Positions 1 through 64,000 of a stretch of 64,000 nucleotides of DNA are shown in pieces. A program made the position numbers and the translations under genes. The stretch's first letter is position 1. Every line of letters begins with the position of its first letter. The notes beneath the pieces were generated by a model. That model saw nothing but the letters and a program-made list of their open reading frames with translations, did no database searches and was not told the origin of the DNA. Source of the stretch: a bacterium (lineage in GTDB: Bacteria; Zixibacteria; MSB-5A5; WJJR01). Where the stretch lies: the NCBI GenBank assembly GCA_021813505.1, contig JAKAKI010000063.1, forward strand, positions 1 through 64,000. Reading direction: 5' to 3'.

Positions 1-131
1 CGTTGCTGGCGCGTATGGGTGTTCCCCGGCTCGTCACGTTTACTCAACCTTCGGAACCGCCCGGTGCGGACCCGCATGCCGGGTGGTGTGGGAGGGGTCC
101 TCAGGGAAAAGCCTGAGGCCCCTATCCCGAT
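1..131 (+). mobile_element. 3' end of a group II intron (domains V and VI)
   Basis: The sequence folds as a group II intron end. Domain V is 56-87: stem 56-64 with 79-87 (one G-U pair), upper stem 65-68 with 73-76, tetraloop 69-72, and the family's two-base bulge on the 3' side at 77-78; the basal CGC triad is at 58-60. Domain VI is 90-128: 90-93 pairs with 125-128, 94-97 with 119-122 and 99-105 with 112-118. A124 is left bulged, as expected for the branch point, and 7 bases later AT (130-131) fits the usual AY intron end, so the 3' splice site should follow 131. The reverse transcriptase gene and domains I-IV must lie upstream, outside the window. The CGC triad and compact shape suggest a bacterial class C-like intron (inference). 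Confidence 0.82.
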
Positions 132-160
132 TCCGCAACTCCCTCGAAGATTCACCAACC

Positions 161-187
161 GGGCGCCCACACAGGGGCGCCCCTACG
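161..187 (-). repeat. Family B palindromic repeat, half element
   Basis: Matches the right end of the complete family B element at 49200-49273: GGGCGCCCACA followed by GGGGCGCCCCTACGG. It is internally self-complementary (GGGGCGCCCC). A second half copy in the same orientation lies about 95 bases downstream. Confidence 0.75.
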
Positions 188-281
188 GTCCAGGTGAATG
201 CTTGTCGAAGCCGAGGGGTCGGGCGATTCAGCTTGAGGCTGTCCCATTGGCGTTTCGCGATCGCTCCTCATCCGCATATCC

Positions 282-307
282 GGGCGCCCCACAGGGCCGC
301 CCCTACC
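282..307 (-). repeat. Family B palindromic repeat, half element
   Basis: GGGCGCCCCACAGGGCCGCCCCTACCG, same orientation as the copy at 161-187 with small substitutions. It ends 66 bases before the chosen gatA start. Confidence 0.72.
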
Positions 308-373
308 GTCTCATCCAATCAACCGGATGCGACTTCAGGTTGCCCCACCGCTATCCAGATTCTATCTTCCAAC

Positions 374-1798
374 GTGAACGGTCCCCCATACCAATGGTCC
401 ATAGCGCAAATGGCGGATGCCCTCGGCAGCGGCGCGACCTCCGCGCCAGCACTCACTGACGCGCATCTGGATCGAATCGCCGCGCGCCGCGATGTGAATG
501 CCTATATCAACGTGACCGGAGAGATGGCGAAAGTCGCTGCGGCCACTGCCGCTCAGTCGCGGGATCTCCCGCTGGCGGGCATCCCTATCGCAATCAAGGA
601 CAACATCACAGTCGAGGGTGTCCCGTGCACCTGTGGCTCACGGATGCTCGAGCATTGGATTGCGCCATATGATGCCGCTGTTGTTGAACGTCTCAAATCG
701 GCCGGTGCGGTGATTCTCGGGAAGACCAATTGCGACGAATTCGCCATGGGTTCATCCAATGAGAATTCCTACTTCGGTCCAGTTCAGAATCCCAACGCAC
801 CCGGACGAGTGCCCGGTGGATCATCAGGCGGGTCGGCGGCCGCCGTCGCCGACTTCCAGGCCGCTGCGGCCCTCGGATCAGACACGGGTGGATCAGTGCG
901 CCTGCCGGCAGCTTTCTGCGGAGTTGTCGGACTCAAGCCCACGTACGGTGCGGTGTCTCGTTGGGGCCTGGTGGCATTCGCGTCGTCACTCGATCAGGTT
1001 GGCGTTTTGGGCCGGACGGTCGATGACACGCGGCGAGTGTTCGAGGTGATTCGCGGTTATGATCCAAAAGACTCCACCTCAATGCGTGACATCCCAGTAG
1101 AACCGATTCCCGAAACCCTAACGATTGGCCTGCCCCGCGAATACTACGGCGATGGCCTCGATCCCGAAGTACGCCGCGCTGTCACCGGCACCGCCCAGGC
1201 GTTGCAAGCCGCCGGCCATCGATTGGTCGACGTTTCCCTCCCGAACTCGCCGTACACGATTGCCGCCTATTACATCATCTGCTGTGCCGAAGCGTCGGCC
1301 AACCTCGCCCGCTACGATGGCGTCAAGTACGGCTACCGATCGGCGTCGACACAGGATCTGTCGAGCATGTACGGCCGGACCCGCTCCGAGGGATTCGGCA
1401 TGGAGGTCAAACGGCGCATACTGCTCGGCACCTACGTGCTCTCGGCAGGGTACTTCGATGCGTACTACGCCACCGCCCAGAAAGTTCGCGCTCGGATCGC
1501 CGCCGACTTCACCGATGCATTCAAGACTATCGATTGCCTGCTCACGCCGACCGCGCCAACCTGTGCATTCAAATTAGGGGAGAAGCTCGATGATCCGCTG
1601 GCGATGTACCTCATGGATATCTACACAACATCCGTCAACCTCGCCGGCCTCCCGGCAATCTCGATCCCGTGTGGCCGTTCAAGCGCGGGATTGCCCATCG
1701 GCGCGCAGATCATCGGCAGACCATTCGAGGAGAATTTGATCTTGTCGCTCGCTTCCGAGGTGGAGGAGCGTGTAGGTGGAAGTAACAATGTATCTTAG
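374..1798 (+). CDS. gatA: Aspartyl/glutamyl-tRNA amidotransferase subunit A
   Basis: Amidase subunit of the GatCAB complex: it frees ammonia from glutamine, which GatB uses to convert Glu-tRNA(Gln) or Asp-tRNA(Asn) to the correct amide. The Ser-cisSer-Lys triad of the amidase signature family is intact: Lys75 (IAIKDN), Ser150 (GGSSGGS) and Ser174 (DTGGS). Their spacing is that of well-studied GatA proteins, offset by about four residues, which supports the GTG start at 374 (474 aa). With this start the family's N-terminal helix (SIAQMADAL) is kept; ATG 410 would remove half of it. No Shine-Dalgarno sequence is visible before 374, so the start stays open. gatB follows after a family A repeat; gatC is not in the window. 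Family certain, start moderately sure. Confidence 0.93.
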
Positions 1799-1806
1799 CG
1801 CTCGGA

Positions 1807-1875
1807 GGGAGGGCGAGGCTCCTGCCGAACCTGGCGTCCGCGCGCAAAGAGGCTCGGCAGGAGCCTCGCCCTCCC
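1807..1875. repeat. Family A 70-bp palindromic element, copy 1
   Basis: Terminal inverted repeats GGGAGGGCGAGGCTCC and GGAGCCTCGCCCTCCC extend inward through CTGCCGA/TCGGCAG. It fills most of the gatA-gatB gap. A transcript of either strand would form a long hairpin. One of seven copies in the window. Confidence 0.93.
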
Positions 1876-1903
1876 ACTCCCGCAATTTCAAAGTTGTCTC
1901 GGT

Positions 1904-3364
1904 ATGAAATCTGACTCGCCATACGAACCCGTCATCGGCCTCGAGGTCCACGCCCAACTCGCGACCCGCTCAAAGATCTTCTGCGGATGCTCCACGACCT
2001 TCGGCGCCGATCCGAATTCGCACGCGTGCCCGGTTTGCCTGGGACTTCCCGGCGCCCTTCCGGTCTTGAACCGCGAGGCCGTGGAGTTCGCGATCCGCCT
2101 CATCTTGGCTGTCGGTGGCCAGGTCAGCGAACGCAGCGTATTCGCACGTAAGAACTACTTCTACCCCGATCTCCCCAAAGGCTACCAGATATCACAATTC
2201 GATGTCCCGATCGGCCAGGGTGGTTCCGTTGAATTCGTCTGTGACCTCCACTCCGCCCACAAGGTCCAAGTCGGCCTCATCCGGATCCATCTCGAAGAAG
2301 ACGCCGGGAAATCGCTCCACAACGAGGACCCTGCCGACGATTCCACCCTGGTCGATGTGAACCGCTGCGGTGTTCCGCTCCTGGAAATCGTCAGCAAGCC
2401 CGAAATCCGCTCTCCACGTGATGCCTCGCTCTACTTGCAGCAAATGCACCAGATCCTCCAATACCTCGGGATTTGCACGGGGAACATGGAAGAGGGCGCG
2501 CTCCGCTGTGACGCCAACGTGTCGATCAGACCTGCCGGAAGCACCGTGCTTGGCACGCGCACCGAACTCAAGAATATGAACTCCTTCCGCGCTGTCGAAC
2601 GCGCGCTTTCAGTCGAAATCGGACGCCAGACCGAACTTGTCCGAGACGGGCAACTCATCCGGCAGGAGACGATGCTCTGGGATGAGAAGTCGCAGACGGT
2701 CCATCCCATGCGCTCGAAAGAAGAGTCATCCGACTACCGCTACTTCCCCGATCCGGACTTGTTGCCACTGCAGATCAGCAGCAGTTGGGTTGATTCTGTT
2801 CGTGCGTCGCTGCCGGAACTCCCCATGGCGCGGGCGGCACGGTTGGCGGCCCAATACGGGATTCCCGATTACGATGCGTCCGTGCTGACCGAAACACGCG
2901 AACTCGCGGACTACTACGAACAGACGGTCGCCGTCTTCACGGATGGCAAGAAGGCATCCAACTGGATCATGACCGAAGTTCTGCGCATCCTGAAAGAAAA
3001 GTCCATCGGCATCAGCAGTTTCCCGGTCAGGCCGGAGCATCTTGGCCAACTGCTGGCCACTGTATCCGATGGCACAATCTCGGGGACCGCCGCCAAGACA
3101 GTCTTCGAACAAATGGTTGTGACAGGGAAATCGCCAAAGGACATTGTAACCGAAGGCGGTTTTGCGCAAATTTCCGATGGGACGATGCTGGGACATCTTG
3201 TAGACCGCGTTCTTGATGAAAATCAGGATCAGGTTGCGACGTATCGATCGGGCAACCAGCGTGTCCTGGCGTTCTTCGTGGGCCAGGTTATGAAAAACTC
3301 CAAAGGCAAAGCCAACCCGCAACGCATCAGCGAACTGTTGAAGGAGCGCCTGGACCGATCATGA
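1904..3364 (+). CDS. gatB: Aspartyl/glutamyl-tRNA amidotransferase subunit B
   Basis: Kinase-transferase subunit of GatCAB: it phosphorylates the mischarged glutamyl or aspartyl group on the tRNA and transfers ammonia from GatA. The 486-aa product has the family start EPVIGLEVHAQL, the cysteine pairs of the zinc site (CGCSTTF and HACPVCLG), the GTRTELKNMNSFRAVERA block and the YRYFPDPDL motif. The C-terminal half is the YqeY-like tRNA-binding tail. ATG 1904 is the natural start. Its TGA overlaps the ATG of purN by the ATGA arrangement, implying translational coupling. The gatA-gatB-pur order is continuous on one strand with no obvious promoter between. Confidence 0.97.
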   Translation: MKSDSPYEPVIGLEVHAQLATRSKIFCGCSTTFGADPNSHACPVCLGLPGALPVLNREAVEFAIRLILAVGGQVSERSVFARKNYFYPDLPKGYQISQFDVPIGQGGSVEFVCDLHSAHKVQVGLIRIHLEEDAGKSLHNEDPADDSTLVDVNRCGVPLLEIVSKPEIRSPRDASLYLQQMHQILQYLGICTGNMEEGALRCDANVSIRPAGSTVLGTRTELKNMNSFRAVERALSVEIGRQTELVRDGQLIRQETMLWDEKSQTVHPMRSKEESSDYRYFPDPDLLPLQISSSWVDSVRASLPELPMARAARLAAQYGIPDYDASVLTETRELADYYEQTVAVFTDGKKASNWIMTEVLRILKEKSIGISSFPVRPEHLGQLLATVSDGTISGTAAKTVFEQMVVTGKSPKDIVTEGGFAQISDGTMLGHLVDRVLDENQDQVATYRSGNQRVLAFFVGQVMKNSKGKANPQRISELLKERLDRS

Positions 3365-4038
3365 GCAGCTCCGATTGCTACATGACAGCGAAAGATGGTA
3401 GCATGGGCTTCCAGCCCATGCGTCCGCGCTTGGCGGTACTGGCATCTGGCTCAGGGACCAATCTCCAAGCCGTACTGGACCAGATTGCGGCCGGCAAACT
3501 CGCCGCCGATGTCGCTGTCGTCATCTCCAACAACAGTGACTCGGTGGCCCTTGAACGGGCTCGGAAAGCCGGTATCGCCGCGGTTCACTGGTCGGAGAAG
3601 AAGGCCGGTTCCCCCGTCCAGTTCTCCTCCGGCCTGCTGGAGCTCCTCCAACACCACCGCATCGATTTGGTCGTTCTGGCCGGATACATGAAATTGGTGC
3701 CGCACGAAGTTGTCCGTGCATTTCACGGCCGAATCATTAACATTCACCCGGCCCTGCTGCCCAAATACGGCGGCCCCGGCTTTTACGGTATGCGTGTCCA
3801 CGAGGCGGTCATTGCGGCAGGGGAGAAGCAAAGCGGCGCCACTGTCCATTTCGTCGACGCCGAATACGATCACGGCTCCGTTCTGATGCAACGGGAGGTC
3901 CCGGTTCTACCCGATGACACGCCGGAGACGCTGCGCGACCGCGTCCTGGCCGTTGAACACGAACTTCTGCCGGCCGCGATCGCCAAATTCGCCAAGGAGT
4001 TTTGGAAGCAACCCGGGAACCAAGAAAAGAGGCAGTAG
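3361..4038 (+). CDS. purN: Phosphoribosylglycinamide formyltransferase
   Basis: Transfers a formyl group from 10-formyl-tetrahydrofolate to GAR in purine synthesis. The 225-aa product has the family signatures LASGSGTNLQAV, the catalytic INIHPALLP segment (Asn and His) and HFVDAEYDHG with the catalytic Asp. The KYGGPGFYG loop is the variant I associate with Bacteroidetes-type PurN. ATG 3361 overlaps the gatB stop and has AAGGAG 14 bases upstream. The first 20 residues are unusual: bases 3397-3420 are a family D palindrome read as GSMGFQPM. If translation began at ATG 3418, inside that palindrome's end, the protein would be the usual 206 aa. Followed by purC and purH. Confidence 0.93.
   Translation: MSSSDCYMTAKDGSMGFQPMRPRLAVLASGSGTNLQAVLDQIAAGKLAADVAVVISNNSDSVALERARKAGIAAVHWSEKKAGSPVQFSSGLLELLQHHRIDLVVLAGYMKLVPHEVVRAFHGRIINIHPALLPKYGGPGFYGMRVHEAVIAAGEKQSGATVHFVDAEYDHGSVLMQREVPVLPDDTPETLRDRVLAVEHELLPAAIAKFAKEFWKQPGNQEKRQ
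3397..3420. repeat. Family D palindrome inside the 5' end of purN
   Basis: GGTAGCATGGGC-TTCCA-GCCCATG is half of the 51-bp element found intact at 13290-13340. It is read in frame in purN (residues 13-20 from ATG 3361) and supplies two possible in-frame ATG codons, at 3403 and 3418. Confidence 0.8.
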
Positions 4039-4058
4039 GGGCGTATTGCATACGCCCG
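4035..4058. repeat. Family C short hairpin repeat
   Basis: GTAGGGGCGTATTGCATACG followed by CCCG; self-complementary around TTGCA. It starts at the purN stop codon, in the 66-bp gap before purC, and could act as a terminator-like or mRNA-stabilising hairpin. Related copies at 38482, 38552 and 63848. Confidence 0.78.
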
Positions 4059-4104
4059 ACTGTCCGGGACCCAATTGACCGCCGACTATCGAGGAGATCA
4101 CTGA

Positions 4105-5031
4105 ATGACCGAAGCACTTGTCCGCAAACCCGACACTGTTGTCGTCACTCAACTCGGCGATCTGCCTCTGGTTGCTCGTGGCAAGGTCCGCGATGTCTAC
4201 GATCTCGGTGACAAGCTCCTGATCGTGGCCACCGACCGCCTGTCTGCCTTCGACGTGATCCTGCCGACACCTATTCCCGGCAAGGGACGTGTCCTCACCC
4301 AGATGTCCCGATTCTGGTTCGAGCGGACACGCGACATTGTGCCCAATCACCTGATCACCTGCGATGTCGCGCAGTTTCCACAAATCCTGCAGCCCTATCG
4401 CGAGCAGTTGGACGGACGATCCATGCTCGTGAAGAAGTGCCGCCGCATCGACTACGAATGCGTCGCACGCGGCTATATCACCGGCTCGCTCTTCAAAGAG
4501 TACACCGGAATTTCCGGCAAGACCTCAGGCAGCAAGGTGTCGTTGCACGGCTTCGAGTTCCCGGCAAACCTCGTTGACTCCCAAAAACTGCCCGCGCCGA
4601 TCTTCACCCCGGCCACCAAGCGCGATGCTGGTCATGACGAGAACATCTCATTCGAACAGATGGCCTCGGATCTCGGCACAGAGTTGACGGCGCAGCTTCG
4701 CGACCTCACCATCGCGCTGTACAAATGGTGCGCCGACTACGCGGGGGGCCGTGGCATCATCATCGCCGACACCAAATTCGAGTTTGGATTCGATGGCAAT
4801 ACCCTGACCTTGATCGACGAAATCTGTTCGCCCGATTCATCGCGCTTCTGGCCTGCAGATCAATATCGTCCCGGCGGCTCCCAGCCCAGCTACGATAAGC
4901 AATACGTGCGCGATTACCTGATTCGCATTGCCTGGAATAAACAGCCGCCCGCACCGGAACTCCCCGATGAGGTCGTGCGCAATACCGTCGCCAAGTATGA
5001 GGAGGCCCAACGGCGGCTTCTTGGTGCCTGA
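4105..5031 (+). CDS. purC: Phosphoribosylaminoimidazole-succinocarboxamide synthase
   Basis: ATP-dependent ligase joining aspartate to CAIR to give SAICAR, step 8 of IMP synthesis. The 308-aa product belongs to the longer, ADE1-like form of the family rather than the ~240-aa form. Visible signatures are ARGKVRDVYDLGD near the N terminus, the ATDRLSAFDV block, CVARGYITGS, and TLIDEICSPDSSRFWPADQY near the C terminus. ATG 4105 has GAGGAGAT about 6 bases upstream. It lies between purN and purH in a purine cluster. Confidence 0.96.
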   Translation: MTEALVRKPDTVVVTQLGDLPLVARGKVRDVYDLGDKLLIVATDRLSAFDVILPTPIPGKGRVLTQMSRFWFERTRDIVPNHLITCDVAQFPQILQPYREQLDGRSMLVKKCRRIDYECVARGYITGSLFKEYTGISGKTSGSKVSLHGFEFPANLVDSQKLPAPIFTPATKRDAGHDENISFEQMASDLGTELTAQLRDLTIALYKWCADYAGGRGIIIADTKFEFGFDGNTLTLIDEICSPDSSRFWPADQYRPGGSQPSYDKQYVRDYLIRIAWNKQPPAPELPDEVVRNTVAKYEEAQRRLLGA

Positions 5032-5083
5032 TGCATATTCGACTCCGTTTCCGAACCACCCCGAAGCTGAGAAGAGGAATCTT

Positions 5084-6703
5084 ATGACGTCCGCACCCAT
5101 CCCCAGCGCAGCGAAGGACAACCAGCCCGTATCAACCACAGGGTTGGTGAGAGTTCGTCGCGCCATCATCTCGGCTTACGACAAGACGGGAGTCGTGGAG
5201 CTCGCCACAGCTCTGCGCCAATTCGGGGTGGAGATAGTCTCCACCGGCGGCACCATGGCCGCACTCCAGAGCGCTGGCATTCCCGTGACCTCCGTCGAGG
5301 CACTGACCGGCGTAGGCTCCATGCTCGGCGGACGAGTCAAAACCCTTCACCCCAATTTGCTGGGTGGCGTTCTCGGCCGGCCGAATCTCCCTTCCGACCG
5401 GAAGGAACTCGATCAGGCGCGTATCCGGCCCTTTGAACTGGTGATCGTCAACTTATATCCCTTCACCAAGGCAGCGAGCGATCCGAACGCGAGCTTTGCC
5501 GATGCCGTCGAATTGATCGACGTCGGCGGGCCGACCATGATCCGCGGCGCCGCCAAGAATCACGAAACGGTCGCGGTTGTCTGTGATCCTGCTGATTATC
5601 CGGCGCTCGTTGCCGAACTCAACGCCAATGACGGCGCGACTACTCTGGCCGCTCGGCGCCGCTTCGCTGCCAACGCGTTTACAGTCACAGCGGGCTATGA
5701 CGCGAAGATCGCCTCGTATCTTGTCGCCAGCCTGGCTACACCAGAGACGGCCCGCTTCCCCGAGATCCTGATCAAACGCTTCACCCGCTCGGGCAAGTTG
5801 CGCTATGGCGAAAATCCCCATCAGCAGGCGGCTGTGTACCGCGCGGTCGATGACACCGGGCCATCGCTGGCGATCGCCCCCATCGACGGGGGCAAAGAGC
5901 TTTCTTACAACAACTATGGCGATCTCGATGCCGCATGGCGCATGGCGGCCGATTTCACCGAACCGTTCGCTGCGATTTTCAAACACGCCAATCCCTGTGG
6001 CGCCGCAACCGGCACATCGATCACTCGCGCCTACGAACTCGCCTATGCCACCGATCCCCTCTCGGCCTACGGCTCCATCGTCGCCTTGAATCGCACCGTC
6101 GATCGTGCCTGTGCCGATGCGTTGAATCAGACCACGTTTATCGAATGCGTGATCGCGCCGGGGTACGACACCGATGCGCTGGCACTGATGCTCTCGAAGA
6201 AGACCCGACGGTACATCACCGCGAGCACGATGTTGCTGACTCCCGGACGGGTGCGATTCCGCGAAATCCTCGGCGGTCTCCTTGTACAGGATGACGATGA
6301 ACGCGAAGTGAGTCCGGCAGACTTGACCGTCGTCACCAACGTGGCGCCCACGCAGGAGCAGATCGCCGCGCTTCTGTTTGCGCGCAAGATTGTCAAACAC
6401 GCCAAGTCCAACGCCATCGTGCTGGCACAGGGAAGCGCTGCGGTCGGGATCGGCTCGGGACAAACATCACGTGTCGATGCGGTTCATTCCGCCGTGACCC
6501 GCGCCGGAGATCGTGCCAAGGGCGCCGTACTCGCCTCCGATGCGTTCTTCCCGATGCGCGACGGTCCCGATGCGGCTGCCGCGGCAGGCGTAGCCGCGAT
6601 CATTCAACCCGGCGGCTCCAAGCGCGACCCGGAGGTCATTGCCGCGTGCAATGAGCACGGTATCGCGATGGTCTTCTCCGGGGTCCGTAACTTTAGGCAT
6701 TGA
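5084..6703 (+). CDS. purH: Bifunctional AICAR formyltransferase / IMP cyclohydrolase
   Basis: Catalyses the last two steps of IMP synthesis. The first ~165 residues are the MGS-like cyclohydrolase domain (AIISAYDKTG, STGGTMAAL, GGRVKTLHP). The remainder is the formyltransferase, with RYGENPHQ near 243 and KHANPCGAA near 300 carrying the catalytic Lys-His. It ends in GVRNFRH, the usual family terminus. ATG 5084 is chosen because AGAAGAGGAA lies just upstream and the MGS domain starts soon after; the open frame continues back to 4928 inside purC but that extension is a shadow. 539 aa, normal length. TTG 6700, overlapping its end, is an alternative start of coaBC. Confidence 0.97.
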   Translation: MTSAPIPSAAKDNQPVSTTGLVRVRRAIISAYDKTGVVELATALRQFGVEIVSTGGTMAALQSAGIPVTSVEALTGVGSMLGGRVKTLHPNLLGGVLGRPNLPSDRKELDQARIRPFELVIVNLYPFTKAASDPNASFADAVELIDVGGPTMIRGAAKNHETVAVVCDPADYPALVAELNANDGATTLAARRRFAANAFTVTAGYDAKIASYLVASLATPETARFPEILIKRFTRSGKLRYGENPHQQAAVYRAVDDTGPSLAIAPIDGGKELSYNNYGDLDAAWRMAADFTEPFAAIFKHANPCGAATGTSITRAYELAYATDPLSAYGSIVALNRTVDRACADALNQTTFIECVIAPGYDTDALALMLSKKTRRYITASTMLLTPGRVRFREILGGLLVQDDDEREVSPADLTVVTNVAPTQEQIAALLFARKIVKHAKSNAIVLAQGSAAVGIGSGQTSRVDAVHSAVTRAGDRAKGAVLASDAFFPMRDGPDAAAAAGVAAIIQPGGSKRDPEVIAACNEHGIAMVFSGVRNFRH

Positions 6704-6711
6704 GGCAACCC

Positions 6712-7929
6712 ATGAGCTCACTCACAGGCCGTCATATTCTCCTGGGAATCACGGGCGGGATCGCCGCCTACAAATCAGCCTATCTCTGCCGCAGGCTGAA
6801 GGACAAAGGCGCCGACGTTTGGGTGTCCATGACCAGGAACGCCACCCACTTCATCACGCCTCTGACCATGGAAACTTTGTCCGAACGTGAAGTGTTACTT
6901 GAGATGTTTCCTGCAAACCGTTATGTCGGAACACGTCACATTGACATATCCGACTGGACTGAGATCTCGATCGTCGCGCCCGCCACGGCGAACTTCATCG
7001 GCCGCTACGCCAATGGCTTGGCTGATGACATGCTCACCACGCTCCTGATTTCGGTCACATCGCCGGTGATGCTTGCACCAGCGATGAATACCGACATGTA
7101 CAATCACCCCGCCGTGCAGGAAAACCTCCAGCGCCTGAGAGCCCGCGGCGTCCACATGGTAGACCCGACCTCCGGACTCCTGGCCTGCCACACTGTTGGA
7201 GTCGGGCGAATGGCTGAGCCGGAGACAATCGTGGCAGCGGCCGAATCGCTCCTCGAACAAGGCGGCCGTCACGACCTGACCGGGAAGACCATCCTTGTGA
7301 CCGCCGGGCCAACACAGGAAGCCATCGATCCGGTGCGCGTCATCACCAACCGTTCGTCCGGCAAGATGGGATACGCCATCGCCACCGCCGCCCAGGAGCG
7401 CGGCGCCCGCGTGATCTTAATCAGTGGTCCGACCATGCTCACCGCCCCCGCTGGAATCGAACTCGTTAATGTGACCTCCGCTCAGGAAATGTTCAACGCC
7501 GCCATGGCGCATTTCGATACTTGCTCCGTGGCCATCGGGGTCGCGGCCGTCAGCGATTGGCGTGTCGCCAAGCCGGGTATGCACAAACTCGCTAAGGCCG
7601 ATGGTCCCCCGGATTTGCATTTGGAACCAACCCCGGATATTTTGGCAGGCATGGGTGCGCGCAAGAAGCCGGGACAATTCCTCATCGGATTTTCCCTCGA
7701 GACCGATCCGGCGCGTCTCGAATCAGTCACCAAACTGCGAGCCAAGAATCTCGATTTACTCGTGGCCAACAATCCCACAACGCCCGGCTCCGAATTCGGG
7801 AGCGATCACAACGACGCACTCCTGATCGATCGCGAGGGACATGTCGAACGTCCGGGCCTGCTGACCAAGCAGGACCTGGCACATCGCATCCTGGATCGTC
7901 TGGCATCATTCACGAATGGATCAAAGTAG
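6712..7929 (+). CDS. coaBC: Phosphopantothenoylcysteine synthetase/decarboxylase
   Basis: Bifunctional coenzyme A biosynthesis enzyme: the C-terminal half ligates cysteine to 4'-phosphopantothenate and the N-terminal flavoprotein half decarboxylates the product. [10 protein letters not shown] binds FMN; His76 (TRHID) is the catalytic base; APAMNTDMY is the PxMNxxMW-type motif; Cys159 ([12 protein letters not shown]) is the flap cysteine. The synthetase half shows [19 protein letters not shown] and LVANN. ATG 6712 (405 aa) has GAGG 7 bases upstream; TTG 6700 is possible. The flap sequence ACHTVGVG departs from the commoner ACGxxGxG, but the key Cys and GRM are kept. Eight bases separate purH from it. 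Confidence 0.95.
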
Positions 7930-7941
7930 TCCGCCAACATC

Positions 7942-8622
7942 ATGACCACTCCCGACGAAACCTCCTTAGTAGCGGCGCGAGCATTGCGCCAGATTCTCCA
8001 GGTCGAACCCACGATGGAGCTGTTCGACGACAAGCCGCGCGCCAAGCGCGCCGGCTCGCTTGACGAACTGTACGAGATGATCCACACGTGCACGAAATGC
8101 TCTCTGGGGCACTCGCGCACCAAGTTCGTGTTCGGTGTCGGGAATCCGCACGCCCACATCATGTTCATTGGTGAGGCGCCGGGGCGCGATGAGGACTTGT
8201 CGGGGATTCCCTTCGTTGGCCGGGCCGGGCAATTGCTGGACAAGATGCTCGCTGCGATCGATCTGAAGCGGGAGGACGTTTATATCGCCAACGTTCTCAA
8301 GTGCCGCCCCCCCGAGAATCGTGATCCGCTGCCCGAGGAATCCGATTCCTGCCTGCCGCATCTCGCCGAACAGATTCGCCTGATCGGCCCGAAGTACATC
8401 TGCTCCGTCGGACGGATCGCCGCCCAGATTCTCCTGGATACCAAGACCCCGTTGGGGAAGATGCGCGGACGATTCTATGATGTCTGCGGCGCCAAAATGC
8501 TGGTGACCTTCCACCCGGCGGCGTTGCTGCGCAATCCGAATTTCAAGAAAGACGCGTGGGAGGACCTGAAACTCCTCCGCCGAACCTACGATCAGTCCAT
8601 GGGACAGAAGTCTCGATTTTAA
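7942..8622 (+). CDS. Family 4 uracil-DNA glycosylase (iron-sulfur)
   Basis: Removes uracil from DNA in base-excision repair. The 226-aa product has the four cysteines that bind a 4Fe-4S cluster in family 4 UDGs: Cys50 and Cys53 (HTCTKC), Cys121 (VLKCRPP) and Cys137. GEAPGRDED near 77-85 is the catalytic motif and TFHPAALLRNP the C-terminal DNA-binding motif. The first ~40 residues are a low-conservation extension; some family 4 proteins carry a similar DNA-polymerase-related tail. It starts 12 bases after coaBC and is probably co-transcribed. Confidence 0.94.
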   Translation: MTTPDETSLVAARALRQILQVEPTMELFDDKPRAKRAGSLDELYEMIHTCTKCSLGHSRTKFVFGVGNPHAHIMFIGEAPGRDEDLSGIPFVGRAGQLLDKMLAAIDLKREDVYIANVLKCRPPENRDPLPEESDSCLPHLAEQIRLIGPKYICSVGRIAAQILLDTKTPLGKMRGRFYDVCGAKMLVTFHPAALLRNPNFKKDAWEDLKLLRRTYDQSMGQKSRF

Positions 8623-8689
8623 CTAAGCAGGGGAGCCGACCGGTGCACATCACAGATACATCCGCCTGCTATTCTGAAAGCGAGGTCGC

Positions 8690-9769
8690 GTGGAACACGC
8701 CGTAATCCTGGCTGGTGGACGTGGTGAACGATTCTGGCCTCTGTCCCGCCGTGGGCGGCCGAAGCAGTTGCTGCCGATCACATCGGAAAAGACGATGCTG
8801 GAGGCGACCATCGACCGGATTTCGCCGGAGTTCAGTGCCGACCGCATTTGGGTGGTGACTGGTGACGAAATCGCCGCTGCCGTCCGCGACTGTGTTCCTG
8901 GTATCCCTCAGAAGAACATCCTGGCAGAACCCAGCAGTAACAACACGTGCATGGCGATCGGCTGGGCGGCCATCGAGCTTTCCGCCATCGATCCCGAGGC
9001 GACGCTGGTGATCTTGTCCGCCGACCACGCCATTGAACCCGCCGCCACCTTGCGCCGCGTGCTCAAGGAAGGTGCCCGCCTGGCAAACTCCGAACCGCAT
9101 CTGGTAACCATCGGGATCACGCCGACGCGCGCTGAGACAGGCTACGGGTATATCGAACTCGGCGCTCACTTCGCCTCCTCCGATGGCATCTCGTCGTATC
9201 AGGTCGAGGCCTTTCGAGAAAAACCAGATCGCAATACGGCGCAGGATTACTATTTCGACAGGCGGCACCTTTGGAATGCCGGCATCTTCGTTTGGACCGC
9301 GAAGACGCTTCTCCAGGCCCTCCGGGAATTCCAACCGGCGATGCATGCCGCGCTCACCCAATACAGCAAATCAATCGGAACGCCCCGTCAGGCCGATGCG
9401 CTCAAGGAGCTCTACGCCGCCACACCCTGCATCTCCATCGACAAGGGAGTGCTGGAGCATGCCGGCAATGTTGTCGTCATCAAGGCCGATGTCGCGTGGG
9501 ATGACGTCGGCAGCTGGCTGGCACTGGGCCGGCTGAAAAAAGGCGGACCGGAGCACAACGTCATCGTTGGCCAGGCGTATCCGCTCCACTCCTTCGACCT
9601 GACCATCTACAACGAAACCGATGATCTCATCTGTGCGCTGGGCGTCTCGGATCTGGTCATCGTACGGACCGGCGACATCACCTTTGTCGCACACAAGTCC
9701 CGTATCGACGAGATTCGGGAACTGACCGATCGGCTGAAGTCCGAAGGGCGCTGGGAGGAGTTCCTCTAG
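8690..9769 (+). CDS. Mannose-1-phosphate guanylyltransferase
   Basis: Makes GDP-mannose from GTP and mannose 1-phosphate, a precursor for surface glycans. The 359-aa product is the short, monofunctional type with no C-terminal isomerase domain. It has the nucleotidyltransferase signature GGRGERFWPLSR and RPKQLLPI near the N terminus, ILSADHAIEP, the FREKPD motif and WNAGIFVWTA. The GTG start at 8690 (EHAVILAGG) is fixed by the position of the signature. The C-terminal ~80 residues form the left-handed beta-helix tail seen in the family. ManC/GmpP-type naming differs between genomes, so no symbol is given. Confidence 0.93.
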   Translation: MEHAVILAGGRGERFWPLSRRGRPKQLLPITSEKTMLEATIDRISPEFSADRIWVVTGDEIAAAVRDCVPGIPQKNILAEPSSNNTCMAIGWAAIELSAIDPEATLVILSADHAIEPAATLRRVLKEGARLANSEPHLVTIGITPTRAETGYGYIELGAHFASSDGISSYQVEAFREKPDRNTAQDYYFDRRHLWNAGIFVWTAKTLLQALREFQPAMHAALTQYSKSIGTPRQADALKELYAATPCISIDKGVLEHAGNVVVIKADVAWDDVGSWLALGRLKKGGPEHNVIVGQAYPLHSFDLTIYNETDDLICALGVSDLVIVRTGDITFVAHKSRIDEIRELTDRLKSEGRWEEFL

Positions 9770-9845
9770 GATTCTTGGGAGATGGATCTGTCCATGATAC
9801 TCCCCCTGACCAATCCGGCTTGTGAGATTGTAGACGATGTAGTTT

Positions 9846-9915
9846 GGGAGGGCGAGGCTCCCGCCGAGCCTCGCCCCCTCGTGAGAAGGTGGCTCGGCAG
9901 GAGTCTCGCCCTCCC
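9846..9915. repeat. Family A 70-bp palindromic element, copy 2
   Basis: GGGAGGGCGAGGCTCCCGCC and its inverted end GGAGTCTCGCCCTCCC, with a diverged centre. It lies between the guanylyltransferase and the TsaC-like gene. Confidence 0.92.
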
Positions 9916-9957
9916 ACGTCCTGCCAGATTCGCGCCTTATTGCCGGCACTGACCACG

Positions 9958-10623
9958 ATGAAGAGCGACCGCATTATCAGGTTTACCCGAAGTGCACCCT
10001 CCGCCAAGCTGATCAGGATTCTGGAGCGCCACCTTCTTGCAGGTGGCGTTGCCGTTTTGCCGACAGAAACCCAATACGCACTGGCCGCCATCGCCACGAG
10101 TAAAAGGAATGTGGCACGAGTTCGCGCGATCAAAGGCCGGTCGGACAAGCTCCCCTTCTCCGTGTTCCTGCCGGACTGCCAATCTCTGCATCGCTGGCGC
10201 GTGGAGTTGCCCGAGTCGGCGGAGCTCCTGGCCGAGGCATTCTGGCCCGGCCCCATGACCCTCATCCTGCCAACGCGCCATGCCGCCTTGCGCCGCCTCG
10301 GTGGTGGCGCCACAGTCGGAATCCGAGTGTCTCCCGAACCAGTGATCGAAAAACTGTGCCGCCGTCTGGGTACGCCGCTGCTTGCGACCAGTGCAAATCC
10401 TTCAGGTTTGGTATTGTCTGCCCGAGAGGAAAACCATTGGTTGAGCACTCAGGTGGAGGTGCACGGCATGATTTGGGCCCGACCCGCCCGGTACAGGCGG
10501 CACGTTACTTCGACAGTGCTCGACTGCACCAGTCCCCGAATCCGTGCCGTGCGGCCTGGCGCAATCCCGGAGCGGATATGGCGGCAGGCGCTCCCGTCCG
10601 ATACTATCGAGAGAGTGCGTTAA
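9958..10623 (+). CDS. Threonylcarbamoyl-AMP synthase (TsaC/Sua5/YrdC family)
   Basis: Makes threonylcarbamoyl-AMP from threonine, bicarbonate and ATP for the t6A37 modification of ANN-decoding tRNAs. The 221-aa product contains the YrdC fold with VAVLPTETQYAL, AIKGRSDKLPFS (the Lys/Arg-rich nucleotide site), WPGPMTLIL, and LLATSANPSG. There is no Sua5 C-terminal domain. The ATG 9958 start excludes the upstream frame, which is just the family A repeat read through. The next gene, 20 bases on, is an LMW phosphatase, a frequent neighbour. Confidence 0.9.
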   Translation: MKSDRIIRFTRSAPSAKLIRILERHLLAGGVAVLPTETQYALAAIATSKRNVARVRAIKGRSDKLPFSVFLPDCQSLHRWRVELPESAELLAEAFWPGPMTLILPTRHAALRRLGGGATVGIRVSPEPVIEKLCRRLGTPLLATSANPSGLVLSAREENHWLSTQVEVHGMIWARPARYRRHVTSTVLDCTSPRIRAVRPGAIPERIWRQALPSDTIERVR

Positions 10624-10643
10624 TCACGCGCTAACGGTGTTTG

Positions 10644-11183
10644 ATGGCTGAAGCGAAATCCCCCGGCTCCTATATGGTCCTTCTCGTCTGCACGGGGAAC
10701 ACCTGCCGCAGCCCGATGGCCGCCGGCCTGATGAAAAAACTCCTAGCCGACAAGAAGGGCTCAACGCCACCCATCACCGTTGTCTCGGCCGGCACAATGG
10801 GACTGATCGGGATGCCCGCCACCGATCTGGCCATTGAAGTATCCGCCAGCTATGGGGTTGATATCAGCGAACATCTCTCACAAGCGGCCACCCCGGAACT
10901 CCTCGATCAGGCCGATCTGGTGCTGGCCCTCTCCGCCGATCATCATGAGTATTGCCGCGCGATGGGTGTGCCCGCTGAACGCCTCTTCATGCTGCGCGCC
11001 TTCCCCCAGCATCCGCAGGGGCTGGCGCAATACCAGATTCCCGATCCGATCGGTGGCAACCGGGACCAATATCAACGGACGTTTTACCTGATCGAAGAAG
11101 CGTTGCGTCGTGGCCTGCCCGCGCTCATAGCGAGGGCGAATCCCTCGGAAACGAACGACGAACCAAGCGGCGACGCCTCATGA
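10644..11183 (+). CDS. Low-molecular-weight protein-tyrosine phosphatase family protein
   Basis: The P-loop CTGNTCRS begins at Cys16, with Arg22 closing the CX5R phosphate-binding loop, and the general-acid motif DPIGG is present. The fold serves tyrosine phosphatases, protein-arginine phosphatases and arsenate reductases; Thr in the CTGNTCR loop is typical of YwlE-like arginine phosphatases, so that is one plausible role. 179 aa from ATG 10644; TTG 10641 adds one residue. The last ~15 residues are a polar tail. The ATGA overlap at 11180-11183 belongs to the open frame of the next gene, whose true start is probably downstream. Confidence 0.9.
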   Translation: MAEAKSPGSYMVLLVCTGNTCRSPMAAGLMKKLLADKKGSTPPITVVSAGTMGLIGMPATDLAIEVSASYGVDISEHLSQAATPELLDQADLVLALSADHHEYCRAMGVPAERLFMLRAFPQHPQGLAQYQIPDPIGGNRDQYQRTFYLIEEALRRGLPALIARANPSETNDEPSGDAS

Positions 11184-11259
11184 CAATCGGCCCCGCTATC
11201 ACACGATGCCTTGAGTTCGTCGTGAGAGTGCCACACCTCCTCGCGTTCAGAAAAGGAAT

Positions 11260-11338
11260 GGTGGGCAAAGCCCACCCTACAGGATTCGTACGTTGGGCTA
11301 AGCTCATTGATGGATTAGTAGGGTGGACTTTGCCCACC
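11260..11338. repeat. Family F inverted-repeat element (GGTGGGCAAAGCCCACC type)
   Basis: GGTGGGCAAAGCCCACCCTAC at 11260-11280 faces GTAGGGTGGACTTTGCCCACC at 11318-11338, each arm itself a hairpin. It lies between the phosphatase and the DUF3108 gene, in a stretch that stays open in frame but gives a non-protein-like N terminus (GKAHPTGF, GWTLPTG). Confidence 0.82.
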
Positions 11339-11416
11339 GGCCCCCACGAGAGGGACGCGGCTCTGGTCTTGCGGAATCCCCACCGATCCAAACGTTACTT
11401 ATGGCTCCGTCCGCTC

Positions 11417-12331
11417 ATGAGTGTGGCAATGCCACGCGCTGCCGCACTCGTTCTGTCGTCCCTGTTCCTTTTCAGTGGTGCGGACACTCCTGTCCGCACT
11501 CCCAACGTCCCCGAGTCAGCATTGTCCGCACAGCTTGGACGGCAATCCGACTCCGCCAGACCCACCCCCGCGTTGGAGGTCGGCCCCTCCCACGCCGCAC
11601 AGGATACAACGCGCCGTGGGACGGTCCCGTGGCCGCCGCGCCCAATTCGCAATTTCTCCTTCGGCGTGGGGGAGACATTGCATTACGATATCGGTTGGCA
11701 GTCAATTGTGGCGGGCAAAGGCCAGATGGTCGTCAATGCGCCCGTCGATACCAACCAGCGCCTGTGTTTCCCGGTTGTCTCGACCGTCGAGTCGACACCG
11801 TTCTTTTCAACCTTCTACCGTGTCGACGACAGTGCCGTATCGTTCATCGATGTCCGCCAGATCTATCCGGTTCGATTCGAGAAGTACCTGCGCGAAGGAA
11901 AATACCGCTCCGATCAAATCGCCGATTTCGATGCCACCACCGGCAAGGCGTACACGCCGAAGGACACGCTCGATATCCCGGCCTATGTCCAGGATGCGCT
12001 ATCGTTGCTGTACTACGTGCGTACGCTCGACATGAAGCCGGAAACCGAATTCACGGTCGACAATTTCACCGGCAAGAAATCGTACACCCTGACGGTCCGA
12101 ATTCTCCATCGCGAACGGATCGAGGTCAAAGCCGGCACATTCAGTACCATCGTGGTCGAGCCGCTGCTTCAAGCCGCGGGATTGTTCAAACAGGAAGGCA
12201 AACTCAAAGTCTGGCTCACCGATGACCGGCTGCACCTGCCGGTCCTGATGAAATCCAAAGTCCTCGTCGGCTCAATCGTCGCCGAACTGACCGACTATCG
12301 GCTGGGGACTGTACGACGGTATTCCCCATGA
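11417..12331 (+). CDS. Exported DUF3108 protein
   Basis: DUF3108 proteins are periplasmic or envelope proteins of unknown activity. From ATG 11417 the product (304 aa) begins MSVAMPRAAALVLSSLFLF, a convincing signal peptide. The domain covers about residues 75-300: GETLHYDIGWQSIVAGKGQM, FYRVDDSAVSFIDV, REGKYRSDQIADFD, and the C-terminal EGKLKVWLTDD block. The frame is open back to 11180 but that part is repeat-derived, so the later start is preferred. A short palindrome (11478-11499) is read as ADTPVR right after the signal peptide. It overlaps the next gene by 4 bases. Confidence 0.82.
   Translation: MSVAMPRAAALVLSSLFLFSGADTPVRTPNVPESALSAQLGRQSDSARPTPALEVGPSHAAQDTTRRGTVPWPPRPIRNFSFGVGETLHYDIGWQSIVAGKGQMVVNAPVDTNQRLCFPVVSTVESTPFFSTFYRVDDSAVSFIDVRQIYPVRFEKYLREGKYRSDQIADFDATTGKAYTPKDTLDIPAYVQDALSLLYYVRTLDMKPETEFTVDNFTGKKSYTLTVRILHRERIEVKAGTFSTIVVEPLLQAAGLFKQEGKLKVWLTDDRLHLPVLMKSKVLVGSIVAELTDYRLGTVRRYSP
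11478..11499. repeat. Family E palindrome inside the DUF3108 gene
   Basis: GTGCGGACA-CTCC-TGTCCGCAC, 9-bp perfect arms. It is read in frame at about residues 21-27 of the DUF3108 protein, just after the signal peptide core. A related palindrome lies in the anti-sigma gene at 14566-14587. Confidence 0.78.
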
Positions 12332-13275
12332 CTCCATTCAAATCCGCCGATCTGAGCAAGCTGCGCCGCTCCGACGCAAAGCAGCGCCCGTCCCTGGTTG
12401 ATGTATCGAAGTTCGCCCGCCCGACCGGCCGGGGGGACAGCATCACCGCGTTCCTGAACAATCTGCCCGATTTCCTGAAGGCGGGCGACTGGCGAACGCT
12501 AGTGGACGCCATCGAGTCGGCTTATCGCCGTGGTAAACCCGTTTTCTGGTTTCTCGGTGCGCATGTCCTCAAATGCGGCCTTTCGCCACTCGTGATCGAT
12601 CTACTGAATCACGGTCTGGTCGACGCTCTGGCGTTTAACGGCGCCGGTGCGATCCACGATCTGGAGATTGCGTTTCTCGGCAAGACCAGTGAGGACGTTG
12701 CCGCCAATCTCAAGTCGGGCAAGTTCGGCATGGCCAAGGACACGGCGCAGTGGTTTGCCGCTGGGACAACATTGGCCTCCACTGATGAAGTGGGACTAGG
12801 GGAGGGGATCGGGAAATTCATCGCCAAAGCCAAAGCGCCGCACAAACGCCACTCGCTTCTGGCTCAGGCGTTCAAAGCACAAATTCCGGCGCTTGTCTTT
12901 CCGGCTATCGGCGCGGAGATCGTCGCCCAGCATCCCGAGTATGATGCCGCCAAAGTCGGCGCCGCATCGCATCTGGATTTCCGCATCCTCGCCGCACAGT
13001 GTGCGCGCCTCAATAATGGCGGCGTGGTGCTTCACTTCGGTTCGGCGGTGATTCTCCCCGAGGTCTTCCTCAAAGCCCTGTCGGTCGCCAGAAACCAGCA
13101 CAAGGTCGAGAAATTCACCACGGCCAATTTCGATATGATCCAGCACTACCGCCCCAACGTAAACATCGTCACCCGCCCCACCCAGAACTCCGGTCGCGGC
13201 CTGACCTTTACTGGCCACCACGAACTCATGCTCCCGCTCCTGGCCTGGTCAATCAAGTCCCGCCTGCATTTATAG
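12328..13275 (+). CDS. Conserved protein, deoxyhypusine-synthase-like (uncertain)
   Basis: A 315-aa soluble protein I place only tentatively. It resembles a bacterial family of unknown role distantly similar to deoxyhypusine synthase: GAHVLKCGLSPLVIDLL near 77-93, AFNGAGAIHDLEIAFLGKTS near 101-120, LHFGSAVILPEVFLKAL, NFDMIQHYRP and TGHHELMLPLLAW at the end. The eukaryotic/archaeal enzyme's C-terminal lysine motif is not evident, so hypusination of a bacterial target should not be assumed. Small glycine-rich patches suggest a Rossmann-type nucleotide fold (inference). It overlaps the DUF3108 stop by ATGA, so the two are probably translated together. Confidence 0.55.
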   Translation: MTPFKSADLSKLRRSDAKQRPSLVDVSKFARPTGRGDSITAFLNNLPDFLKAGDWRTLVDAIESAYRRGKPVFWFLGAHVLKCGLSPLVIDLLNHGLVDALAFNGAGAIHDLEIAFLGKTSEDVAANLKSGKFGMAKDTAQWFAAGTTLASTDEVGLGEGIGKFIAKAKAPHKRHSLLAQAFKAQIPALVFPAIGAEIVAQHPEYDAAKVGAASHLDFRILAAQCARLNNGGVVLHFGSAVILPEVFLKALSVARNQHKVEKFTTANFDMIQHYRPNVNIVTRPTQNSGRGLTFTGHHELMLPLLAWSIKSRLHL

Positions 13276-13580
13276 CATGACCCGCACCTGGTAGCATGGG
13301 CTTCCAGCCCATGCCGCACGGGCTGGAAGCCCGTGTTACCACCGCGAACGCGATTCATCAACCGTAGCATAGCCCCTTGTGGGCGTCGTTGGAACTCACT
13401 ACACCGTTCTCCCGGAAAACAGGAGGTCCCGCCGTCGTCATCCTGAGGAGCACACCAGAGCAGACGGACGCCTCGGCATAACTCAGCGCGACGAAGGACC
13501 TGCTGTCCTCCGCGTCCAAGGCGGAACCACTCTTCACTACCATTCCTCTTGCGACTCGCCTCCATCTCATATAATATTCG
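13276..13580. other. Gene-free stretch before the ECF sigma gene
   Basis: It holds a complete family D element (13290-13340), then a stretch with GTCATCCTGAGGAGC near 13437 and CTCAGCGCGACGAAGGACCT near 13482, which reads like a worn copy of another dispersed repeat. A short frame here (13379-13603) has no protein-like content. No convincing promoter was found, although GGAACC at 13523 resembles an ECF -35 box. Confidence 0.55.
13290..13340. repeat. Family D 51-bp double-hairpin element
   Basis: Two hairpins in tandem: GCATGGGC-TTCCA-GCCCATGC and CACGGGC-TGGAA-GCCCGTG, flanked by GGTA and TACC. Same length and organisation as the copy at 15127-15177; the two bracket the sigma/anti-sigma pair. 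Confidence 0.88.
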
Positions 13581-14132
13581 ATGGGCACTATGTCAGACCG
13601 TGATAGATCCATAATCGACGCCTTTCTGCGCGAGGAATCCCGCGCCGTCGCCACGATCACAGAGTGGATTACCCAGGTTATCCGCTGCAAATCTTGGAAT
13701 CACCTCTTCGAGTCTGACGATATAGTTCAAGAGACGCTCATTGCGCTCTTTCTCGAATTAAGGAACAAGAGCTACAGGGGAGAGGGGCTGCGCGCGTACG
13801 TTCAACGGGTCGCCAGCAACAAATGCGTTGATGCCATGCGGCGGTATGGCCGTAATCCCATAGAGTCTGGGCGTGAAGATTGCGACGCACCAGACGGTGT
13901 GCCCAACGCCGAGGACCACCTGGAGTTTCTCCAACAAGTCCGTCTTGCCGAGGCGGTGCTCAATGAATTGAATCCGAGTGACCAGCAATTGATGCGCTGG
14001 CTTCACATCGAACAGATGGACCGTCGGGAGATCGTAGGCCGCTTGCGGATCTCCGATGGGGCTCTCCGGAAGCGAATCTGCGATTGTATGAAGAGAGTGC
14101 GGGAGGTTCGAACCCGCATGGAGAAGCCGTAA
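13581..14132 (+). CDS. ECF-type RNA polymerase sigma factor
   Basis: A 183-aa two-domain sigma-70 family factor. Region 2 includes FESDDIVQETLIALFLEL (about 48-65) and the -10 recognition segment RAYVQRVASNKCVDAMRR. Region 4 is the helix-turn-helix LNPSDQQLMRWLHIEQMDRR through LRISDGALRKRI. There is no region 1 or 3, as in extracytoplasmic-function factors. ATG 13581 or ATG 13590 could start it. The next gene, 33 bases on, encodes a membrane anti-sigma factor with two zinc-finger-like motifs, so the pair should form a signal-responsive switch. Its own target promoters were not identifiable by eye. Confidence 0.9.
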   Translation: MGTMSDRDRSIIDAFLREESRAVATITEWITQVIRCKSWNHLFESDDIVQETLIALFLELRNKSYRGEGLRAYVQRVASNKCVDAMRRYGRNPIESGREDCDAPDGVPNAEDHLEFLQQVRLAEAVLNELNPSDQQLMRWLHIEQMDRREIVGRLRISDGALRKRICDCMKRVREVRTRMEKP

Positions 14133-14165
14133 CAAAAGCCCATCTGGGGCGACAAATGGTGATGG

Positions 14166-15110
14166 ATGGCTGATATGATGGGTCCCGATTCCCACGAGGA
14201 TTGGCAGGCGCTGATCCCGGAGTACCTCTCAGGCGTGCTGTCAGCGGATGAGAAGACAGCACTTGACGGGCATCTGCTCATTTGTTCCGAATGCCGGTCT
14301 GTTCTCGAAGACGCCCGTCGCTTCCATGCCGGCTTGAGCCAATTGGCCAGGGAGGCACAGTCCAACCATCCGACTTCCGATCAAATCAACGAATATGCCA
14401 ACGCTCCGGATGTGATCGAAAGCAGCCTTCGCGAGACCATCTCCCGGCACCTGGCCCTATGCCCGCGCTGCGCCGGCGAAGTTGCTACCCTGGAGGCGGT
14501 TGCCAGGGAATTAGCGGAGGGCGCTGAACCTGACGATCTCGTTGCCGTCTCTGCGCAAATCAGTGGGCCGGACACTCTTGTCCGGCCAGATCTCAGCCAG
14601 AGCACAGTACTTCGTGAGCCCAAACACCTTTCTGGAGGGACCTCGGAGAGCAGCCGTTTCGGAGTGCGTCCGCGAGTGATCTACGCACTCGCCGCTGTCT
14701 TTGTCGCGCTACTGGCCTATCCAGCCTATCGCTGGATCACGCTCCCCACGTCGACCGATTCATCCGTTGTGGGGACAGTCTACAATCTCGCACCTCAGAC
14801 CAGGGGCGGTCTGCGGCCTTCCGAGATCCACGTTCAACCATCAGACGCCACCGTCGAATTCGCTCTGAATACCTCAACGCTGGGGGAGTATCAGCCCAGG
14901 CTTTGTGTTCTGAAATCAAAATCCGAAGAACTCCTCAGAGCGCCCCTGGCGGCCGCCATCTCAGACGATCAGGCAATACGGGTTACTGTCCCGGCACGCC
15001 TGTTACCGAACGGCAATTACACGTTCAGCATTACAGGGGTAAACAAGACCAACGCCTCAGACACCTTGGTCGTGCATTTTCCCTTCATCGTCCGCCCGGA
15101 CACTCTCTAA
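14166..15110 (+). CDS. Membrane anti-sigma factor with zf-HC2-like motifs
   Basis: Probable single-pass regulator that holds the adjacent ECF factor at the membrane. The cytoplasmic part has two HxxxCxxC motifs, HLLICSEC near 37-44 and HLALCPRC near 95-102, the second like a duplicate of the first. Residues about 173-195 (VIYALAAVFVALLAYPAYRW) form one transmembrane helix. The ~120-residue C-terminal part, outside the cytoplasm, has a beta-rich look (SDATVEFALNTST, NGNYTFSITGVN) and could be the sensor. ATG 14166, with further in-frame ATGs at 14175 and 14178. Bases 14566-14587 are a family E palindrome read in frame as GPDTLVRP in the linker before the membrane helix. Confidence 0.82.
   Translation: MADMMGPDSHEDWQALIPEYLSGVLSADEKTALDGHLLICSECRSVLEDARRFHAGLSQLAREAQSNHPTSDQINEYANAPDVIESSLRETISRHLALCPRCAGEVATLEAVARELAEGAEPDDLVAVSAQISGPDTLVRPDLSQSTVLREPKHLSGGTSESSRFGVRPRVIYALAAVFVALLAYPAYRWITLPTSTDSSVVGTVYNLAPQTRGGLRPSEIHVQPSDATVEFALNTSTLGEYQPRLCVLKSKSEELLRAPLAAAISDDQAIRVTVPARLLPNGNYTFSITGVNKTNASDTLVVHFPFIVRPDTL
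14566..14587. repeat. Family E palindrome inside the anti-sigma gene
   Basis: GGCCGGACA-CTCT-TGTCCGGCC, 9-bp arms. It is read in frame as a short segment (GPDTLVR) in the predicted linker between the zinc motifs and the membrane helix, comparable to ADTPVR in the DUF3108 protein. Confidence 0.75.
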
Positions 15111-15126
15111 GCAGGAACGAAACGAC

Positions 15127-15177
15127 GGTAGCACGGCCATCCTGGCCGTGCTGCATGGGCAGGATGCCCATGCTACC
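15127..15177. repeat. Family D 51-bp double-hairpin element
   Basis: GCACGGCC-ATCCT-GGCCGTGC followed by GCATGGGC-AGGAT-GCCCATGC, flanked by GGTA and TACC. It sits between the convergent anti-sigma and CHAT genes, where it could serve as a two-way terminator. Confidence 0.88.
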
Positions 15178-15187
15178 TTATGTGCTC

Positions 15188-18046
15188 TTACCGCCGCCAA
15201 TCCCCGCTGACCACGAACGAAGCCCACTCCGACGGATCCGGGAATCTCCCCGCCGCCCGCGCCTGCCGAATCTTATCTCGCGCATACTGGGAAAGTATCG
15301 CCGCATAAGTCTGCGTCGTATCCGTGTACAGCCGATCCATCAACTCCAGCGTCACATGGTCTCCCACCGGCCAGATCGAACTGATCACCGTCCGGGCTCC
15401 CGCGACCTGGAACGCGCGGCGCAGGCTAAACGCCCCGCCCTGCCCCGCAAACCCAAAAGACTGACCACTCTCGCACGCCGACAGGATCACTAGATCCGTC
15501 CCGTCGAGGCGGAGTGTGCTAATCTCATCGGCCGTCAAGACACCGTCTTCTGTCCCTGCCCAATCAGCGCCCTGGCCCTTGAGATTCGCGCCGGACAGAA
15601 GCAAGCCTGTGCGTTGGAGCAGCCGGTCCTCACCGCTATAGCCCGGCGGTCCGACCAAGGGAGCTGCGCAGTCCTGCGGCAGGAAGTAGCCGTGTGTCGC
15701 GAGATGGATGACGCGATGTCCCGGCGCGACCCACTTCACCATCTCCTCTGAAGCTGCGGACCCCGTGAGCACGGTCGCCTCATGCCCCGGAACATTCTTC
15801 CAATCCTTGGCCACACGCAGCACCTCGATACGCGTTCCCGGCAACGGAGCCAATAGCATATTCTCGAATTCATAGCACTGGCCACGTACGTTTCGAGCAA
15901 CGTACCCCGCCGGACGTAATGAGTCGACGGCGATGTCTCCGACGCGTGCATACTTCCTGGCCTCGGGCGAGGCATCAAAGTCCGGGCTTCCGAGGGCAAA
16001 TAGCCCGCCGTTCTTCGCGGTTCGATGCGCCGGCAGCCGCAGTAAATCACGGGCGTTTGACAGGTAATGGATGGAGTGAGTGGCAGCAAGGAACTCTCCA
16101 GCCGGCGACTGTAGCGCACCGAATGGCAAGTCGGCAACGCGCATGTCGGAGGCAACAATAGCCAGCGATTCTGGCGCGAGTTTTTCCAGAGGCAGCCACA
16201 GTCGCCGGTAAAGCTCCTGTGTCACCGTGTCGGTTGAGGCGGCAACTGCATCCGAGAAGCCACCAGCCGCCCCTGTCGCGGCCATCATGAGGGTGTCGAG
16301 CCGCGGCACCAGCGAATCGACAGGAATCATGCCCAAGTCGACCAGTCCGCGTAGTCCATCTTTGCCGATGACCAGCGCCCCGTAGCGTGTCTCCTCTGAG
16401 TACTTCATCGCGGGAGTCACGCGGAGATACACAAAGAAATTGACGAAGACCGATCCACGAGGCAGCAGGGCTGCCACACCATCACATAGCAGCGGCCGTG
16501 CCAGTTCGGTCTCCCGGCAGCCGCCCGTGCGGTCGGCCATTCTGGTGACAATATCCTGTTCGACCCACGCAAGTGAATCCGCCAATAGCTCGGTGGATTG
16601 ATCGGCGAACTGCGGATCACGAAAATGCAACGCTGCCTTTTCGGAGCGTACGCGCTGCAAGCTCTCGAAGTCTGCCTGTCCCGCCGCGTCAGGATGGGCC
16701 GCCAGGCAATTGAAGCGTATCAGAAGATCGTCGAATGCGTACCCCTTCGATGTGAGGAGTTCATCCGCAATCCATCGCGTTGTGGCCGAATCGTCCGTCC
16801 GACTATCAAAGTAGTACGCCAATTCGTCGGACAGCGCGTAGTAGACGTAAATGGAAGCGTATACTGCATCGAAGTCGATCAAATCGACGGCATTGCGGAC
16901 GTAGTCACGGCGCCGTATTGATGCAGCAATCGCGGCCTGATCGAGCGCAGGTCTGAATTCGCTCCGCAATCTGTGATAAAATCCGTAGTACTCATGAATC
17001 TGAGCATTATCCGGATGCATCGGGTCCAGCCAGCGCCCGCGAATGGCAAGCACCCGGTCGAACTTGGACCGAAGGTCCGCGGTCGAATCCGAAAGCAGCG
17101 TCGCCAGCGTCGCGTCATAGATAGCCTGCCCCGTTTCCAAATGTTCCGGACCGAGCCGTCGCCGAGCGATGTCCAGCGCTGTTCTGGCTTCGGACGCGGC
17201 GTCCACGGGACGGCGAACATTAATGTAGAGATCCCCCAGCCGATTGTGATAGACGGCGGCGGCAGGATGATCGGTGCCGTAGGCGCTATCCACTATCGCC
17301 AGTGCTTCCTTAAAGAAACGCTCGGCATCGCCATACACCCCCGTCCGGCGGCGCATCATCCCAAGGCAATCGGCGGCCGCGGCGCGCTCGAGGGGAGTGC
17401 AATCTCTCATGGCATGAGAGGCCTGGTAACTGCGCTCCGCGTACCTGGTTCCATTCATCATCCGGTGTCCCTTGTGAAGAACCCGGGCCAGCCCTTGCAG
17501 CGGAGCGATTGCGTACCGATCGTCGTCACCAAAGTGCCTGCGGCACAGTACCATCGCCCGCCGGTAGAAACGCTCTGCGTGCAGATAATCACCCAACTGG
17601 AACCGCACGTCCCCGAGGGCGTTGATGACGGAAATCAGTTCCCGCGCATCTGTCCCGTACCGGGATTCCATCCGACTAAGCAGCGGAACCAGCGAGGATT
17701 CCGCCTCCGCAAAGCGGCAAAGACGGATCAGAAACACGGAACGGCGTGTTCGCAAGACAGCGAGATCGACGAGACTTGACCCGTTCTGGTCCGGCTCCAA
17801 GCCTCGGATCGCAGCGGCAAGTACTTGCTGCGCCTTCTCATAATCTCCCTCTCCCTCAAGGACTTGCACCTGGGCGAGTACCTGCCGGGTTGATCCGGAC
17901 GCTTGGAGGGGAAGAACCCATGGCGTACCGGCGCTCGCATCTGGCCCGGCGACGGCGCCAGGGATCGAACCGACCAGGATGCAAAGAAGGGCGACAGTCA
18001 TGGATGCCGAACCACGGAGTAAGCCGATTTGCGATGACATTCGCAT
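15188..18046 (-). CDS. Secreted TPR-CHAT domain peptidase
   Basis: A 952-aa protein with a signal peptide (residues ~1-33, hydrophobic MTVALLCILVGSIPG), TPR-like helical repeats from ~55 to 400 (for example GDYLHAERFYRRAMVLCRRH and GDAERFFKEALAIVDSAYG), a middle region, and a C-terminal CHAT caspase-fold domain from ~640. The catalytic pair is intact: His785 in HLATHGYF and Cys858 in ILSACESG. CHAT proteases cleave after recognition by partner or repeat domains; here the export signal implies action in the periplasm or outside, unlike the better-known cytoplasmic CHAT proteases. The start at 18046 (or 18040) follows a promoter at 18158-18185; the frame's extension to 18205 would lie upstream of that. 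It converges on an ECF sigma/anti-sigma pair, a plausible regulator. Confidence 0.88.
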   Translation of the reverse strand: MRMSSQIGLLRGSASMTVALLCILVGSIPGAVAGPDASAGTPWVLPLQASGSTRQVLAQVQVLEGEGDYEKAQQVLAAAIRGLEPDQNGSSLVDLAVLRTRRSVFLIRLCRFAEAESSLVPLLSRMESRYGTDARELISVINALGDVRFQLGDYLHAERFYRRAMVLCRRHFGDDDRYAIAPLQGLARVLHKGHRMMNGTRYAERSYQASHAMRDCTPLERAAAADCLGMMRRRTGVYGDAERFFKEALAIVDSAYGTDHPAAAVYHNRLGDLYINVRRPVDAASEARTALDIARRRLGPEHLETGQAIYDATLATLLSDSTADLRSKFDRVLAIRGRWLDPMHPDNAQIHEYYGFYHRLRSEFRPALDQAAIAASIRRRDYVRNAVDLIDFDAVYASIYVYYALSDELAYYFDSRTDDSATTRWIADELLTSKGYAFDDLLIRFNCLAAHPDAAGQADFESLQRVRSEKAALHFRDPQFADQSTELLADSLAWVEQDIVTRMADRTGGCRETELARPLLCDGVAALLPRGSVFVNFFVYLRVTPAMKYSEETRYGALVIGKDGLRGLVDLGMIPVDSLVPRLDTLMMAATGAAGGFSDAVAASTDTVTQELYRRLWLPLEKLAPESLAIVASDMRVADLPFGALQSPAGEFLAATHSIHYLSNARDLLRLPAHRTAKNGGLFALGSPDFDASPEARKYARVGDIAVDSLRPAGYVARNVRGQCYEFENMLLAPLPGTRIEVLRVAKDWKNVPGHEATVLTGSAASEEMVKWVAPGHRVIHLATHGYFLPQDCAAPLVGPPGYSGEDRLLQRTGLLLSGANLKGQGADWAGTEDGVLTADEISTLRLDGTDLVILSACESGQSFGFAGQGGAFSLRRAFQVAGARTVISSIWPVGDHVTLELMDRLYTDTTQTYAAILSQYARDKIRQARAAGRFPDPSEWASFVVSGDWRR

Positions 18047-18157
18047 CAGTCTCCCGCTGAACTCCAGCGCCACAATCTCAACCGCTGAATTCCAAAACTC
18101 CAGATTTCCCGTAACGATTCCGCGCCCCGCGCGACATGTAGAGCGGAGGCTTAGAAC

Positions 18158-18185
18158 AATATATGGCCTCTCTATGCTGTGACAA
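18158..18185 (-). promoter_or_regulatory. Predicted sigma-70 promoter of the CHAT gene
   Basis: On the - strand, TTGTCA (18185-18180) and TATATT (18163-18158) are 16 bases apart. Transcription would start near 18151, giving a leader of about 105 bases before the start codon at 18046. Confidence 0.55.
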
Positions 18186-18261
18186 GCGGTTTTCGACAGC
18201 GTCACTTGGGATGTACAGGTCGAGCATATTCAGTTTTCACACTTCGCAAACGGAGGGAAAG

Positions 18262-18780
18262 GTGAACATCAAGAGGGCACGGCTCGTTGTCGCTGCGATC
18301 GTGGTAGCTACAGTTGTTATTTCGGGTTCTAACGCCATGTGTGGGGAGGGACCTGGCTCGATCGGTCTGGGCTTTCAATCATCGTTTCCAGCCTATGGAT
18401 TAAGCGGGGTAATCCGCGCAAACGACCGGATTGCAGTTCAGGGCATACTTGGATTCTTCGGTGACCTCAATTCCTACTACGGACGCGTCTTGTACCGGTT
18501 CAGCGACAGGCAAGCAGACTGGGGATACACGAATCTGTACGGCTATGGGATGGCCGGTCTATTCAGCTATCCATGGTTCGACAATGAGGGTAGTCCCACT
18601 AGAGAAAGTACCGCGGGTTTTGGGGCCGGTTTGGGTTGGGAGGCGCAACTGAAATCCACCCCGGTGGCGTTCAATCTGGAAATTGGACTGGGCGTCGTGG
18701 ATTTCAAGGAGGCTGACTACAAGTTCAGCGCAATCATGCTGGGAGCTGGAATCCACTACTACTTTGGGGGCGCGCGTTAG
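18262..18780 (+). CDS. Small outer-membrane beta-barrel-like protein
   Basis: A 172-aa exported protein, divergent from the CHAT gene. The GTG start at 18262 has GGAGGGAAAG just upstream and gives a signal peptide (LVVAAIVVATVVISGSNA). The mature part alternates aromatic and small residues in amphipathic strands (SIGLGFQSSFPAYGLSGVIR, SYYGRVLYRFSD, GAGLGWEAQL) and ends with the strand AIMLGAGIHYYFGGAR, resembling an 8-stranded outer-membrane barrel. No specific family recognised. The frame is open back to 18163, but that part precedes the ribosome-binding site. Confidence 0.7.
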   Translation: MNIKRARLVVAAIVVATVVISGSNAMCGEGPGSIGLGFQSSFPAYGLSGVIRANDRIAVQGILGFFGDLNSYYGRVLYRFSDRQADWGYTNLYGYGMAGLFSYPWFDNEGSPTRESTAGFGAGLGWEAQLKSTPVAFNLEIGLGVVDFKEADYKFSAIMLGAGIHYYFGGAR

Positions 18781-18887
18781 CCGGACGAAGGCGTGGCAAA
18801 TGCCCATTGTCGCAGAGGGTGTCCAGCCATCAAACGACTTAGATTGTCGGGGCAGGTGGCCGAAACACTTCGCTCGGAGAACCAATT

Positions 18888-19316
18888 ATGCGAACCTCCT
18901 CTTGGATCGTCCTACTACTTGCGTCTCTTGCCTGTGCGGCAGGTTGCAGCAAGACGTCCTCTGGCCCTTCACGTGCCACAGGCAATTCCTACGTTGCGGC
19001 AGCCGCATTCTGGAATCCCACCGGCAATGCAACTATTTGGAGAACCGAGCTGCTCTTCGATGGAAAAGTCATCGGTGCAGCCAATTTCAATCCGCCTGGC
19101 TCCGCAGCTGAGCTTAGCGGCACAATCGAAGGCGTCAAGAAGGGGACACACACTCTATCGATACGGATTGCTTCCCAGACCAGTTCGCCAACGACTTATG
19201 AGGTCATCTACGCGATGATCGTGCCTGTAATGTCCGGCAACGAAACGTACGAATTCGGTTCTGTGCAAAGATCCGTGGCAACCGGGGAATCAATTGGATA
19301 CTCGTTCGAGTTTTGA
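18888..19316 (+). CDS. Putative lipoprotein
   Basis: A 142-aa protein of unknown role. [20 protein letters not shown] is a type II signal peptide with lipobox AAGC (Cys20), followed by a Ser-rich tether. The mature domain, ~110 residues, looks all-beta ([36 protein letters not shown]), possibly immunoglobulin-like. It lies in a run of exported proteins, with the collagen-like lipoprotein next. Confidence 0.72.
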
Positions 19317-19348
19317 TGTGCACATCATACGGTGAAGGGTGCGAATTT

Positions 19349-20077
19349 ATGAGTGGGTCGTTCGGGCACTGCAAGTCTGGGTTGTTGATTCTCTTCATGT
19401 GCGTGTTTGTTTCACTCTTGTTGGGCTGTCAAGGCAAACGCGGTCCTCAAGGTCCGGCCGGGCCCGCCGGGCAAAGCGGGTTGCAGGGACCAAGCGGACT
19501 CCAAGGTTCAACGGGACCTGCCGGGCCGGCAGGACCAGAGGGTCCGCAAGGCCCCCCGGGGTTGGTCGCTATCTACTGGCAGGACTTCGAATCGGACGTA
19601 TCATGCCCCATCTGGTGCACGTTCACTGATGCGCCATGGTACTTCAGCGGTTACGCCAAATTCGGTTCGAGATCTCTCAGTAGCGCAGTGATCGGCGATG
19701 GCCAGTCCACTTCTCTGTACATGGACGTAGAGTCGTCAACTGGCTGCCTCATGACCTTCTATGGGGCAGTCTCAAGTGAATTGGGTTACGACTGGCTGTA
19801 CTGGTATCTCGATGGCGTGGCAGTACAGGGGATTTCCGGGTACGCCACGACAGAGTATCGATGGTTCCCATTCACCTTCGCGATTCCACCCGGTGTGCAC
19901 CGAATCACATGGACTTACTTCAAGGATGTTGCAACTTCCGCGGGATCAGACATGGCTTGGATCGATGGTGTCATGGTCGTGAATTACAGCGGGTCGCCCA
20001 AACTCGCAGCTCCGGTCTTGCCGAAGGGGTTCTTGCTGTGGACGGACGTAGACCGTGCCCGTTTACCATTAAAATGA
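19349..20077 (+). CDS. Collagen-like lipoprotein
   Basis: A 242-aa protein. The N-terminal signal ends in lipobox LLGC (about residue 27), followed directly by about fourteen Gly-X-Y triplets ([29 protein letters not shown]), a short collagen-like triple-helix stalk. The C-terminal ~170 residues, rich in Trp, Tyr and Gly, look like a beta-sandwich of lectin or adhesin type ([38 protein letters not shown]). This implies a surface trimer with a globular head. ATG 19349 is preferred over TTG 19313, which overlaps the previous gene. No family named. Confidence 0.78.
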
Positions 20078-20172
20078 GCGCGCTTCCGTCAGGGCTGAAG
20101 TGACTTGAATGAGCCCGGAATCATCCCCAAGATGGACATTAGCTGCACCGTCTGGAGAAGGAGAGTGAACAA

Positions 20173-22383
20173 GTGATACGAAACCACCGCCCAGTGCTGG
20201 CACTTCTTATCGCTGTTGCACTGGCTACAGTGGCCCTGGCCGAAAAGCACCCTTTCATCGCTCCCGTGGGGTGGGGACCGTACTTCAAAACCGACAAAGG
20301 GGAGATGAAGAACCTCCAGGAGCCGCTGGAGAAGAACAGCGACAAGGATTGGATGTTTCTTCAATTCACAGACTATATCGGCCCGAAGAACCGCCTGGCT
20401 GTCATGCAAGTGGAAAACAAGACCGCAAACATGGAGCAGTTCGAAAGAACGAAAGAGGGAACGTTTGCCATCAACCCGCGTGTGGCCGAAGTGCCGGTGG
20501 CGGGTATCGAGGAACTGATCACTGCCAGCTTCGTCAACTGCAAGCGTTACCGCCTTGTCGAACGAAAGGCGCTCGACCAGACACTGGCGGAACAGGATCT
20601 CGGGGCGGGCGGCCGGGTGGCGAAACCAAGTGCTGCGGCGGTAGGGAAGATGTTGGGCGCACAGTTCTTGATATTTGCTGCTGTCAATGAATGGACCCCT
20701 GAGAGGAGTAAAACAGGCGGTGCGGCCGGTGCCGTTGCCGGGGGCATCCTTGGCGGTGTTGGACTTGGTGGAATCGGGGCCAAGAAGAGCGAGGCGGAGG
20801 TGGCGATGTCATTTCGCATCGTCGATGCGACTTCAGGCGAGGTGATCACGTCCATAGTTGAGCGCGCCAAAGCGGGGAGTTGGGGGCTGGGATTTGGCGC
20901 TGGCGGATTTGGCAGCGGTGGGGGCGGCGGCGGGATCGTGGGGATCGAGAAGAACGCACCGATCAGCTTCGCGGTGCAATCCTGCATCAACAAAGCCGTT
21001 TATAAGATCGCAACAGCTCTCGCTGATCGCCCATGGTACGGGTCTGTCATGAAGGTGAGTGAGGAGAAGGTCTATGTGAATGCTGGATCCGCGTCAGGGT
21101 TGACAGCAGGAATGCAGCTCAGTGTGTTGGCTAAAGGTGAGGAGTTAGTGGATCCCGAGACAGGGACAACTCTTGGCTCGGAACTGACCCCAATTGGTTC
21201 ACTGAAGATTGTCGATGTGCAAGAGAAGTACTCAGTCGCGAACATCACGGAAGGTTGCGTGGGAATGAAGGCCGGGGATGTACTCCAGCAAGGGGAAGAC
21301 AAGCCCGGTGACCTTTCGAGTGACAACATCCGCGTTCGACAGTCTACTCTCAAGAAAGATGAGTTCTCCTGGTTCGCAATGGGACGCGGCATGAGTGGTT
21401 CAGTTGAGGCCCTGGCAGTTCACAATGATCGGCTGATTGCGAGCGGCAATCTTAAGGTTTCCGGAAGGGTCAGTTCAATCCGAATCGCTATGTGGGATGG
21501 GGCGAAATGGTCAGCTCTGGACGGCATTGAGGATGGTGGCGCCGACGCGCTAACCACCTACAACAATCAACTGGTGGTTGGCGGGCACTTTAAATCAGCT
21601 GGAGGAATTGAGGCGAATTGTGTTGCCGCTTGGGACGGTACTACCTGGTCGAATCTAGGATCAGGGATGAGCAGCCACGGTCGTGTCTTGGCCCTATCGG
21701 TCTACAATGGAATGCTCATCGCGGGTGGGGTCTTCACTTCCGCCGGAGGAGTTGCCGTCAACAACATCGCCGCTTGGGACGGCGTTAAATGGTCATCAGT
21801 GGGCGAGGGTACAGGCGCTCCTGTGAAAGCACTTGCGGTCTACGGGAACAAGCTGATAGCAGCCGGGGAATTCGAAGAGGCTGGCGACATCGCCGTCGCG
21901 CATATCGCGGGCTGGGACGGGACGTCGTGGTCGCCCCTTGGATCCGGGATATCCGGTGGCGAATTCTTGGATGTCACCAGTCTTGCAGTCCTTAACAACA
22001 GACTGATTGCCGCAGGTCAATTCGCAAATGCAGGTGGGGTAGAAGTCAGCAATATCGCGATGTGGAACGGGTCGACCTGGGCAGGATTGGGATCAGGGAT
22101 TTCACAGACTGGCAAGGAGTCCACTCCCGTCATGTCCTTGGGTGTGTACGCGGACAAGCTAATTGTCTCCGGCTCCTTCGACGCTGCCGGTGAGGTTAGA
22201 ACCCATGGCATTGCAGCCTGGGATGGAACAGAGTGGTCGGCGTTGGGATCAGGAGTGTCGGGAGGGATGTATGGCAGCGTCATTCGCGTCATGGCTTACC
22301 ACGACGAGTTAATAGCTACCGGAGACTTTACCGCAGCCGGTGGCGTCAGGTGCGATGGGATTGCGGCGTGGCGAAAGAACTGA
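20173..22383 (+). CDS. CsgG-like domain fused to a seven-repeat beta-propeller
   Basis: A 736-aa exported protein. After a signal peptide (LALLIAVALATVALA), residues ~70-285 match the CsgG/curli-secretion-type fold: RLAVMQVENKT, ELITASFVNCKRYRLVERK, GKMLGAQFLIFAAV, with two glycine-rich inserts (near 185-205 and 237-262). Residues ~290-375 resemble the FlgT-like C-terminal domain (GSASGLTAGMQLSVL). From ~400 to the end there are seven repeats of ~45-52 residues of the form ALAVYNNxLIAGGxFxxAGG...IAAWDGxxWSxLGSG, enough for one seven-bladed propeller. No lipobox is seen, unlike true CsgG. GTG 20173 has GGAGAAGGAG upstream. The domain combination is unusual. Confidence 0.8.
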   Translation: MIRNHRPVLALLIAVALATVALAEKHPFIAPVGWGPYFKTDKGEMKNLQEPLEKNSDKDWMFLQFTDYIGPKNRLAVMQVENKTANMEQFERTKEGTFAINPRVAEVPVAGIEELITASFVNCKRYRLVERKALDQTLAEQDLGAGGRVAKPSAAAVGKMLGAQFLIFAAVNEWTPERSKTGGAAGAVAGGILGGVGLGGIGAKKSEAEVAMSFRIVDATSGEVITSIVERAKAGSWGLGFGAGGFGSGGGGGGIVGIEKNAPISFAVQSCINKAVYKIATALADRPWYGSVMKVSEEKVYVNAGSASGLTAGMQLSVLAKGEELVDPETGTTLGSELTPIGSLKIVDVQEKYSVANITEGCVGMKAGDVLQQGEDKPGDLSSDNIRVRQSTLKKDEFSWFAMGRGMSGSVEALAVHNDRLIASGNLKVSGRVSSIRIAMWDGAKWSALDGIEDGGADALTTYNNQLVVGGHFKSAGGIEANCVAAWDGTTWSNLGSGMSSHGRVLALSVYNGMLIAGGVFTSAGGVAVNNIAAWDGVKWSSVGEGTGAPVKALAVYGNKLIAAGEFEEAGDIAVAHIAGWDGTSWSPLGSGISGGEFLDVTSLAVLNNRLIAAGQFANAGGVEVSNIAMWNGSTWAGLGSGISQTGKESTPVMSLGVYADKLIVSGSFDAAGEVRTHGIAAWDGTEWSALGSGVSGGMYGSVIRVMAYHDELIATGDFTAAGGVRCDGIAAWRKN

Positions 22384-22457
22384 CCGGTCTGCGACAATCC
22401 GGGACCTTGATCAGGCTAGTCCGAACTTTTTGTAAACTCCGCCAAGAGAGGACCAGA

Positions 22458-23123
22458 ATGAAGATCAAGACGCTACCTGCTTGCTCCAAGACCTTGCCCC
22501 CCAGAGGGCTGACTGCGCGGCTGCTTGGGACATTCATCTTTGCTCTTGCTCTTTGTGGTTGCTCCAAGAATCTAACACGCGATCGAGCTGCGGTACTCAT
22601 CGAGAGCCAGCCGAAGTTCAAAGCGACATCTGATGCAAAGGTGGTCGTAGGTCGTTTCTGGTACGACTGGCGAAACGTCGCCGCTGATTTCCCTTTCGAA
22701 TCCCTTGCAATGGCCGGTCTCCTGTCCATACGAGAGACGGGCAACACATACGGCGTCTGGTGGAAAGAGTACATCGTAGACTTGACTGAGGCAGGCCAGC
22801 TGGAGGCGAAGAGCTGGGTCAGGACTTCCGAGGAGGTGCCAAGATCCTTCGGATTGGGGCCAGAATCTCCGGGTGCCACCGTCCACCGGATTCCAATAGC
22901 CAGCAAAAAGCTGATCGAGGTCACTGGTATCGTCACGGACCCGAGCGGAAGGCAGGCTGAGATCGAGTTCACTTGGAACTGGACCCCATCTTCACAAGCC
23001 AAACTCCTCCCGAACCTCGTGCCGTCCAGCGAGGTCCATCAGGAAAGAGCCCTCGCACAACTCTACGATGACGGCTGGCGCGTGGAACGGTTCTACGGTC
23101 TCACGATGGAGTTTATGTTCTAG
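22458..23123 (+). CDS. Putative lipoprotein
   Basis: A 221-aa protein of unknown role. The leader is long: a Lys-rich start (MKIKTLPACSK), then LLGTFIFALALCGC with lipobox LCGC near Cys34. The mature part has a short helical segment (RDRAAVLIESQPKFK) followed by beta-rich sequence with several Trp residues (WYDWRNVAADF, VWWKEYIVDLTE, EFTWNWTPSS). ATG 22458 is preceded by AGAGAGGA; the open frame upstream (from 22233) overlaps the CsgG-propeller gene and is a shadow. Confidence 0.72.
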   Translation: MKIKTLPACSKTLPPRGLTARLLGTFIFALALCGCSKNLTRDRAAVLIESQPKFKATSDAKVVVGRFWYDWRNVAADFPFESLAMAGLLSIRETGNTYGVWWKEYIVDLTEAGQLEAKSWVRTSEEVPRSFGLGPESPGATVHRIPIASKKLIEVTGIVTDPSGRQAEIEFTWNWTPSSQAKLLPNLVPSSEVHQERALAQLYDDGWRVERFYGLTMEFMF

Positions 23124-23190
23124 AGGCTACAATCTCAACGTTTACCGTTGGCATTGAATCTCAGGGGGAGCGAGATATGGAGGGATCAAG

Positions 23191-23865
23191 ATGGGACTCG
23201 GAATCAGTGAACTGTTGATCTTGGCTGTGTTGGGCGGGCTGGCGCTCGTCTTCAGCATCTCGCGTGGGCGAAGGATGCAAAATGTTGGTCCTGCGCTCGC
23301 GATTTCGAAGTTCGACGTGAACGAATCGGGGCCGGGTGGCGTTTATGTTGAAATCATCGGGCGTCCATCAGGTCTGCTGTCCTGGATGCTCACGAGCATC
23401 GGATTCGACACCGAGACGACTCTGCGCGTCACTGATGATGGAATCCATCTGAAATCCTCGAGCCTCTTCGGTCAGGTTCGCCAGGAAGTGACCCATCAGT
23501 CGATTTCGAGCACGCAATGCGGATATGCGAAGTCGTTTTGGTTTCTCGTTGGGGGAGTTGCTTTCGGTATTCTCGCGTTGGCCCAGGCCTTCAAGAATCT
23601 AACGGGATCAGATTTCTTTGGGGCGTATCAGCGCAGGATTGGAACCGCTACACTGATTCTTGGTCTCATAGCAATCGTCCTGCTGCTTGTGTACTGGTTC
23701 TCACGCAAGCTCTTGATCTCTTGTGAGACAAGCGGAGGCAGCCACCTCGGAATCACCATGAAACCGAGCATGATCGAGCACGTTTCGGTTAGTGCGGATG
23801 AGGCCCAGCAGGTCATTAAGATAATCAGTCGGCTGGTCGTTAACCATCAGATGCAGCGGTCATAG
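23191..23865 (+). CDS. Hypothetical membrane protein
   Basis: A 224-aa protein with a short N-terminal membrane helix (ELLILAVLGGLALVFSI, residues ~6-22), a ~90-residue soluble domain (VYVEIIGRPSGLLSWMLTSI, TTLRVTDDGIHLKSSSLF), then two more helices (FWFLVGGVAFGILALA and ATLILGLIAIVLLLVYWFS), and a C-terminal soluble tail. The arrangement resembles bacterial PH-like proteins, but I do not recognise the family. No close neighbour indicates a function; it ends the run of envelope genes. Confidence 0.65.
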   Translation: MGLGISELLILAVLGGLALVFSISRGRRMQNVGPALAISKFDVNESGPGGVYVEIIGRPSGLLSWMLTSIGFDTETTLRVTDDGIHLKSSSLFGQVRQEVTHQSISSTQCGYAKSFWFLVGGVAFGILALAQAFKNLTGSDFFGAYQRRIGTATLILGLIAIVLLLVYWFSRKLLISCETSGGSHLGITMKPSMIEHVSVSADEAQQVIKIISRLVVNHQMQRS

Positions 23866-23930
23866 CCAGGACTCCCGTTGATAACACGTCCTCCCCAGGT
23901 AGGGCCGGGTAGGATCCAGGGGGAACATCC

Positions 23931-23953
23931 CGTCCCTCACTTCGGTGGGGGAC
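23931..23953 (+). terminator. Strong hairpin downstream of the membrane-protein gene
   Basis: GTCCCTCAC, loop TTCG, GTGGGGGAC: nine near-perfect pairs with a UUCG tetraloop, about 65 bases after the stop codon. There is no T tract, so a terminator role is only suggested. Confidence 0.35.
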
Positions 23954-24185
23954 GGGGTTCCGTTTTGGTGGAATGGACTTCCGGCCCGTGCCACCGTCGC
24001 GCAGGCTTGAGAGATGTCGGCGCCCCGAGGATGACCTCACAGCATCCCCTCCGGGGCTGCCATTCCCGGACGTTCGTCGTCAACCCGGATCTCGTACCCA
24101 CTCCCCTGGATTGGTGGCCCGGGCATCCTCCGGTTGCTACCGCCGTGGGCTTTGGTGCGGCAGATACTGTAGCCAAATTGTCCTT

Positions 24186-24213
24186 TTGCATTCTTGACCA
24201 AGATTGTTATAAT
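24186..24213 (+). promoter_or_regulatory. Predicted sigma-70 promoter of the SBBP gene
   Basis: TTGCAT (24186-24191), 16-base spacer, TATAAT (24208-24213), in a locally AT-rich patch. Transcription would begin near 24220, about 70 bases before the ATG at 24292, which has AGGGAGGTGG as ribosome-binding site. Confidence 0.6.
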
Positions 24214-24291
24214 TGCAATATCACCGCGGTATGACGGCCGCAACCGGTTGAACACTAAGAGTCCAGTGATCTGTATCTAGGGAGGTGGAGA

Positions 24292-26685
24292 ATGCGATTG
24301 GCGATTTGGGTGAACTGTCTCACCATTCTGGCATCCTCGGTCTCAACAGAGGCCCTATCGGCCACGCCTATCGGCGCCGAGAGTTTCGCCGCCAGACCAC
24401 TCGCCTTCACCGAGAATCGAGGGCAGTGGAACGGCCAGGTCCTCTTTCAGGCACGAACCCACGGCATGACCATCTGGTTCACCAGGGATGGTGTCACATA
24501 CCAGCCGGCTTGCCGCATCGCCACCCAAAACGAAGCTCATGGACAAGCCAATCCCATACTTCCCATTTCTCCCATGACTCCCATCCGCGGAACCTTCGAG
24601 AATGCAAACCCCGATCCAACGGTCACCGGGGAAGGACCAATGGAGTACAAGTGCAACTACTTCCTCGGCAATGACCCTGCGAAGTGGCGCACCGGAGTAC
24701 CCAACTACGAGCGAATAGTCTACCACGATCTGTATCCCGGAATAGACCTGGCGTTCTACGGGATGAGTGGCAATATCGAGTACGACTTTATCATACATCC
24801 TGGAGCTGATGCCTCCCCCATCGCATTTCGCTATGAGAACGCACAATCGACGAGTATCGACCGCGCCGGCGACTTGGTGCTCTCAACTCCCTGGGGCGAG
24901 TTCAAACACCTCTCGCCAAAGGTGTACCAAATCCTCCCCGGTGGAGAGCGCATTCCGGCTCTCGGCGAATTCTGCCTCTCGGAAGACGGCACAGTTCGCT
25001 TCGACATCCCAGACCGGCGCGACCCGGCGCTCGCACTAGTCGTTGATCCAGTCTTGAGCTACAGCACATATCTGGGAGGCACCGGAGCAGATGACGGCTG
25101 GGCCATCGCGGTCGACAGCAAGGGATATGATTACGTGACGGGATCCACGGTTTCGACTGACTTTCCGACGGTCGGTGCCTATCAGTCAAACCAGCCCGGC
25201 ACCGATGTCTTCCTGACCAAGTTGGGCGGCGGGAATTCTGTTGTGTACAGTACCTACCTCGGGGGTGGCGCTGACGACGCGGCCTACGCAATGGCTGTCG
25301 ATCCAAGCTACAATGTATACATCACCGGAGCGACAGCGTCGGACAACTTTCCGACAAACAACCCCTATCAGCTTTCTCAGGGCGGCCGGGATGTCTTTGT
25401 CGTGAAACTGAGCGAGGCAGGCGATGCGTTGCTCTACGGCACCTACCTCGGCGGAGGCACCGACGATGAAGGGTGGGCGATCGCTGTGGATCAAACCGGA
25501 CAGGCATTCGTCGGCGGATCCACGCTCTCATCGAATTTCCCAAAGGCCAAAGAATACCAATCGGCCCAGGGAGGCTATGACGGATTTGTTTCAGAATTGA
25601 GTGATGCTGGTGATAAACTGCTGTACAGCACTTTTCTGGGGGGCAGCGGTACCGATCGGGTTCGTGGGATCGCGATCGATAATCTGGCGGGAGTCTACGT
25701 CACTGGATACACCGAATCGACAAACTTCCCCTCCGTTGGTCCCTACCAGAACGACCAGCCTGGAGGCGACGCCTTCGTGAGCAAGCTTAACGTGGCTGGT
25801 GAAGGGCTTATGTACAGCACGTACCTGGGTGGCAACTCCACAGATGCCGGCAGTTGCATTGTCCTCGGAGGAAATGGCCAGGTTTATGTGGCGGGGGAAA
25901 CCTCCTCGTCGGACTTTCCGACGGTTGATCCTTTTCAGTCGGCCAAGAGTGATTTGGCCGACGGCTTCGTTGCCAGACTGAACGCTTCCGGAAGCGGCCT
26001 GGTTTACTGCACTTTCCTGGGGGGCAACTGTTACGACAGAGTGCTGGCTATTGCCGTCGACGCTAAAGGGTACGCCTATGTCACTGGGCAGACCTGCTCG
26101 ACCACATTCCCGACGGTTGATTCGATTCAAGCCGATCAGCCCGGCTATGATGCGTTTGTGACGAAACTTCTCCCGACAGGCAACTCGCTGGAGTTCAGCA
26201 CATACCTCGGTGGCAACGACCTGGAATCCGGCAATGGCATTGCCCTGGATCGCGATGCCAATGCCCATGTGGTCGGGACTACGTACTCCACCGACTTCCC
26301 GACGGTGGGGCCATATCAGACAGACCAGACAGGCGCCGACGTGTTTGTCTTCAAGATCGGACCCGGTGTCGTAGCTGTATTCGAACCCGATTCGCCATCA
26401 CTCCCGACGACATCCGAGCTCCGCCAGAACGTCCCCAACCCATTCAATGCGGGAACGACGATCCCATTCAGTCTTCAACACGGTGGCGATGTCGAACTAA
26501 CAATCTTCAACATGCTCGGCCAGCAGGTCCACCTCCATCGCGAGAGGAATCTCCTGCCCGGCACCTACTCGTATCGCTGGGATGGAACCGACGACGGTGG
26601 CCGCGAACTGCCCACCGGCATCTACCTGGCGCGTCTCACAACGCCCCGTTTCACGCAGGCCAGGAAGATGACCTTATTGAAATAG
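24292..26685 (+). CDS. Secreted SBBP-repeat protein with C-terminal sorting domain
   Basis: A 797-aa exported protein. After the signal peptide (ends near STEALSA) comes a ~220-residue N-terminal domain typical of SBBP proteins (FTENRGQWNGQVLFQA, YHDLYPGIDLAFYG). Residues ~255-690 hold about eight SBBP beta-propeller repeats of ~50-57 residues with the pattern STYLGGxxxDxxxxIAVD...VTGxTxSTDFPT...DAFVxKL. The last ~90 residues are a FlgD-like/type IX sorting domain: NVPNPFNAGTTIPFSL, LTIFNMLGQQV, WDGTDDGGRELPTGIYLARL, ending in a basic KMTLLK. In Bacteroidetes-type secretion this domain directs export and surface attachment (known for the family; assumed here). Its own promoter lies at 24186-24213. 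Confidence 0.9.
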   Translation: MRLAIWVNCLTILASSVSTEALSATPIGAESFAARPLAFTENRGQWNGQVLFQARTHGMTIWFTRDGVTYQPACRIATQNEAHGQANPILPISPMTPIRGTFENANPDPTVTGEGPMEYKCNYFLGNDPAKWRTGVPNYERIVYHDLYPGIDLAFYGMSGNIEYDFIIHPGADASPIAFRYENAQSTSIDRAGDLVLSTPWGEFKHLSPKVYQILPGGERIPALGEFCLSEDGTVRFDIPDRRDPALALVVDPVLSYSTYLGGTGADDGWAIAVDSKGYDYVTGSTVSTDFPTVGAYQSNQPGTDVFLTKLGGGNSVVYSTYLGGGADDAAYAMAVDPSYNVYITGATASDNFPTNNPYQLSQGGRDVFVVKLSEAGDALLYGTYLGGGTDDEGWAIAVDQTGQAFVGGSTLSSNFPKAKEYQSAQGGYDGFVSELSDAGDKLLYSTFLGGSGTDRVRGIAIDNLAGVYVTGYTESTNFPSVGPYQNDQPGGDAFVSKLNVAGEGLMYSTYLGGNSTDAGSCIVLGGNGQVYVAGETSSSDFPTVDPFQSAKSDLADGFVARLNASGSGLVYCTFLGGNCYDRVLAIAVDAKGYAYVTGQTCSTTFPTVDSIQADQPGYDAFVTKLLPTGNSLEFSTYLGGNDLESGNGIALDRDANAHVVGTTYSTDFPTVGPYQTDQTGADVFVFKIGPGVVAVFEPDSPSLPTTSELRQNVPNPFNAGTTIPFSLQHGGDVELTIFNMLGQQVHLHRERNLLPGTYSYRWDGTDDGGRELPTGIYLARLTTPRFTQARKMTLLK

Positions 26686-27292
26686 CCTTCCGTTCTGGCG
26701 AGCGCTCATCGCGTGCCAGGGGGCGATGAAGGCAATCGAAGCCACGCACGGGCGGTAGAAAGTAGCCCCGGGCGCAAGTGTGTGTTGAAAAGGCCCACTA
26801 ATCGCATCCTGGAGCAGGGAACGCATGAGATTGCTTCGTCACTACCTCCACCTTCGGCGGAGACGCTCCTCGCAATGATATGGGTCGCAATTCGCTCCGG
26901 GATGCCCGTGAGGTCATTGCGAGCGGAGCGAAGCAATCTCCGCCTCACTGCTGCGACAGCGCTCCGACTGCTCGGGTTCTTTAACAGGCCCGCAAGCCTT
27001 GGGATTGCCGCTTGTCCGGGGCTGCAATTCCTGCCACTTGCCTGCCTCTCCGGAGCTGTCGTTCCCGCCGTCCATTTGCTCCTCCGGTGCCTGAACGCAC
27101 CCCCCAAATTCGGTATCCTGGGCATCCCGCCCGTGCGGCATGGGCCCGAACCCCATGCCACCAAACCCCATAGAATCCCCCGTTAACCCGTAATTCCCCT
27201 TGCGCGGCCTATTGGCTTGCAATATGTTATGAGGTTTGGAGCGGGGGAGTCCCGCTCCATTGATTGTTAGAGGACGACAAAGGGGTAGCCCG
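26686..27292. other. Gene-free stretch with a family K inverted repeat
   Basis: No credible gene in ~600 bases. It contains the palindromic element at 26827-26940. The rest is Pro/Ala-rich in every frame. The promoter of the rimP operon should lie toward the right end; ATTGGCTTGCAATATGTTATGAGG near 27210 is AT-rich and might hold it, but no clear -35/-10 pair was settled. Confidence 0.5.
26827..26940. repeat. Family K inverted repeat (GAGATTGCTTCG ends)
   Basis: GAGATTGCTTCG (26827-26838) faces CGAAGCAATCTC (26929-26940); inside, CTCCTCGCAATGA near 26867 faces TCATTGCGAGCGGAG from 26914. It is a 114-bp element resembling the well-known TCATTGCGAGGAGCGAAGC-type dispersed repeat. Single copy here. 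Confidence 0.75.
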
Positions 27293-27745
27293 ATGTCCAG
27301 TACGGCCCCAAGAGAGGTTGACGGCCGGTTGAAACAAATTGTCGAAAACGCGGTTTCGAGCCGCGGGGTGGAGTTACTCGACCTGTTTCACGTTCGAAGC
27401 AGCAAACGGCAGATCGTCCGGCTGGTCATCGACAAGCCCGGAGGAATCTCGGTTGAAGACTGCGCCGAGGTCTCCCGCCGCGTATCGGCCGACCTGGACA
27501 TGGCCGATGTCATTCCGGGGCGATATACACTGGAAGTGTCCTCCCCCGGAATCGACCGGCCCCTGAAGACCGCCGCCGATTTCCGCCGCAAACTGACGCG
27601 GGAAGTCGCCGTTCAACTGGCGGGCACTGACTCCAAACCGGAGATCGTCGAAGGGGCAATCGAGTCGGTGACGGACAGCGCTGTGATCGTGGGCGGCCGG
27701 GAACTGCCACTCGACCGGATCGTGGAGGGAAAGCTGATCGTTTAG
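27293..27745 (+). CDS. rimP: Ribosome maturation factor RimP
   Basis: Needed for assembly of the 30S subunit. The 150-aa product has the N-terminal alpha/beta domain (IVENAVSSRGVELLDL, VRLVIDKPGGISVEDC, SRRVSADLDMADVI), the family signature YTLEVSSPGIDRPLKT, and a C-terminal SH3-like domain. ATG 27293 puts the N terminus at the usual distance; the frame is open further upstream but without a ribosome-binding site. First gene of the nusA operon. Confidence 0.95.
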   Translation: MSSTAPREVDGRLKQIVENAVSSRGVELLDLFHVRSSKRQIVRLVIDKPGGISVEDCAEVSRRVSADLDMADVIPGRYTLEVSSPGIDRPLKTAADFRRKLTREVAVQLAGTDSKPEIVEGAIESVTDSAVIVGGRELPLDRIVEGKLIV

Positions 27746-27805
27746 GACGATCAGCCGAAAGTAGCGGCCCAGGCCGGAATCGGGGGCGGCCGGAAGGAAG
27801 AAGAG

Positions 27806-29197
27806 ATGCCGATAGATTTTGATGTCATGGAGGTGATCCATCAGATCACCAAGACCAAAAACCTCGATCCTGAGTACGTCCTTGAAACCATCAAGGAAGG
27901 CCTCATGACCGCCGCGCGCAAACGCTTCGGTGAGACCGACAACGTGCGCGTCGAGATCGACCGCCGTGAGGGCGAAATCTACATGGTCGCCACCAAGAAC
28001 GTGGTCGGGTATGTCGAAGATTCGCTCCACGAAATCTCGCTGGTCGACGCCCAGGAAATCGACGAGGAATCCGAAATCGGCGACGAGATGGAAATCGAGC
28101 TGCCGCTCGAAGAATTCGGCCGCCATGCCATCGCCGCCACCAAGCAGATTCTGGTCCAGCGGATCCGTGAAAAGGAACGCGAGCAGACCTACAACGAATA
28201 CAAGGACCGCGTCGGCGAAGTCGTGACCGGCATTGTCCAGCACATCGATAAAGGCACGATCATCGTTAATCTTAACGGTGCCGAGGCGGTCGTTCCGCGC
28301 AAAGAGCAGATTCCCCGCGAACGGTTCCGTCAGGGCGATCGCATTCGCGCGATCATCTCCGACGTGCAGCCCAACATGAAGGGGCCGCAGATCATCCTGT
28401 CGCGCGCCCATCCGCAGTTGTTGCTGCGCCTGTTTGCCCTCGAAGTGCCGGAAATCTTCGAGAAGATCGTTGAGATCAAGGTCGTCGCCCGCGAACCGGG
28501 CGAACGGTCGAAAGTCGCCGTCACCTCGATCGATGATCGCGTCGATCCCGTCGGCGCCTGCGTCGGCGTCAAAGGCGTGCGCGTCCAATCGATTGTCCGC
28601 GAACTCGCCAACGAGCGCATTGACATCGTCGAGTGGGACCCCGATCCGGAGATCTTTGTCCAGCGCGCTCTGGCGCCAGCACGGGTTGTCCAGGTGAAAA
28701 CAAACCTTGAAGCCAAAGAGATGACCGTCATTGTCGATGACGAGAAACTCTCATTGGCCATCGGCCGCAACGGACAAAACGCGCGGCTTGCCGCCAAGCT
28801 GACCGGCTGGAAGATCACGATCAGGTCCGAATCGCAGTATCTCAATCAGCGGACCAGAGCGCTCGCCACGGTCACGTCGCTCTCGGAGTTGCCGGGTGTG
28901 GGCGAAGCAACACAGGCCAAGCTCGAAGCCAACGGCATCGACTCCGTCGAAAAGCTCGCGGCCAAGACAGAGGCGGAACTGGTCGAAATCGAAGGTCTCG
29001 GACCCAAGACCGCTGCCAAACTGATCGAGTCGGCGCAGGAGTGGGTCTCGCAGCACATTGATCTGAATCTCAAGGATGAAGAACCCAAGTCGACGGCGCT
29101 CGGAGATGAATTGTTCCTCCCCGACGGTGAGGAAGCGGAAGACGCGGAGATAGCGGATACTGACCTTGATGCGGAGGGGAAACGCCGCAAGCTTTAG
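27806..29197 (+). CDS. nusA: Transcription termination/antitermination factor NusA
   Basis: Binds RNA polymerase and nascent RNA to modulate pausing, termination and antitermination. The 463-aa product has the N-terminal polymerase-binding domain (1-~125), an S1 domain (~135-200, GEVVTGIVQHIDKGTIIVNL), two KH domains (~225-350, with VGACVGVKGVRVQSIVREL and SLAIGRNGQNARLAAKLTGW) and a helix-hairpin-helix region (~360-415, LPGVGEATQAKLEANGI and IEGLGPKTAAKLIE). It ends in an acidic tail. The usual ylxR and L7Ae-like genes between nusA and infB are missing; a family A repeat lies there instead. Confidence 0.97.
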   Translation: MPIDFDVMEVIHQITKTKNLDPEYVLETIKEGLMTAARKRFGETDNVRVEIDRREGEIYMVATKNVVGYVEDSLHEISLVDAQEIDEESEIGDEMEIELPLEEFGRHAIAATKQILVQRIREKEREQTYNEYKDRVGEVVTGIVQHIDKGTIIVNLNGAEAVVPRKEQIPRERFRQGDRIRAIISDVQPNMKGPQIILSRAHPQLLLRLFALEVPEIFEKIVEIKVVAREPGERSKVAVTSIDDRVDPVGACVGVKGVRVQSIVRELANERIDIVEWDPDPEIFVQRALAPARVVQVKTNLEAKEMTVIVDDEKLSLAIGRNGQNARLAAKLTGWKITIRSESQYLNQRTRALATVTSLSELPGVGEATQAKLEANGIDSVEKLAAKTEAELVEIEGLGPKTAAKLIESAQEWVSQHIDLNLKDEEPKSTALGDELFLPDGEEAEDAEIADTDLDAEGKRRKL

Positions 29198-29285
29198 GAG
29201 AATTCGGCGAGTTCGGATTGTTGCGATTCGCCCAATCGTAAACTGGATGACAGAGGAACTGATAATCGTGGCCTAATATGGCATT

Positions 29286-29355
29286 GGGAGGGCGAGGCTC
29301 CGGCCGAGCCATGGTTCGGCGCGGAAAAGAGGCTCGGCAGGAGCCTCGCCCTCCC
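29286..29355. repeat. Family A 70-bp palindromic element, copy 3
   Basis: Ends GGGAGGGCGAGGCTCC and GGAGCCTCGCCCTCCC. It lies in the nusA-infB gap, so it is presumably transcribed as part of the operon and could form a hairpin between the two messages. Confidence 0.93.
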
Positions 29356-29449
29356 TCTACCAGGTAATGTCACGGAGATGGACGACCGATTCTAGGGGAA
29401 GCACTGAGGCCCGGAGACGACACGCACCACGGAAGGCTGTTGATTCGAT

Positions 29450-31987
29450 ATGGCAAATAAGCGCCTGTACGAAATTGCTCGTGATCATAAACTCTCCAGC
29501 GACGCGCTGATGGCGCTGGTTAATCGCCTTGGATTTGACGTGCGCAGCCACATGAGTGTGGCCACCGACGAGATTCTCGAGGCGATTGAAGCCGAGTTTT
29601 CCAAGCAGCGCGAGGCCCTCAAAGCCGAAATCGCCGTTCGCGAAAAGAAGACCCGTGAGCGCAAGGCGCGCGCCCGCCAGGTCGAAGACGAGGCCCGCGA
29701 ACGCGCGGCCGAAGCCCAGCGCATCGCGGATAATGCCCGGAAGGAAGAGGAAGAGCGCAAGGCCAAGGAAGCCGAAGCGGCCGCCGAAGTGGCGCGTGCT
29801 GAGGCCGCGGCCAAAGCCGCCAGGCAGGCTGTGCTGACGCCGCCGCCACCGCCGCCTCCGCCACAACATCCGGCAGCCCCACCGGCCATGTCGCGGCCGC
29901 CGCAGGCGCCACCGCCGCCGCCTCAATCACGTCCGTCCCCGACCCGAATCACCGGCCGTCCCGGCGGTGCCGCTATTATTGCTCCGCCAGCCCGCGCTGC
30001 GGGACCTGTTGTCACTGGGCGCCCGGCGTCACCCGCAGCAGCAGCAGGACCGCCTGCGGGCGATGCCTCGCAGCATAAACGCCGCCGGCGCACTACCAAG
30101 AAAAAACGCCAGCGCGTCGATCAGCAGGAAGTCGCCGCCAGTTTCCGCAAGACGATCGCCCAGCTCGGCACACGCGCCAAGCCGCGCCGCCGCCGCCGTC
30201 GCGATGATCCCGAAGGCGGTCCGTTCGAGGAGCCGACAAAGTCGATTGAAGTCAACGAGTTCATGTCGGTCTCGGAGCTGGCCCAGAAGATGGGTGTGAC
30301 CCCGACCGAAGTCGTGGCCAAATGCATGGAACTCGGCATGCTCGCGACCGTCAATCAGCGTCTCGACACCGATACGATTGAGACTGTAGCGCTCGAGTTC
30401 GATTACAACGTGACGTTTGTGCAGGAGATCGGCGCCGACGAAATCCCGGAAGAAGAGGATGCCGAAGGCGATCTGGTCCACCGTGCGCCGGTTGTGACGG
30501 TCATGGGCCACGTCGATCACGGTAAGACATCGCTGCTCGATCATATCCGCGAATCGAACATCATTGCCGGCGAATCCGGTGGTATTACTCAGCACATTGG
30601 TGCCTACCGCGTAAAAACCGCGCGTGGCATGATCACCTTCCTCGACACGCCCGGTCACGCCGCCTTTACCGCGATGCGCGCCCGTGGGGCGCAGTTGACC
30701 GATATCGTCGTGCTGGTTGTTGCCGCCGATGATGCCGTCATGCCGCAAACCATCGAGGCGATCTCTCACGCCCAGGCCGCCGGTGTACCGATGGTTGTCG
30801 CGATCAACAAGATGGACAAGCCCGGCGCCGATGCGGATAACGTACGCAATCAATTGTCCCACCATGGTCTGATTCCTGAGGAATGGGGCGGAAAGACCAT
30901 CATGGTTCCCGTCTCTGCCAAGACCGGTGACGGGATCGACCGGCTGCTGGAAATGATTCTCCTGCAGGCCGAAGTTCTCGAACTGAAAGCCAATCCCGGC
31001 AAGCATGCTCGCGGTGTCATCGTCGAAGCCAAGCTGGACAAAGGACGCGGCTCGGTCACCACGGTGCTCGTTCAAAACGGAACCCTGCGCACTGGCGACT
31101 TTTTCGTCACCGGTCCGCACTCCGGCCGCATTCGCTCGATGATCGACGACCATGGCAAGCCCGTGCGGGAAGTCGGGCCCGGAATTGCCGTGCAGGTCAC
31201 TGGCTCCAACGGCGTGCCTCAAGCCGGGGACTCATTTGTGGTCTGCGAAGATGAACACGTCGCGCGCAATGTGTCCCAGATGCGCGAACGTGTGAAGCGC
31301 GAGCAAACGTTCCATCGCCTCCAAAAGACGACCCTTTCAAACGTCTACGAACGCATCAAAGAGGGTGAAGTCCGCGACCTGCGCTTGATTATCAAGGGTG
31401 ACGTGGACGGCTCGGTCGAAGTGCTCGCCGATACCCTGACCAAGATCAAGTCCGAAGAAGTTCAGGTGAACATCATCCACCGGGGCGTCGGTGCCATCAA
31501 TGAGTCCGATATTCTCCTCGCCGCGGCGTCCGAGGCAGTGGTGGTCGGATTCCATGTGCGTCCCGATTCCAGGGCGCGCGAATTGGCCGTCCGCGAGGGT
31601 GTGGACATTCGCCTGTACAGCATCATCTACGAGGTCGAAAACGACATTCGCGCCGCCCTCGAGGGCATGCTGGCACCGGAAAAGGTCGAAGAGCAGACCG
31701 GCATCGCGGTGGTCAAGAACACCTTCAAGATCTCGCGGCTGGGCACGGTGGCGGGTTGCGAGGTGACCGAAGGAAATATCCACCCGCGCGACCAGGTCCG
31801 TATCGTTCGTGACGGCGTGACCATCTACACCGGGCTAGTTCAGACTGTTCGCCGCTTCACAGATGACGTCAAGGAAGTTTCCGCCGGACTCGAATGCGGC
31901 ATCAAGATCGAGAACTTCAATGACCTTAAAGTCGGGGATTCTCTCGAGTTGTTCCGCGTGGTCGAGCACGAACGCAAGCTGGTGTAG
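29450..31987 (+). CDS. infB: Translation initiation factor IF-2
   Basis: GTPase that delivers initiator tRNA to the 30S subunit and promotes subunit joining. The 845-aa product has an IF2_N domain (1-~55), a charged coiled segment (~60-130), a proline-rich linker (~130-170), a basic patch ([13 protein letters not shown]), a second IF2_N-like domain (~265-320), then the G domain with GHVDHGKT at 353-360, DTPGHAAF near 399 and NKMD near 455, followed by domains II, III and the fMet-tRNA-binding domain. Length and order are standard. The ATG 29450 start is fixed by [12 protein letters not shown]. Confidence 0.98.
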
Positions 31988-32039
31988 GCGCCAACCCAGA
32001 GCCTGAGTTTCCGCGAACGATGGCTGGAACAGGCCGGTA

Positions 32040-32315
32040 ATGATCGGTGAAGCACGGCTGGAACTGCACTTCCCCTCCTGTCATAGTCTCAAGGAGAAGC
32101 GGGGGATTCTGAAGCGATTCCTGGCGCACGTCCGGCAGACCTACGGCGTGGCGATCGCGGAAATTGACGATCAGGACAAGTGGCAGATGGCGGTCGTTCA
32201 GGTCGCCGCCGTCGGAAACGAGCGGGCACACCTCCACCGGATTATCACCAAAGTCATCGACGACGCCGACCGGCCTGGTGAAATGATCCTGACAAACAGC
32301 GAAATCTTTGTTTAG
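32040..32315 (+). CDS. DUF503 (YlxP-like) protein
   Basis: A 91-aa member of DUF503, a small family commonly located between infB and rbfA and possibly linked to ribosome assembly. Signatures are ARLELHFPSCHSLKEKRGIL, the central AEIDDQDKWQMAVVQVAAVG and the C-terminal strand MILTNSEIF. It begins 52 bases after infB. No catalytic residues are known for the family. Confidence 0.9.
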   Translation: MIGEARLELHFPSCHSLKEKRGILKRFLAHVRQTYGVAIAEIDDQDKWQMAVVQVAAVGNERAHLHRIITKVIDDADRPGEMILTNSEIFV

Positions 32316-32451
32316 CGGCCCGCTTACCGGGTTCGATGGCGCCGAAACCTGTCAACAAAAGGACTGAACTGCCGTAAATACTCGATCAGCCGGCGGGTAT
32401 CGATGTTCGAAACCCGATTGCCCTCGACAAGCAGGATGGCAGGTTCCGACG

Positions 32452-32820
32452 ATGAAACATTTCGACCGATCACAACGAGTTGCCGATGAGATCTTGCGCC
32501 ATGTCTCCGAACTCATCAGGACAGAGGTTAAGGACTTCGATCTGACGCCGGTGACCCTCATTCATTGCGAGGTCACACGGGACCTCAGCGAAGCCAGACT
32601 TCGCTACTCGGTGCTTGGCGACGACGAGACCCGCCGCCGCTGCGCCGATGCCATGTCGAAGCTCGGCGGCTTCCTGCAGCATCGCGTGGGGCAGCGCCTC
32701 GGCTTGCGCCTGGTGCCAAAGCTGCGATTCGCGTATGACGAATCGGTCGCCGAGGCCGGCAAACTTCAGGAACTCTTCGAGAAGATCGCGCGCGAACGGG
32801 ATACTGATGCACAAAGCTGA
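32452..32820 (+). CDS. rbfA: 30S ribosome-binding factor RbfA
   Basis: Small KH-fold protein that binds 16S rRNA during late 30S assembly. The 122-aa product has the family pattern SQRVADEILRHVSELIRTEV, VTLIHCEVTRDLSEARLRYS and LRLVPKLRFAYDESVAEAGK. ATG 32452 is the natural start. The 136-base gap after the DUF503 gene holds nothing recognisable. It overlaps the next gene by 14 bases, indicating coupled translation. Confidence 0.95.
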   Translation: MKHFDRSQRVADEILRHVSELIRTEVKDFDLTPVTLIHCEVTRDLSEARLRYSVLGDDETRRRCADAMSKLGGFLQHRVGQRLGLRLVPKLRFAYDESVAEAGKLQELFEKIARERDTDAQS

Positions 32821-33802
32821 CGCCGCGCGGATTGCCGCTCTCCTGCGCCCCGCCAAACGAATCCTCATCAGCGCGCACCGCGATCCCGACGGGGACTCGA
32901 TTGGCTGCCAACTGGCGTTCTATGAGTATTGGACCGCACAGAAGAAGCGCCCCGCGGATCTCGTCAATCATGGCTCGATACCGCTCAAATACCGATTCCT
33001 TGACCTCAAGAACCTGATCAAGTCTCCCGGCCAGATCAAGCGCCGTCCCAAATGGGATGCCGTCATCATCTTCGAATGTTCCTCGCTGGCCCGGGTGGGA
33101 TCGGTGCAGTCGCTGCTACCTGAGGGCGTCCCCGTCATCAACATCGATCACCACCGCCAGAACTCTCAATTCGGGACCATTAACGTCATCGACCAGACCG
33201 CCGCCGCGTGTGGTGAGATGGTGTATGACATGCTGAAATTCTGGAAGGCACGCATTACGCCATCGATTGCGCAGCAATTGGCCGCGGCCATTGTCACCGA
33301 CACTGGCCGCTTCCATTACCATAGCACCACCCCGCGCACGCTGGAGCTCACCGCCGAGTTGATGCGTCTGGGCGCCGATATCACCGCGCTTTCCGACCAG
33401 GTGTACTACTCATACAGTCTCAATCATCTACGCCTGCTCCAACACGTTCTTAGCGGAGCACAGGTCAGCTCGGGCGGCAAAGTCTGTTTGCTGACTTTAC
33501 ACAACGCCGACCGGAAACGCTTCGGTGTGCCGATGCGCGATTTGGAGGGACTGGTCGACTATACCCTCTACATCCGGGGCGTCAAAGTCGGGGCACTGCT
33601 CAAAGAACTCGGACCGCGCAAGACGAAAGTCAGCCTGCGCTCAACCGACTCTTCCAACGTGGCCGAGGTCGCCTGCCTGTTCGGCGGCGGAGGGCATCTC
33701 AATGCCTCCGGCTGCACAATCGATCTTCCCCCGAATGAAGCCGCTGCCGTGCTCCGCAAGGCCATTGCCCGCGCGCGGAATTCCAGCAAGCGGTCACACT
33801 GA
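32807..33802 (+). CDS. DHH-family nanoRNase/pAp phosphatase (NrnA-like)
   Basis: Degrades very short RNAs and dephosphorylates 3'-phosphoadenosine 5'-phosphate in characterised relatives. The 331-aa product carries the metal-binding motifs SAHRDPDGDSIG near 23-34, FECSS, IDHHRQN (DHH motif) and a DHHA1 domain ending in FGGGGHLNASGCTID. ATG 32807 lies within the end of rbfA; the frame runs back to 32615 as a shadow. It sits between rbfA and truB, the usual operon position. Confidence 0.94.
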   Translation: MHKADAARIAALLRPAKRILISAHRDPDGDSIGCQLAFYEYWTAQKKRPADLVNHGSIPLKYRFLDLKNLIKSPGQIKRRPKWDAVIIFECSSLARVGSVQSLLPEGVPVINIDHHRQNSQFGTINVIDQTAAACGEMVYDMLKFWKARITPSIAQQLAAAIVTDTGRFHYHSTTPRTLELTAELMRLGADITALSDQVYYSYSLNHLRLLQHVLSGAQVSSGGKVCLLTLHNADRKRFGVPMRDLEGLVDYTLYIRGVKVGALLKELGPRKTKVSLRSTDSSNVAEVACLFGGGGHLNASGCTIDLPPNEAAAVLRKAIARARNSSKRSH

Positions 33803-33806
33803 GGGG

Positions 33807-34802
33807 GTGGCAGGGTTGAACACAGCCGTCTCCGGAAACCGATCAAACTCCGGCACGCCGATTTCAGGCGGACCCACCGGCGTTCTCCTCATTGATAAAC
33901 CGACGGGTATCACATCCCACGACGTGGTGGACGTGTTGCGCCGTGTCTACGGCATTCGCGCGATCGGCCACACCGGCACACTCGATCCCGCCGCCTCGGG
34001 ACTGATGATCATGCTCCTGGGCCGGGCCACCAAGATCGCTCCGTTTGTGTCCGGTCTCGACAAGTGCTACCAGGCCGGCATCTACCTCGGCAAAACATCC
34101 GACACCGGTGATGCCGAAGGCGACCTCAGCGATTCCGGCGATCCGTCCAGTATTACCGACGACATGGTGGTGAGCGTGCTGAAGAAGCTCCAGGGCGAAA
34201 TCGCGCTTAAGATTCCACCCTTCGCCGCGGTCCATACGGAAGGCAAGCGGCGATACGAACTCGCACGTTCCGGCAAGACTCCGCCTCCGCTGGCACGTAA
34301 TGCGCAAATCGAGTCCGCCGAACTCGTCGCGTTTGCGAATCCCATGCTGACGATTCGCGTCCGTTGCTCGGCGGGGACATACATCCGTTCCTATGCGGAG
34401 GCGGTCGGCGATGCACTCGGCTGCGGCGCCTATCTGGCGAGCCTGCACCGTGAGGAAATCGGCCAGTGGCACATTCGTGATGCCGTGTCCCTGCGGCAGC
34501 TCACCCACGACAACAGGGGAGAGGATCCCCTGAATCGGCTACTGTCTCTTGAAGAATTTCTGCCCTGGGCCAGAGTGCACGTCACCGACGAGGCGATTCT
34601 CATGATCGCCAATGGCCGTTCGATCACTCCCGAGATGATCTGCAAAGTCGAAGGCACATTCGTGTCCGGCGACAGTGTCTTGATCTGCGCGCCCAAACTC
34701 GGCGCCATCGCCATCACGACTGCGAAGTGTGATTCGCAGTCGTGCTCCGAGGGCGATACCACCAGCGATCTCTTCGCTTACCAGCGGGTGCTGATGTCAT
34801 GA
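33807..34802 (+). CDS. truB: tRNA pseudouridine(55) synthase
   Basis: Isomerises U55 in the T loop of tRNAs. The 331-aa product has VLLIDKPTGITSHDVVDVLR, the catalytic GHTGTLDPAASG with Asp60, and KIPPFAAVHTEGKRRYELAR, followed by the CSAGTYIRSYAEAVG motif and a C-terminal PUA-like domain. The start is probably GTG 33807, 4 bases after nrnA; TTG 33816 is an alternative. The first ~25 residues are low-complexity. The end overlaps ribF in an ATG-TCATGA arrangement. Confidence 0.93.
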   Translation: MAGLNTAVSGNRSNSGTPISGGPTGVLLIDKPTGITSHDVVDVLRRVYGIRAIGHTGTLDPAASGLMIMLLGRATKIAPFVSGLDKCYQAGIYLGKTSDTGDAEGDLSDSGDPSSITDDMVVSVLKKLQGEIALKIPPFAAVHTEGKRRYELARSGKTPPPLARNAQIESAELVAFANPMLTIRVRCSAGTYIRSYAEAVGDALGCGAYLASLHREEIGQWHIRDAVSLRQLTHDNRGEDPLNRLLSLEEFLPWARVHVTDEAILMIANGRSITPEMICKVEGTFVSGDSVLICAPKLGAIAITTAKCDSQSCSEGDTTSDLFAYQRVLMS

Positions 34803-35803
34803 AGACCGCGCCCTACCGTCCACCACTGATCCACTCGATTCGCCGCTTCGAGGATCCCGATCTCGCCCGCCAGTCGATGAGCACCGGTCCGGTCGTCTGC
34901 ATCGGCACGTTCGACGGTGTCCATCGGGGCCAGCAGGCGATTCTGGCGACAGGCCTTGCGATTGCGAAAGCCAGCGGCCGCGAGTTGCTGGTCCTCACGT
35001 TCCACCCCCATCCCAAGAGCGTCGTGGCTCCGGCACACGCTCCCTTGCTCCTGACCGAGCCTGACGAGAAGGTCGCTTTGCTCCTCTCTTACGGTGCCGA
35101 CCTCGTCCTCCAACTGCGCTTTGACCGCGATCTAGCCACCCTATCCGCCGCTGAATTTCTCGATGCAATCCTCCTGAAGAAGCTTAATGCGGCATCCATC
35201 GTGATCGGACACGACTTCGGCTTCGGCCGGGGCAGACAGGGATCGCCCGAATCGATGCAGGTATGGGGATGTGACCGGAGCGTCGAAGTCGTTGTTGTCG
35301 AAGCCGTTAACGATACACTCTTGAATCAACGCATTAGCTCAAGCTTGATCCGCGAAAGCCTTACCTCTGGCCTGTTTGACCAGGCTGTCCGCCTCTTGGG
35401 CCATCCCTATCCGGTCTCAGGAAATGTGGTCCGCGGAGCCGCCCGGGGCCGGCAACTAGGATATCCGACTTGGAATTTGCGCCTTTCGGAGTTAAAATTA
35501 CCTCCTCCAGTCGGGATCTATTCCGGCTGGGCGGGTCGGCGTATACCCCATCCAGCGATGGCGTATTACGGCTCGAATCCGACGTTTGGGGGGGAAGGCC
35601 TGCGGCTCGAGGCGCATTTGTTTGACGTTCGTGAGCCGCACGAAGCCCAACCGGACCAAACTGAAACAGTCTGGCTCTCCGGTTACATCAGGCCGGAAGT
35701 CCAGTTTGACAGCGCCGAGGAATTGAAACGGCAACTGGCCGAGGACGAACGAATTGTACGAGATATTTTGTTAACGGAACCCAACACAAACCCACAGTCC
35801 TGA
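34799..35803 (+). CDS. ribF: Bifunctional riboflavin kinase / FAD synthetase
   Basis: Converts riboflavin to FMN and then FAD. The 334-aa product has the FAD synthetase domain (VCIGTFDGVHRGQQAIL near 37-53, TFHPHPKSVV, IVIGHDFGFGRGRQG) and the riboflavin kinase domain (GNVVRGAARGRQLGYPTWNL, then YYGSNPTFGG in place of the usual GxxPTF block). ATG 34799 overlaps the truB stop. A single ribF in this operon position is the norm. Confidence 0.95.
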   Translation: MKTAPYRPPLIHSIRRFEDPDLARQSMSTGPVVCIGTFDGVHRGQQAILATGLAIAKASGRELLVLTFHPHPKSVVAPAHAPLLLTEPDEKVALLLSYGADLVLQLRFDRDLATLSAAEFLDAILLKKLNAASIVIGHDFGFGRGRQGSPESMQVWGCDRSVEVVVVEAVNDTLLNQRISSSLIRESLTSGLFDQAVRLLGHPYPVSGNVVRGAARGRQLGYPTWNLRLSELKLPPPVGIYSGWAGRRIPHPAMAYYGSNPTFGGEGLRLEAHLFDVREPHEAQPDQTETVWLSGYIRPEVQFDSAEELKRQLAEDERIVRDILLTEPNTNPQS

Positions 35804-35813
35804 GGAGTGACAC

Positions 35814-36083
35814 GTGGCAGTAAATGCCGAAAAGACCCGCGAGATTGTCAAAGCCTATCAACTCCACGATTCCGATACCGGATCGCCGGAAGTGCAGATT
35901 GCGCTGCTCTCGTCGCGGATCGCCGAATTGACGCAGCACCTGGAATCACACACGACGGATTTCTCGTCACGACGAGGCTTGCTGAAACTGGTCGGCCAGC
36001 GCCGGCGGCTCTTGAATTATCTGCGCCGCACCGACATCGCCGCCTACCGGCAGCTTCTCGACAATCTAAACCTGCGCAAGTAG
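35814..36083 (+). CDS. rpsO: 30S ribosomal protein S15
   Basis: The 89-aa product is full length, with [20 protein letters not shown] and the rRNA-binding [20 protein letters not shown]. The GTG start at 35814 follows TGAGGAG, 7 bases upstream. Located between ribF and pnp as in many bacteria. The 179-base gap to pnp shows only modest hairpins (for example near 36228-36247). Confidence 0.97.
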
Positions 36084-36262
36084 TGCGCCGTCGGGTGGGA
36101 GGGGGAATCGGTTCGCGGCGGGACCTCGTAGGATAACACCTGGCCCCGGGGCGAGCCGTACGCCCCACACAGAGCTCTGCTGAAACAGGCAGACCCAATA
36201 CTCTCTCCCGGCGAAAACGGAAAGGGCGCGACCCCTCTGGGGACGCGCAAGAGTGGTTAACG

Positions 36263-38449
36263 ATGGAACGTATCGAACTGCAGTTCGGCGGTCGTCCTTT
36301 TTCCATGGAAACAGGAAAGCTCGCCAAACAAGCCAACGGCGCCGTCCTGGTGCGCCATGGCGACACCGTGGTCCTCGCTGCCGTAGTGGCCAGCAAGGAG
36401 CCAATCGCCAACAAGGGATTCTTCCCGCTCACCGTGGACTATCGTGAGAAGGCTTACGCCGCAGGTAAGATTCCGGGAGGATTCTTCAAACGCGAAGGAC
36501 GCCCCTCCGAAAAGGAAATCCTGTCGGCTCGGATGATCGACAGGCCCATCCGACCGCTGTTCCCGGAAGGTTTCAACTATGAAGTTCAGGTCCATGTCAC
36601 GGTCCTGTCTTCGGATCAGCAGAATGACGCCGATGTTCTGGGTATCTGCGCCGCCGCCAGTGCTCTCGCGGTCTCGGACATTCCGTTCGAGCACACGATT
36701 GCCGGCGCTCGTGTCGGACGGATCGACGGGAAGCTCACCATCAATCCGACAACCTCCGAGCTTGAGAGCTCGGACATCAACCTCGTCATCGTGGGCACTC
36801 GCACCGACGTCATCATGGTCGAAGGCGGCTGTGTCGAAGTCTCCGAGGATGATCTGACCGCGGCCCTCCAGTTTGGCTTGGATGAAGTGCGGAAGCTGAT
36901 CGACGGGATCGAGGAGCTTCAACGCAAGGTCGGCAAAGCCAAGTCTCCGTTTGTCGCACCGGTCCTTAATCCGGAACTCGTGACGGCCGTCAAGGAACAG
37001 GCGACCCGCCGTATCGTCGAAGCCAACCAGATTACCGACAAGACCGGACGCGAAGACGCCATTCGCTCGATCTCCGACGAGGTTTACGCGGCTCTGGCCG
37101 AGCAATTCCCCGACGAAGAGCCCGCGATCGGTGTCGTACTCGAAGAGATCGAACGCGAAGACCTGCGCAATCGCGTGCTGAATGAGAAGAAGCGCGCCGA
37201 TGGCCGCGGTCCCGATGATATCCGCCAGATCAGTTCCGATGTCTCCGTGCTCCCGCGCGTTCACGGTTCGGCGCTCTTCACACGCGGACAGACCCAGGCG
37301 CTGGCCGTAGTGACCCTCGGCACCAAGGTCGACGAACAACGCATTGATGACCTGATGGGCGATTCGACCAAGAGCTACATGCTGCATTACAATTTCCCGT
37401 CGTACTCGGTCGGGGAGGTTCGTCCCATTCGTGGTCCGGGCCGTCGTGAAATCGGCCACGGTGCGCTCGCCGAACGGGCCCTGCAGCCGGTGATTCCCAA
37501 CGAAGAGATCTTCCCGTACACCGTGCGGGTCGTCTCCGATGTTCTCGAATCGAACGGCTCCTCCTCGCAGGCGACCATCTGCGCCGGAGCGCTCGCGCTC
37601 ATGGATGCCGGTGTGCCGATCAAGGCCCCGGTGGCCGGCGTGGCGATGGGCCTGATCAAATCGGGCAACCGCTACGAGATCATCACCGACATTCTCGGCG
37701 TCGAGGATCATCTCGGCGACATGGACTTCAAAGTCGCCGGCACGGCCGATGGGATCACGGCGTTTCAGATGGATCTGAAGTGCCAGGGATTGTCCTTCGA
37801 AATCCTGCGGGAAGCCCTGCAGAAGGCGAAGAAAGCCCGCCTGCACGTGCTCGACCGCATGGCGGCCACTTTGGCGGCACCACGGCCTGAGCTGTCGCCG
37901 TATGCACCTCGAATCATTATCTTCCAGATTAAAGTTGACCGTATCGGCGATGTGATTGGCCCAGGAGGCAAACACATTCGCGGTATCTGCGAACAGACCG
38001 GAGCCAAGATCGATATCGACGATGACGGTACCGTGATCATCGCCTCCGTCGATCAGGAAGCCGGCGAGACCGCCAAGAGAATGGTGTTGTCGCTGGTCGA
38101 GGAACCGGAATTGGACAGGGTCTATGAGGGGAAAGTCCGGCGCATTACAGCGTTCGGCGCCTTCATCGAGATTCTCCCCGGCACCGATGGCCTCCTGCAT
38201 ATCTCCGAAATGGACTATGCACGCACCGAACGGGTGGAAGACGTCTGCAAGATGGGTGACATCGTCCAGGTCAAGGTGATCGAAATCGATCCCGAGGGGA
38301 AAGTCCGTCTGTCGCGCAAAGCCCTTCTGCCGAAGCCGGAAGGGTATGTCGAAACCAATGATCGCGGCCCACGTCCGCCTCGGCGTAACGGCGATGACCG
38401 TGGCCGCCGTCCCGGTGGCGGTCGTCCGTTCGCAAAGCGGCGGGAATGA
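36263..38449 (+). CDS. pnp: Polyribonucleotide nucleotidyltransferase (PNPase)
   Basis: Trimeric 3'-to-5' phosphorolytic exoribonuclease of the RNA degradosome. The 728-aa product has two RNase PH domains (residues ~5-225 and ~315-545; KAYAAGKIPGGFFKREGRPS and RRADGRGPDDIRQISSDV lead each core), a KH domain (~551-612, with IGDVIGPGGKHIRGICEQTG) and an S1 domain (~620-690, YEGKVRRITAFGAFIEILPG). It ends in a basic Arg/Gly-rich tail. ATG 36263; length is standard. Confidence 0.98.
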   Translation: MERIELQFGGRPFSMETGKLAKQANGAVLVRHGDTVVLAAVVASKEPIANKGFFPLTVDYREKAYAAGKIPGGFFKREGRPSEKEILSARMIDRPIRPLFPEGFNYEVQVHVTVLSSDQQNDADVLGICAAASALAVSDIPFEHTIAGARVGRIDGKLTINPTTSELESSDINLVIVGTRTDVIMVEGGCVEVSEDDLTAALQFGLDEVRKLIDGIEELQRKVGKAKSPFVAPVLNPELVTAVKEQATRRIVEANQITDKTGREDAIRSISDEVYAALAEQFPDEEPAIGVVLEEIEREDLRNRVLNEKKRADGRGPDDIRQISSDVSVLPRVHGSALFTRGQTQALAVVTLGTKVDEQRIDDLMGDSTKSYMLHYNFPSYSVGEVRPIRGPGRREIGHGALAERALQPVIPNEEIFPYTVRVVSDVLESNGSSSQATICAGALALMDAGVPIKAPVAGVAMGLIKSGNRYEIITDILGVEDHLGDMDFKVAGTADGITAFQMDLKCQGLSFEILREALQKAKKARLHVLDRMAATLAAPRPELSPYAPRIIIFQIKVDRIGDVIGPGGKHIRGICEQTGAKIDIDDDGTVIIASVDQEAGETAKRMVLSLVEEPELDRVYEGKVRRITAFGAFIEILPGTDGLLHISEMDYARTERVEDVCKMGDIVQVKVIEIDPEGKVRLSRKALLPKPEGYVETNDRGPRPPRRNGDDRGRRPGGGRPFAKRRE

Positions 38450-38481
38450 CCAGGGCAGTACGCGTTGAATTGTTAATCGGT

Positions 38482-38510
38482 GATAGGGGCGTACCGCGTA
38501 CGCCCCTATC
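38482..38510. repeat. Family C short hairpin repeat
   Basis: GATAGGGGCGTAC-CGC-GTACGCCCCTATC, 13-bp arms. It lies 33 bases after the pnp stop and is well placed to act as a terminator or as an end-protecting hairpin. Confidence 0.85.
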
Positions 38511-38551
38511 CTGCGTCAGACTCGGGCGATCCGATACTGACGGCACAAAGC

Positions 38552-38574
38552 GTAGCGGTGTATTGCATACGCTC
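38552..38574. repeat. Family C short hairpin repeat, diverged
   Basis: GTAGCGGTGTATTGCATACG followed by CTC: the same core as the copy at 63848 with substitutions in the left arm. Confidence 0.65.
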
Positions 38575-38636
38575 ACTCACCCTCGCGGTGAATCGATCCG
38601 AGTTGCACTAGACATTCGATTGTAAGAAAGGTTATC

Positions 38637-39983
38637 GTGAGCAAAAGCCAGGTTAAGAAAACAGTCATGCCCGATGGTCTGCGGGTGGTCACGGAAACAA
38701 TCCCCACGCATCACTCGGTCGCCATCGGCATCTGGGTGGACGTCGGTTCGCGGTACGAACACGATGATATCGCCGGTACGTCGCATTTTCTCGAACACAT
38801 GGTCTTCAAGGGCACGCCCAAGCGCAACGCGCAGGAGATCGCGCTATTTCTGGAACGGCTCGGTGGTGTGCTGAATGCGTTCACCAGCCGCGAGCATACC
38901 TGCTACCATGCGCGGGTGCTCGATGAACATCTCCCGCAGGCAGTGGCCCTCCTGTCCGACATCGCCACCAGCGCCACGCTCCCGGCGAAGGAAGTCGTGA
39001 AGGAACGCAATGTGATCTGCGAGGAGATCAAAGACGTCCACGATACCCCGCACGAACACGTCCACGATATGTTCACCGGCAGTCTCTGGCCGGGGCAGGC
39101 GGTAGGCCGGCCGATCATGGGATCGATCGACTCGGTCTCCCGCACCACACGGGCCACACTCGCGAGTTACCGCAGCGAGCATTACACTGCCAATCGCGTC
39201 GTGGTCGCGGCGTCGGGCAGTCTGACGCACGAGGACGTGCTGCGCCTCGTCAAAAAGCACGTGCATTTCCCCAAAGGCGGCAAGACGCCGATCCGCGCCA
39301 TCTCTCCCGATGAGATGGCGACCTCCCGCCAGGTCGATTCACGTGATATCAAGCAGACGCATGTCTGCCTCGGTGTGCCGACTTGGGGATTCGCCGACAA
39401 ACGCCGCTACCCGCTCCTGGTGGCCAATAATCTTCTGGGCGGCGGCATGTCATCACGTCTGTTTCAGACAGTGAGAGAGAAACGCGGCCTGGTCTACTCG
39501 ATCTTCGCCTTCCATGATTTCTACTGTGACGCCGGGCACTTCGGTGTCTATTTCGCCTGCGATCCCAAGAACACAGTGCGCGCCACCGATCTCGTGCTCA
39601 AGGAAATGAGCCGTCTGGCAACCACTCCGATCAGCTCCACCGAACTCGCCGATGTCAAGTCGCAGCTCAAGGGGAACATGATCCTGGGGCTGGAATCGAC
39701 CTCAGCGCGTATGCACCGTTTGGCGCGGCACGAACTCTACCTCGGCCGCCACATCCCGGTCGAGGAGACGATGAAGGAAATCGACTCCGTCAGTGCCACC
39801 CAACTCATGGCGCTGGCGCGCGAGGCTTTCGTGACCAATCGGCAGGCGTTGTCGGTCGTGGGTCCGTTGGGCAACGATCTGGTGGGCCGCATCAACTGGA
39901 ATCTCCTGCGTCCCAAATTGGTGCGCATCCCGGCCAGCAAACGTTCCATCGGCAGCGAACGCAAGGTGCGCATCCTTAAGTAG
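38637..39983 (+). CDS. M16-family zinc metallopeptidase
   Basis: Processing-peptidase-like enzyme of the M16B type (448 aa). The inverted zinc motif HFLEH is at 50-54 (His50, Glu53, His54), followed by the family's MVFKGTPKRNAQEIA; the distal zinc-binding Glu is likely in VICEEIKDVHDTPHEH. The second half is the inactive M16 C domain (LLGGGMSSRLFQTVREKRGLVYSI). No signal peptide, so probably cytoplasmic. GTG 38637 follows AAGAAAGG. It commonly follows pnp, as here. Confidence 0.94.
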   Translation: MSKSQVKKTVMPDGLRVVTETIPTHHSVAIGIWVDVGSRYEHDDIAGTSHFLEHMVFKGTPKRNAQEIALFLERLGGVLNAFTSREHTCYHARVLDEHLPQAVALLSDIATSATLPAKEVVKERNVICEEIKDVHDTPHEHVHDMFTGSLWPGQAVGRPIMGSIDSVSRTTRATLASYRSEHYTANRVVVAASGSLTHEDVLRLVKKHVHFPKGGKTPIRAISPDEMATSRQVDSRDIKQTHVCLGVPTWGFADKRRYPLLVANNLLGGGMSSRLFQTVREKRGLVYSIFAFHDFYCDAGHFGVYFACDPKNTVRATDLVLKEMSRLATTPISSTELADVKSQLKGNMILGLESTSARMHRLARHELYLGRHIPVEETMKEIDSVSATQLMALAREAFVTNRQALSVVGPLGNDLVGRINWNLLRPKLVRIPASKRSIGSERKVRILK

Positions 39984-40005
39984 GACGCTCCACTCCGCGC
40001 TCCAT

Positions 40006-40070
40006 TCACCGGGTCCGTTGTTGGTTCCGTCCACTTGGTTCGCTTCGTCCATGTCGTCCACTTCGTCCAC
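40006..40070. repeat. Degenerate TCCACTTCG-type tandem repeat at a gene start
   Basis: The unit TCCACTTNGTTCG/TCCACTTCG recurs about five times (GGTTCCGTCCACTTGG, CTTCGTCCATG, TCGTCCACTTCG, TCCACG). It includes the probable ATG of the GNAT gene at 40051, so the first residues of that protein (SSTSST) are repeat-derived. Confidence 0.6.
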
Positions 40071-40503
40071 GATCGAGCTCTCCGCCGATCCCAGCCGCCT
40101 GCGCCTCCCCGAGATCCAGGCGATGCTCGCCGCGACCTACTGGTCGCCCGGCATCACCACACCCGAAATCGAGAAAGGCATCCGCAATTCGGCTCTGGTC
40201 GTCGGCGCCTACTCCCAGACCGGACGGCAGGTGGGATTTCTGCGCGTCGTCTCCGACAAGGTCCGGTTCGCCTACATCCTCGACGTGGTCGTCGCCGACG
40301 ACTACCAGCGGCAGGGCATCGGCCAGCGCCTGGTGAATTTCGCGATGTCCCACCCGGAATTGCGCGATGTCTACCAGTGGCTACTGGTGACCCGCGACGC
40401 CCACGGCGTCTACGAAAAATGCGGCTTCAAGAATCTCCCCGAACCCGACCGCTGGATGATGATCAGGAATCCCCGCCCGAACCGGTCGGTTTTTGAGGGA
40501 TAA
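40051..40503 (+). CDS. GNAT-family N-acetyltransferase
   Basis: A 150-aa acyl-CoA-dependent transferase of unknown substrate. The acetyl-CoA-binding motif A is FAYILDVVVADDYQRQGIGQ, with the Q/RxxGxG/A loop QRQGIG, and the C-terminal DAHGVYEKCGFK block is typical. ATG 40051 is chosen (the frame is open to 40018), but repeats surround the start. It resembles the short YpeA/PhnO-like GNATs. Confidence 0.85.
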   Translation: MSSTSSTIELSADPSRLRLPEIQAMLAATYWSPGITTPEIEKGIRNSALVVGAYSQTGRQVGFLRVVSDKVRFAYILDVVVADDYQRQGIGQRLVNFAMSHPELRDVYQWLLVTRDAHGVYEKCGFKNLPEPDRWMMIRNPRPNRSVFEG

Positions 40504-40512
40504 TCAGCGCGT

Positions 40513-40582
40513 GGGAGGGCGAGGCTCCTGCCGAGCCATGTTTCCGCGCGGAAATACGGCTCGGCAGGAGCCTCGCCCTCCC
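40513..40582. repeat. Family A 70-bp palindromic element, copy 4
   Basis: Ends GGGAGGGCGAGGCTCC and GGAGCCTCGCCCTCCC; centre TTTCCGCGCGGAAA is itself palindromic. It starts 10 bases after the GNAT stop codon. Confidence 0.94.
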
Positions 40583-40659
40583 GGAGCGGTCCTCAGCACC
40601 TCACTTTCCGATTTCCCTTGATCGGCCCCCCCGAAAGTGAAATGATTACCCCATGCGAA

Positions 40660-40734
40660 GCGGGCGTAATTCAGCGGTAGAATGCAAGCTTCCCAAGCTT
40701 GACGTCGTGGGTTCGATCCCCATCGCCCGCTCCA
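40660..40734 (+). tRNA. tRNA-Gly (anticodon CCC)
   Basis: Complete cloverleaf: acceptor GCGGGCG with CGCCCGC, D stem ATTC/GAAT, anticodon stem CAAGC/GCTTG with loop TTCCCAA, T stem GTGGG/CCCAT with TTCGATC. The anticodon CCC reads GGG. The CCA end is encoded (40732-40734). Confidence 0.96.
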
Positions 40735-40787
40735 GTGTCTGATCTTCGACCCCTGCAAAACTGTGGCCTATCGCGTATGAGGCTCTG

Positions 40788-42098
40788 ATGCCCGTCGTCA
40801 AACGCCTCCATCACGACCGCTATTTCCCCGACGCGGCTTTGGGCCCGGGGGATGAGGTTGTGGCCATCAACGGCCACACCCTGCGTGATTTGATCGACGC
40901 CCAGTTCTTTGCTGCCGAGGAGAAGCTCAAGCTGGCAGTTCGCCGTCCTGACGGCACCGAGGCGACCCTGTCCATCGTCAAGGACATCGACGCCGATCTC
41001 GGTATCGAGTGGGAGCCCGACAAGATTCGAATCTGCAAGGCGAATTGCGATTTCTGTTTTGTCCGCCAGCAACCCAAAAAGAAACTCCGGCGTACCCTCT
41101 ACATTAAAGACGACGATTACCGCCTGTCGTTCCTCCACGCCAATTTCGTCACCCTGACCAACATGACCGAGGAAGACTTCCAGCGCGTCTTCGAGCAGCG
41201 CCTGAGTCCATTGTATGTCTCGGTTCATTCCACCGACGATGCAGTGCGCAGCATCCTTCTCCGCCAGGAGGGAATCGCTCCCATCCTGCCGTTGCTGAAA
41301 CGCCTCCACAAGCATGGCATCCGCACCCACACCCAGATTGTCGTGACTCCCGGTATGAATGACGGCGCGGTCTTGTGGAACTCGTTCGATGATCTTCTGG
41401 CGCTTTACCCCGAGGTGCCATCGATTGGGGTCGTCCCGATCGGCCTCACCGCGCATCGCAATGATCTGCCCGAGCTCCGTTTGGTAACGCCCCAATCGGC
41501 AGGGGAGATCCTGGATCGGATCGAGCGGCATCAGAACGCCATGCGCAACGCACACGGCGAAGGCGTGATCTATGCCGCCGACGAGATGTATCTGATTGCC
41601 AACTGCCCGATCCCCACCGCCGACTACTACGACGATTTCTGCCAGGTCGGCAACGGCATCGGGATGCTGCGCCAATTGCTGGACGATTACGAAGCACACA
41701 AACGCGATCTCCCGAAATCGATCAAGAAACCCCTTCGCCTTTGCCTGATTACCGGCCACTCGGCCGGCCCATTTATCTCCGACCTTTGCCAACAGACAAA
41801 CGGACGGGTGAAAGGTCTTGAACTGACTCCTCTCGTGGTAGAAAACGACTTCTGGGGCCGCACTGTCACCGTTTCCGGTCTCCTCGCCGGTGGCGACATG
41901 GCCGCGCAATATCTACAATCCGGGCTGAAGACCGATGCCGTGGTCATCCCACCGGAATGTCTCAACACCGACGGCCTCTTCCTCGACGACGAAACAATCG
42001 CAAGCATTTCCGAGCGAATCAGCCTCCCCGTGATTCCATCCGAATACGACTTCGTTGAAACAGTCTTGAACTGCATCGCGCATACATCCGCGGCGTAG
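40788..42098 (+). CDS. DUF512 family, putative PDZ/radical-SAM protein
   Basis: A 436-aa protein of a conserved family of unknown substrate. The N-terminal ~75 residues form a PDZ-like domain (GPGDEVVAINGHTLRDLID). Next comes a CxxxCxxC cluster, Cys83, Cys87 and Cys90 (CKANCDFC), typical of radical SAM iron-sulfur sites, then a TIM-barrel-like region (SPLYVSVHSTDDAVRSIL, THTQIVVTPGMNDG). The C-terminal DUF512 part contains VIPPECLN. It likely catalyses a radical reaction. ATG 40788; nothing in the neighbourhood indicates the substrate. Confidence 0.9.
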   Translation: MPVVKRLHHDRYFPDAALGPGDEVVAINGHTLRDLIDAQFFAAEEKLKLAVRRPDGTEATLSIVKDIDADLGIEWEPDKIRICKANCDFCFVRQQPKKKLRRTLYIKDDDYRLSFLHANFVTLTNMTEEDFQRVFEQRLSPLYVSVHSTDDAVRSILLRQEGIAPILPLLKRLHKHGIRTHTQIVVTPGMNDGAVLWNSFDDLLALYPEVPSIGVVPIGLTAHRNDLPELRLVTPQSAGEILDRIERHQNAMRNAHGEGVIYAADEMYLIANCPIPTADYYDDFCQVGNGIGMLRQLLDDYEAHKRDLPKSIKKPLRLCLITGHSAGPFISDLCQQTNGRVKGLELTPLVVENDFWGRTVTVSGLLAGGDMAAQYLQSGLKTDAVVIPPECLNTDGLFLDDETIASISERISLPVIPSEYDFVETVLNCIAHTSAA

Positions 42099-42123
42099 GG
42101 GCGCCCCTGTGTGGGCACCCGTG
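42095..42123 (+). repeat. Family B palindromic repeat, half element
   Basis: GTAGGGGCGCCCCTGTGTGG followed by GCACCCGTG, left-end orientation. It overlaps the last bases of the DUF512 gene stop codon (TAG), so the gene ends inside the element. Confidence 0.78.
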
Positions 42124-42536
42124 TCGCGTGTCGAAGAATCACAAGTTCGAACACAACGGGAGACTCCATTCATTGGTGGCCCACCAGGAGCGCCTTCGCC
42201 GAAGGCGAAGACCCGGATGGTGGGGAGCGGCAGGATCGCTTTTTCAGAAACGTCCCCTTCCCTCGAAGAACACTGCCATCCGCATACTCTCGGTGTCTCT
42301 ACTCTCCGATCGACTCAAAATCGAATCGCCGATGTAGGGGCGGCCCTTTGTGGCCGCCCGTGTTCTCGTGCGAGATCGCCAGTACGTGCCTCGTGGTCAC
42401 CTTCCCTCTCTGCTCCGGGGATCGGGGCGGCTACATAGGGCCGCCCCTACGCTCCCTGATTGGAACTCCTCACAACACTCCCCGTGTTCTCCCGTCCCCA
42501 ATTTGCTATGTTCCCCCCATCGCCAAGGGAGCCCCC
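42124..42536. other. Gene-free stretch holding family B copies
   Basis: It contains a complete-looking family B pair at 42334-42451 and otherwise no credible gene; a frame running into the aldolase is a repeat shadow. GCCTTCGCCGAAGGCG at 42191-42206 is a further small palindrome. Confidence 0.6.
42334..42451. repeat. Family B element, full pair with divergent centre
   Basis: Left end GTAGGGGCGGCCC-TTTGTGGCCGCCC (42334-42359) and right end GGGCGGCTACATAGGGCCGC ending CCCTACG (to 42451), about 65 bases apart. The layout matches 49200-49273 with a longer spacer. Confidence 0.82.
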
Positions 42537-43580
42537 ATGAAAACCATCGACCTCCGTTCCGACACTGTCACTCGCCCCACTCCGGAGATGCGCGCCGCCA
42601 TGATGGACGCACCGGTGGGGGATGATGTCTTTGAAGGCGATCCAACCGTCAAGGCGCTTGAAGCCAAGGTCGCCGCTTTGTTCGAGAAGGAGGCCGCCCT
42701 GTTTGTCGCCTCCGGCACAATGGGCAATCAGATCAGCCTCTACACCCACGAGCATCACCGTGGCGACGAACTAATCTGCGACGACGAAGCCCACATCGAT
42801 TGGTACGAGGTCGGCGCGGCTGCGGCGCTTTCCGGGCTGCAACTGCGTCCGATCGCCGCGCCGGGTGGAATACCTGATCCCGAACGCATCGCCGCCGCCA
42901 TCCGTCCACCCAACATTCACCACCCGGTCACGTCGATCATCGCGGTGGAAAACACCCACAACCGTGCCGGGGGTGTCGTCGTGCCCCTGGAAATCATGCG
43001 CCTGATTGCGGCGCTGGGTCTCGAGAACGGAATCAAGACGCATCTCGACGGCGCCCGCATTTGGAACGCCGCTGCCGCGACTGGTGTCCCGCTATCGGAA
43101 TGGGGAAGAGGCTTCGATTCGATTTCAGTATGCTTTTCGAAGGGGCTTGGAGCGCCAGTCGGCTCTGCCGTGATCGGCACCAAGGATTTCATCACCCGGG
43201 CGCGCCGCACTCGAAAGTTGTTCGGCGGCGGCATGCGCCAGGTCGGCATTCTCGCCGCCGCCTGCATCTGGGCCATTGATCACCAACTACCGCGCATGGC
43301 CGATGACCATCGCCGCGCGACAACTCTCGCAACCAGTATTGCGGATATCCCAGGCATCGCTCTCGTTCCCGATCCTCCGCCGACGAACATCGTCGTCATG
43401 GATATCGCCAAAACCGGCCTCACACCCGATCAGGCGCTGGGACAACTCGCAAAACGCGGCGCGCTTTTGACCCCCTTCGGCCCCACTCGCATCCGCGCCG
43501 TCACCCATCGCGACGTCGACGACACCGATATCGAAACCGCCATCGGTGCGATCCGCGAGGTGTTTGTGAAGCAGAAGTAA
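42537..43580 (+). CDS. ltaE: Low-specificity L-threonine aldolase
   Basis: PLP enzyme splitting L-threonine (or allo-threonine) into glycine and acetaldehyde. The 347-aa product begins MKTIDLRSDTVTRPTPEMR, the family hallmark, and has the PLP-binding Lys202 in CFSKGLGAPVGS, VENTHNRAGG and THLDGARIWNA. ATG 42537 is certain from the hallmark; the 142-codon upstream extension of the frame is made of family B repeats. No linked pathway genes. Confidence 0.96.
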   Translation: MKTIDLRSDTVTRPTPEMRAAMMDAPVGDDVFEGDPTVKALEAKVAALFEKEAALFVASGTMGNQISLYTHEHHRGDELICDDEAHIDWYEVGAAAALSGLQLRPIAAPGGIPDPERIAAAIRPPNIHHPVTSIIAVENTHNRAGGVVVPLEIMRLIAALGLENGIKTHLDGARIWNAAAATGVPLSEWGRGFDSISVCFSKGLGAPVGSAVIGTKDFITRARRTRKLFGGGMRQVGILAAACIWAIDHQLPRMADDHRRATTLATSIADIPGIALVPDPPPTNIVVMDIAKTGLTPDQALGQLAKRGALLTPFGPTRIRAVTHRDVDDTDIETAIGAIREVFVKQK

Positions 43581-43912
43581 GCAGATAGTCAGGTAATCGC
43601 GCGGTTCAGCACGTGATGAAGAACCCGGTTCCAAGTCTAGGTGCCACGGACAAGCAGATTCTCCGGCTCTTTGGAGAATCTGCTTGTCCGTGTCTTTTTC
43701 TCGCACTCCGAAGAAAGACACGGACAAGGAGGACCGAGCATAAAGCCGCTCGGTCCTCCTTGTCCGTGGCACCCGCGTGATGTTTCTTGGGTAGGTGAGC
43801 GAAGAAGATGAGGAAGCAACTTCCCGCGTCACCGAGCTAAAGCGCAGTGTTGGCTGATGCCCAGGTGCATTCCGACACCGAGCTGATGCACGGTGTTTTT
43901 GGAGTTCGATCC
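43581..43912. other. Gene-free stretch with a cloverleaf palindrome
   Basis: Contains the 134-bp element 43640-43773. The remainder has no recognisable signal. Confidence 0.6.
43640..43773. repeat. 134-bp compound palindrome (family H), cloverleaf-forming
   Basis: Four contiguous perfect stems: A 43640-43654 with 43759-43773 (15 bp), B 43655-43664 with 43673-43682 (10 bp), C 43683-43697 with 43714-43728 (15 bp), D 43729-43739 with 43748-43758 (11 bp). No base is left between stems, so the DNA or RNA can form an exact four-way junction. CACGGACAAG or its complement occurs four times, in the A and C arms. It looks like two hairpin units of one repeat placed in tandem. Confidence 0.93.
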
Positions 43913-44686
43913 ATGAAACCTCCCCACCTCCTCATCCTTGGTTCGTCCTCCGGCCTGGCCTCGGCCCATCGGGCGTCGTCGTCATATCTTTTGGATCTCG
44001 ACACCCAGGGAATCATGATCGATTGCGGCGATGGCGCCACCCGCAACTTTCTGGCCGCCGGATATCGGGCGGAGTGGGTCAGCGAGATCGTGGTCTCGCA
44101 TACCCACGCCGACCACATCTGCGGCCTCCCGTACTTTGTCCAGCAGCGCCATCTGGCGAAGTCCAGTAAACCTCTGACCATCTATTGCGCCCCGGAAGGT
44201 ATCGACGCTCTCAAAAATCTGCTCGTCCTCGGCCACCTTTATCCGGAATGGCTGCCGTTTGACATCCGCTGGGTGCCGATCACCCCGCGCACGCCATGGG
44301 ATACTTGCGGGATTCAGCTAACGGCATTCCCGACCTCGCATCTCAGTCGGCAACGGATCTTTGCCCCGGAGCACGGTTACCCCGATCCGGGCGATTGCTA
44401 TGCGTTCCATGTTGATATCAACGGCCGCTCGCTGGTCTACTCATCCGATTTGGGCAGCCTCAACGACTTAAATTCAGTGCCACAACCGATCGACTGGCTG
44501 CTGATCGAAACCACACATGTACCATTAGATGAGCTCTGGCCTTGGGCCGAGACACACCGGGTCAAGCGAATCATCCTGACCCACTTGTCCGACGAGTTCG
44601 ATGAAGCCCAAATCGCGTTGGCCGGAAAATTCCCATCCATCTCTGCTGTCGTGGCACACGACTTGATGTTGATCGAATTGAGTTAA
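43913..44686 (+). CDS. MBL-fold metallo-hydrolase
   Basis: A 257-aa metallo-beta-lactamase-fold protein with an RNase Z/AtsA-like zinc site: HTHADH at 63-68, TSHLS and a later His-rich segment LTHLSDEF, plus VYSSDLGSL. The N terminus is LLILGSSSGLASAHRASSSY, common in such proteins. Not close enough to a named group to assign a substrate. ATG 43913 is preferred (a TTG at 43847 would extend it). Next genes are in the zapA cluster. Confidence 0.88.
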   Translation: MKPPHLLILGSSSGLASAHRASSSYLLDLDTQGIMIDCGDGATRNFLAAGYRAEWVSEIVVSHTHADHICGLPYFVQQRHLAKSSKPLTIYCAPEGIDALKNLLVLGHLYPEWLPFDIRWVPITPRTPWDTCGIQLTAFPTSHLSRQRIFAPEHGYPDPGDCYAFHVDINGRSLVYSSDLGSLNDLNSVPQPIDWLLIETTHVPLDELWPWAETHRVKRIILTHLSDEFDEAQIALAGKFPSISAVVAHDLMLIELS

Positions 44687-44718
44687 AGCATTTCTTCGAT
44701 TGCACACTGTTCACCAAA

Positions 44719-44765
44719 GCAAATCGCTGAATTTGCTTGACAGCGTTAAAGCTTTACATTAACGT
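44719..44765 (+). promoter_or_regulatory. Palindrome and possible promoter before the ZapB-like gene
   Basis: GCAAAT-CGCTGA-ATTTGC (44719-44736) is immediately followed by TTGACA (44737-44742); a weak -10 candidate TAACGT lies 17 bases on. The -10 is poor, so this is suggestive only. Confidence 0.35.
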
Positions 44766-44831
44766 GGCAGCGTAACACTCAAGGCTGCGGTCAAAGGATG
44801 GGGGCCGCGCCGACCTTGTTTGCCGCGACCA

Positions 44832-45092
44832 ATGGAACTATCTGAGCTCGATCGTCTGGAGCAGTCTGTCAAGCGGGCCTTCGACCGCATTGACCGTCTC
44901 GAGAAGGAGCGAAGCACTCTTTCCTCGGAAAACCACGACCTCAAGAATCGCTTGAAGTCGATGCCATCGGCGGCGGAGATCACCCGCCTGGCGCAGGCCA
45001 ACCAGCCGGTCTCACCCGCGCAACTGGCCCAGCTCAAGTCACGTATCAATAAGCTGATCGAACGCATTGCGGCGATCGAGCGTACTCTTTGA
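44832..45092 (+). CDS. ZapB-like coiled-coil protein
   Basis: An 86-aa, strongly charged, all-helical protein: ELSELDRLEQSVKRAFDRID, EKERSTLSSENHDLKNRLKS, AQLKSRINKLIERIAAIERT. The heptad pattern and position directly before zapA make it a ZapB-type division-ring coiled coil by analogy; sequence alone would not prove this. ATG 44832. Confidence 0.7.
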   Translation: MELSELDRLEQSVKRAFDRIDRLEKERSTLSSENHDLKNRLKSMPSAAEITRLAQANQPVSPAQLAQLKSRINKLIERIAAIERTL

Positions 45093-45231
45093 TGAGCGGC
45101 AACGCTCCGAAATTCGGTCTTGACAATTGCGGTCAAACCGGGGTTTTTCAGGCGGAGTGTTGTTTTTATAGATAGATGGCGTTGGACGAGTGGATTTGAC
45201 GAAGATGTCGAAGGAAAGCTGAGATAAGTTC

Positions 45232-45549
45232 TTGGAAACGGCTAGCAAGTCCGTACATGTCAGTATCTTCGGTGAGGATTACCCGTTACGGGGGGGTAAG
45301 GATACAGACCCGGAATATATGTCCCGGGTGGCCGAATACGTCGATAGCTCCATGCGAAAAATCGCCGACCGGTCTCCCAGTCTCCCAGCTGCCAAGGTAG
45401 CCATCCTGGCAGCACTCAATATCACCGATGAATTGTTCGCTTGCCGCCGTGACGCGGAACGTAAGCTTCAAGAGGTTGAAACCAAGGCTCATGGCATTCT
45501 GGAATGGCTGGATGAACGCCTGACCGAGGAATCCCCCTCCGGCACCTGA
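45232..45549 (+). CDS. zapA: Cell division protein ZapA
   Basis: Small FtsZ-ring-associated protein that bundles FtsZ filaments. The 105-aa product has VHVSIFGEDYPLRGGKD, PEYMSRVAEYVDSSMRKIAD and KVAILAALNITDELF, then a coiled-coil tail. The start is TTG 45232, which places the domain correctly; no ATG exists upstream in frame at a sensible distance. The ~140-base gap to the ZapB-like gene has a small hairpin near 45094-45107 and nothing else clear; a 6S RNA, often near zapA, could not be recognised. Confidence 0.92.
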   Translation: METASKSVHVSIFGEDYPLRGGKDTDPEYMSRVAEYVDSSMRKIADRSPSLPAAKVAILAALNITDELFACRRDAERKLQEVETKAHGILEWLDERLTEESPSGT

Positions 45550-45651
45550 GTCCTCCCCGTCTTACGCCATAACAACTGAATGTATAAAGGCGCCCAATGC
45601 GGGCGGTCGTGCTATTGATAGCCGTCCCCGGCGCCGGATGTGGAGAGCACC

Positions 45652-47226
45652 ATGCCCATGACGATTTCATTGCCTGTCCTGCTCCTGGTTGTGCTCGGCG
45701 TTGCCGCAGTCTTCGCCTTTGTCGGCTGGCTGTTGGCGCGCAAAGTTGGCACTGGCAAGATCGCCCGGGCGGAGGAAATCGCCGCCCAGATCGTCCGCGA
45801 AGGCGAAAAAGAAGCGGAAATCAAAAAGAAAGAGGCGCTCTTAGAGGCCAAGGACGAATGGTACAAAGCCAAAGTTAACTTCGAACGTGAACTTCAAGTC
45901 AAACGCACCGAACAACAAAAGATCGAAAAGCGCCTCGCGGAGCAGGAGGACGCGCTCAACCGCAAAGTCGACGTCTTTCAGGCCAAGGACCGCGACGTTC
46001 AAAACCGGGAGAAAGCCCTTCTGGCCAAGGAACGCGCTTTGCGAGGACGCGAAGGTGAACTCGAACACCTGATCGCCGACCAGAATAAGCAATTGGAACG
46101 CGTCGCCGGGATGACCACCGAGGAAGCCAAGAAGATCCTCATGGAAAACCTCGAATCCCAGGTCCGGCGTGAGGCGGCAGGACGCGCCAAAGAGATTCTG
46201 GAAGAAGCCGAGCGCAATGCCGAGAAAGAAGCCCGGGAAATCATTACCAGCGCGATCTATCGCTGCGCCGCCGATCACACCGCGGAAAACACCGTTTCGG
46301 TCGTCAGTCTGCCATCGGAAGAGATGAAGGGACGCATCATCGGCCGTGAGGGACGCAATATCCGGTCATTCGAGACCGCCACCGGAATTGATGTGATCGT
46401 CGACGACACCCCCGAAGCCGTCATCCTGTCCGGCTACGATCCCGTACGGCGCGAAATCGCCCGCATGGCGCTCGAAAAACTGGTTGCCGACGGACGCATT
46501 CATCCATCGCGCATCGAAGAGATCGTCGAGAAGACTGAGAAAGAGATGGAAGTCATTCTCCGCGAGGCCGGGGAACAGGCCTGCTTCGAGGTCGGAATCC
46601 ACAACCTCCATCGCGATGTGATCTGGCTGCTCGGCAAGCTCCATTTCAGAACCTCCTACGGCCAGAATGTGCTGGCGCACTCCGTGGAGGTCTCCGTGCT
46701 CTGCGGGATTATGGCCGCCGAACTCGGACTCGACCCGATGCTGGCCAAGCGTTCCGGCTTGTTGCACGACGTCGGCAAAGCCATCGACCGCGACACCGAG
46801 GGCACGCACATCGAAATCGGCATCAATTTCCTGAAGAAATACAATGAGAACGCCATCGTGCTGAACGCCATCGAGGCGCATCACGGCGATGTGCCGCCGC
46901 TGTCGCCGTACCCGATTCTGGTTCAGGCGGCCGATGCCATTTCCGGCGCCCGTCCGGGAGCGCGCCGTGAGTCTCTCGAAGGTTATGTGAAACGCCTTGA
47001 GAAATTGGAAGAGCTGGCCGACTCGTTCACCGGAGTGGCCAAAGCGTATGCCATCCAGGCGGGACGTGAAGTGCGCGTGATGGTGGAAAACGAATCGGTG
47101 GACGATGTCGGGGCGTCACTTCTGGCCTCGGATATCGCCAAGAAGATTCAGGCCGAGATGGAGTATCCCGGCCAGATTAAAGTGACTGTAATCCGCGAAA
47201 CTCGCGCGGTCGATTACGCGAGGTAG
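45652..47226 (+). CDS. rny: Ribonuclease Y
   Basis: Membrane-anchored endoribonuclease initiating mRNA decay. The 524-aa product has an N-terminal membrane helix ([20 protein letters not shown]), a long coiled coil (~30-190), a KH domain ([15 protein letters not shown] near 227-241) and an HD domain with [10 protein letters not shown] (His371-Asp372). It ends [19 protein letters not shown] as in the family. ATG 45652 fits; GTG 45640 is an alternative with four more residues. Adjacent ymdB and folD are frequent partners. Confidence 0.97.
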
Positions 47227-47262
47227 CGCTTTTTCGGTTTTGGCTGTTCAATGAGCGCCCGA

Positions 47263-47286
47263 GTGGGCACGGCTTGCCGTGTCCAC
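47263..47286. repeat. Short palindrome (family G)
   Basis: GTGGGCACGG-CTTG-CCGTGTCCAC, with nine of ten arm pairs matching. It lies in the rny-ymdB gap, 25 bases before the ymdB start. Confidence 0.7.
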
Positions 47287-47311
47287 TGCGCTCAATAGGA
47301 TCAATCATTCC

Positions 47312-48181
47312 ATGCGCATCCTGTTCATCGCCGATATCACTGGACGCCCCGGCCGCTGGGTTGTTTCACAGCTCCTGTGGGGATTCAAACGCAAGTACGC
47401 TGTCGACTTTGTGATCGCGAACGTTGAAAACGCCGCCGGGGGTTACGGTGTAACGCGCGAGATCTCGGAAAAACTCTTCACCTACGGAATCGATGTGCAG
47501 ACATCCGGCAATCACATTTGGGACCGGATGGAAACGCTCGATCTGTTGCGGGAGCAGCCCCTGCTGTTGCGCCCCGCCAACTACCCGCCCGGTGCGCCGG
47601 GATCGGGAAGCGTCGTTAAGAAGACAGCAGCCGGTGTGCCAATCGGAGTTCTGAATATTCAGGGACGCGTCTATATGAAGGAAATCGACTGCCCCTTCCG
47701 TTGCGCCGACAGCGAAATCGAACGGCTGCGGATGGAAGCGAAGATCATCTTCGTGGACTTCCACGCCGAGGCGACCTCCGAAAAGCAGGCGATGGGGTAC
47801 TATCTCGATGGCCGCGTGAGCGCGCTCATCGGAACCCACACACACGTGCAGACCGCCGATGAGCACATTTTCCCGAAGGGGATGGCCTATCTCACCGATG
47901 CCGGGATGACCGGTCCGCATGATTCGGTCCTCTGGGCGCGCCCGCAGGATGCACTGGCGAGATTCCTGACCGGACTGCCGCACAAGTTTCAGATGGCCGA
48001 CGGTGACGTGAAGATGTCGGCGGTCTTGATCGACATCGACGAAGCCTCCGGGCGCGCCTCCGCGATCCAGCGCTTCCGGCTCGACTACGACGGCTCAGTT
48101 CCGGTGCGCGAGTATTTCGGTTTGCCACCGCGTGAGGTGGGGGAGCACGAACCGCATCCGTCGTCGCCGGGGGATGTGTGA
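47312..48181 (+). CDS. YmdB-family metallophosphoesterase
   Basis: A 289-aa phosphodiesterase of the TIGR00282 family; the Bacillus member hydrolyses 2',3'-cyclic nucleotides and affects biofilm and mRNA decay genes. Metal-site motifs are ILFIADITGRPGR, VIANVENAAGGYG, TSGNHIWD, VDFHAEATSEKQA and GTHTHVQTADE. The C-terminal ~30 residues are Pro/His-rich and not conserved. ATG 47312; the frame begins at 47279. Confidence 0.94.
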   Translation: MRILFIADITGRPGRWVVSQLLWGFKRKYAVDFVIANVENAAGGYGVTREISEKLFTYGIDVQTSGNHIWDRMETLDLLREQPLLLRPANYPPGAPGSGSVVKKTAAGVPIGVLNIQGRVYMKEIDCPFRCADSEIERLRMEAKIIFVDFHAEATSEKQAMGYYLDGRVSALIGTHTHVQTADEHIFPKGMAYLTDAGMTGPHDSVLWARPQDALARFLTGLPHKFQMADGDVKMSAVLIDIDEASGRASAIQRFRLDYDGSVPVREYFGLPPREVGEHEPHPSSPGDV

Positions 48182-48213
48182 TGATGTTGTTTCGATTTGC
48201 GTGAGGTCAGCCC

Positions 48214-48282
48214 GGGAGGGCGAGGCTCCTGCCGAGCCTTTCGTCGCGCGGGAACAGGGCTCGGCAGGAGCCTCGCCCTCCC
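48214..48282. repeat. Family A 70-bp palindromic element, copy 5
   Basis: GGGAGGGCGAGGCTCC and GGAGCCTCGCCCTCCC ends; centre TCGTCGCGCGGGAACA. Lies in the 134-base gap between ymdB and folD. Confidence 0.93.
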
Positions 48283-48315
48283 ACCATCACCTGTCTCGCA
48301 GAATCGGGAGTCCCC

Positions 48316-49203
48316 ATGAGTGCAAAAATCATCGACGGAAAAGCCATTGCGGCGCAGATTCGGTCTGAACTCACTGAACGCATTTCAGAACTGAAGCGCA
48401 AGGGCATCACACCGCGCCTGGCGGCTGTGCTCGTCGGTGACGATCCCGCGTCCGCGGTGTATGTCGGAACCAAGAAGAAGACCGCTGATGCCATGGGCAT
48501 GGCGTCCGAAGTGATTGAACGTCCGGCACGAACTTCGTTCGCCGAGCTGGAAACGTTGATTCGAGAACTGAATGCGCGCAAGGACCTCCACGGATATATC
48601 GTGCAATCCCCCCTGCCGGATCATCTGGATGAAGCCGCGTTGGTGGATCTCATCGACCCCGCCAAGGATATCGATGGCTTCCATCCGGAGAATGTCGGCG
48701 CGATGACGCTCGGCTTCCCACGTTTTCTGCCCTGCACACCCGCCGGGATCGTGGAGTTGCTTGTCCGCTCCGGGATCAAGATACCGGGCACCGAAACAGT
48801 CATTCTCGGTCGTGGCAACATCGTCGGCCGGCCGATGTCGATTCTGCTCTCGCTCAAATCGCCCAAGGGCGATTCGACGGTGACCCTATGCCACAGCCGC
48901 ACTCGCGATCTCGCCGCCCACTGCCGCCGGGCCGACATTCTGATTCTCGCCATGGGACGTCCCGAATCGGTCACCGGCGATATGATCAAGCCCGGTGCGA
49001 CGGTCATTGATGTCGGCATCAACCGTGTCGACGACTCATCCACACCCAAGGGCTACCGTCTCGTAGGCGATGCACATTTCCCATCCGTCTCCGAAGTAGC
49101 AGGCGCCATCACCCCGGTCCCCGGTGGCGTTGGCCCGATGACGGTCGCGATGCTGATGAGCAACACGGTGATGGCCGCGGAAGCACAAACGTCACGCCCG
49201 TAG
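48316..49203 (+). CDS. folD: Methylene-THF dehydrogenase / cyclohydrolase
   Basis: Interconverts 5,10-methylene- and 10-formyl-tetrahydrofolate with NADP; supplies the formyl donor used by purN and purH. The 295-aa product has YVGTKKKTADAMGM with the catalytic Lys cluster, the substrate motif GYIVQSPLPDHLDE, DIDGFHPEN, PCTPAGIVELL, and the Rossmann loop VILGRGNIVGRPMS. It ends PVPGGVGPMTVAMLM. ATG 48316, normal length. Confidence 0.97.
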   Translation: MSAKIIDGKAIAAQIRSELTERISELKRKGITPRLAAVLVGDDPASAVYVGTKKKTADAMGMASEVIERPARTSFAELETLIRELNARKDLHGYIVQSPLPDHLDEAALVDLIDPAKDIDGFHPENVGAMTLGFPRFLPCTPAGIVELLVRSGIKIPGTETVILGRGNIVGRPMSILLSLKSPKGDSTVTLCHSRTRDLAAHCRRADILILAMGRPESVTGDMIKPGATVIDVGINRVDDSSTPKGYRLVGDAHFPSVSEVAGAITPVPGGVGPMTVAMLMSNTVMAAEAQTSRP

Positions 49204-49273
49204 GGGCCGCCCTATGTGGCGGCCCGTTGGTCGACGGCGGAGAACCGGGCGGCCACACAGGGCCGCCCCTACG
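49200..49273. repeat. Family B element, complete 74-bp copy
   Basis: Reference copy: GTAGGGGCCGCCCTATGTGG, CGGCCCGT, a spacer (about 20 bases), then CGGGCGGCCACACAGGGCCG, CCCCTACG. The two ends are inverted repeats. It overlaps the folD stop codon (TAG at 49201-49203). Confidence 0.93.
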
Positions 49274-49320
49274 AAAATTCTCTCTTTCATCTCGTCCGCA
49301 TTATTGATTTCCTTTCCCTC

Positions 49321-50682
49321 GTGCCCGCTGCCGCCAAGACATTCTACGCCTGCTCTGCTTGCGGTTCGGTCTTTGCCAAATGGGCCGGACAGTGCCCTGA
49401 TTGCGGAACGTGGAATACGATACATGAAGAGAAGGCACCTTCGGGACCTGCATCAGGCAAGGGCGGAGGTGGGCGCAAGCGCGCGGCACCCGTGGTCGCT
49501 ACTCTGGCAGAAGTTCCGGTAGACGCTCTTGCCGTGCTCGCCACGGGGATCGGTGAGTTGGACACCGTGCTGGGCGGAGGCGCGTCGCCGGGATCGACCG
49601 TTCTGGTGGGCGGCGAGCCAGGGATCGGGAAGTCGACTTTGATGCTCCAGGCCGCGGGCCGTCTGGCGCTACGTGGCTATGAAACGCTGTATGTCTCCGG
49701 TGAGGAGTCGGCGGCGCAGATCAAACGGCGCGCCGACCGTCTGGGCATCAACTCCAATCTGCATTTGCTGACCGACACCGATGTCGGCTCGATCCTCGCG
49801 GCTGCGGATAAAGTCAAACCGCGCGCCGTCATCGTCGATTCGATTCAGACGACCTTCGATCCAGACATGCAGAGCACCCCCGGCACTGTCTCGCAAATCC
49901 GCGAATGCGCCTCTCACTTTTCGGATTGGGCACGGGTGCATGGCGCCGTCATGTTTCTGGTCGGCCACGTCACCAAGGATGGCTTCATCGCCGGTCCCAA
50001 GATTCTGGAGCATCTGGTAGACACCGTGCTCCAGTTCGAGGGAGACCGCCGCCAGTGGATTCGGATTCTGCGCTGCCTCAAGAATCGCTACGGCTCCACG
50101 CACGAGGTTGGGCTGTTTGAAATGACCGAGCGCGGCCTGATCGAAATCAACAATCCCTCCGGCCATTTTCTCTCCGAGCGCTCTCCCGATGTTCCTGGTT
50201 CCGCCATCGCGGTGGCAATCGAGGGACGTCGGCCACTTTTGCTTGAAGTTCAGTCGCTCGTCGGTCAGGGGGGAGGCGTCCCGCAACGCGTCACGACCGG
50301 CATCGACCCGCGCCGCGCCGCGATTCTGATCGCGATTCTCCAGAATATCGGCGGCCTGCAACTCGGCGGACGCGATGTCTATTTGAATCTCGCCGGTGGG
50401 TACACCACCGACGAGCCCGCCGTCGATCTGGCTGCTGCCGTCGCCATCGCCTCAGCCACACTCAAACGCGCGGTGAAAGCGAACACAGTCTTCATCGGCG
50501 AAGTCGGTCTTGCCGGAGAAATCCGTAGTGTCGCGCAAATCACACCGCGCCTGTCCGAGGCCGAGAAGCTCGGCTTCCGCCACGCCATCATTCCCGCCAT
50601 CAACACCCGCGACCTGTCCTTCGCCGGAGAACTCGAGATCACCGGCATCAGACGCCTCGATCAGGCGCTGGCGGTGCTGTGA
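49321..50682 (+). CDS. radA: DNA repair protein RadA
   Basis: RecA-like ATPase that helps branch migration of recombination intermediates. The 453-aa product has the N-terminal four-cysteine zinc motif (CSACG and CPDCG), Walker A GGEPGIGKST (97-106), VSGEESAAQIKRRA, the RadA-specific KNRYGST motif and a Lon-type C-terminal domain (VGEVGLAGEIRSV). The GTG start at 49321 leaves the zinc motif at the usual distance; the frame continues upstream through a family B repeat. Glycine-rich linker after the zinc motif. Confidence 0.95.
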   Translation: MPAAAKTFYACSACGSVFAKWAGQCPDCGTWNTIHEEKAPSGPASGKGGGGRKRAAPVVATLAEVPVDALAVLATGIGELDTVLGGGASPGSTVLVGGEPGIGKSTLMLQAAGRLALRGYETLYVSGEESAAQIKRRADRLGINSNLHLLTDTDVGSILAAADKVKPRAVIVDSIQTTFDPDMQSTPGTVSQIRECASHFSDWARVHGAVMFLVGHVTKDGFIAGPKILEHLVDTVLQFEGDRRQWIRILRCLKNRYGSTHEVGLFEMTERGLIEINNPSGHFLSERSPDVPGSAIAVAIEGRRPLLLEVQSLVGQGGGVPQRVTTGIDPRRAAILIAILQNIGGLQLGGRDVYLNLAGGYTTDEPAVDLAAAVAIASATLKRAVKANTVFIGEVGLAGEIRSVAQITPRLSEAEKLGFRHAIIPAINTRDLSFAGELEITGIRRLDQALAVL

Positions 50683-51007
50683 AGAGTCATCCCGAATTCG
50701 CCATCGCCAAATCGAACCTGCATCATGCAGCACACCACATTTGATCCTGGGTGGACATTCTTGCCCCTGAAAGGGGCACACTAATTCAGCCCAGGCCGAA
50801 GGCCTGGGTTACGATGGCAGTGAATCCAAAGCCCTGTAAGGGCGCTCTACAGTTACCGCGCTGATCACAAGATCACCCTTTCAGGGCTCCCGTCCATGCT
50901 GCCTCCCGCCCCCTTCAGGGGCGAAAACCAACAGCCACCGTTCCGCGGCGATTCGTTACAATCTATCTCCGCGACACTCTTGGTGAATTCGCTGTTGCAG
51001 AGGTGCG
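50683..51007. other. Gene-free stretch holding family I hairpins
   Basis: Besides the repeat at 50763-50923 no coding sequence or RNA was recognised. It separates convergent radA and the amidohydrolase gene. Confidence 0.55.
50763..50923. repeat. Family I repeat with five small hairpins
   Basis: Hairpins GCCCCTGAAAGGGGC (50763-50777), CCCAGGCCGAAGGCCTGGG (50790-50808), GCCCTGTAAGGGC (50831-50843), CCCTTTCAGGG (50876-50886) and CGCCCCCTTCAGGGGCG (50907-50923). A composite element of a type common in free-living bacterial genomes. Confidence 0.75.
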
Positions 51008-51943
51008 CTACGGCGCAAATGTCGGTATATCCCGATCCAACCCAAACAAGTCGCGCGCATTCTGGCCAAGGATGGCGTCGCAGGCGCGGTCGGATAAGCC
51101 GATTGTCTTCATCAGCTCAAGCTGCTCGGTGTAGATTGCCACACGCCAGCCGCGCGGGAACGAACTGGAGTCGGTGCCGAAGAGAATGCGCGCCGGTCCG
51201 AACACTTCGAGCGTACGTTCGAAGACTTCGCGCAGGCTGCCGAACTCCGACTGATCCTCCAGCCAGCAATTCGACGAGGACGAATCGACATACACGTTGG
51301 GGCACTGCAGCCCCAGCCGCAGGAGCGCCCGCAGCGTGCCGCTCCCAAAACTGGGCACGACGAACTTCACATTCGGGAAATCGGTTGCCGCGCGATGCAA
51401 GTCACTGGGATCGACGAAATGCGAGTCATAGACGTCGGGCAAACCCAGCCAGCGCCGCGGCGGAACACGAAGCGATCCGAAGTGCACATAGACAACGAGG
51501 TGGTATCGCCGCGCGAGGCGGTAGACGGGATAGACAACTTCCGACGATGCCGCAAAGCGGTGCAGCGAGGGATAGAGGATCACACCACGGAATCCCAATT
51601 CACGAACCGCATGCTCCAGCACTTCCTCGGTGACCGGCAGATAGGGATTTACCGAGGCGACACCAATGAACCGGTCGGGAAAGACGCGCACGGCGGCACC
51701 GACTGACGATTCATCCCCCGGGAGACTCGCGATCGACACCACGCGGGAGACTCCGAACCGCTCCATTTCGATCGTCCAAAGATCGGCCAGTCGCACCGGG
51801 TCCTTGGCCGGGCACTGGAACCCATGACGGCGCGAACGCTCCGCGATGAATTCGTCCAAGTCGCCATACTCCGGCCGCAGTTGGGTCAGGAGGCGGAAAT
51901 AGTTGTAAGACAGAAAATGAGTATGAGCGTCGATGATTTCCAT
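51008..51943 (-). CDS. Amidohydrolase-2 family metal-dependent hydrolase
   Basis: A 311-aa TIM-barrel hydrolase or decarboxylase of unknown substrate. It starts MEIIDAHTHF, with His7 and His9 as the first metal ligands. Further landmarks are VRELGFRGVILYPSLHRF, YHLVVYVHFGS, FPNVKFVVPSFGSG, NVYVDSSSSN and RILFGTDSSSFPRGW, the Asp being the last metal ligand. ATG at 51943 is chosen because upstream residues of the frame come from a family A repeat and random sequence. It is transcribed opposite to its neighbours and carries no obvious partner. Confidence 0.88.
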   Translation of the reverse strand: MEIIDAHTHFLSYNYFRLLTQLRPEYGDLDEFIAERSRRHGFQCPAKDPVRLADLWTIEMERFGVSRVVSIASLPGDESSVGAAVRVFPDRFIGVASVNPYLPVTEEVLEHAVRELGFRGVILYPSLHRFAASSEVVYPVYRLARRYHLVVYVHFGSLRVPPRRWLGLPDVYDSHFVDPSDLHRAATDFPNVKFVVPSFGSGTLRALLRLGLQCPNVYVDSSSSNCWLEDQSEFGSLREVFERTLEVFGPARILFGTDSSSFPRGWRVAIYTEQLELMKTIGLSDRACDAILGQNARDLFGLDRDIPTFAP

Positions 51944-52396
51944 GAATGCCGCACCCCGGACACGGCCAGCGGCCCGAGCCGCCGCGGCGGGTCCGCTCAA
52001 CGTCCAGGCGAAGCCACAACCACGTTGGAAACAAAGAATGACTCCCAGCCAGACGGCGCAAGATGAAATTCGAATGCAGGTCAGACTGTGCCACCTATCG
52101 CTGTCAATACACTGCCTCTCGTGACGGGCCAAATCCTCGGAGAGCAACGTCTTTCTGCCTTGCGAGAGATTCACGGCGAATTCGGGAGGGCGAGGCTCTT
52201 GCCGAGCCATTCTTCCGCGCGGAAAAGCGGCTCGGCAGGAGCCTCGCCCTCCCACTAGATACGCCGCCAAATTGTCCGCCCAAAATCCCCTTGACTGGAG
52301 ACCCGCCGGGATCGAAATTGTTGTGATGTGGCCGGGAGAACAAGCCAGGTGAGACCCCCGAGTGATAATTTGGCCCGCGACAGGGAGATAACGGAC
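51944..52396. other. Gene-free stretch, family A copy inside
   Basis: Contains a family A element (52184-52253) and no other recognised signal; the promoters of the tRNA region and of the amidohydrolase should be in this stretch but no clear boxes were found. Confidence 0.5.
52184..52253. repeat. Family A 70-bp palindromic element, copy 6
   Basis: Ends GGGAGGGCGAGGCTCT and GGAGCCTCGCCCTCCC; centre TTCCGCGCGGAAA. It lies upstream of the - strand amidohydrolase. Confidence 0.93.
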
Positions 52397-52473
52397 GGGC
52401 CCATAGCTCAGTTGGTCAGAGCTGCTGACTCATAATCAGTAGGTCCCAGGTTCAAGTCCTGGTGGGCCCACCA
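52397..52473 (+). tRNA. tRNA with CAT anticodon, elongator Met (Ile2 possible)
   Basis: Acceptor GGGCCCA with TGGGCCC, D stem GCTC/GAGC, anticodon stem GCTGA/TCAGT with loop CTCATAA, T stem CCAGG/CCTGG. The CCA is encoded. It is not an initiator tRNA: the anticodon stem lacks three G-C pairs and the 1-72 pair is normal. Elongator Met and lysidine-modified Ile2 share the CAT anticodon and cannot be separated by eye. Confidence 0.93.
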
Positions 52474-52588
52474 GACCGAAGGCGCAAAAGACGACCCGGA
52501 GAGACGTGACAAGTGTTGGCAGGAGCTTATATCCCGAATCGGTCCCACGTAACAATCGGGAGGACGCTGTCCGTATAGAATTGCTGGC

Positions 52589-52665
52589 GGGCGATTAGCT
52601 CAGTTGGTTAGAGCGTTCGGTTCACATCCGAAAGGTCACTGGTTCAAGTCCAGTATTGCCCACCA
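52589..52665 (+). tRNA. tRNA-Val (anticodon CAC)
   Basis: Acceptor GGGCGAT with ATTGCCC (one G-U), D stem GCTC/GAGC, anticodon stem TTCGG/CCGAA with loop TTCACAT, T stem ACTGG/CCAGT. CCA encoded. The anticodon CAC reads GTG. It lies 115 bases after the CAT tRNA and may share its transcript. Confidence 0.95.
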
Positions 52666-52693
52666 TAGAGCTTAAGCGAAATCACTGATGACC

Positions 52694-52757
52694 AGGACAC
52701 CAACGCAAACTGCCGATCGAAATACCCTGACACTCCCCCTCGCCTGGGTGGTGTCCT
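52694..52757. repeat. Inverted repeat before the terminator
   Basis: AGGACACC (52694-52701) faces GGTGTCCT (52750-52757) across 48 bases, just upstream of the terminator. It could pair as an alternative structure, but this is speculative. Confidence 0.45.
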
Positions 52758-52767
52758 CGAAGAGAGA

Positions 52768-52799
52768 AACGCGCGCGCCCAACGGGTGCGCGTTTTTTT
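52768..52799 (+). terminator. Rho-independent terminator after tRNA-Val
   Basis: AACGCGCGCGCCC, loop AAC, GGGTGCGCG, followed by seven T residues. A two-base bulge interrupts the GC-rich stem. The best classical terminator in the window; it would end the tRNA transcript before the next gene at 52842. Confidence 0.82.
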
Positions 52800-52841
52800 A
52801 TCGCTGTGTGTATATAACATCAATGCGGGAGTCGAAGCTCG

Positions 52842-53558
52842 ATGTCTACCAATGCTGAACTGCTGATGAAGCTGCAGGGCCTGGATTACCAGCTCGTCGA
52901 GCTGGAACGCTCCAAGGAATATCTGCCCGACATGATTGCCACGCTGCAGGGAGAGATCAAGACCGCCAAGGGGGCGGTGGACGAAGCGCGCGATCAGCTC
53001 GAGGCCACCAAGCTGGAGCACAAGCGGCTGGAGCTCCGGGTCAAAGACAAGAATGTGGAGTTGGAGCGTCTGAAGAGCCAGATGGTGGCGATCAAGACCA
53101 ACAAGGAATACGACGCGCTCTCCCGCGAAATCGACCACGTGCGCACGGAAATCACCGCGGCTGAGGATGGTATCCTCGCCGCCTTGGAGTCGATCGAGAA
53201 CCTCAGCAAAGAAATCGAGACCAAGACCTCCGAATTCGAGGATGTCCAATCCCGCAACGGCGCCCAACTGGCCAATATCAAAGGCGAAATGGACTCGGTC
53301 GGGACCAAGATTAAGATCAAGCAGGGCGAACGGGACAATGTGCTGGTGCGTCTCGAAGCGCCCCTGGTGGCGATTTACGAGCGGGTCCGCAAGGGAAAAG
53401 GCTCCGGCGCCGTCGTCGCCGTGAAAAACAAAGCGTGCAGCGGATGTTTCAAAACCCTCCCGCCGCAACTGGTGCAGGAGATCCGCCGCGCCGAACGCAT
53501 CATTACCTGCGATTCCTGCGGACGTATTCTGATTTGGAGCGAGGAAGGCGGTTGCTGA
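52842..53558 (+). CDS. Coiled-coil protein with C4-type zinc ribbon (DUF164-like)
   Basis: A 238-aa protein: residues 1-~175 are a long charged coiled coil ([40 protein letters not shown]) and the C terminus is a zinc ribbon with CSGCFKTLP and [10 protein letters not shown], four cysteines. Such proteins are widespread; the Helicobacter member FlgZ-like HP0958 binds RpoN and flaA mRNA, but the general role is uncertain. ATG 52842. guaB follows 4 bases later, suggesting one operon. Confidence 0.9.
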
Positions 53559-53562
53559 TTCC

Positions 53563-55116
53563 ATGAGCCGTTCACGCGTGCTATCCACGTCGACACCGGG
53601 GACCAATCCCGGCCAGGCCTTCTCCGATTTGCCGCCGGCGTCTCCCGATGCGTCCTGGCGGGCGCGCATCACCGGCGAAGCGCTGACCTTCGACGATGTC
53701 CTGCTCGTCCCGGCGCAGTCCGACGTGTTACCGCAGGACGTCGATGTCTCGACTCGCCTCGGCAAGCTGACGCTGCCCATTCCGCTTCTGTCGGCGGCGA
53801 TGGACACCGTGACGGAGTCCAAGCTCGCGATCTCGCTGGCGCGCCTCGGGGGAATGGGAATCGTTCATCGCAATCTGCCCATCGACCGCCAAGCCTCCGA
53901 GGTCGACAAGGTCAAACGTTCCGAAAGCGGCATGATCCACGATCCAATTACACTCGGACTGGACCGGCCATTGCGCGATGCCGTCGACCTCATGCGCCGC
54001 TTTTCGATTTCCGGAATTCCCATCACCCAGGGCAAGAAACTGGTCGGAATCCTGACGAATCGCGATTTGCGTTTCCAGAAAGACCTGTCGGTTCTGGTCG
54101 AATCGGTCATGACCCGGCAGCCGCTGATCACGGTACCCGAGGGAACCGACCTCGAGTCGGCACAGGAGATCCTGCATCAGAATCGCATCGAGAAACTCCT
54201 GATCGTCGACAAGGACAACAACCTGCGCGGCATGATCACGGTCAAAGACATCATGAAGAGCCGTGAATACCCGCACGCCTGCAAGGATGACCGCGGACGC
54301 CTGCGTGTCGGCGGCGCCGTCGGTGTCGGCTCTCAGGAGGGCATCGCGCGTGCGAGGGCACTCGTTGACGCCGGAGTCGACTGTCTGTGCATTGACACAT
54401 CCCACGGTCACACCCGTTCTGTGGCCTCGACGACGTCTCAGTTAAAAGAGCTATTCCCGGATATCCTGCTGATGGTGGGCAATGTCGTGACGCGTGAGGG
54501 AGCCCGCGATCTGATCGCCGCCGGAGCCGACGTAATCAAAGTCGGCATTGGGCCGGGCTCGATTTGTACCACCAGAGTCATCACCGGCGCCGGATTCCCC
54601 CAATTGACCGCGGTAATGGACTGTGCCGAGGAAGCCGCCAAGACCGGGACTGGAGTCGTTGCCGATGGCGGTATCAAGTTTTCCGGCGATCTGGCCAAGG
54701 CAATCGCAGCAGGCGCCGACGCGGTGATGATCGGCTCGCTGTTCGCCGGCACCGAAGAGGCTCCGGGCGAGAAGGTCCTGCTCGAAGGCCGGGCATACAA
54801 AGTTTACCGGGGAATGGGTTCGCTTGGTGCGATGAAGGTGGGATCACGGGATCGCTACTACCAGGGCGAAGTCGAACTGAACAAGCTGATCCCCCAAGGC
54901 ATCGAAGGCAGGGTGCCATACAAAGGCGAACTGGCCGACTCGGTACACCAGTTGATTGGTGGCCTGAGGTCTGGGCTGGGGATCTGTGGCACGGCGACCT
55001 TGCCCGAGTTCAAGGTCAAGCCGGTCTTTGTGCGCGTGACTTCGGCCGGTTGGCGTGAGAGCCATCCCCACGATGTCACGATCACCCAGGAAGCTCCGAA
55101 CTACCCAATGGGTTGA
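53563..55116 (+). CDS. guaB: IMP dehydrogenase
   Basis: Oxidises IMP to XMP, the committed step to GMP, linking it with the purN-purC-purH genes upstream. The 517-aa product has [17 protein letters not shown], two CBS domains (~125-235: [37 protein letters not shown]), and the catalytic loop [11 protein letters not shown] with Cys335. Later landmarks are [28 protein letters not shown], and [19 protein letters not shown]-terminal ~35 residues are an unconserved extension rich in Ser and Pro; ATG 53563 might be too far upstream, but no better start is clear. Confidence 0.97.
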
Positions 55117-55295
55117 GTCGGCAGACTGCCGCTCTCACTCGTTGAACCGTCACGCTAGCAACGGGCCGGAATTCGTTCGTTTTCAATTGCTTACGACTCT
55201 TGACTTGAAGCCGTCTCGCAATGGGCGCGAGCCGTTGGCCATGTCACATTGATCAGAAAAGAATCCGTGCACCACTCTTTGACAGGCTTGGCAGG

Positions 55296-55323
55296 TTGCC
55301 AAAGTCTTTGGCGTGCGTATAAT
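55296..55323 (+). promoter_or_regulatory. Promoter of rnpB with a palindrome in the spacer
   Basis: TTGCCA (55296-55301), 16-base spacer, TATAAT (55318-55323). The perfect palindrome GCCAAAG-T-CTTTGGC (55298-55312) covers part of the -35 box and most of the spacer. Transcription would start ~55330, 85 bases before the mature RNA end. TTGACA at 55279-55284 is too far from the -10 to pair with it. Confidence 0.55.
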
Positions 55324-55414
55324 TACGACTGGATCGCATGGCGGTCCCCAAAACGAAGATGTTGGTTGTGTGTTGATAAATGTCTTTTTGACAAGAGGAG
55401 ATGCGGAGGAATAA

Positions 55415-55830
55415 GACTGGTGGGTGAGGCGGTCGCGTGATCGATGGTCTTGATTTCCCGTACCGGTTAAACGGCACGGGGCGTAGGCCATTGGTCATGA
55501 GGAAAGTCCGGGCTCCACAGAGCAGGGTGCCTCCTAACCGGAGGGCGGAGTAATCCGACGGATAGGGCGACAGAAAACAACCGCCCGGCACGCGCATGCG
55601 TGCGGGGTAAGGGTGAAAAGGTGGTGTAAGAGACCACCGGTGCTCCCGGCAACGGGGGCAGCCGCGTAAACCCCACCCGGTGCAAGGCCAAGCAGGGAAG
55701 AGGGGCTGCTCGCTCCACTTGATTCCCGGGTAGGCTGCATGACTGTCCTGGCGACAGGACAGCAAGATCAATGGCCGCCCTTCCATTTCACGATGGAAGA
55801 CAGAACCCGGCTTACGGCCCACCAGTCCTT
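55415..55830 (+). ncRNA. rnpB: RNase P RNA, bacterial class A
   Basis: Catalytic RNA that removes 5' leaders from tRNA precursors. P1 is a perfect 10-bp pair, GACTGGTGGG (55415-55424) with CCCACCAGTC (55818-55827). P3 is CCCGTACCG-GTTAAA-CGGCACGGG (from 55458). The conserved P4 strand GAGGAAAGTCCGGGCTCC begins at 55499 and its partner AGAACCCGGCTTACGG near 55803, the diagnostic CR-V. ACAGAAAACAACCGCC and GGTAAGGGTGAAAAGGTG are also typical. Length ~415 nt. No tRNA follows closely; recJ starts 30 bases later. Confidence 0.97.
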
Positions 55831-55859
55831 AAGTCCACGCGCTCCCAAAGGAATCTTCC

Positions 55860-57617
55860 TTGACGACGACAGACGGCCGTGTGTTGGCGGACGCCGGGCT
55901 GGGTCATAAGAGCCGGGCGATCCAATGGGTATTCTCCGAAGCGCCTTCGCCGGAGCGTGTCCAGGAACTCGTTGACGCGCTCAACCTCCCGCCGGCAATT
56001 GTGCGGATCCTGCTATCGCGGAATCTGGACACGCTGGAAAAGATCGACCATTTCATCAATCCCAAGCTGTCCGGCTTGTTCGATCCGTTCCTGATGGTGG
56101 GTATGCAACAGGCGGTAGAGCGCATTGTCGCCGCGCTTCAAAGCCGTGAGAAGATCATGGTCTACGGCGACTACGACGTCGACGGGATCACCTCGACCGC
56201 GCTCATGTTTCTGGTTCTCAACCGGCTGGGCGCGGAGGTCACGTACTACCTCCCCAATCGGCTGGTCGAGGGGTATGGGCTGTCCGAAGAGGGGATCGAT
56301 CACGCCGTTTCCTGCGGCATCAATCTCATTCTCACCGTCGATTGCGGCATCACGGCGGTCGAGGAAGTCGAGTACGCCAGGGCCAAGCAGATCGACATTG
56401 TTGTCACCGATCATCACGAGCCCGCCTCGAAACTGCCGCTTGCGGTCACTATCGTCAATCCCAAGCTCAATCCGCCGGGAACACCGGGGGCGGAATTGGC
56501 CGGTGTCGGTGTCGCATTCAAACTCGCTCAGGCCCTGTATCGGACCTTGGGGCAGAATGAGACCGAACTGGAGGAACATCTCGATCTGGTGGCACTCGGT
56601 ACCACCGCCGATATTGCACCGCTGGTCAACGAAAACCGCACGCTAACCCGATTCGGGATTCAGCAGATCGAGCGCACGAACAAGCCGGGGATCAAATCGC
56701 TTTGCTTCGTGTCTGACCTGATGGGGCGGACGATCAGTACGGGACAGATCGTCTTCATCCTGGCACCCCGTATTAACGCCGTCGGCCGCCTTGGCAATGC
56801 CGAGATGGCGATTAAACTGCTGTCAACCCGCGATGACCGCGTCGCTGCCGACATTGCGCGGCAGCTCGATAGGGAGAATCGCACCCGCAAAACCCTCGAT
56901 GAGACCACCCTGCGCGAGGCGTTGCAGCAGATCGAACAGACGGTTGATCTGTCCGAGGATCGTGCGATCGTACTGGCCTCGGCCGGCTGGCATCAGGGTG
57001 TTATCGGGATCGTCGCTTCGCGTCTGGTGGAACGGTTCCACCTGCCGACGGTGATGATCGCAATCGATGATGACGAGGGCAAGGGGTCGGCCCGCTCGAT
57101 TCCCACGTTCCATCTTTACGAAGCGCTCCGCGAGTGCGAGGATCTGATCCTCCGCTACGGCGGACACAAGTTCGCCGCCGGCCTGTCCATCAAGCGGGAC
57201 CGCATTCCGGAGTTTGTGGAACGGTTCAAGGCCGTGGCGCGCGAGCGTCTCACCGATGATGATTTGATTCCCAAACTGCAGATCGATCTTTATCTCGATC
57301 TCGATGAGGTGTCCGATAGTTTCCTCGATTGCCTGGAGCAGTTCGCCCCCTTCGGTCCGCAGAATGCGCGGCCGGTCTTCATGGCGGCAAACGTCCAACT
57401 GGCCGGGTCACCGTATATCGTTGGCAACAACCATCTGAAATTCAAGGCCACCAAGGGCGGCCGGATTTTCGATTGCATCGGATTCAATATGGGCGCAAGG
57501 GCCAAGGCGTTGCTGGCGCATGGCGGCCCAATCGATCTGGCATATGTGCCGGAGCGAGTCCATTGGAATAATGGCGAGCAATTGCAGTTGCGGGTGAAGG
57601 ACTTCATACCGGTGTAA
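55860..57617 (+). CDS. recJ: Single-stranded-DNA exonuclease RecJ
   Basis: 5'-to-3' exonuclease used in recombination and repair. The 585-aa product has the DHH-superfamily motifs: VYGDYDVDG (Asp104, Asp106, Asp108), LTVDCGITA, VTDHHEP (Asp184-His185-His186), and a DHHA1 domain with RYGGHKFAAGLSI, followed by the OB-like C domain (FGPQNARPVFMA). TTG 55860 is the best start; no ATG gives a complete N terminus. The gap from rnpB is 29 bases. Confidence 0.96.
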   Translation: MTTTDGRVLADAGLGHKSRAIQWVFSEAPSPERVQELVDALNLPPAIVRILLSRNLDTLEKIDHFINPKLSGLFDPFLMVGMQQAVERIVAALQSREKIMVYGDYDVDGITSTALMFLVLNRLGAEVTYYLPNRLVEGYGLSEEGIDHAVSCGINLILTVDCGITAVEEVEYARAKQIDIVVTDHHEPASKLPLAVTIVNPKLNPPGTPGAELAGVGVAFKLAQALYRTLGQNETELEEHLDLVALGTTADIAPLVNENRTLTRFGIQQIERTNKPGIKSLCFVSDLMGRTISTGQIVFILAPRINAVGRLGNAEMAIKLLSTRDDRVAADIARQLDRENRTRKTLDETTLREALQQIEQTVDLSEDRAIVLASAGWHQGVIGIVASRLVERFHLPTVMIAIDDDEGKGSARSIPTFHLYEALRECEDLILRYGGHKFAAGLSIKRDRIPEFVERFKAVARERLTDDDLIPKLQIDLYLDLDEVSDSFLDCLEQFAPFGPQNARPVFMAANVQLAGSPYIVGNNHLKFKATKGGRIFDCIGFNMGARAKALLAHGGPIDLAYVPERVHWNNGEQLQLRVKDFIPV

Positions 57618-57642
57618 GCGGCCGAGAGGGAGGACGCAGAGC

Positions 57643-57909
57643 ATGCTTGTCGTGTGGATCGTATTCCTGCTGACCAGCCTACTGCTGGCGGTCATTGCCC
57701 TGGTGACGTTTCGTTCCAAAGGATCGATGGCGCCCACATTCCATGGTGTGGGAAAACTCTTGATGGTGATGGTGACTGTCACGGCGGTATTCCCGGCACT
57801 CCTGCCGGTGTTGGGTGTCCTGGCTTGGGCCGGATCGTACATCGTGTTTGTCGGCGTCATGACCGTGCTCGTGCTGGCCAGAGCCAGGCACATACCACAT
57901 AATCCGTGA
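57643..57909 (+). CDS. Small hypothetical membrane protein
   Basis: An 88-aa protein made of three hydrophobic helices (VWIVFLLTSLLLAVIALVTF, LLMVMVTVTAVFPALLPVL, WAGSYIVFVGVMTVLVLA) with short polar loops and a basic end. No family recognised. GTG/ATG ambiguity is minor: ATG 57643 has GAGGGAGGACG upstream. It lies between recJ and meaB on the same strand. Confidence 0.62.
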   Translation: MLVVWIVFLLTSLLLAVIALVTFRSKGSMAPTFHGVGKLLMVMVTVTAVFPALLPVLGVLAWAGSYIVFVGVMTVLVLARARHIPHNP

Positions 57910-57952
57910 TAATTCGCGCCCGATTCGGCCGGCGCATAATTCCAACCATCGT

Positions 57953-58915
57953 ATGACGACACTCGATCGTTTCCTCACCGGTGACCGTGTGGCCCTCGCC
58001 AAGGTCATCTCGTTTGTGGAGGACCGCTCCGATGGTTACGACCGTGTGCTCTCAAGGATATTCTCGGGTGGCAAGACTACCTATCGAGTCGGTCTGACCG
58101 GGCCGCCGGGCGCCGGGAAATCCTCGCTGGTTAATCGTCTCGCCGTGCTCCTGGCCGATCAGGGATTGAGAGTGGGGATCATTGCGGTCGATCCCAGCAG
58201 TCCGTTTTCCGGTGGTGCACTTCTCGGTGATCGGGTGCGAATGCAGGCGCTCTACGGCAGGCCCGAGATCTTTGTGCGCAGTATGGCCACACGCGGTTCA
58301 TCGGGAGGGCTGGCTGCTGCGACAAAAGACGTGTGTGTCGTGCTCGAGGGATTCGGATTCGACATTATCCTCGTAGAAACGGTCGGGGTGGGCCAGATCG
58401 AACTCGACGTGGCATCGGTGTGCGACACGGTGGTGGTCGTGTTCGTGCCGGAGTCCGGCGATGCGATTCAGGCGATGAAATCGGGCCTGATGGAGATCGC
58501 CAATGTCTTTTGTCTGAACAAGTCCGATCGCCCGGGCGCCGAACGAATCAAGGCCGAACTGGAGTCGATCCTCGATGTGCATCGCCAGGTGCGCATGGTC
58601 GCGAAAGACTCGCCGCCGCCATGGGAAACTCCGGTGATTCCGACTGTGGCGATTCGTGACACGGGAATCGCCCATCTTTGGGAGGCGGTCTCCCAGCACC
58701 GCCGTTACCGAAGCCAGGCCGATCCCGCCGGATTCCGCAAGGCCAGAGCGCGATCGGATCTGGTGCTCTCACTCACCGAATTGACCCACGAACGGCTGGA
58801 GAGAACCCTCTTTGAATCTGATCAACTCAATCTCGCTGTTGAGCAAATCGTGTCGGGTCGCGCCGATCCGTACACCATCGCACATCAGTTGTTCGATTCA
58901 TGGCGGCGTAGTTGA
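57953..58915 (+). CDS. meaB: Methylmalonyl-CoA mutase-associated GTPase MeaB
   Basis: G-protein chaperone that gates cobalamin loading and protects the mutase from inactivation. The 320-aa product has P-loop GLTGPPGAGKSSLVN near 48-62, VDPSSPFSGGALLGDRVRM, RSMATRGSSGGLA, LVETVGVGQIELDVA and NKSD. The family's C-terminal dimerisation helix is present. ATG 57953. The mutase large chain follows after ~160 bases containing a possible 29-residue peptide. Confidence 0.97.
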   Translation: MTTLDRFLTGDRVALAKVISFVEDRSDGYDRVLSRIFSGGKTTYRVGLTGPPGAGKSSLVNRLAVLLADQGLRVGIIAVDPSSPFSGGALLGDRVRMQALYGRPEIFVRSMATRGSSGGLAAATKDVCVVLEGFGFDIILVETVGVGQIELDVASVCDTVVVVFVPESGDAIQAMKSGLMEIANVFCLNKSDRPGAERIKAELESILDVHRQVRMVAKDSPPPWETPVIPTVAIRDTGIAHLWEAVSQHRRYRSQADPAGFRKARARSDLVLSLTELTHERLERTLFESDQLNLAVEQIVSGRADPYTIAHQLFDSWRRS

Positions 58916-58973
58916 CAGTTGCCAACGTGAGCGGGTGAAACAATCGCCGGTGCTGGTTTCGTAGCATAATTCG

Positions 58974-59063
58974 ATGGACAACAAGGGATTCGAGACGGAT
59001 ATTGATGACAAGGAGCCGCGGCTGTACCTCACAGACGAATTGCCGCGCCAACATGCTAGATAA
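58974..59063 (+). CDS. Possible 29-residue small protein
   Basis: An ATG frame with a sharply acidic, polar product (MDNKGFETDIDDKEPRLYLT and nine more residues) lying between meaB and the mutase large chain, ending 9 bases before the latter's ATG. No Shine-Dalgarno is visible and composition alone cannot prove coding; the codons do look like those of the neighbours. A CATAAT box sits just upstream (58964-58969). Confidence 0.3.
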   Translation: MDNKGFETDIDDKEPRLYLTDELPRQHAR

Positions 59064-59072
59064 GGCTGAGCG

Positions 59073-60797
59073 ATGAGTGGATTATCTCATTCTTCCAAAC
59101 GGACCTTGAGCGAACGGGTGAGTTCGGCGTTGCCCAAAACCGAGCACAAGCGCCTCGATGAGGCACATGAGCAATGGGCAGCGCAGGTGGGATCGACCGA
59201 GGAACTTGAAGGACGAAAATTCATCACCGTCTCCTCGGTTCCGATCAAGGACATGTACACCCCCAGGGACGTTGAGGATATCGATTTCCTCTCCGAGGTC
59301 GGCTATCCCGGCACACCGCCGTACACGCGCGGTGTTCATCCGGCGATGTACCGCAAACGCCTGTGGACCATGCGGCAGTTTTCCGGTATGGGCACGCCGG
59401 CGCAGACCAACGAGCGCTACCATTTTCTCCTGAAAGAGGGGCAGATGGGGCTGTCGGTGGCGTTTGATCTGCCCACCCTCATGGGGTACGACTCCGATCA
59501 CATCCGTTCCCGGGGTGAGGTCGGCGTCTGCGGCGTCGCGGTCGACTCCCTGAAAGATATGGAGATGATCTTCAAGGGTATCGACCTGGGAAAGATATCC
59601 ACGTCGATGACCATCAACGCTCCGGCGGCAATCATTCTCGCATTCTACATCGTGGTTGCAGAGAAACAGGGAGTGCGTCCGGAGCAGTTGCGCGGCACAT
59701 TGCAGAACGACATTCTCAAGGAATACATCGCCCAGAAGGAATGGATCTACCCGCCGGTGCCGTCGATGAAACTGATCGTCGACACGATCGAGTACGGCAC
59801 CCGCCACATGCCGCAGTGGAACACGATTTCCATTTCGGGCTACCACATCCGCGAAGCCGGGGCCACCGCGGTGCAGGAGTTGGCGTACACGCTGGCCGAC
59901 GGGTTCGCGTACATCGAGGCCGCCATGGCGCGCGGTCTGGAAGTAGATGAATTCGCCCCGCGCCTGTCCCTGTTCTTCAACTCCCATCTCGACTTCTTCG
60001 AGGAAGTGGCCAAGTATCGCGCCGCACGGAAGATTTGGGCGCGCCACCTGAAAGATCGCTATGGCGCGAAGGATGAGCGCTCGCTGCTCTGCCGTTTCCA
60101 CACCCAGACCGCCGGTGTGTCGCTGACCGCGCAACAGCCGGAGAACAATATCGTCCGGGTGACCTGGCAGGCGATGGCTGCGGCGATGGGCGGGACGCAG
60201 TCATTGCACACGAATTCCATGGACGAAACGCTGGCGCTGCCCTCCGAAAAGGCCGCGTTGATTGCACTTCGCACGCAACAGCTTGTTGCCTACGAGTCGG
60301 GCGTTACCAATACGATCGATCCGCTGGCTGGATCATACTTCGTCGAGTCCCTGACCATGCAAATGGAGCAGGAAGCGGAGAAGATCTTCGAAGAAATCGA
60401 GAACCGCGGTGGCGTGCTCTCAGCCATCGACCAAGGATACTTCCAACGTGAACTCGCCAAATCGGCCTACACCTATCAGAAGGCGGTCGAAAAAGGCGAG
60501 AGGATTGTGGTCGGGGTCAACAAGTTCGTGATGGAAGGCGCTCGCGTCGAAATCCCCGTACTCAAGATTGACGAATCGGTGGAACGCGAGCAGGTGCAAT
60601 CGCTGCGCCAGTTGCGCCAGGCCCGTGACAACGACAAGGTCCGGCGCACTCTGGGCGACCTCGGCGCTGCTGCCGAACGTGGTGATAACCTGATGCCGTC
60701 ATTTATAGAATGCGCCCGTGTCTATGCGACACTTGGTGAGATGGTCGATGTACTACGGGGTATTTACGGTGAGTACGAAGAACCGCCGATGATTTGA
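59073..60797 (+). CDS. Methylmalonyl-CoA mutase, large (catalytic) chain
   Basis: Rearranges methylmalonyl-CoA and succinyl-CoA. The 574-aa product has only the substrate-binding TIM barrel, with the cobalamin domain encoded separately at 61792. Landmarks include [20 protein letters not shown], the [20 protein letters not shown] block, [42 protein letters not shown] and [15 protein letters not shown]. Such split mutases occur in many bacteria and archaea; a close relative, isobutyryl-CoA mutase, cannot be excluded by eye, but meaB supports a mutase of this type. ATG 59073. Confidence 0.95.
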
Positions 60798-60799
60798 GG

Positions 60800-60990
60800 C
60801 GCCCTCACCCCCGGCCCCTCTCCCAAAAACGGGAGAGGCGAGAAGGAAACTTGCTTGAGAATCACTCGTCGAAACTTGCGGCACTCAGACTCCCTCTCCC
60901 GTGTGCGGGAGAGGGCTGGGGTGAGGGCGTAGCGGCTCGCGGTGCCCTCACTCTCGTCCTTTCTCCCAAACGCGGGAGAGGGGAGAAAAA
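60800..60990. repeat. Family J palindromic element (CCCTCACCCC type)
   Basis: GCCCTCACCCCCGGCCCCTC with CTCCCAAAAACGGGAGAGG (from 60801) faces CTCCCGTGTGCGGGAGAGGG and CTGGGGTGAGGGC (ending ~60930), a 130-bp inverted repeat. A third partial unit, GCCCTCACTCTCGTCC with CGCGGGAGAGGGGAGAA, extends to 60986. It fills the ~200-base gap between the two genes. Confidence 0.85.
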
Positions 60991-60996
60991 CGAATC

Positions 60997-61785
60997 ATGG
61001 AATTGACCGACATCATCGCCTCCAGCACCTTCGTGATCATCCCGGTCCTGATCTGGGCGATCAGCGCTGCTATTCGGAAAGGGAGGAGTGACCCGGATTT
61101 GCGGGCCGGCAAGGACACGCCGGAGACCCCTTCCGAGCCGAAAATCGAGCTCCCTGAGGTGCACTGGCTCTTGGGCGAGGATTCGCCCACCGGCCGCAAG
61201 GTCCTGGACTGCCGCGCGTATGCACTCGGCGTCCATCTAACAACCCAGGACAAAGCCGCCGCCGAGAAGTTCGCCGTGCTGACGCTTTCGGACGGCAGCG
61301 AACTCGAAGGGAGATCCCCCGATAATTCGTGGCTCGTCGATGTCGATTGGGAGTTTGAGTACGATCAATTGAGTGCGCTCACCGCGGGCATGCGTGCGCA
61401 AACGACCGAAGATCTTTGGATGATCGATTTTCGCGAGGACCGGCTGTATTTCCGCCGCAGTTGGACCGGCCAACTGGTCTTCATGACCAACTTCCACATG
61501 GTCCCGACGGTGGGGGCGGAGATCACGCGTATCTGGGTAACCGACAAAGACCAATTCGGTAAGGCCAGCCCGGAATACGCCGCTGCCTACGTCCGTCATT
61601 TGATCGACACGCATCTTTTGGGTATCCTGACGCCGTTCCCGATCCCGCCCGATTTCCCGGAGAATGAGAAGGAAATCGCGTCATTCGTATTTCACTCGGT
61701 GGGCCGGCGCGGATGGCTGGCGGAGTATTTTTCGAATGCCTGGAACGATTCGTCCGATTATGTCGAATCTGAAAGCGGAGATTGA
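60997..61785 (+). CDS. Unknown membrane-anchored protein between mutase chains
   Basis: A 262-aa protein of no family I recognise. One N-terminal membrane helix (IIASSTFVIIPVLIWAISAAI, residues 5-25) is followed by a charged linker and a ~200-residue soluble domain (VHWLLGEDSPTGRKVLDCRA, LSDGSELEGRSPDNSWLVDV, LWMIDFREDRLYFRRSWTGQ, VFMTNFHMVPT), mixed alpha/beta. ATG 60997 has GGGAGAAAAACG upstream. It lies between the mutase large chain and the B12-binding chain in one run of genes; ancillary function for the mutase is a guess based on position. Confidence 0.75.
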   Translation: MELTDIIASSTFVIIPVLIWAISAAIRKGRSDPDLRAGKDTPETPSEPKIELPEVHWLLGEDSPTGRKVLDCRAYALGVHLTTQDKAAAEKFAVLTLSDGSELEGRSPDNSWLVDVDWEFEYDQLSALTAGMRAQTTEDLWMIDFREDRLYFRRSWTGQLVFMTNFHMVPTVGAEITRIWVTDKDQFGKASPEYAAAYVRHLIDTHLLGILTPFPIPPDFPENEKEIASFVFHSVGRRGWLAEYFSNAWNDSSDYVESESGD

Positions 61786-61791
61786 CGGCGC

Positions 61792-62205
61792 ATGAAGAAG
61801 ATTCGCGTTCTGCTCGCCAAACCCGGCCTTGATGGCCATGATCGTGGTATTAAGGTGATTGCCGCTGCCCTGCGTGATGCCGGCATGGAGGTAATCTACA
61901 CCGGTCTGCGCCAGACACCGGAAATGGTCGTTGAAGCCGCCATCCAGGAGGACGTCGATTTCATCGGCATGAGCATTCTCTCCGGCGCTCACATGACGCT
62001 GTTTCCGGAGGTGCTGCGACTGCTCAAAGAAAAGGGCGCGGGCACGATCCACTTGTTCGGCGGCGGGATCATTCCCGATCAAGAGTCGGTCGAACTCGAA
62101 AAGCAGGGTGTCGGCAAACTCTTCGGCCCAGGGACGACCACCGAGGAGATCGTCACCTATATCCGCAGCGTCGCCGCCAAAAAGAAACAAGAGCCGGTGA
62201 TGTAA
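61792..62205 (+). CDS. Methylmalonyl-CoA mutase, cobalamin-binding chain
   Basis: A 137-aa B12-binding domain that pairs with the large chain. The base-off, His-on motif DGHDRG is at 14-19, with His16 as the lower cobalt ligand; SILSGAH and the GGG IIPDQ segment are the other cobalamin-contact motifs. ATG 61792 lies 6 bases after the unknown gene, so the two are probably coupled. The partners are 59073 (large chain) and meaB. Confidence 0.97.
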
Positions 62206-62234
62206 CGCATTAACGCATCCATACAGAGGATTCG

Positions 62235-62454
62235 TAGGGGCGGCCCTGTGTTGTGGCCGCCCGTCTTTTTTTGTGTGCGAACTGGGTTTTGTGCGCGAAT
62301 TGGAATTTGTGCGCGAATCGGGTTTTGTGCACAAACCGGGCTTCGTGCGCGAATCGGGTCTTGCGCGCGAATCGGGTCTTGCGCGCGAATCGGGTCTTGC
62401 GCGCGAATCGGGTCTTGCGCGCGAATCGGGCGCCCACATAGGGGCGCCCCTACG
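62235..62454. repeat. Family B element with inserted tandem array
   Basis: Left end GTAGGGGCGGCCCTGTGTTG, GGCCGCCCG (62235-62263), right end CGGGCGCCCACATAGGGGCG, CCCCTACG (62427-62454). The spacer, ~20 bases in the copy at 49200, is 163 bases here and filled by the array at 62272-62430. Confidence 0.9.
62272..62430. repeat. 18-bp tandem array, about nine units
   Basis: Eight full units and one 15-base unit with consensus TGCGCGCGAATCGGGTCT. Units 6, 7 and 8 (62362-62415) are identical; the first four are the most diverged. The unit length equals six codons, so frames read CARIGS-like repeats, but no start or ribosome-binding site supports translation. The last unit runs directly into the right end of the family B element, whose flank shares the CGAATCGGG motif. 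Confidence 0.95.
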
Positions 62455-62504
62455 GCATGCCTGCGACAATTCGTGGATGAGGCCCTGTGTGGCCACCGCT
62501 CGAA

Positions 62505-62530
62505 TCGGGTACCCACATAGGGGCGCCCCC
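62505..62530 (-). repeat. Family B palindromic repeat, partial
   Basis: GGGTACCCACATAGGGGCG followed by CCCCCCC, right-end orientation, preceded again by CGAATCGGG as at 62422. It looks like a partial duplication of the adjacent right end. Confidence 0.65.
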
Positions 62531-62660
62531 CCGTTTCGGGGGTCTGATTCATGTCACAACCACATGCCACATCCTATTGCACCCCTTGATTCTTGTTTCA
62601 CAAAGGGGTAGCTTTTCCGGCTGTTGCGGAGACTAAACACCGACAACTCCTGGAGGATCA

Positions 62661-63818
62661 ATGATACGTTTCAACGTCGACGATCGTCAGCAACCCATTC
62701 GCGACATGGTGCGCGAATTTGCCGAGAAGGAAATCGAACCGGTTGCCAAGGAATTGGACCAGCGGCCGGAGCCGCAGAAATTCCCCTTTGACTACTACCG
62801 CAAGCTGGCCAAGGCCGGGTTCATAGGTTACCCGCTGCCCAAGGAATACGGCGGCCTGGGGAAGTCCTCGATTGAGTACACCACACTCTGCGAAGAGTTG
62901 TGCTACTGGGATGCGCCGACCTGTTTGCTCGCGGCGGTAGCGGTGCTCGCCACCGAGCCGATTTGCATGTTCGCGTCGGAAGAGCAGAAGAAGAAGTATG
63001 TCCCGCGCTGCATCAGCGGGGAGATTGTTCCGGCGTTCGCGCTGACCGAGCCCAACGCCGGTTCCGATGCGTCGAATCAGTCGACCGAGGGCCGCATCGA
63101 GGGCGATCACTACATCATCAACGGTGAGAAGATTTTCATCATGCATGGCGACGTTGCCACGCTGTATGTCCTGTTTGGCAAGGTGAGCGAAGCCGGCGTG
63201 CGTGACAAGATCTCCACCTGGCTGGTCGAAGACAATGGCAACAATGGTATCCGCAAAGAAACGCTCCGCCAGAAGATGGGAATGCGCGCCGCCACCACCG
63301 GACGCATGTGGTTCAAAGACGTCAAAGTGCCGCTGTCGGCCTTGATGGGCGAGCGCAACAAAGGATTCCGCTACGCGATGGCCACGCTCGACAGCGCCCG
63401 GATCGGGGTCGCGGCGCAGGGTCTCGGTATCGCCGAGCGCGCTCTGCAGGAGTCGATCAACTACGCCAAGAAGCGCCAGGCCTTTGGCGCTCCGATTGCC
63501 AAACTGCAGGCGATTCAATGGATGATCGCCGACATGCACTGTAAAGTCGAGGCCGCCCGCGGGCTGACCTATCGTGCCGCCCAGTTGAAAGACGCCGGCG
63601 CCAAATTCGGTTTGGAGGCATCGACCGCCAAGCTCTACGCGACCGAGGCCGCCAAGTTTTGCTGCGACCGCGCCATGCAGATTCACGCCGGATACGGATA
63701 CATCGGCGAGTTCTCGATCATCGAGAAGTTGTATCGCGATCAGCGGATCACGGAGATTTACGAAGGCACGTCCGAGATTCAGCGCCTGGTCATCGCAGGT
63801 AGTCTGCTGAGGGAATAG
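62661..63818 (+). CDS. Acyl-CoA dehydrogenase
   Basis: FAD enzyme that introduces a trans-2 double bond in an acyl-CoA thioester. The 385-aa product has the N-terminal helical domain, FALTEPNAGSDASNQSTEGR, MGMRAATTGRMWF, and the C-terminal helical bundle ending RDQRITEIYEGTSEIQRL, in which Glu368 is the expected catalytic base for the short/medium-chain class. SD-like GGAGG lies 6 bases upstream of ATG 62661. Position next to the mutase suggests a branched or odd-chain acyl-CoA pathway; the substrate cannot be read from the sequence. Confidence 0.95.
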   Translation: MIRFNVDDRQQPIRDMVREFAEKEIEPVAKELDQRPEPQKFPFDYYRKLAKAGFIGYPLPKEYGGLGKSSIEYTTLCEELCYWDAPTCLLAAVAVLATEPICMFASEEQKKKYVPRCISGEIVPAFALTEPNAGSDASNQSTEGRIEGDHYIINGEKIFIMHGDVATLYVLFGKVSEAGVRDKISTWLVEDNGNNGIRKETLRQKMGMRAATTGRMWFKDVKVPLSALMGERNKGFRYAMATLDSARIGVAAQGLGIAERALQESINYAKKRQAFGAPIAKLQAIQWMIADMHCKVEAARGLTYRAAQLKDAGAKFGLEASTAKLYATEAAKFCCDRAMQIHAGYGYIGEFSIIEKLYRDQRITEIYEGTSEIQRLVIAGSLLRE

Positions 63819-63847
63819 GGCGCAATTATCATTGAATCTGAGGGTAC

Positions 63848-63875
63848 GTAGGGGCGTATTGCATACGCCCCTGCG
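63848..63875. repeat. Family C short hairpin repeat
   Basis: GTAGGGGCGTATTGCATACG followed by CCCCTGCG, arms of about 9-11 bp. Lies 29 bases after the dehydrogenase stop. Confidence 0.82.
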
Positions 63876-63928
63876 TTTACGAGGACGATAGCCGCAACCA
63901 GAACTTTATGATCCCAAGATCCGCGTGT

Positions 63929-63998
63929 GGGAGGGCGAGGCTCCTGCCGAGCCTCTTTTCCGCGCGGGAGCATCGTTCGGCAGGAGCCTCGCCCTCCC
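63929..63998. repeat. Family A 70-bp palindromic element, copy 7
   Basis: Ends GGGAGGGCGAGGCTCC and GGAGCCTCGCCCTCCC, centre TTTTCCGCGCGGGAGCA; runs to the window edge. The 54 bases before it contain no signal. Confidence 0.93.
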
Positions 63999-64000
63999 AG

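Follow-up and report, generated by a model that had tools for sequence, protein, structure and literature searches.

A perfect four-way palindrome of Zixibacteria as a probable REPIN, enclosed in most copies in an IS1182-type MITE

The 134-bp perfect four-way palindrome (cloverleaf) at positions 43640-43773 of the window, which is the whole 64,000-nucleotide stretch of DNA analyzed here, is, judged from its sequence, a real mobile palindromic unit of the REPIN/RAYT kind without the canonical GTAG/GTGG tag. It is very probably the REPIN of a RAYT gene located on contig C87 of the same genome, because the same two hairpins flank this gene at the position of the middle-arm loop; most copies would be enclosed in an IS1182-family MITE, and the hairpins would have been kept later. 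The unusual part of this arrangement is the composite with the IS1182 MITE.

Structure, distribution and conservation of the cloverleaf

A preliminary description of this DNA had reported an exact four-way palindrome with stems of 15, 10, 15 and 11 bp and four uses of CACGGACAAG; its coordinates, stem lengths and arms were re-checked and are exact, and the stems proved to be one of two possible isomers. The isomers are equivalent because the same 10-mer CACGGACAAG is present in all four junction arms, and each contains 51 Watson-Crick pairs at near-equal energy: -55.8 kcal/mol for the isomer with the 15/10/15/11 stems, and -56.6 kcal/mol for the isomer with two hairpins of 20 and 21 bp and outer and middle stems of 5 bp each. 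In principle, the four-way junction could branch-migrate over 10 bp. The minimum-energy folding that had been proposed as a check gave -58.8 kcal/mol for the DNA fold, compared with -19.0 +/- 3.0 for shuffled sequences (z = -13.4, 0/200). The sequence ACGGACAAG occurs four times in the window, always in the cloverleaf, where 0.49 occurrences are expected. The left half reads GGTGC, hairpin A (CACGGACAAG CAGATTCTCC-GGCTCTTT-GGAGAATCTG CTTGTCCGTG) and TCTTTTTCT, and the right half, after the middle loop, reads GAAGAAAGA, hairpin B (CACGGACAAG GAGGACCGAGC-ATAAAGCC-GCTCGGTCCTC CTTGTCCGTG) and GCACC (Table 1). The two units are inverted, and not arranged head to tail as had been supposed. The earlier statement that no open frame explains the region is roughly right, with the exception that one ORF, a spurious one on the minus strand, crosses the cloverleaf.

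Table 1. Features of the cloverleaf and its surroundings, in positions of the window
Feature	Position	Strand	Evidence or remark
Upstream gene, presumably low-specificity threonine aldolase-like; true start probably internal	42111..43580	+	named by sequence recognition rather than by a family search
Decayed left MITE flank	43608..43639	+	identity 0.73, p about 0.01; borderline in window copy
Left terminal inverted repeat zone AGCACGTGATGAAGAACC, 13/18 to GGGGCGTGTTGAAAAACC	43608-43625	+	
Outer stem 5' half GGTGC, head of left REP	43640..43644	+	(near-)invariant in 27 copies; pairs with 43769-43773
Hairpin A (left REP): arm CACGGACAAG, inner stem CAGATTCTCC, loop GGCTCTTT, 20-bp perfect stem	43645..43692	+	covariation
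T-rich tail of hairpin A TCTTTTTCT, left side of middle arm, terminator-like on + strand	43693..43701	+	
Variable loop of middle arm; position of RAYT gene in C87 parent	43702..43709	.	52% inter-copy identity
T-rich tail of hairpin B TCTTTCTTC, right side of middle arm, terminator-like on - strand	43710..43718	-	
Hairpin B (right REP, inverted): arm CACGGACAAG, inner stem GAGGACCGAGC, 21-bp perfect stem	43719..43768	-	covariation
Outer stem 3' half GCACC	43769..43773	+	pairs with 43640-43644
Right MITE flank, extent expected from homologous length	43774..43823	+	unrecognisable here; identity 0.39, equal to null mean
Downstream gene, presumably metallo-beta-lactamase-fold hydrolase-like	43913..44686	+	named by sequence recognition

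The cloverleaf lies within a 332-bp gap between the aldolase-like and the hydrolase-like gene. The corresponding gap measures 13-14 bp in genomes G002 and G003, and nearly so in G005. In G004 and G006 other palindromic repeats are found upstream of the hydrolase-like gene, which, together with the cloverleaf here, suggests that this gene junction is a repeated landing site. When G001, the genome of a sister species, was searched for the orthologous site, the aldolase gene was not found. The window also contains seven copies of a second dispersed palindromic family, GGGAGGGCGAGGCTCCTGCCGAGCC (1807-1875, 9845-9916, 29267-29374, 40513-40582, 48214-48282, 52184-52253 and 63928-63999), and two of a third inverted-repeat family, GTAGGGGCGGCCC / GGGCCGCCCCTAC (42334-42450 and 49199-49273).

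The earlier suggestion that the palindrome is a mobile unit made of two hairpins of a dispersed repeat was borne out by genome searches. The pattern CACGGACAAG-N-CTTGTCCGTG gave 61 exact hairpins in the 3.9-Mb genome itself, corresponding to at least 40 elements, while the reversed-pattern control gave 0; the same pattern occurred 26 times in G001, the sole congeneric genome, and was absent from 56 other relatives. Nearly all hits were A/B pairs in a fixed order with a spacer of ~26 nt, and 33/33 loci were located outside genes predicted with a home-made gene caller. A covariance model detected full elements in genus g1 (at least 32 in the genome under study and many in G001) and diverged elements only in the sister genus g4 (four), in assemblies of a type (MAGs) that may lose repeat copies. 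The two g4 loci L215 and L216 contain two hairpins and keep the outer stem as GGGTGCC/GGCACCC; their arms are of the CACGCACAAG type, with a G to C change matched in both hairpins. The g4 copies have neither T tracts nor recognisable IS1182 ends. Essentially all copies of the family start with the GGTGC head, and the canonical GT[AG]G tag (GTAG/GTGG) 5' of the hairpin is absent. Single-hairpin derivatives with outer GGTGCC/GGCACC were also observed (L019, L200, L205), as would result if the CTTGTCCGTG repeats, which hairpins A and B carry in direct orientation, had recombined. In a scan of GTDB genomes, matches were found in the congeneric relative, a groundwater Candidatus Zixiibacteriota MAG, and, as a shorter related repeat, in one Phycisphaerae contig. 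The latter palindrome (L051, MAG contig JAUWNI010000021.1, 143-199) has the same head and arm (GGTGCCACGGACAAG) repeated in tandem, and it could reflect either horizontal transfer or a binning error.

The comparison of 27 copies from this genome showed that 94.8% of the cells pair, versus 36-44% in slid controls. The check for compensatory changes that had been called for showed that stem changes are compensated, with 16 pairs changed on both sides against 5.4 in shuffles (0/500). The two refutation checks named in the preliminary description, on other copies and on compensation, thus left it standing. In the count of G-U versus A-C asymmetry, which concerns selection on RNA versus DNA, mismatches were few and some hairpins were mis-phased. 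Pairwise identity between copies was 87-99% in the stems of hairpins A and B (97-99% in the arms) and 93% in loop A, while it was 52% in the middle loop, 42-55% in the flanks and 30% in the sequence outside. Identity to the consensus was 0.93 in the hairpin interiors versus 0.66 in the MITE flanks, a difference seen in 24/24 copies (p about 1e-7) of a set first found by the arms; a flank-based search again mostly gave copies with the core. The difference suggests that the hairpins are selected or maintained, and neither simple recency nor gene conversion of the whole element would readily explain why the middle loop has diverged inside a conserved core. Of the two causes previously offered for the perfect pairing, recent origin and selection on folding, the data are consistent with maintenance and speak against recent origin, because the copies are old and their flanks decayed.

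Templated correction, in which a quasi-palindrome becomes a palindrome by template switching, is a known process in long inverted repeats that would yield compensatory pairs. Pairing kept by this process instead of by selection would fit the fact that old copies such as L020 still pair with altered sequence, but it would not keep the sequence itself, which is ~90% identical in the interiors and loop A versus 42-55% in the flanks and middle loop, and this explanation is quite improbable. A structured RNA gene or riboswitch-like element could account for the very stable RNA fold and the covariation. However, the Rfam search gave no match at the gathering score, so the earlier statement that no known RNA explains the region holds at these thresholds, and the copies occupy over 40 unrelated gaps, in either orientation, and do not keep a fixed position relative to any one class of gene. 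We regard such an RNA as extremely improbable, and neither for a dedicated structured RNA nor for a recombination hot spot, both raised in the preliminary description, was evidence found.

The RAYT element on contig C87

The parent element (G000:C87, L230:739-1538) is 800 bp long and has the order GGTGCC-hairpin A-T tract, RAYT gene, A tract-hairpin B-GGCACC. It begins with GGTGCCACGGACAAACTTGTTTGTCCGTGTCTTTTTT, which is followed by the transposase frame, and ends with AAAAAGACACGGACAAAGAATGACGGCAC-TAAC-GTGCCGTCATTCTTTGTCCGTGGCACC, and the gene occupies the exact place of the middle-arm loop of the cloverleaf. The frame of 212 aa scored 99.7 bits with the NCBIfam model NF047646 'REP-associated tyrosine transposase' (cut-off 80) and also passed Pfam Y1_Tnp, while with the IS200 model it reached 20.1 bits, far short of the cut-off of 55. 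Both hairpins and the GGTGCC/GGCACC ends were found in L230 only among the 10 Y1_Tnp loci of this genome that were scanned, and L230 is without IS1182 ends. In G001 an orthologue of 802 bp is 88% identical over 800 bp, and the right flank is 84% identical. The neighboring genes, named by eye, are presumably those of UvrB and of a carbon starvation protein. The RAYT is thus single-copy and vertically inherited, with an orthologous locus in one sister species, and the other scanned Y1_Tnp loci lack the repeat. Different REP-like hairpins accompany other RAYT-type Y1_Tnp genes, in L235 (G000:C67), L234 (G000:C66) and L243 (G001:C88). The inner stems of the parent are unlike those of the abundant copies: its hairpin A is short, in the form also seen in the g4 loci L215 and L216, and the core of hairpin B is GAATGACGGCAC. 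Hence, the C87 RAYT is assigned as the parent by architecture, arms and ends, not by identity.

Described REPIN systems consist of one fixed RAYT and many inverted REP doublets, with conserved REPs, diverse spacers and compensatory changes (PMC3116915; PMC8049555), and some RAYT subclasses have atypical structures in which the GT[AG]G tag is missing (PMC6006769). The cloverleaf resembles the REPIN/BIME elements of the RAYT (TnpA-REP) proteins of Pseudomonas and enterobacteria (PMC3116915; PMC8049555; PMC6006769) in its inverted palindromes, diverse spacer, extragenic position, many copies and compensatory changes, as well as in having one cognate RAYT that is inherited vertically and bordered by these repeats. 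It differs from them in the missing tag, in the perfect stem of 20-21 bp in each unit, in the two equal isomers forming a branch-migratable junction, and in the location of most copies within an IS1182 MITE. The Y1 HUH transposase and the subterminal hairpins at both ends are shared with the IS200/IS605 family (HUH) and derived palindrome-associated elements, from which the C87 element is distinguished by the scores of its protein, REP-associated and not IS200, and by a locus fixed between two species. In the mechanism that we propose, two inverted REP units with a short variable spacer would form the non-autonomous element of this single-copy RAYT (HUH), which would recognize each hairpin as single-stranded DNA and copy the doublet, as proposed for other REPINs.

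The IS1182-type outer layer

Flank similarity to the MITE consensus indicated that in about 31/50 copies examined the REPIN is placed inside a ~212-bp MITE with IS1182-family ends. Most copies of this genome have in common a left flank of ~31 bp and a right flank of 50 bp, at constant spacing and ending in inverted TGTTGAAAAACC. This 12-mer occurred 125 times, compared with 6 times for the control, and it also bounds other MITEs of 121-215 bp. In the window copy it is the left flank alone that points, at a borderline level, to the MITE layer (Table 1). Full insertion sequences that combine these ends with a transposase of the IS1182 family (NF033551, 357-370 bits, cut-off 270) were found in G001, G003, G007 and G036; the ends of the G001 element, whose transposase scored 357 bits, match those of the MITE. 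An autonomous IS1182 element with these ends was not found in the assembly under study, and L116, its sole DUF772 transposase, was rejected as a helper, since it scores best as IS5-type and its ends differ. A joined-flank search of G000-G003 for an 'empty' MITE without the core gave no contiguous match. In addition, a Y1_Tnp gene was observed ~0.4 kb from an IS1182 transposase gene (L242 and L138, G001:C142).

The insertion sites point to hairpin loops as targets. The G001 insertion sequence (IS) has the arrangement GCCCTGACC-GGG-[IS]-GGG-GGTCAGGGC, in which the 3-nt loop of a perfect palindrome was entered and duplicated. Rejoined flanks of MITEs and ISs folded into hairpins better than permuted flanks (0/2000), and this effect was weaker for the cloverleaf copies with both ends (30/2000). 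Exact 3-bp flanking repeats were present in 9/21 MITEs but in only 1/24 cloverleaf copies. Some of the palindromes hit by MITEs are of the CCCAGGCC/GGCCTGGG type, which also flanks a different RAYT in the same genome. Many more IS1182-type MITEs (L066-L085 and L117; 121, 131, 142, 204-205 and 215 bp) with internal hairpins were observed in palindrome loops, and some have inverted rather than direct 3-nt flanks (TTA/TAA in L068, TCT/AGA in L200).

The constant spacing of IS1182-type ends in most copies, and the many other IS1182 MITEs with internal hairpins (121-215 bp) in this genome, could suggest that the cloverleaf is internal sequence of a plain IS1182-family MITE with no link to a RAYT. 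This is very unlikely, because the same hairpins and GGTGCC/GGCACC ends enclose the RAYT gene at a locus without IS1182 ends, the sister-genus hairpins also lack recognisable IS1182 ends, and the rate of evolution of the hairpins is very different from that of the flanks. The RAYT locus largely refutes the plain-MITE reading, which is retained as a description of the outer layer only.

IS1397 is among the insertion sequences that insert into REP sequences. ISPpu9 (PMC8450116) is another such element, and the case described here is similar to it in that an IS-type element enters the loops of REP-like palindromes, but the transposase belongs to another family and the inserted element itself has as its cargo a REPIN of a different family. 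IS1272, which belongs to the IS1182 family, is known to target hairpins (PMC4923244; PMC5678879). The transposase family of the helper IS and the insertion into hairpins or terminators without sequence specificity agree with the behavior of this family (IS1272, TnSha1; PMC4923244; PMC5678879). In contrast, IS1272 replaces the stem-loop without duplication, while apparent 3-bp loop duplications are seen here in several MITE and IS cases, and the cargo here is a REPIN and not a transposase gene. We propose that one REPIN became enclosed in a ~212-bp IS1182-type MITE in this genus, as seen in most copies and at a borderline level here, that the composite spread via insertion into loops of other palindromes, and that afterwards selection or the RAYT may have kept the hairpins while the MITE flanks decayed. 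A bolder version, which we find conceivable but doubtful, is that the REPIN escaped a low-rate domesticated RAYT as cargo of a hairpin-targeting DDE (IS1182) MITE, and that the doubly mobile, branch-migratable junction was itself selected.

Transcription termination and significance

The inward tails of the two hairpins contain 4.8 and 5.75 T per 8 nt, versus 0.8 and 0.2 on their outer sides. Copies are enriched between convergent genes (11/30 versus 5/56, p = 0.003) and depleted between divergent genes, and in tandem gaps they are closer to upstream 3' ends. Because each hairpin has a T-rich tract on its inner side, the element probably also ends transcription from either side, and the role of a bidirectional terminator is plausible as a side function. 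Such terminator hairpins would shield the RAYT gene from outside transcription. The same observations, together with the conservation of the stems and loop of hairpin A despite flank decay, could be explained by a host-domesticated bidirectional terminator or insulator, which spread and was kept for this function and whose mobility is past. We consider this unlikely, since the two genes around the window copy point the same way and adjoin each other in G002 and G003, a terminator at this place would do harm unless accompanied by a new promoter, and the T tracts are missing in the sister-genus copies; the proximity to 3' ends can also stem from insertion into terminator-like hairpins. The primary reading therefore stays that of a mobile REPIN, because the g4 copies have no T tracts and the copy in the window separates two genes that were ancestrally paired.

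Within the literature collection that was searched, no paper joins REPINs with IS1182, Zixibacteria or a four-way junction. The assignment proposed here would extend REPIN/RAYT systems, with an untypical tag, to a candidate phylum, and it offers a case in which the junction arm lost by the non-autonomous copies is the precise location of the parent gene. The use of palindromes would be nested, in that the loops of hairpins, among them REPs of another RAYT, are targets of an IS1182-type element that carries a REPIN as cargo. These data raise the questions of whether a REPIN may also be spread by a transposase that is not its own, and of whether transposition, transcription termination or a combination of the two accounts for the retention of long perfect hairpins.
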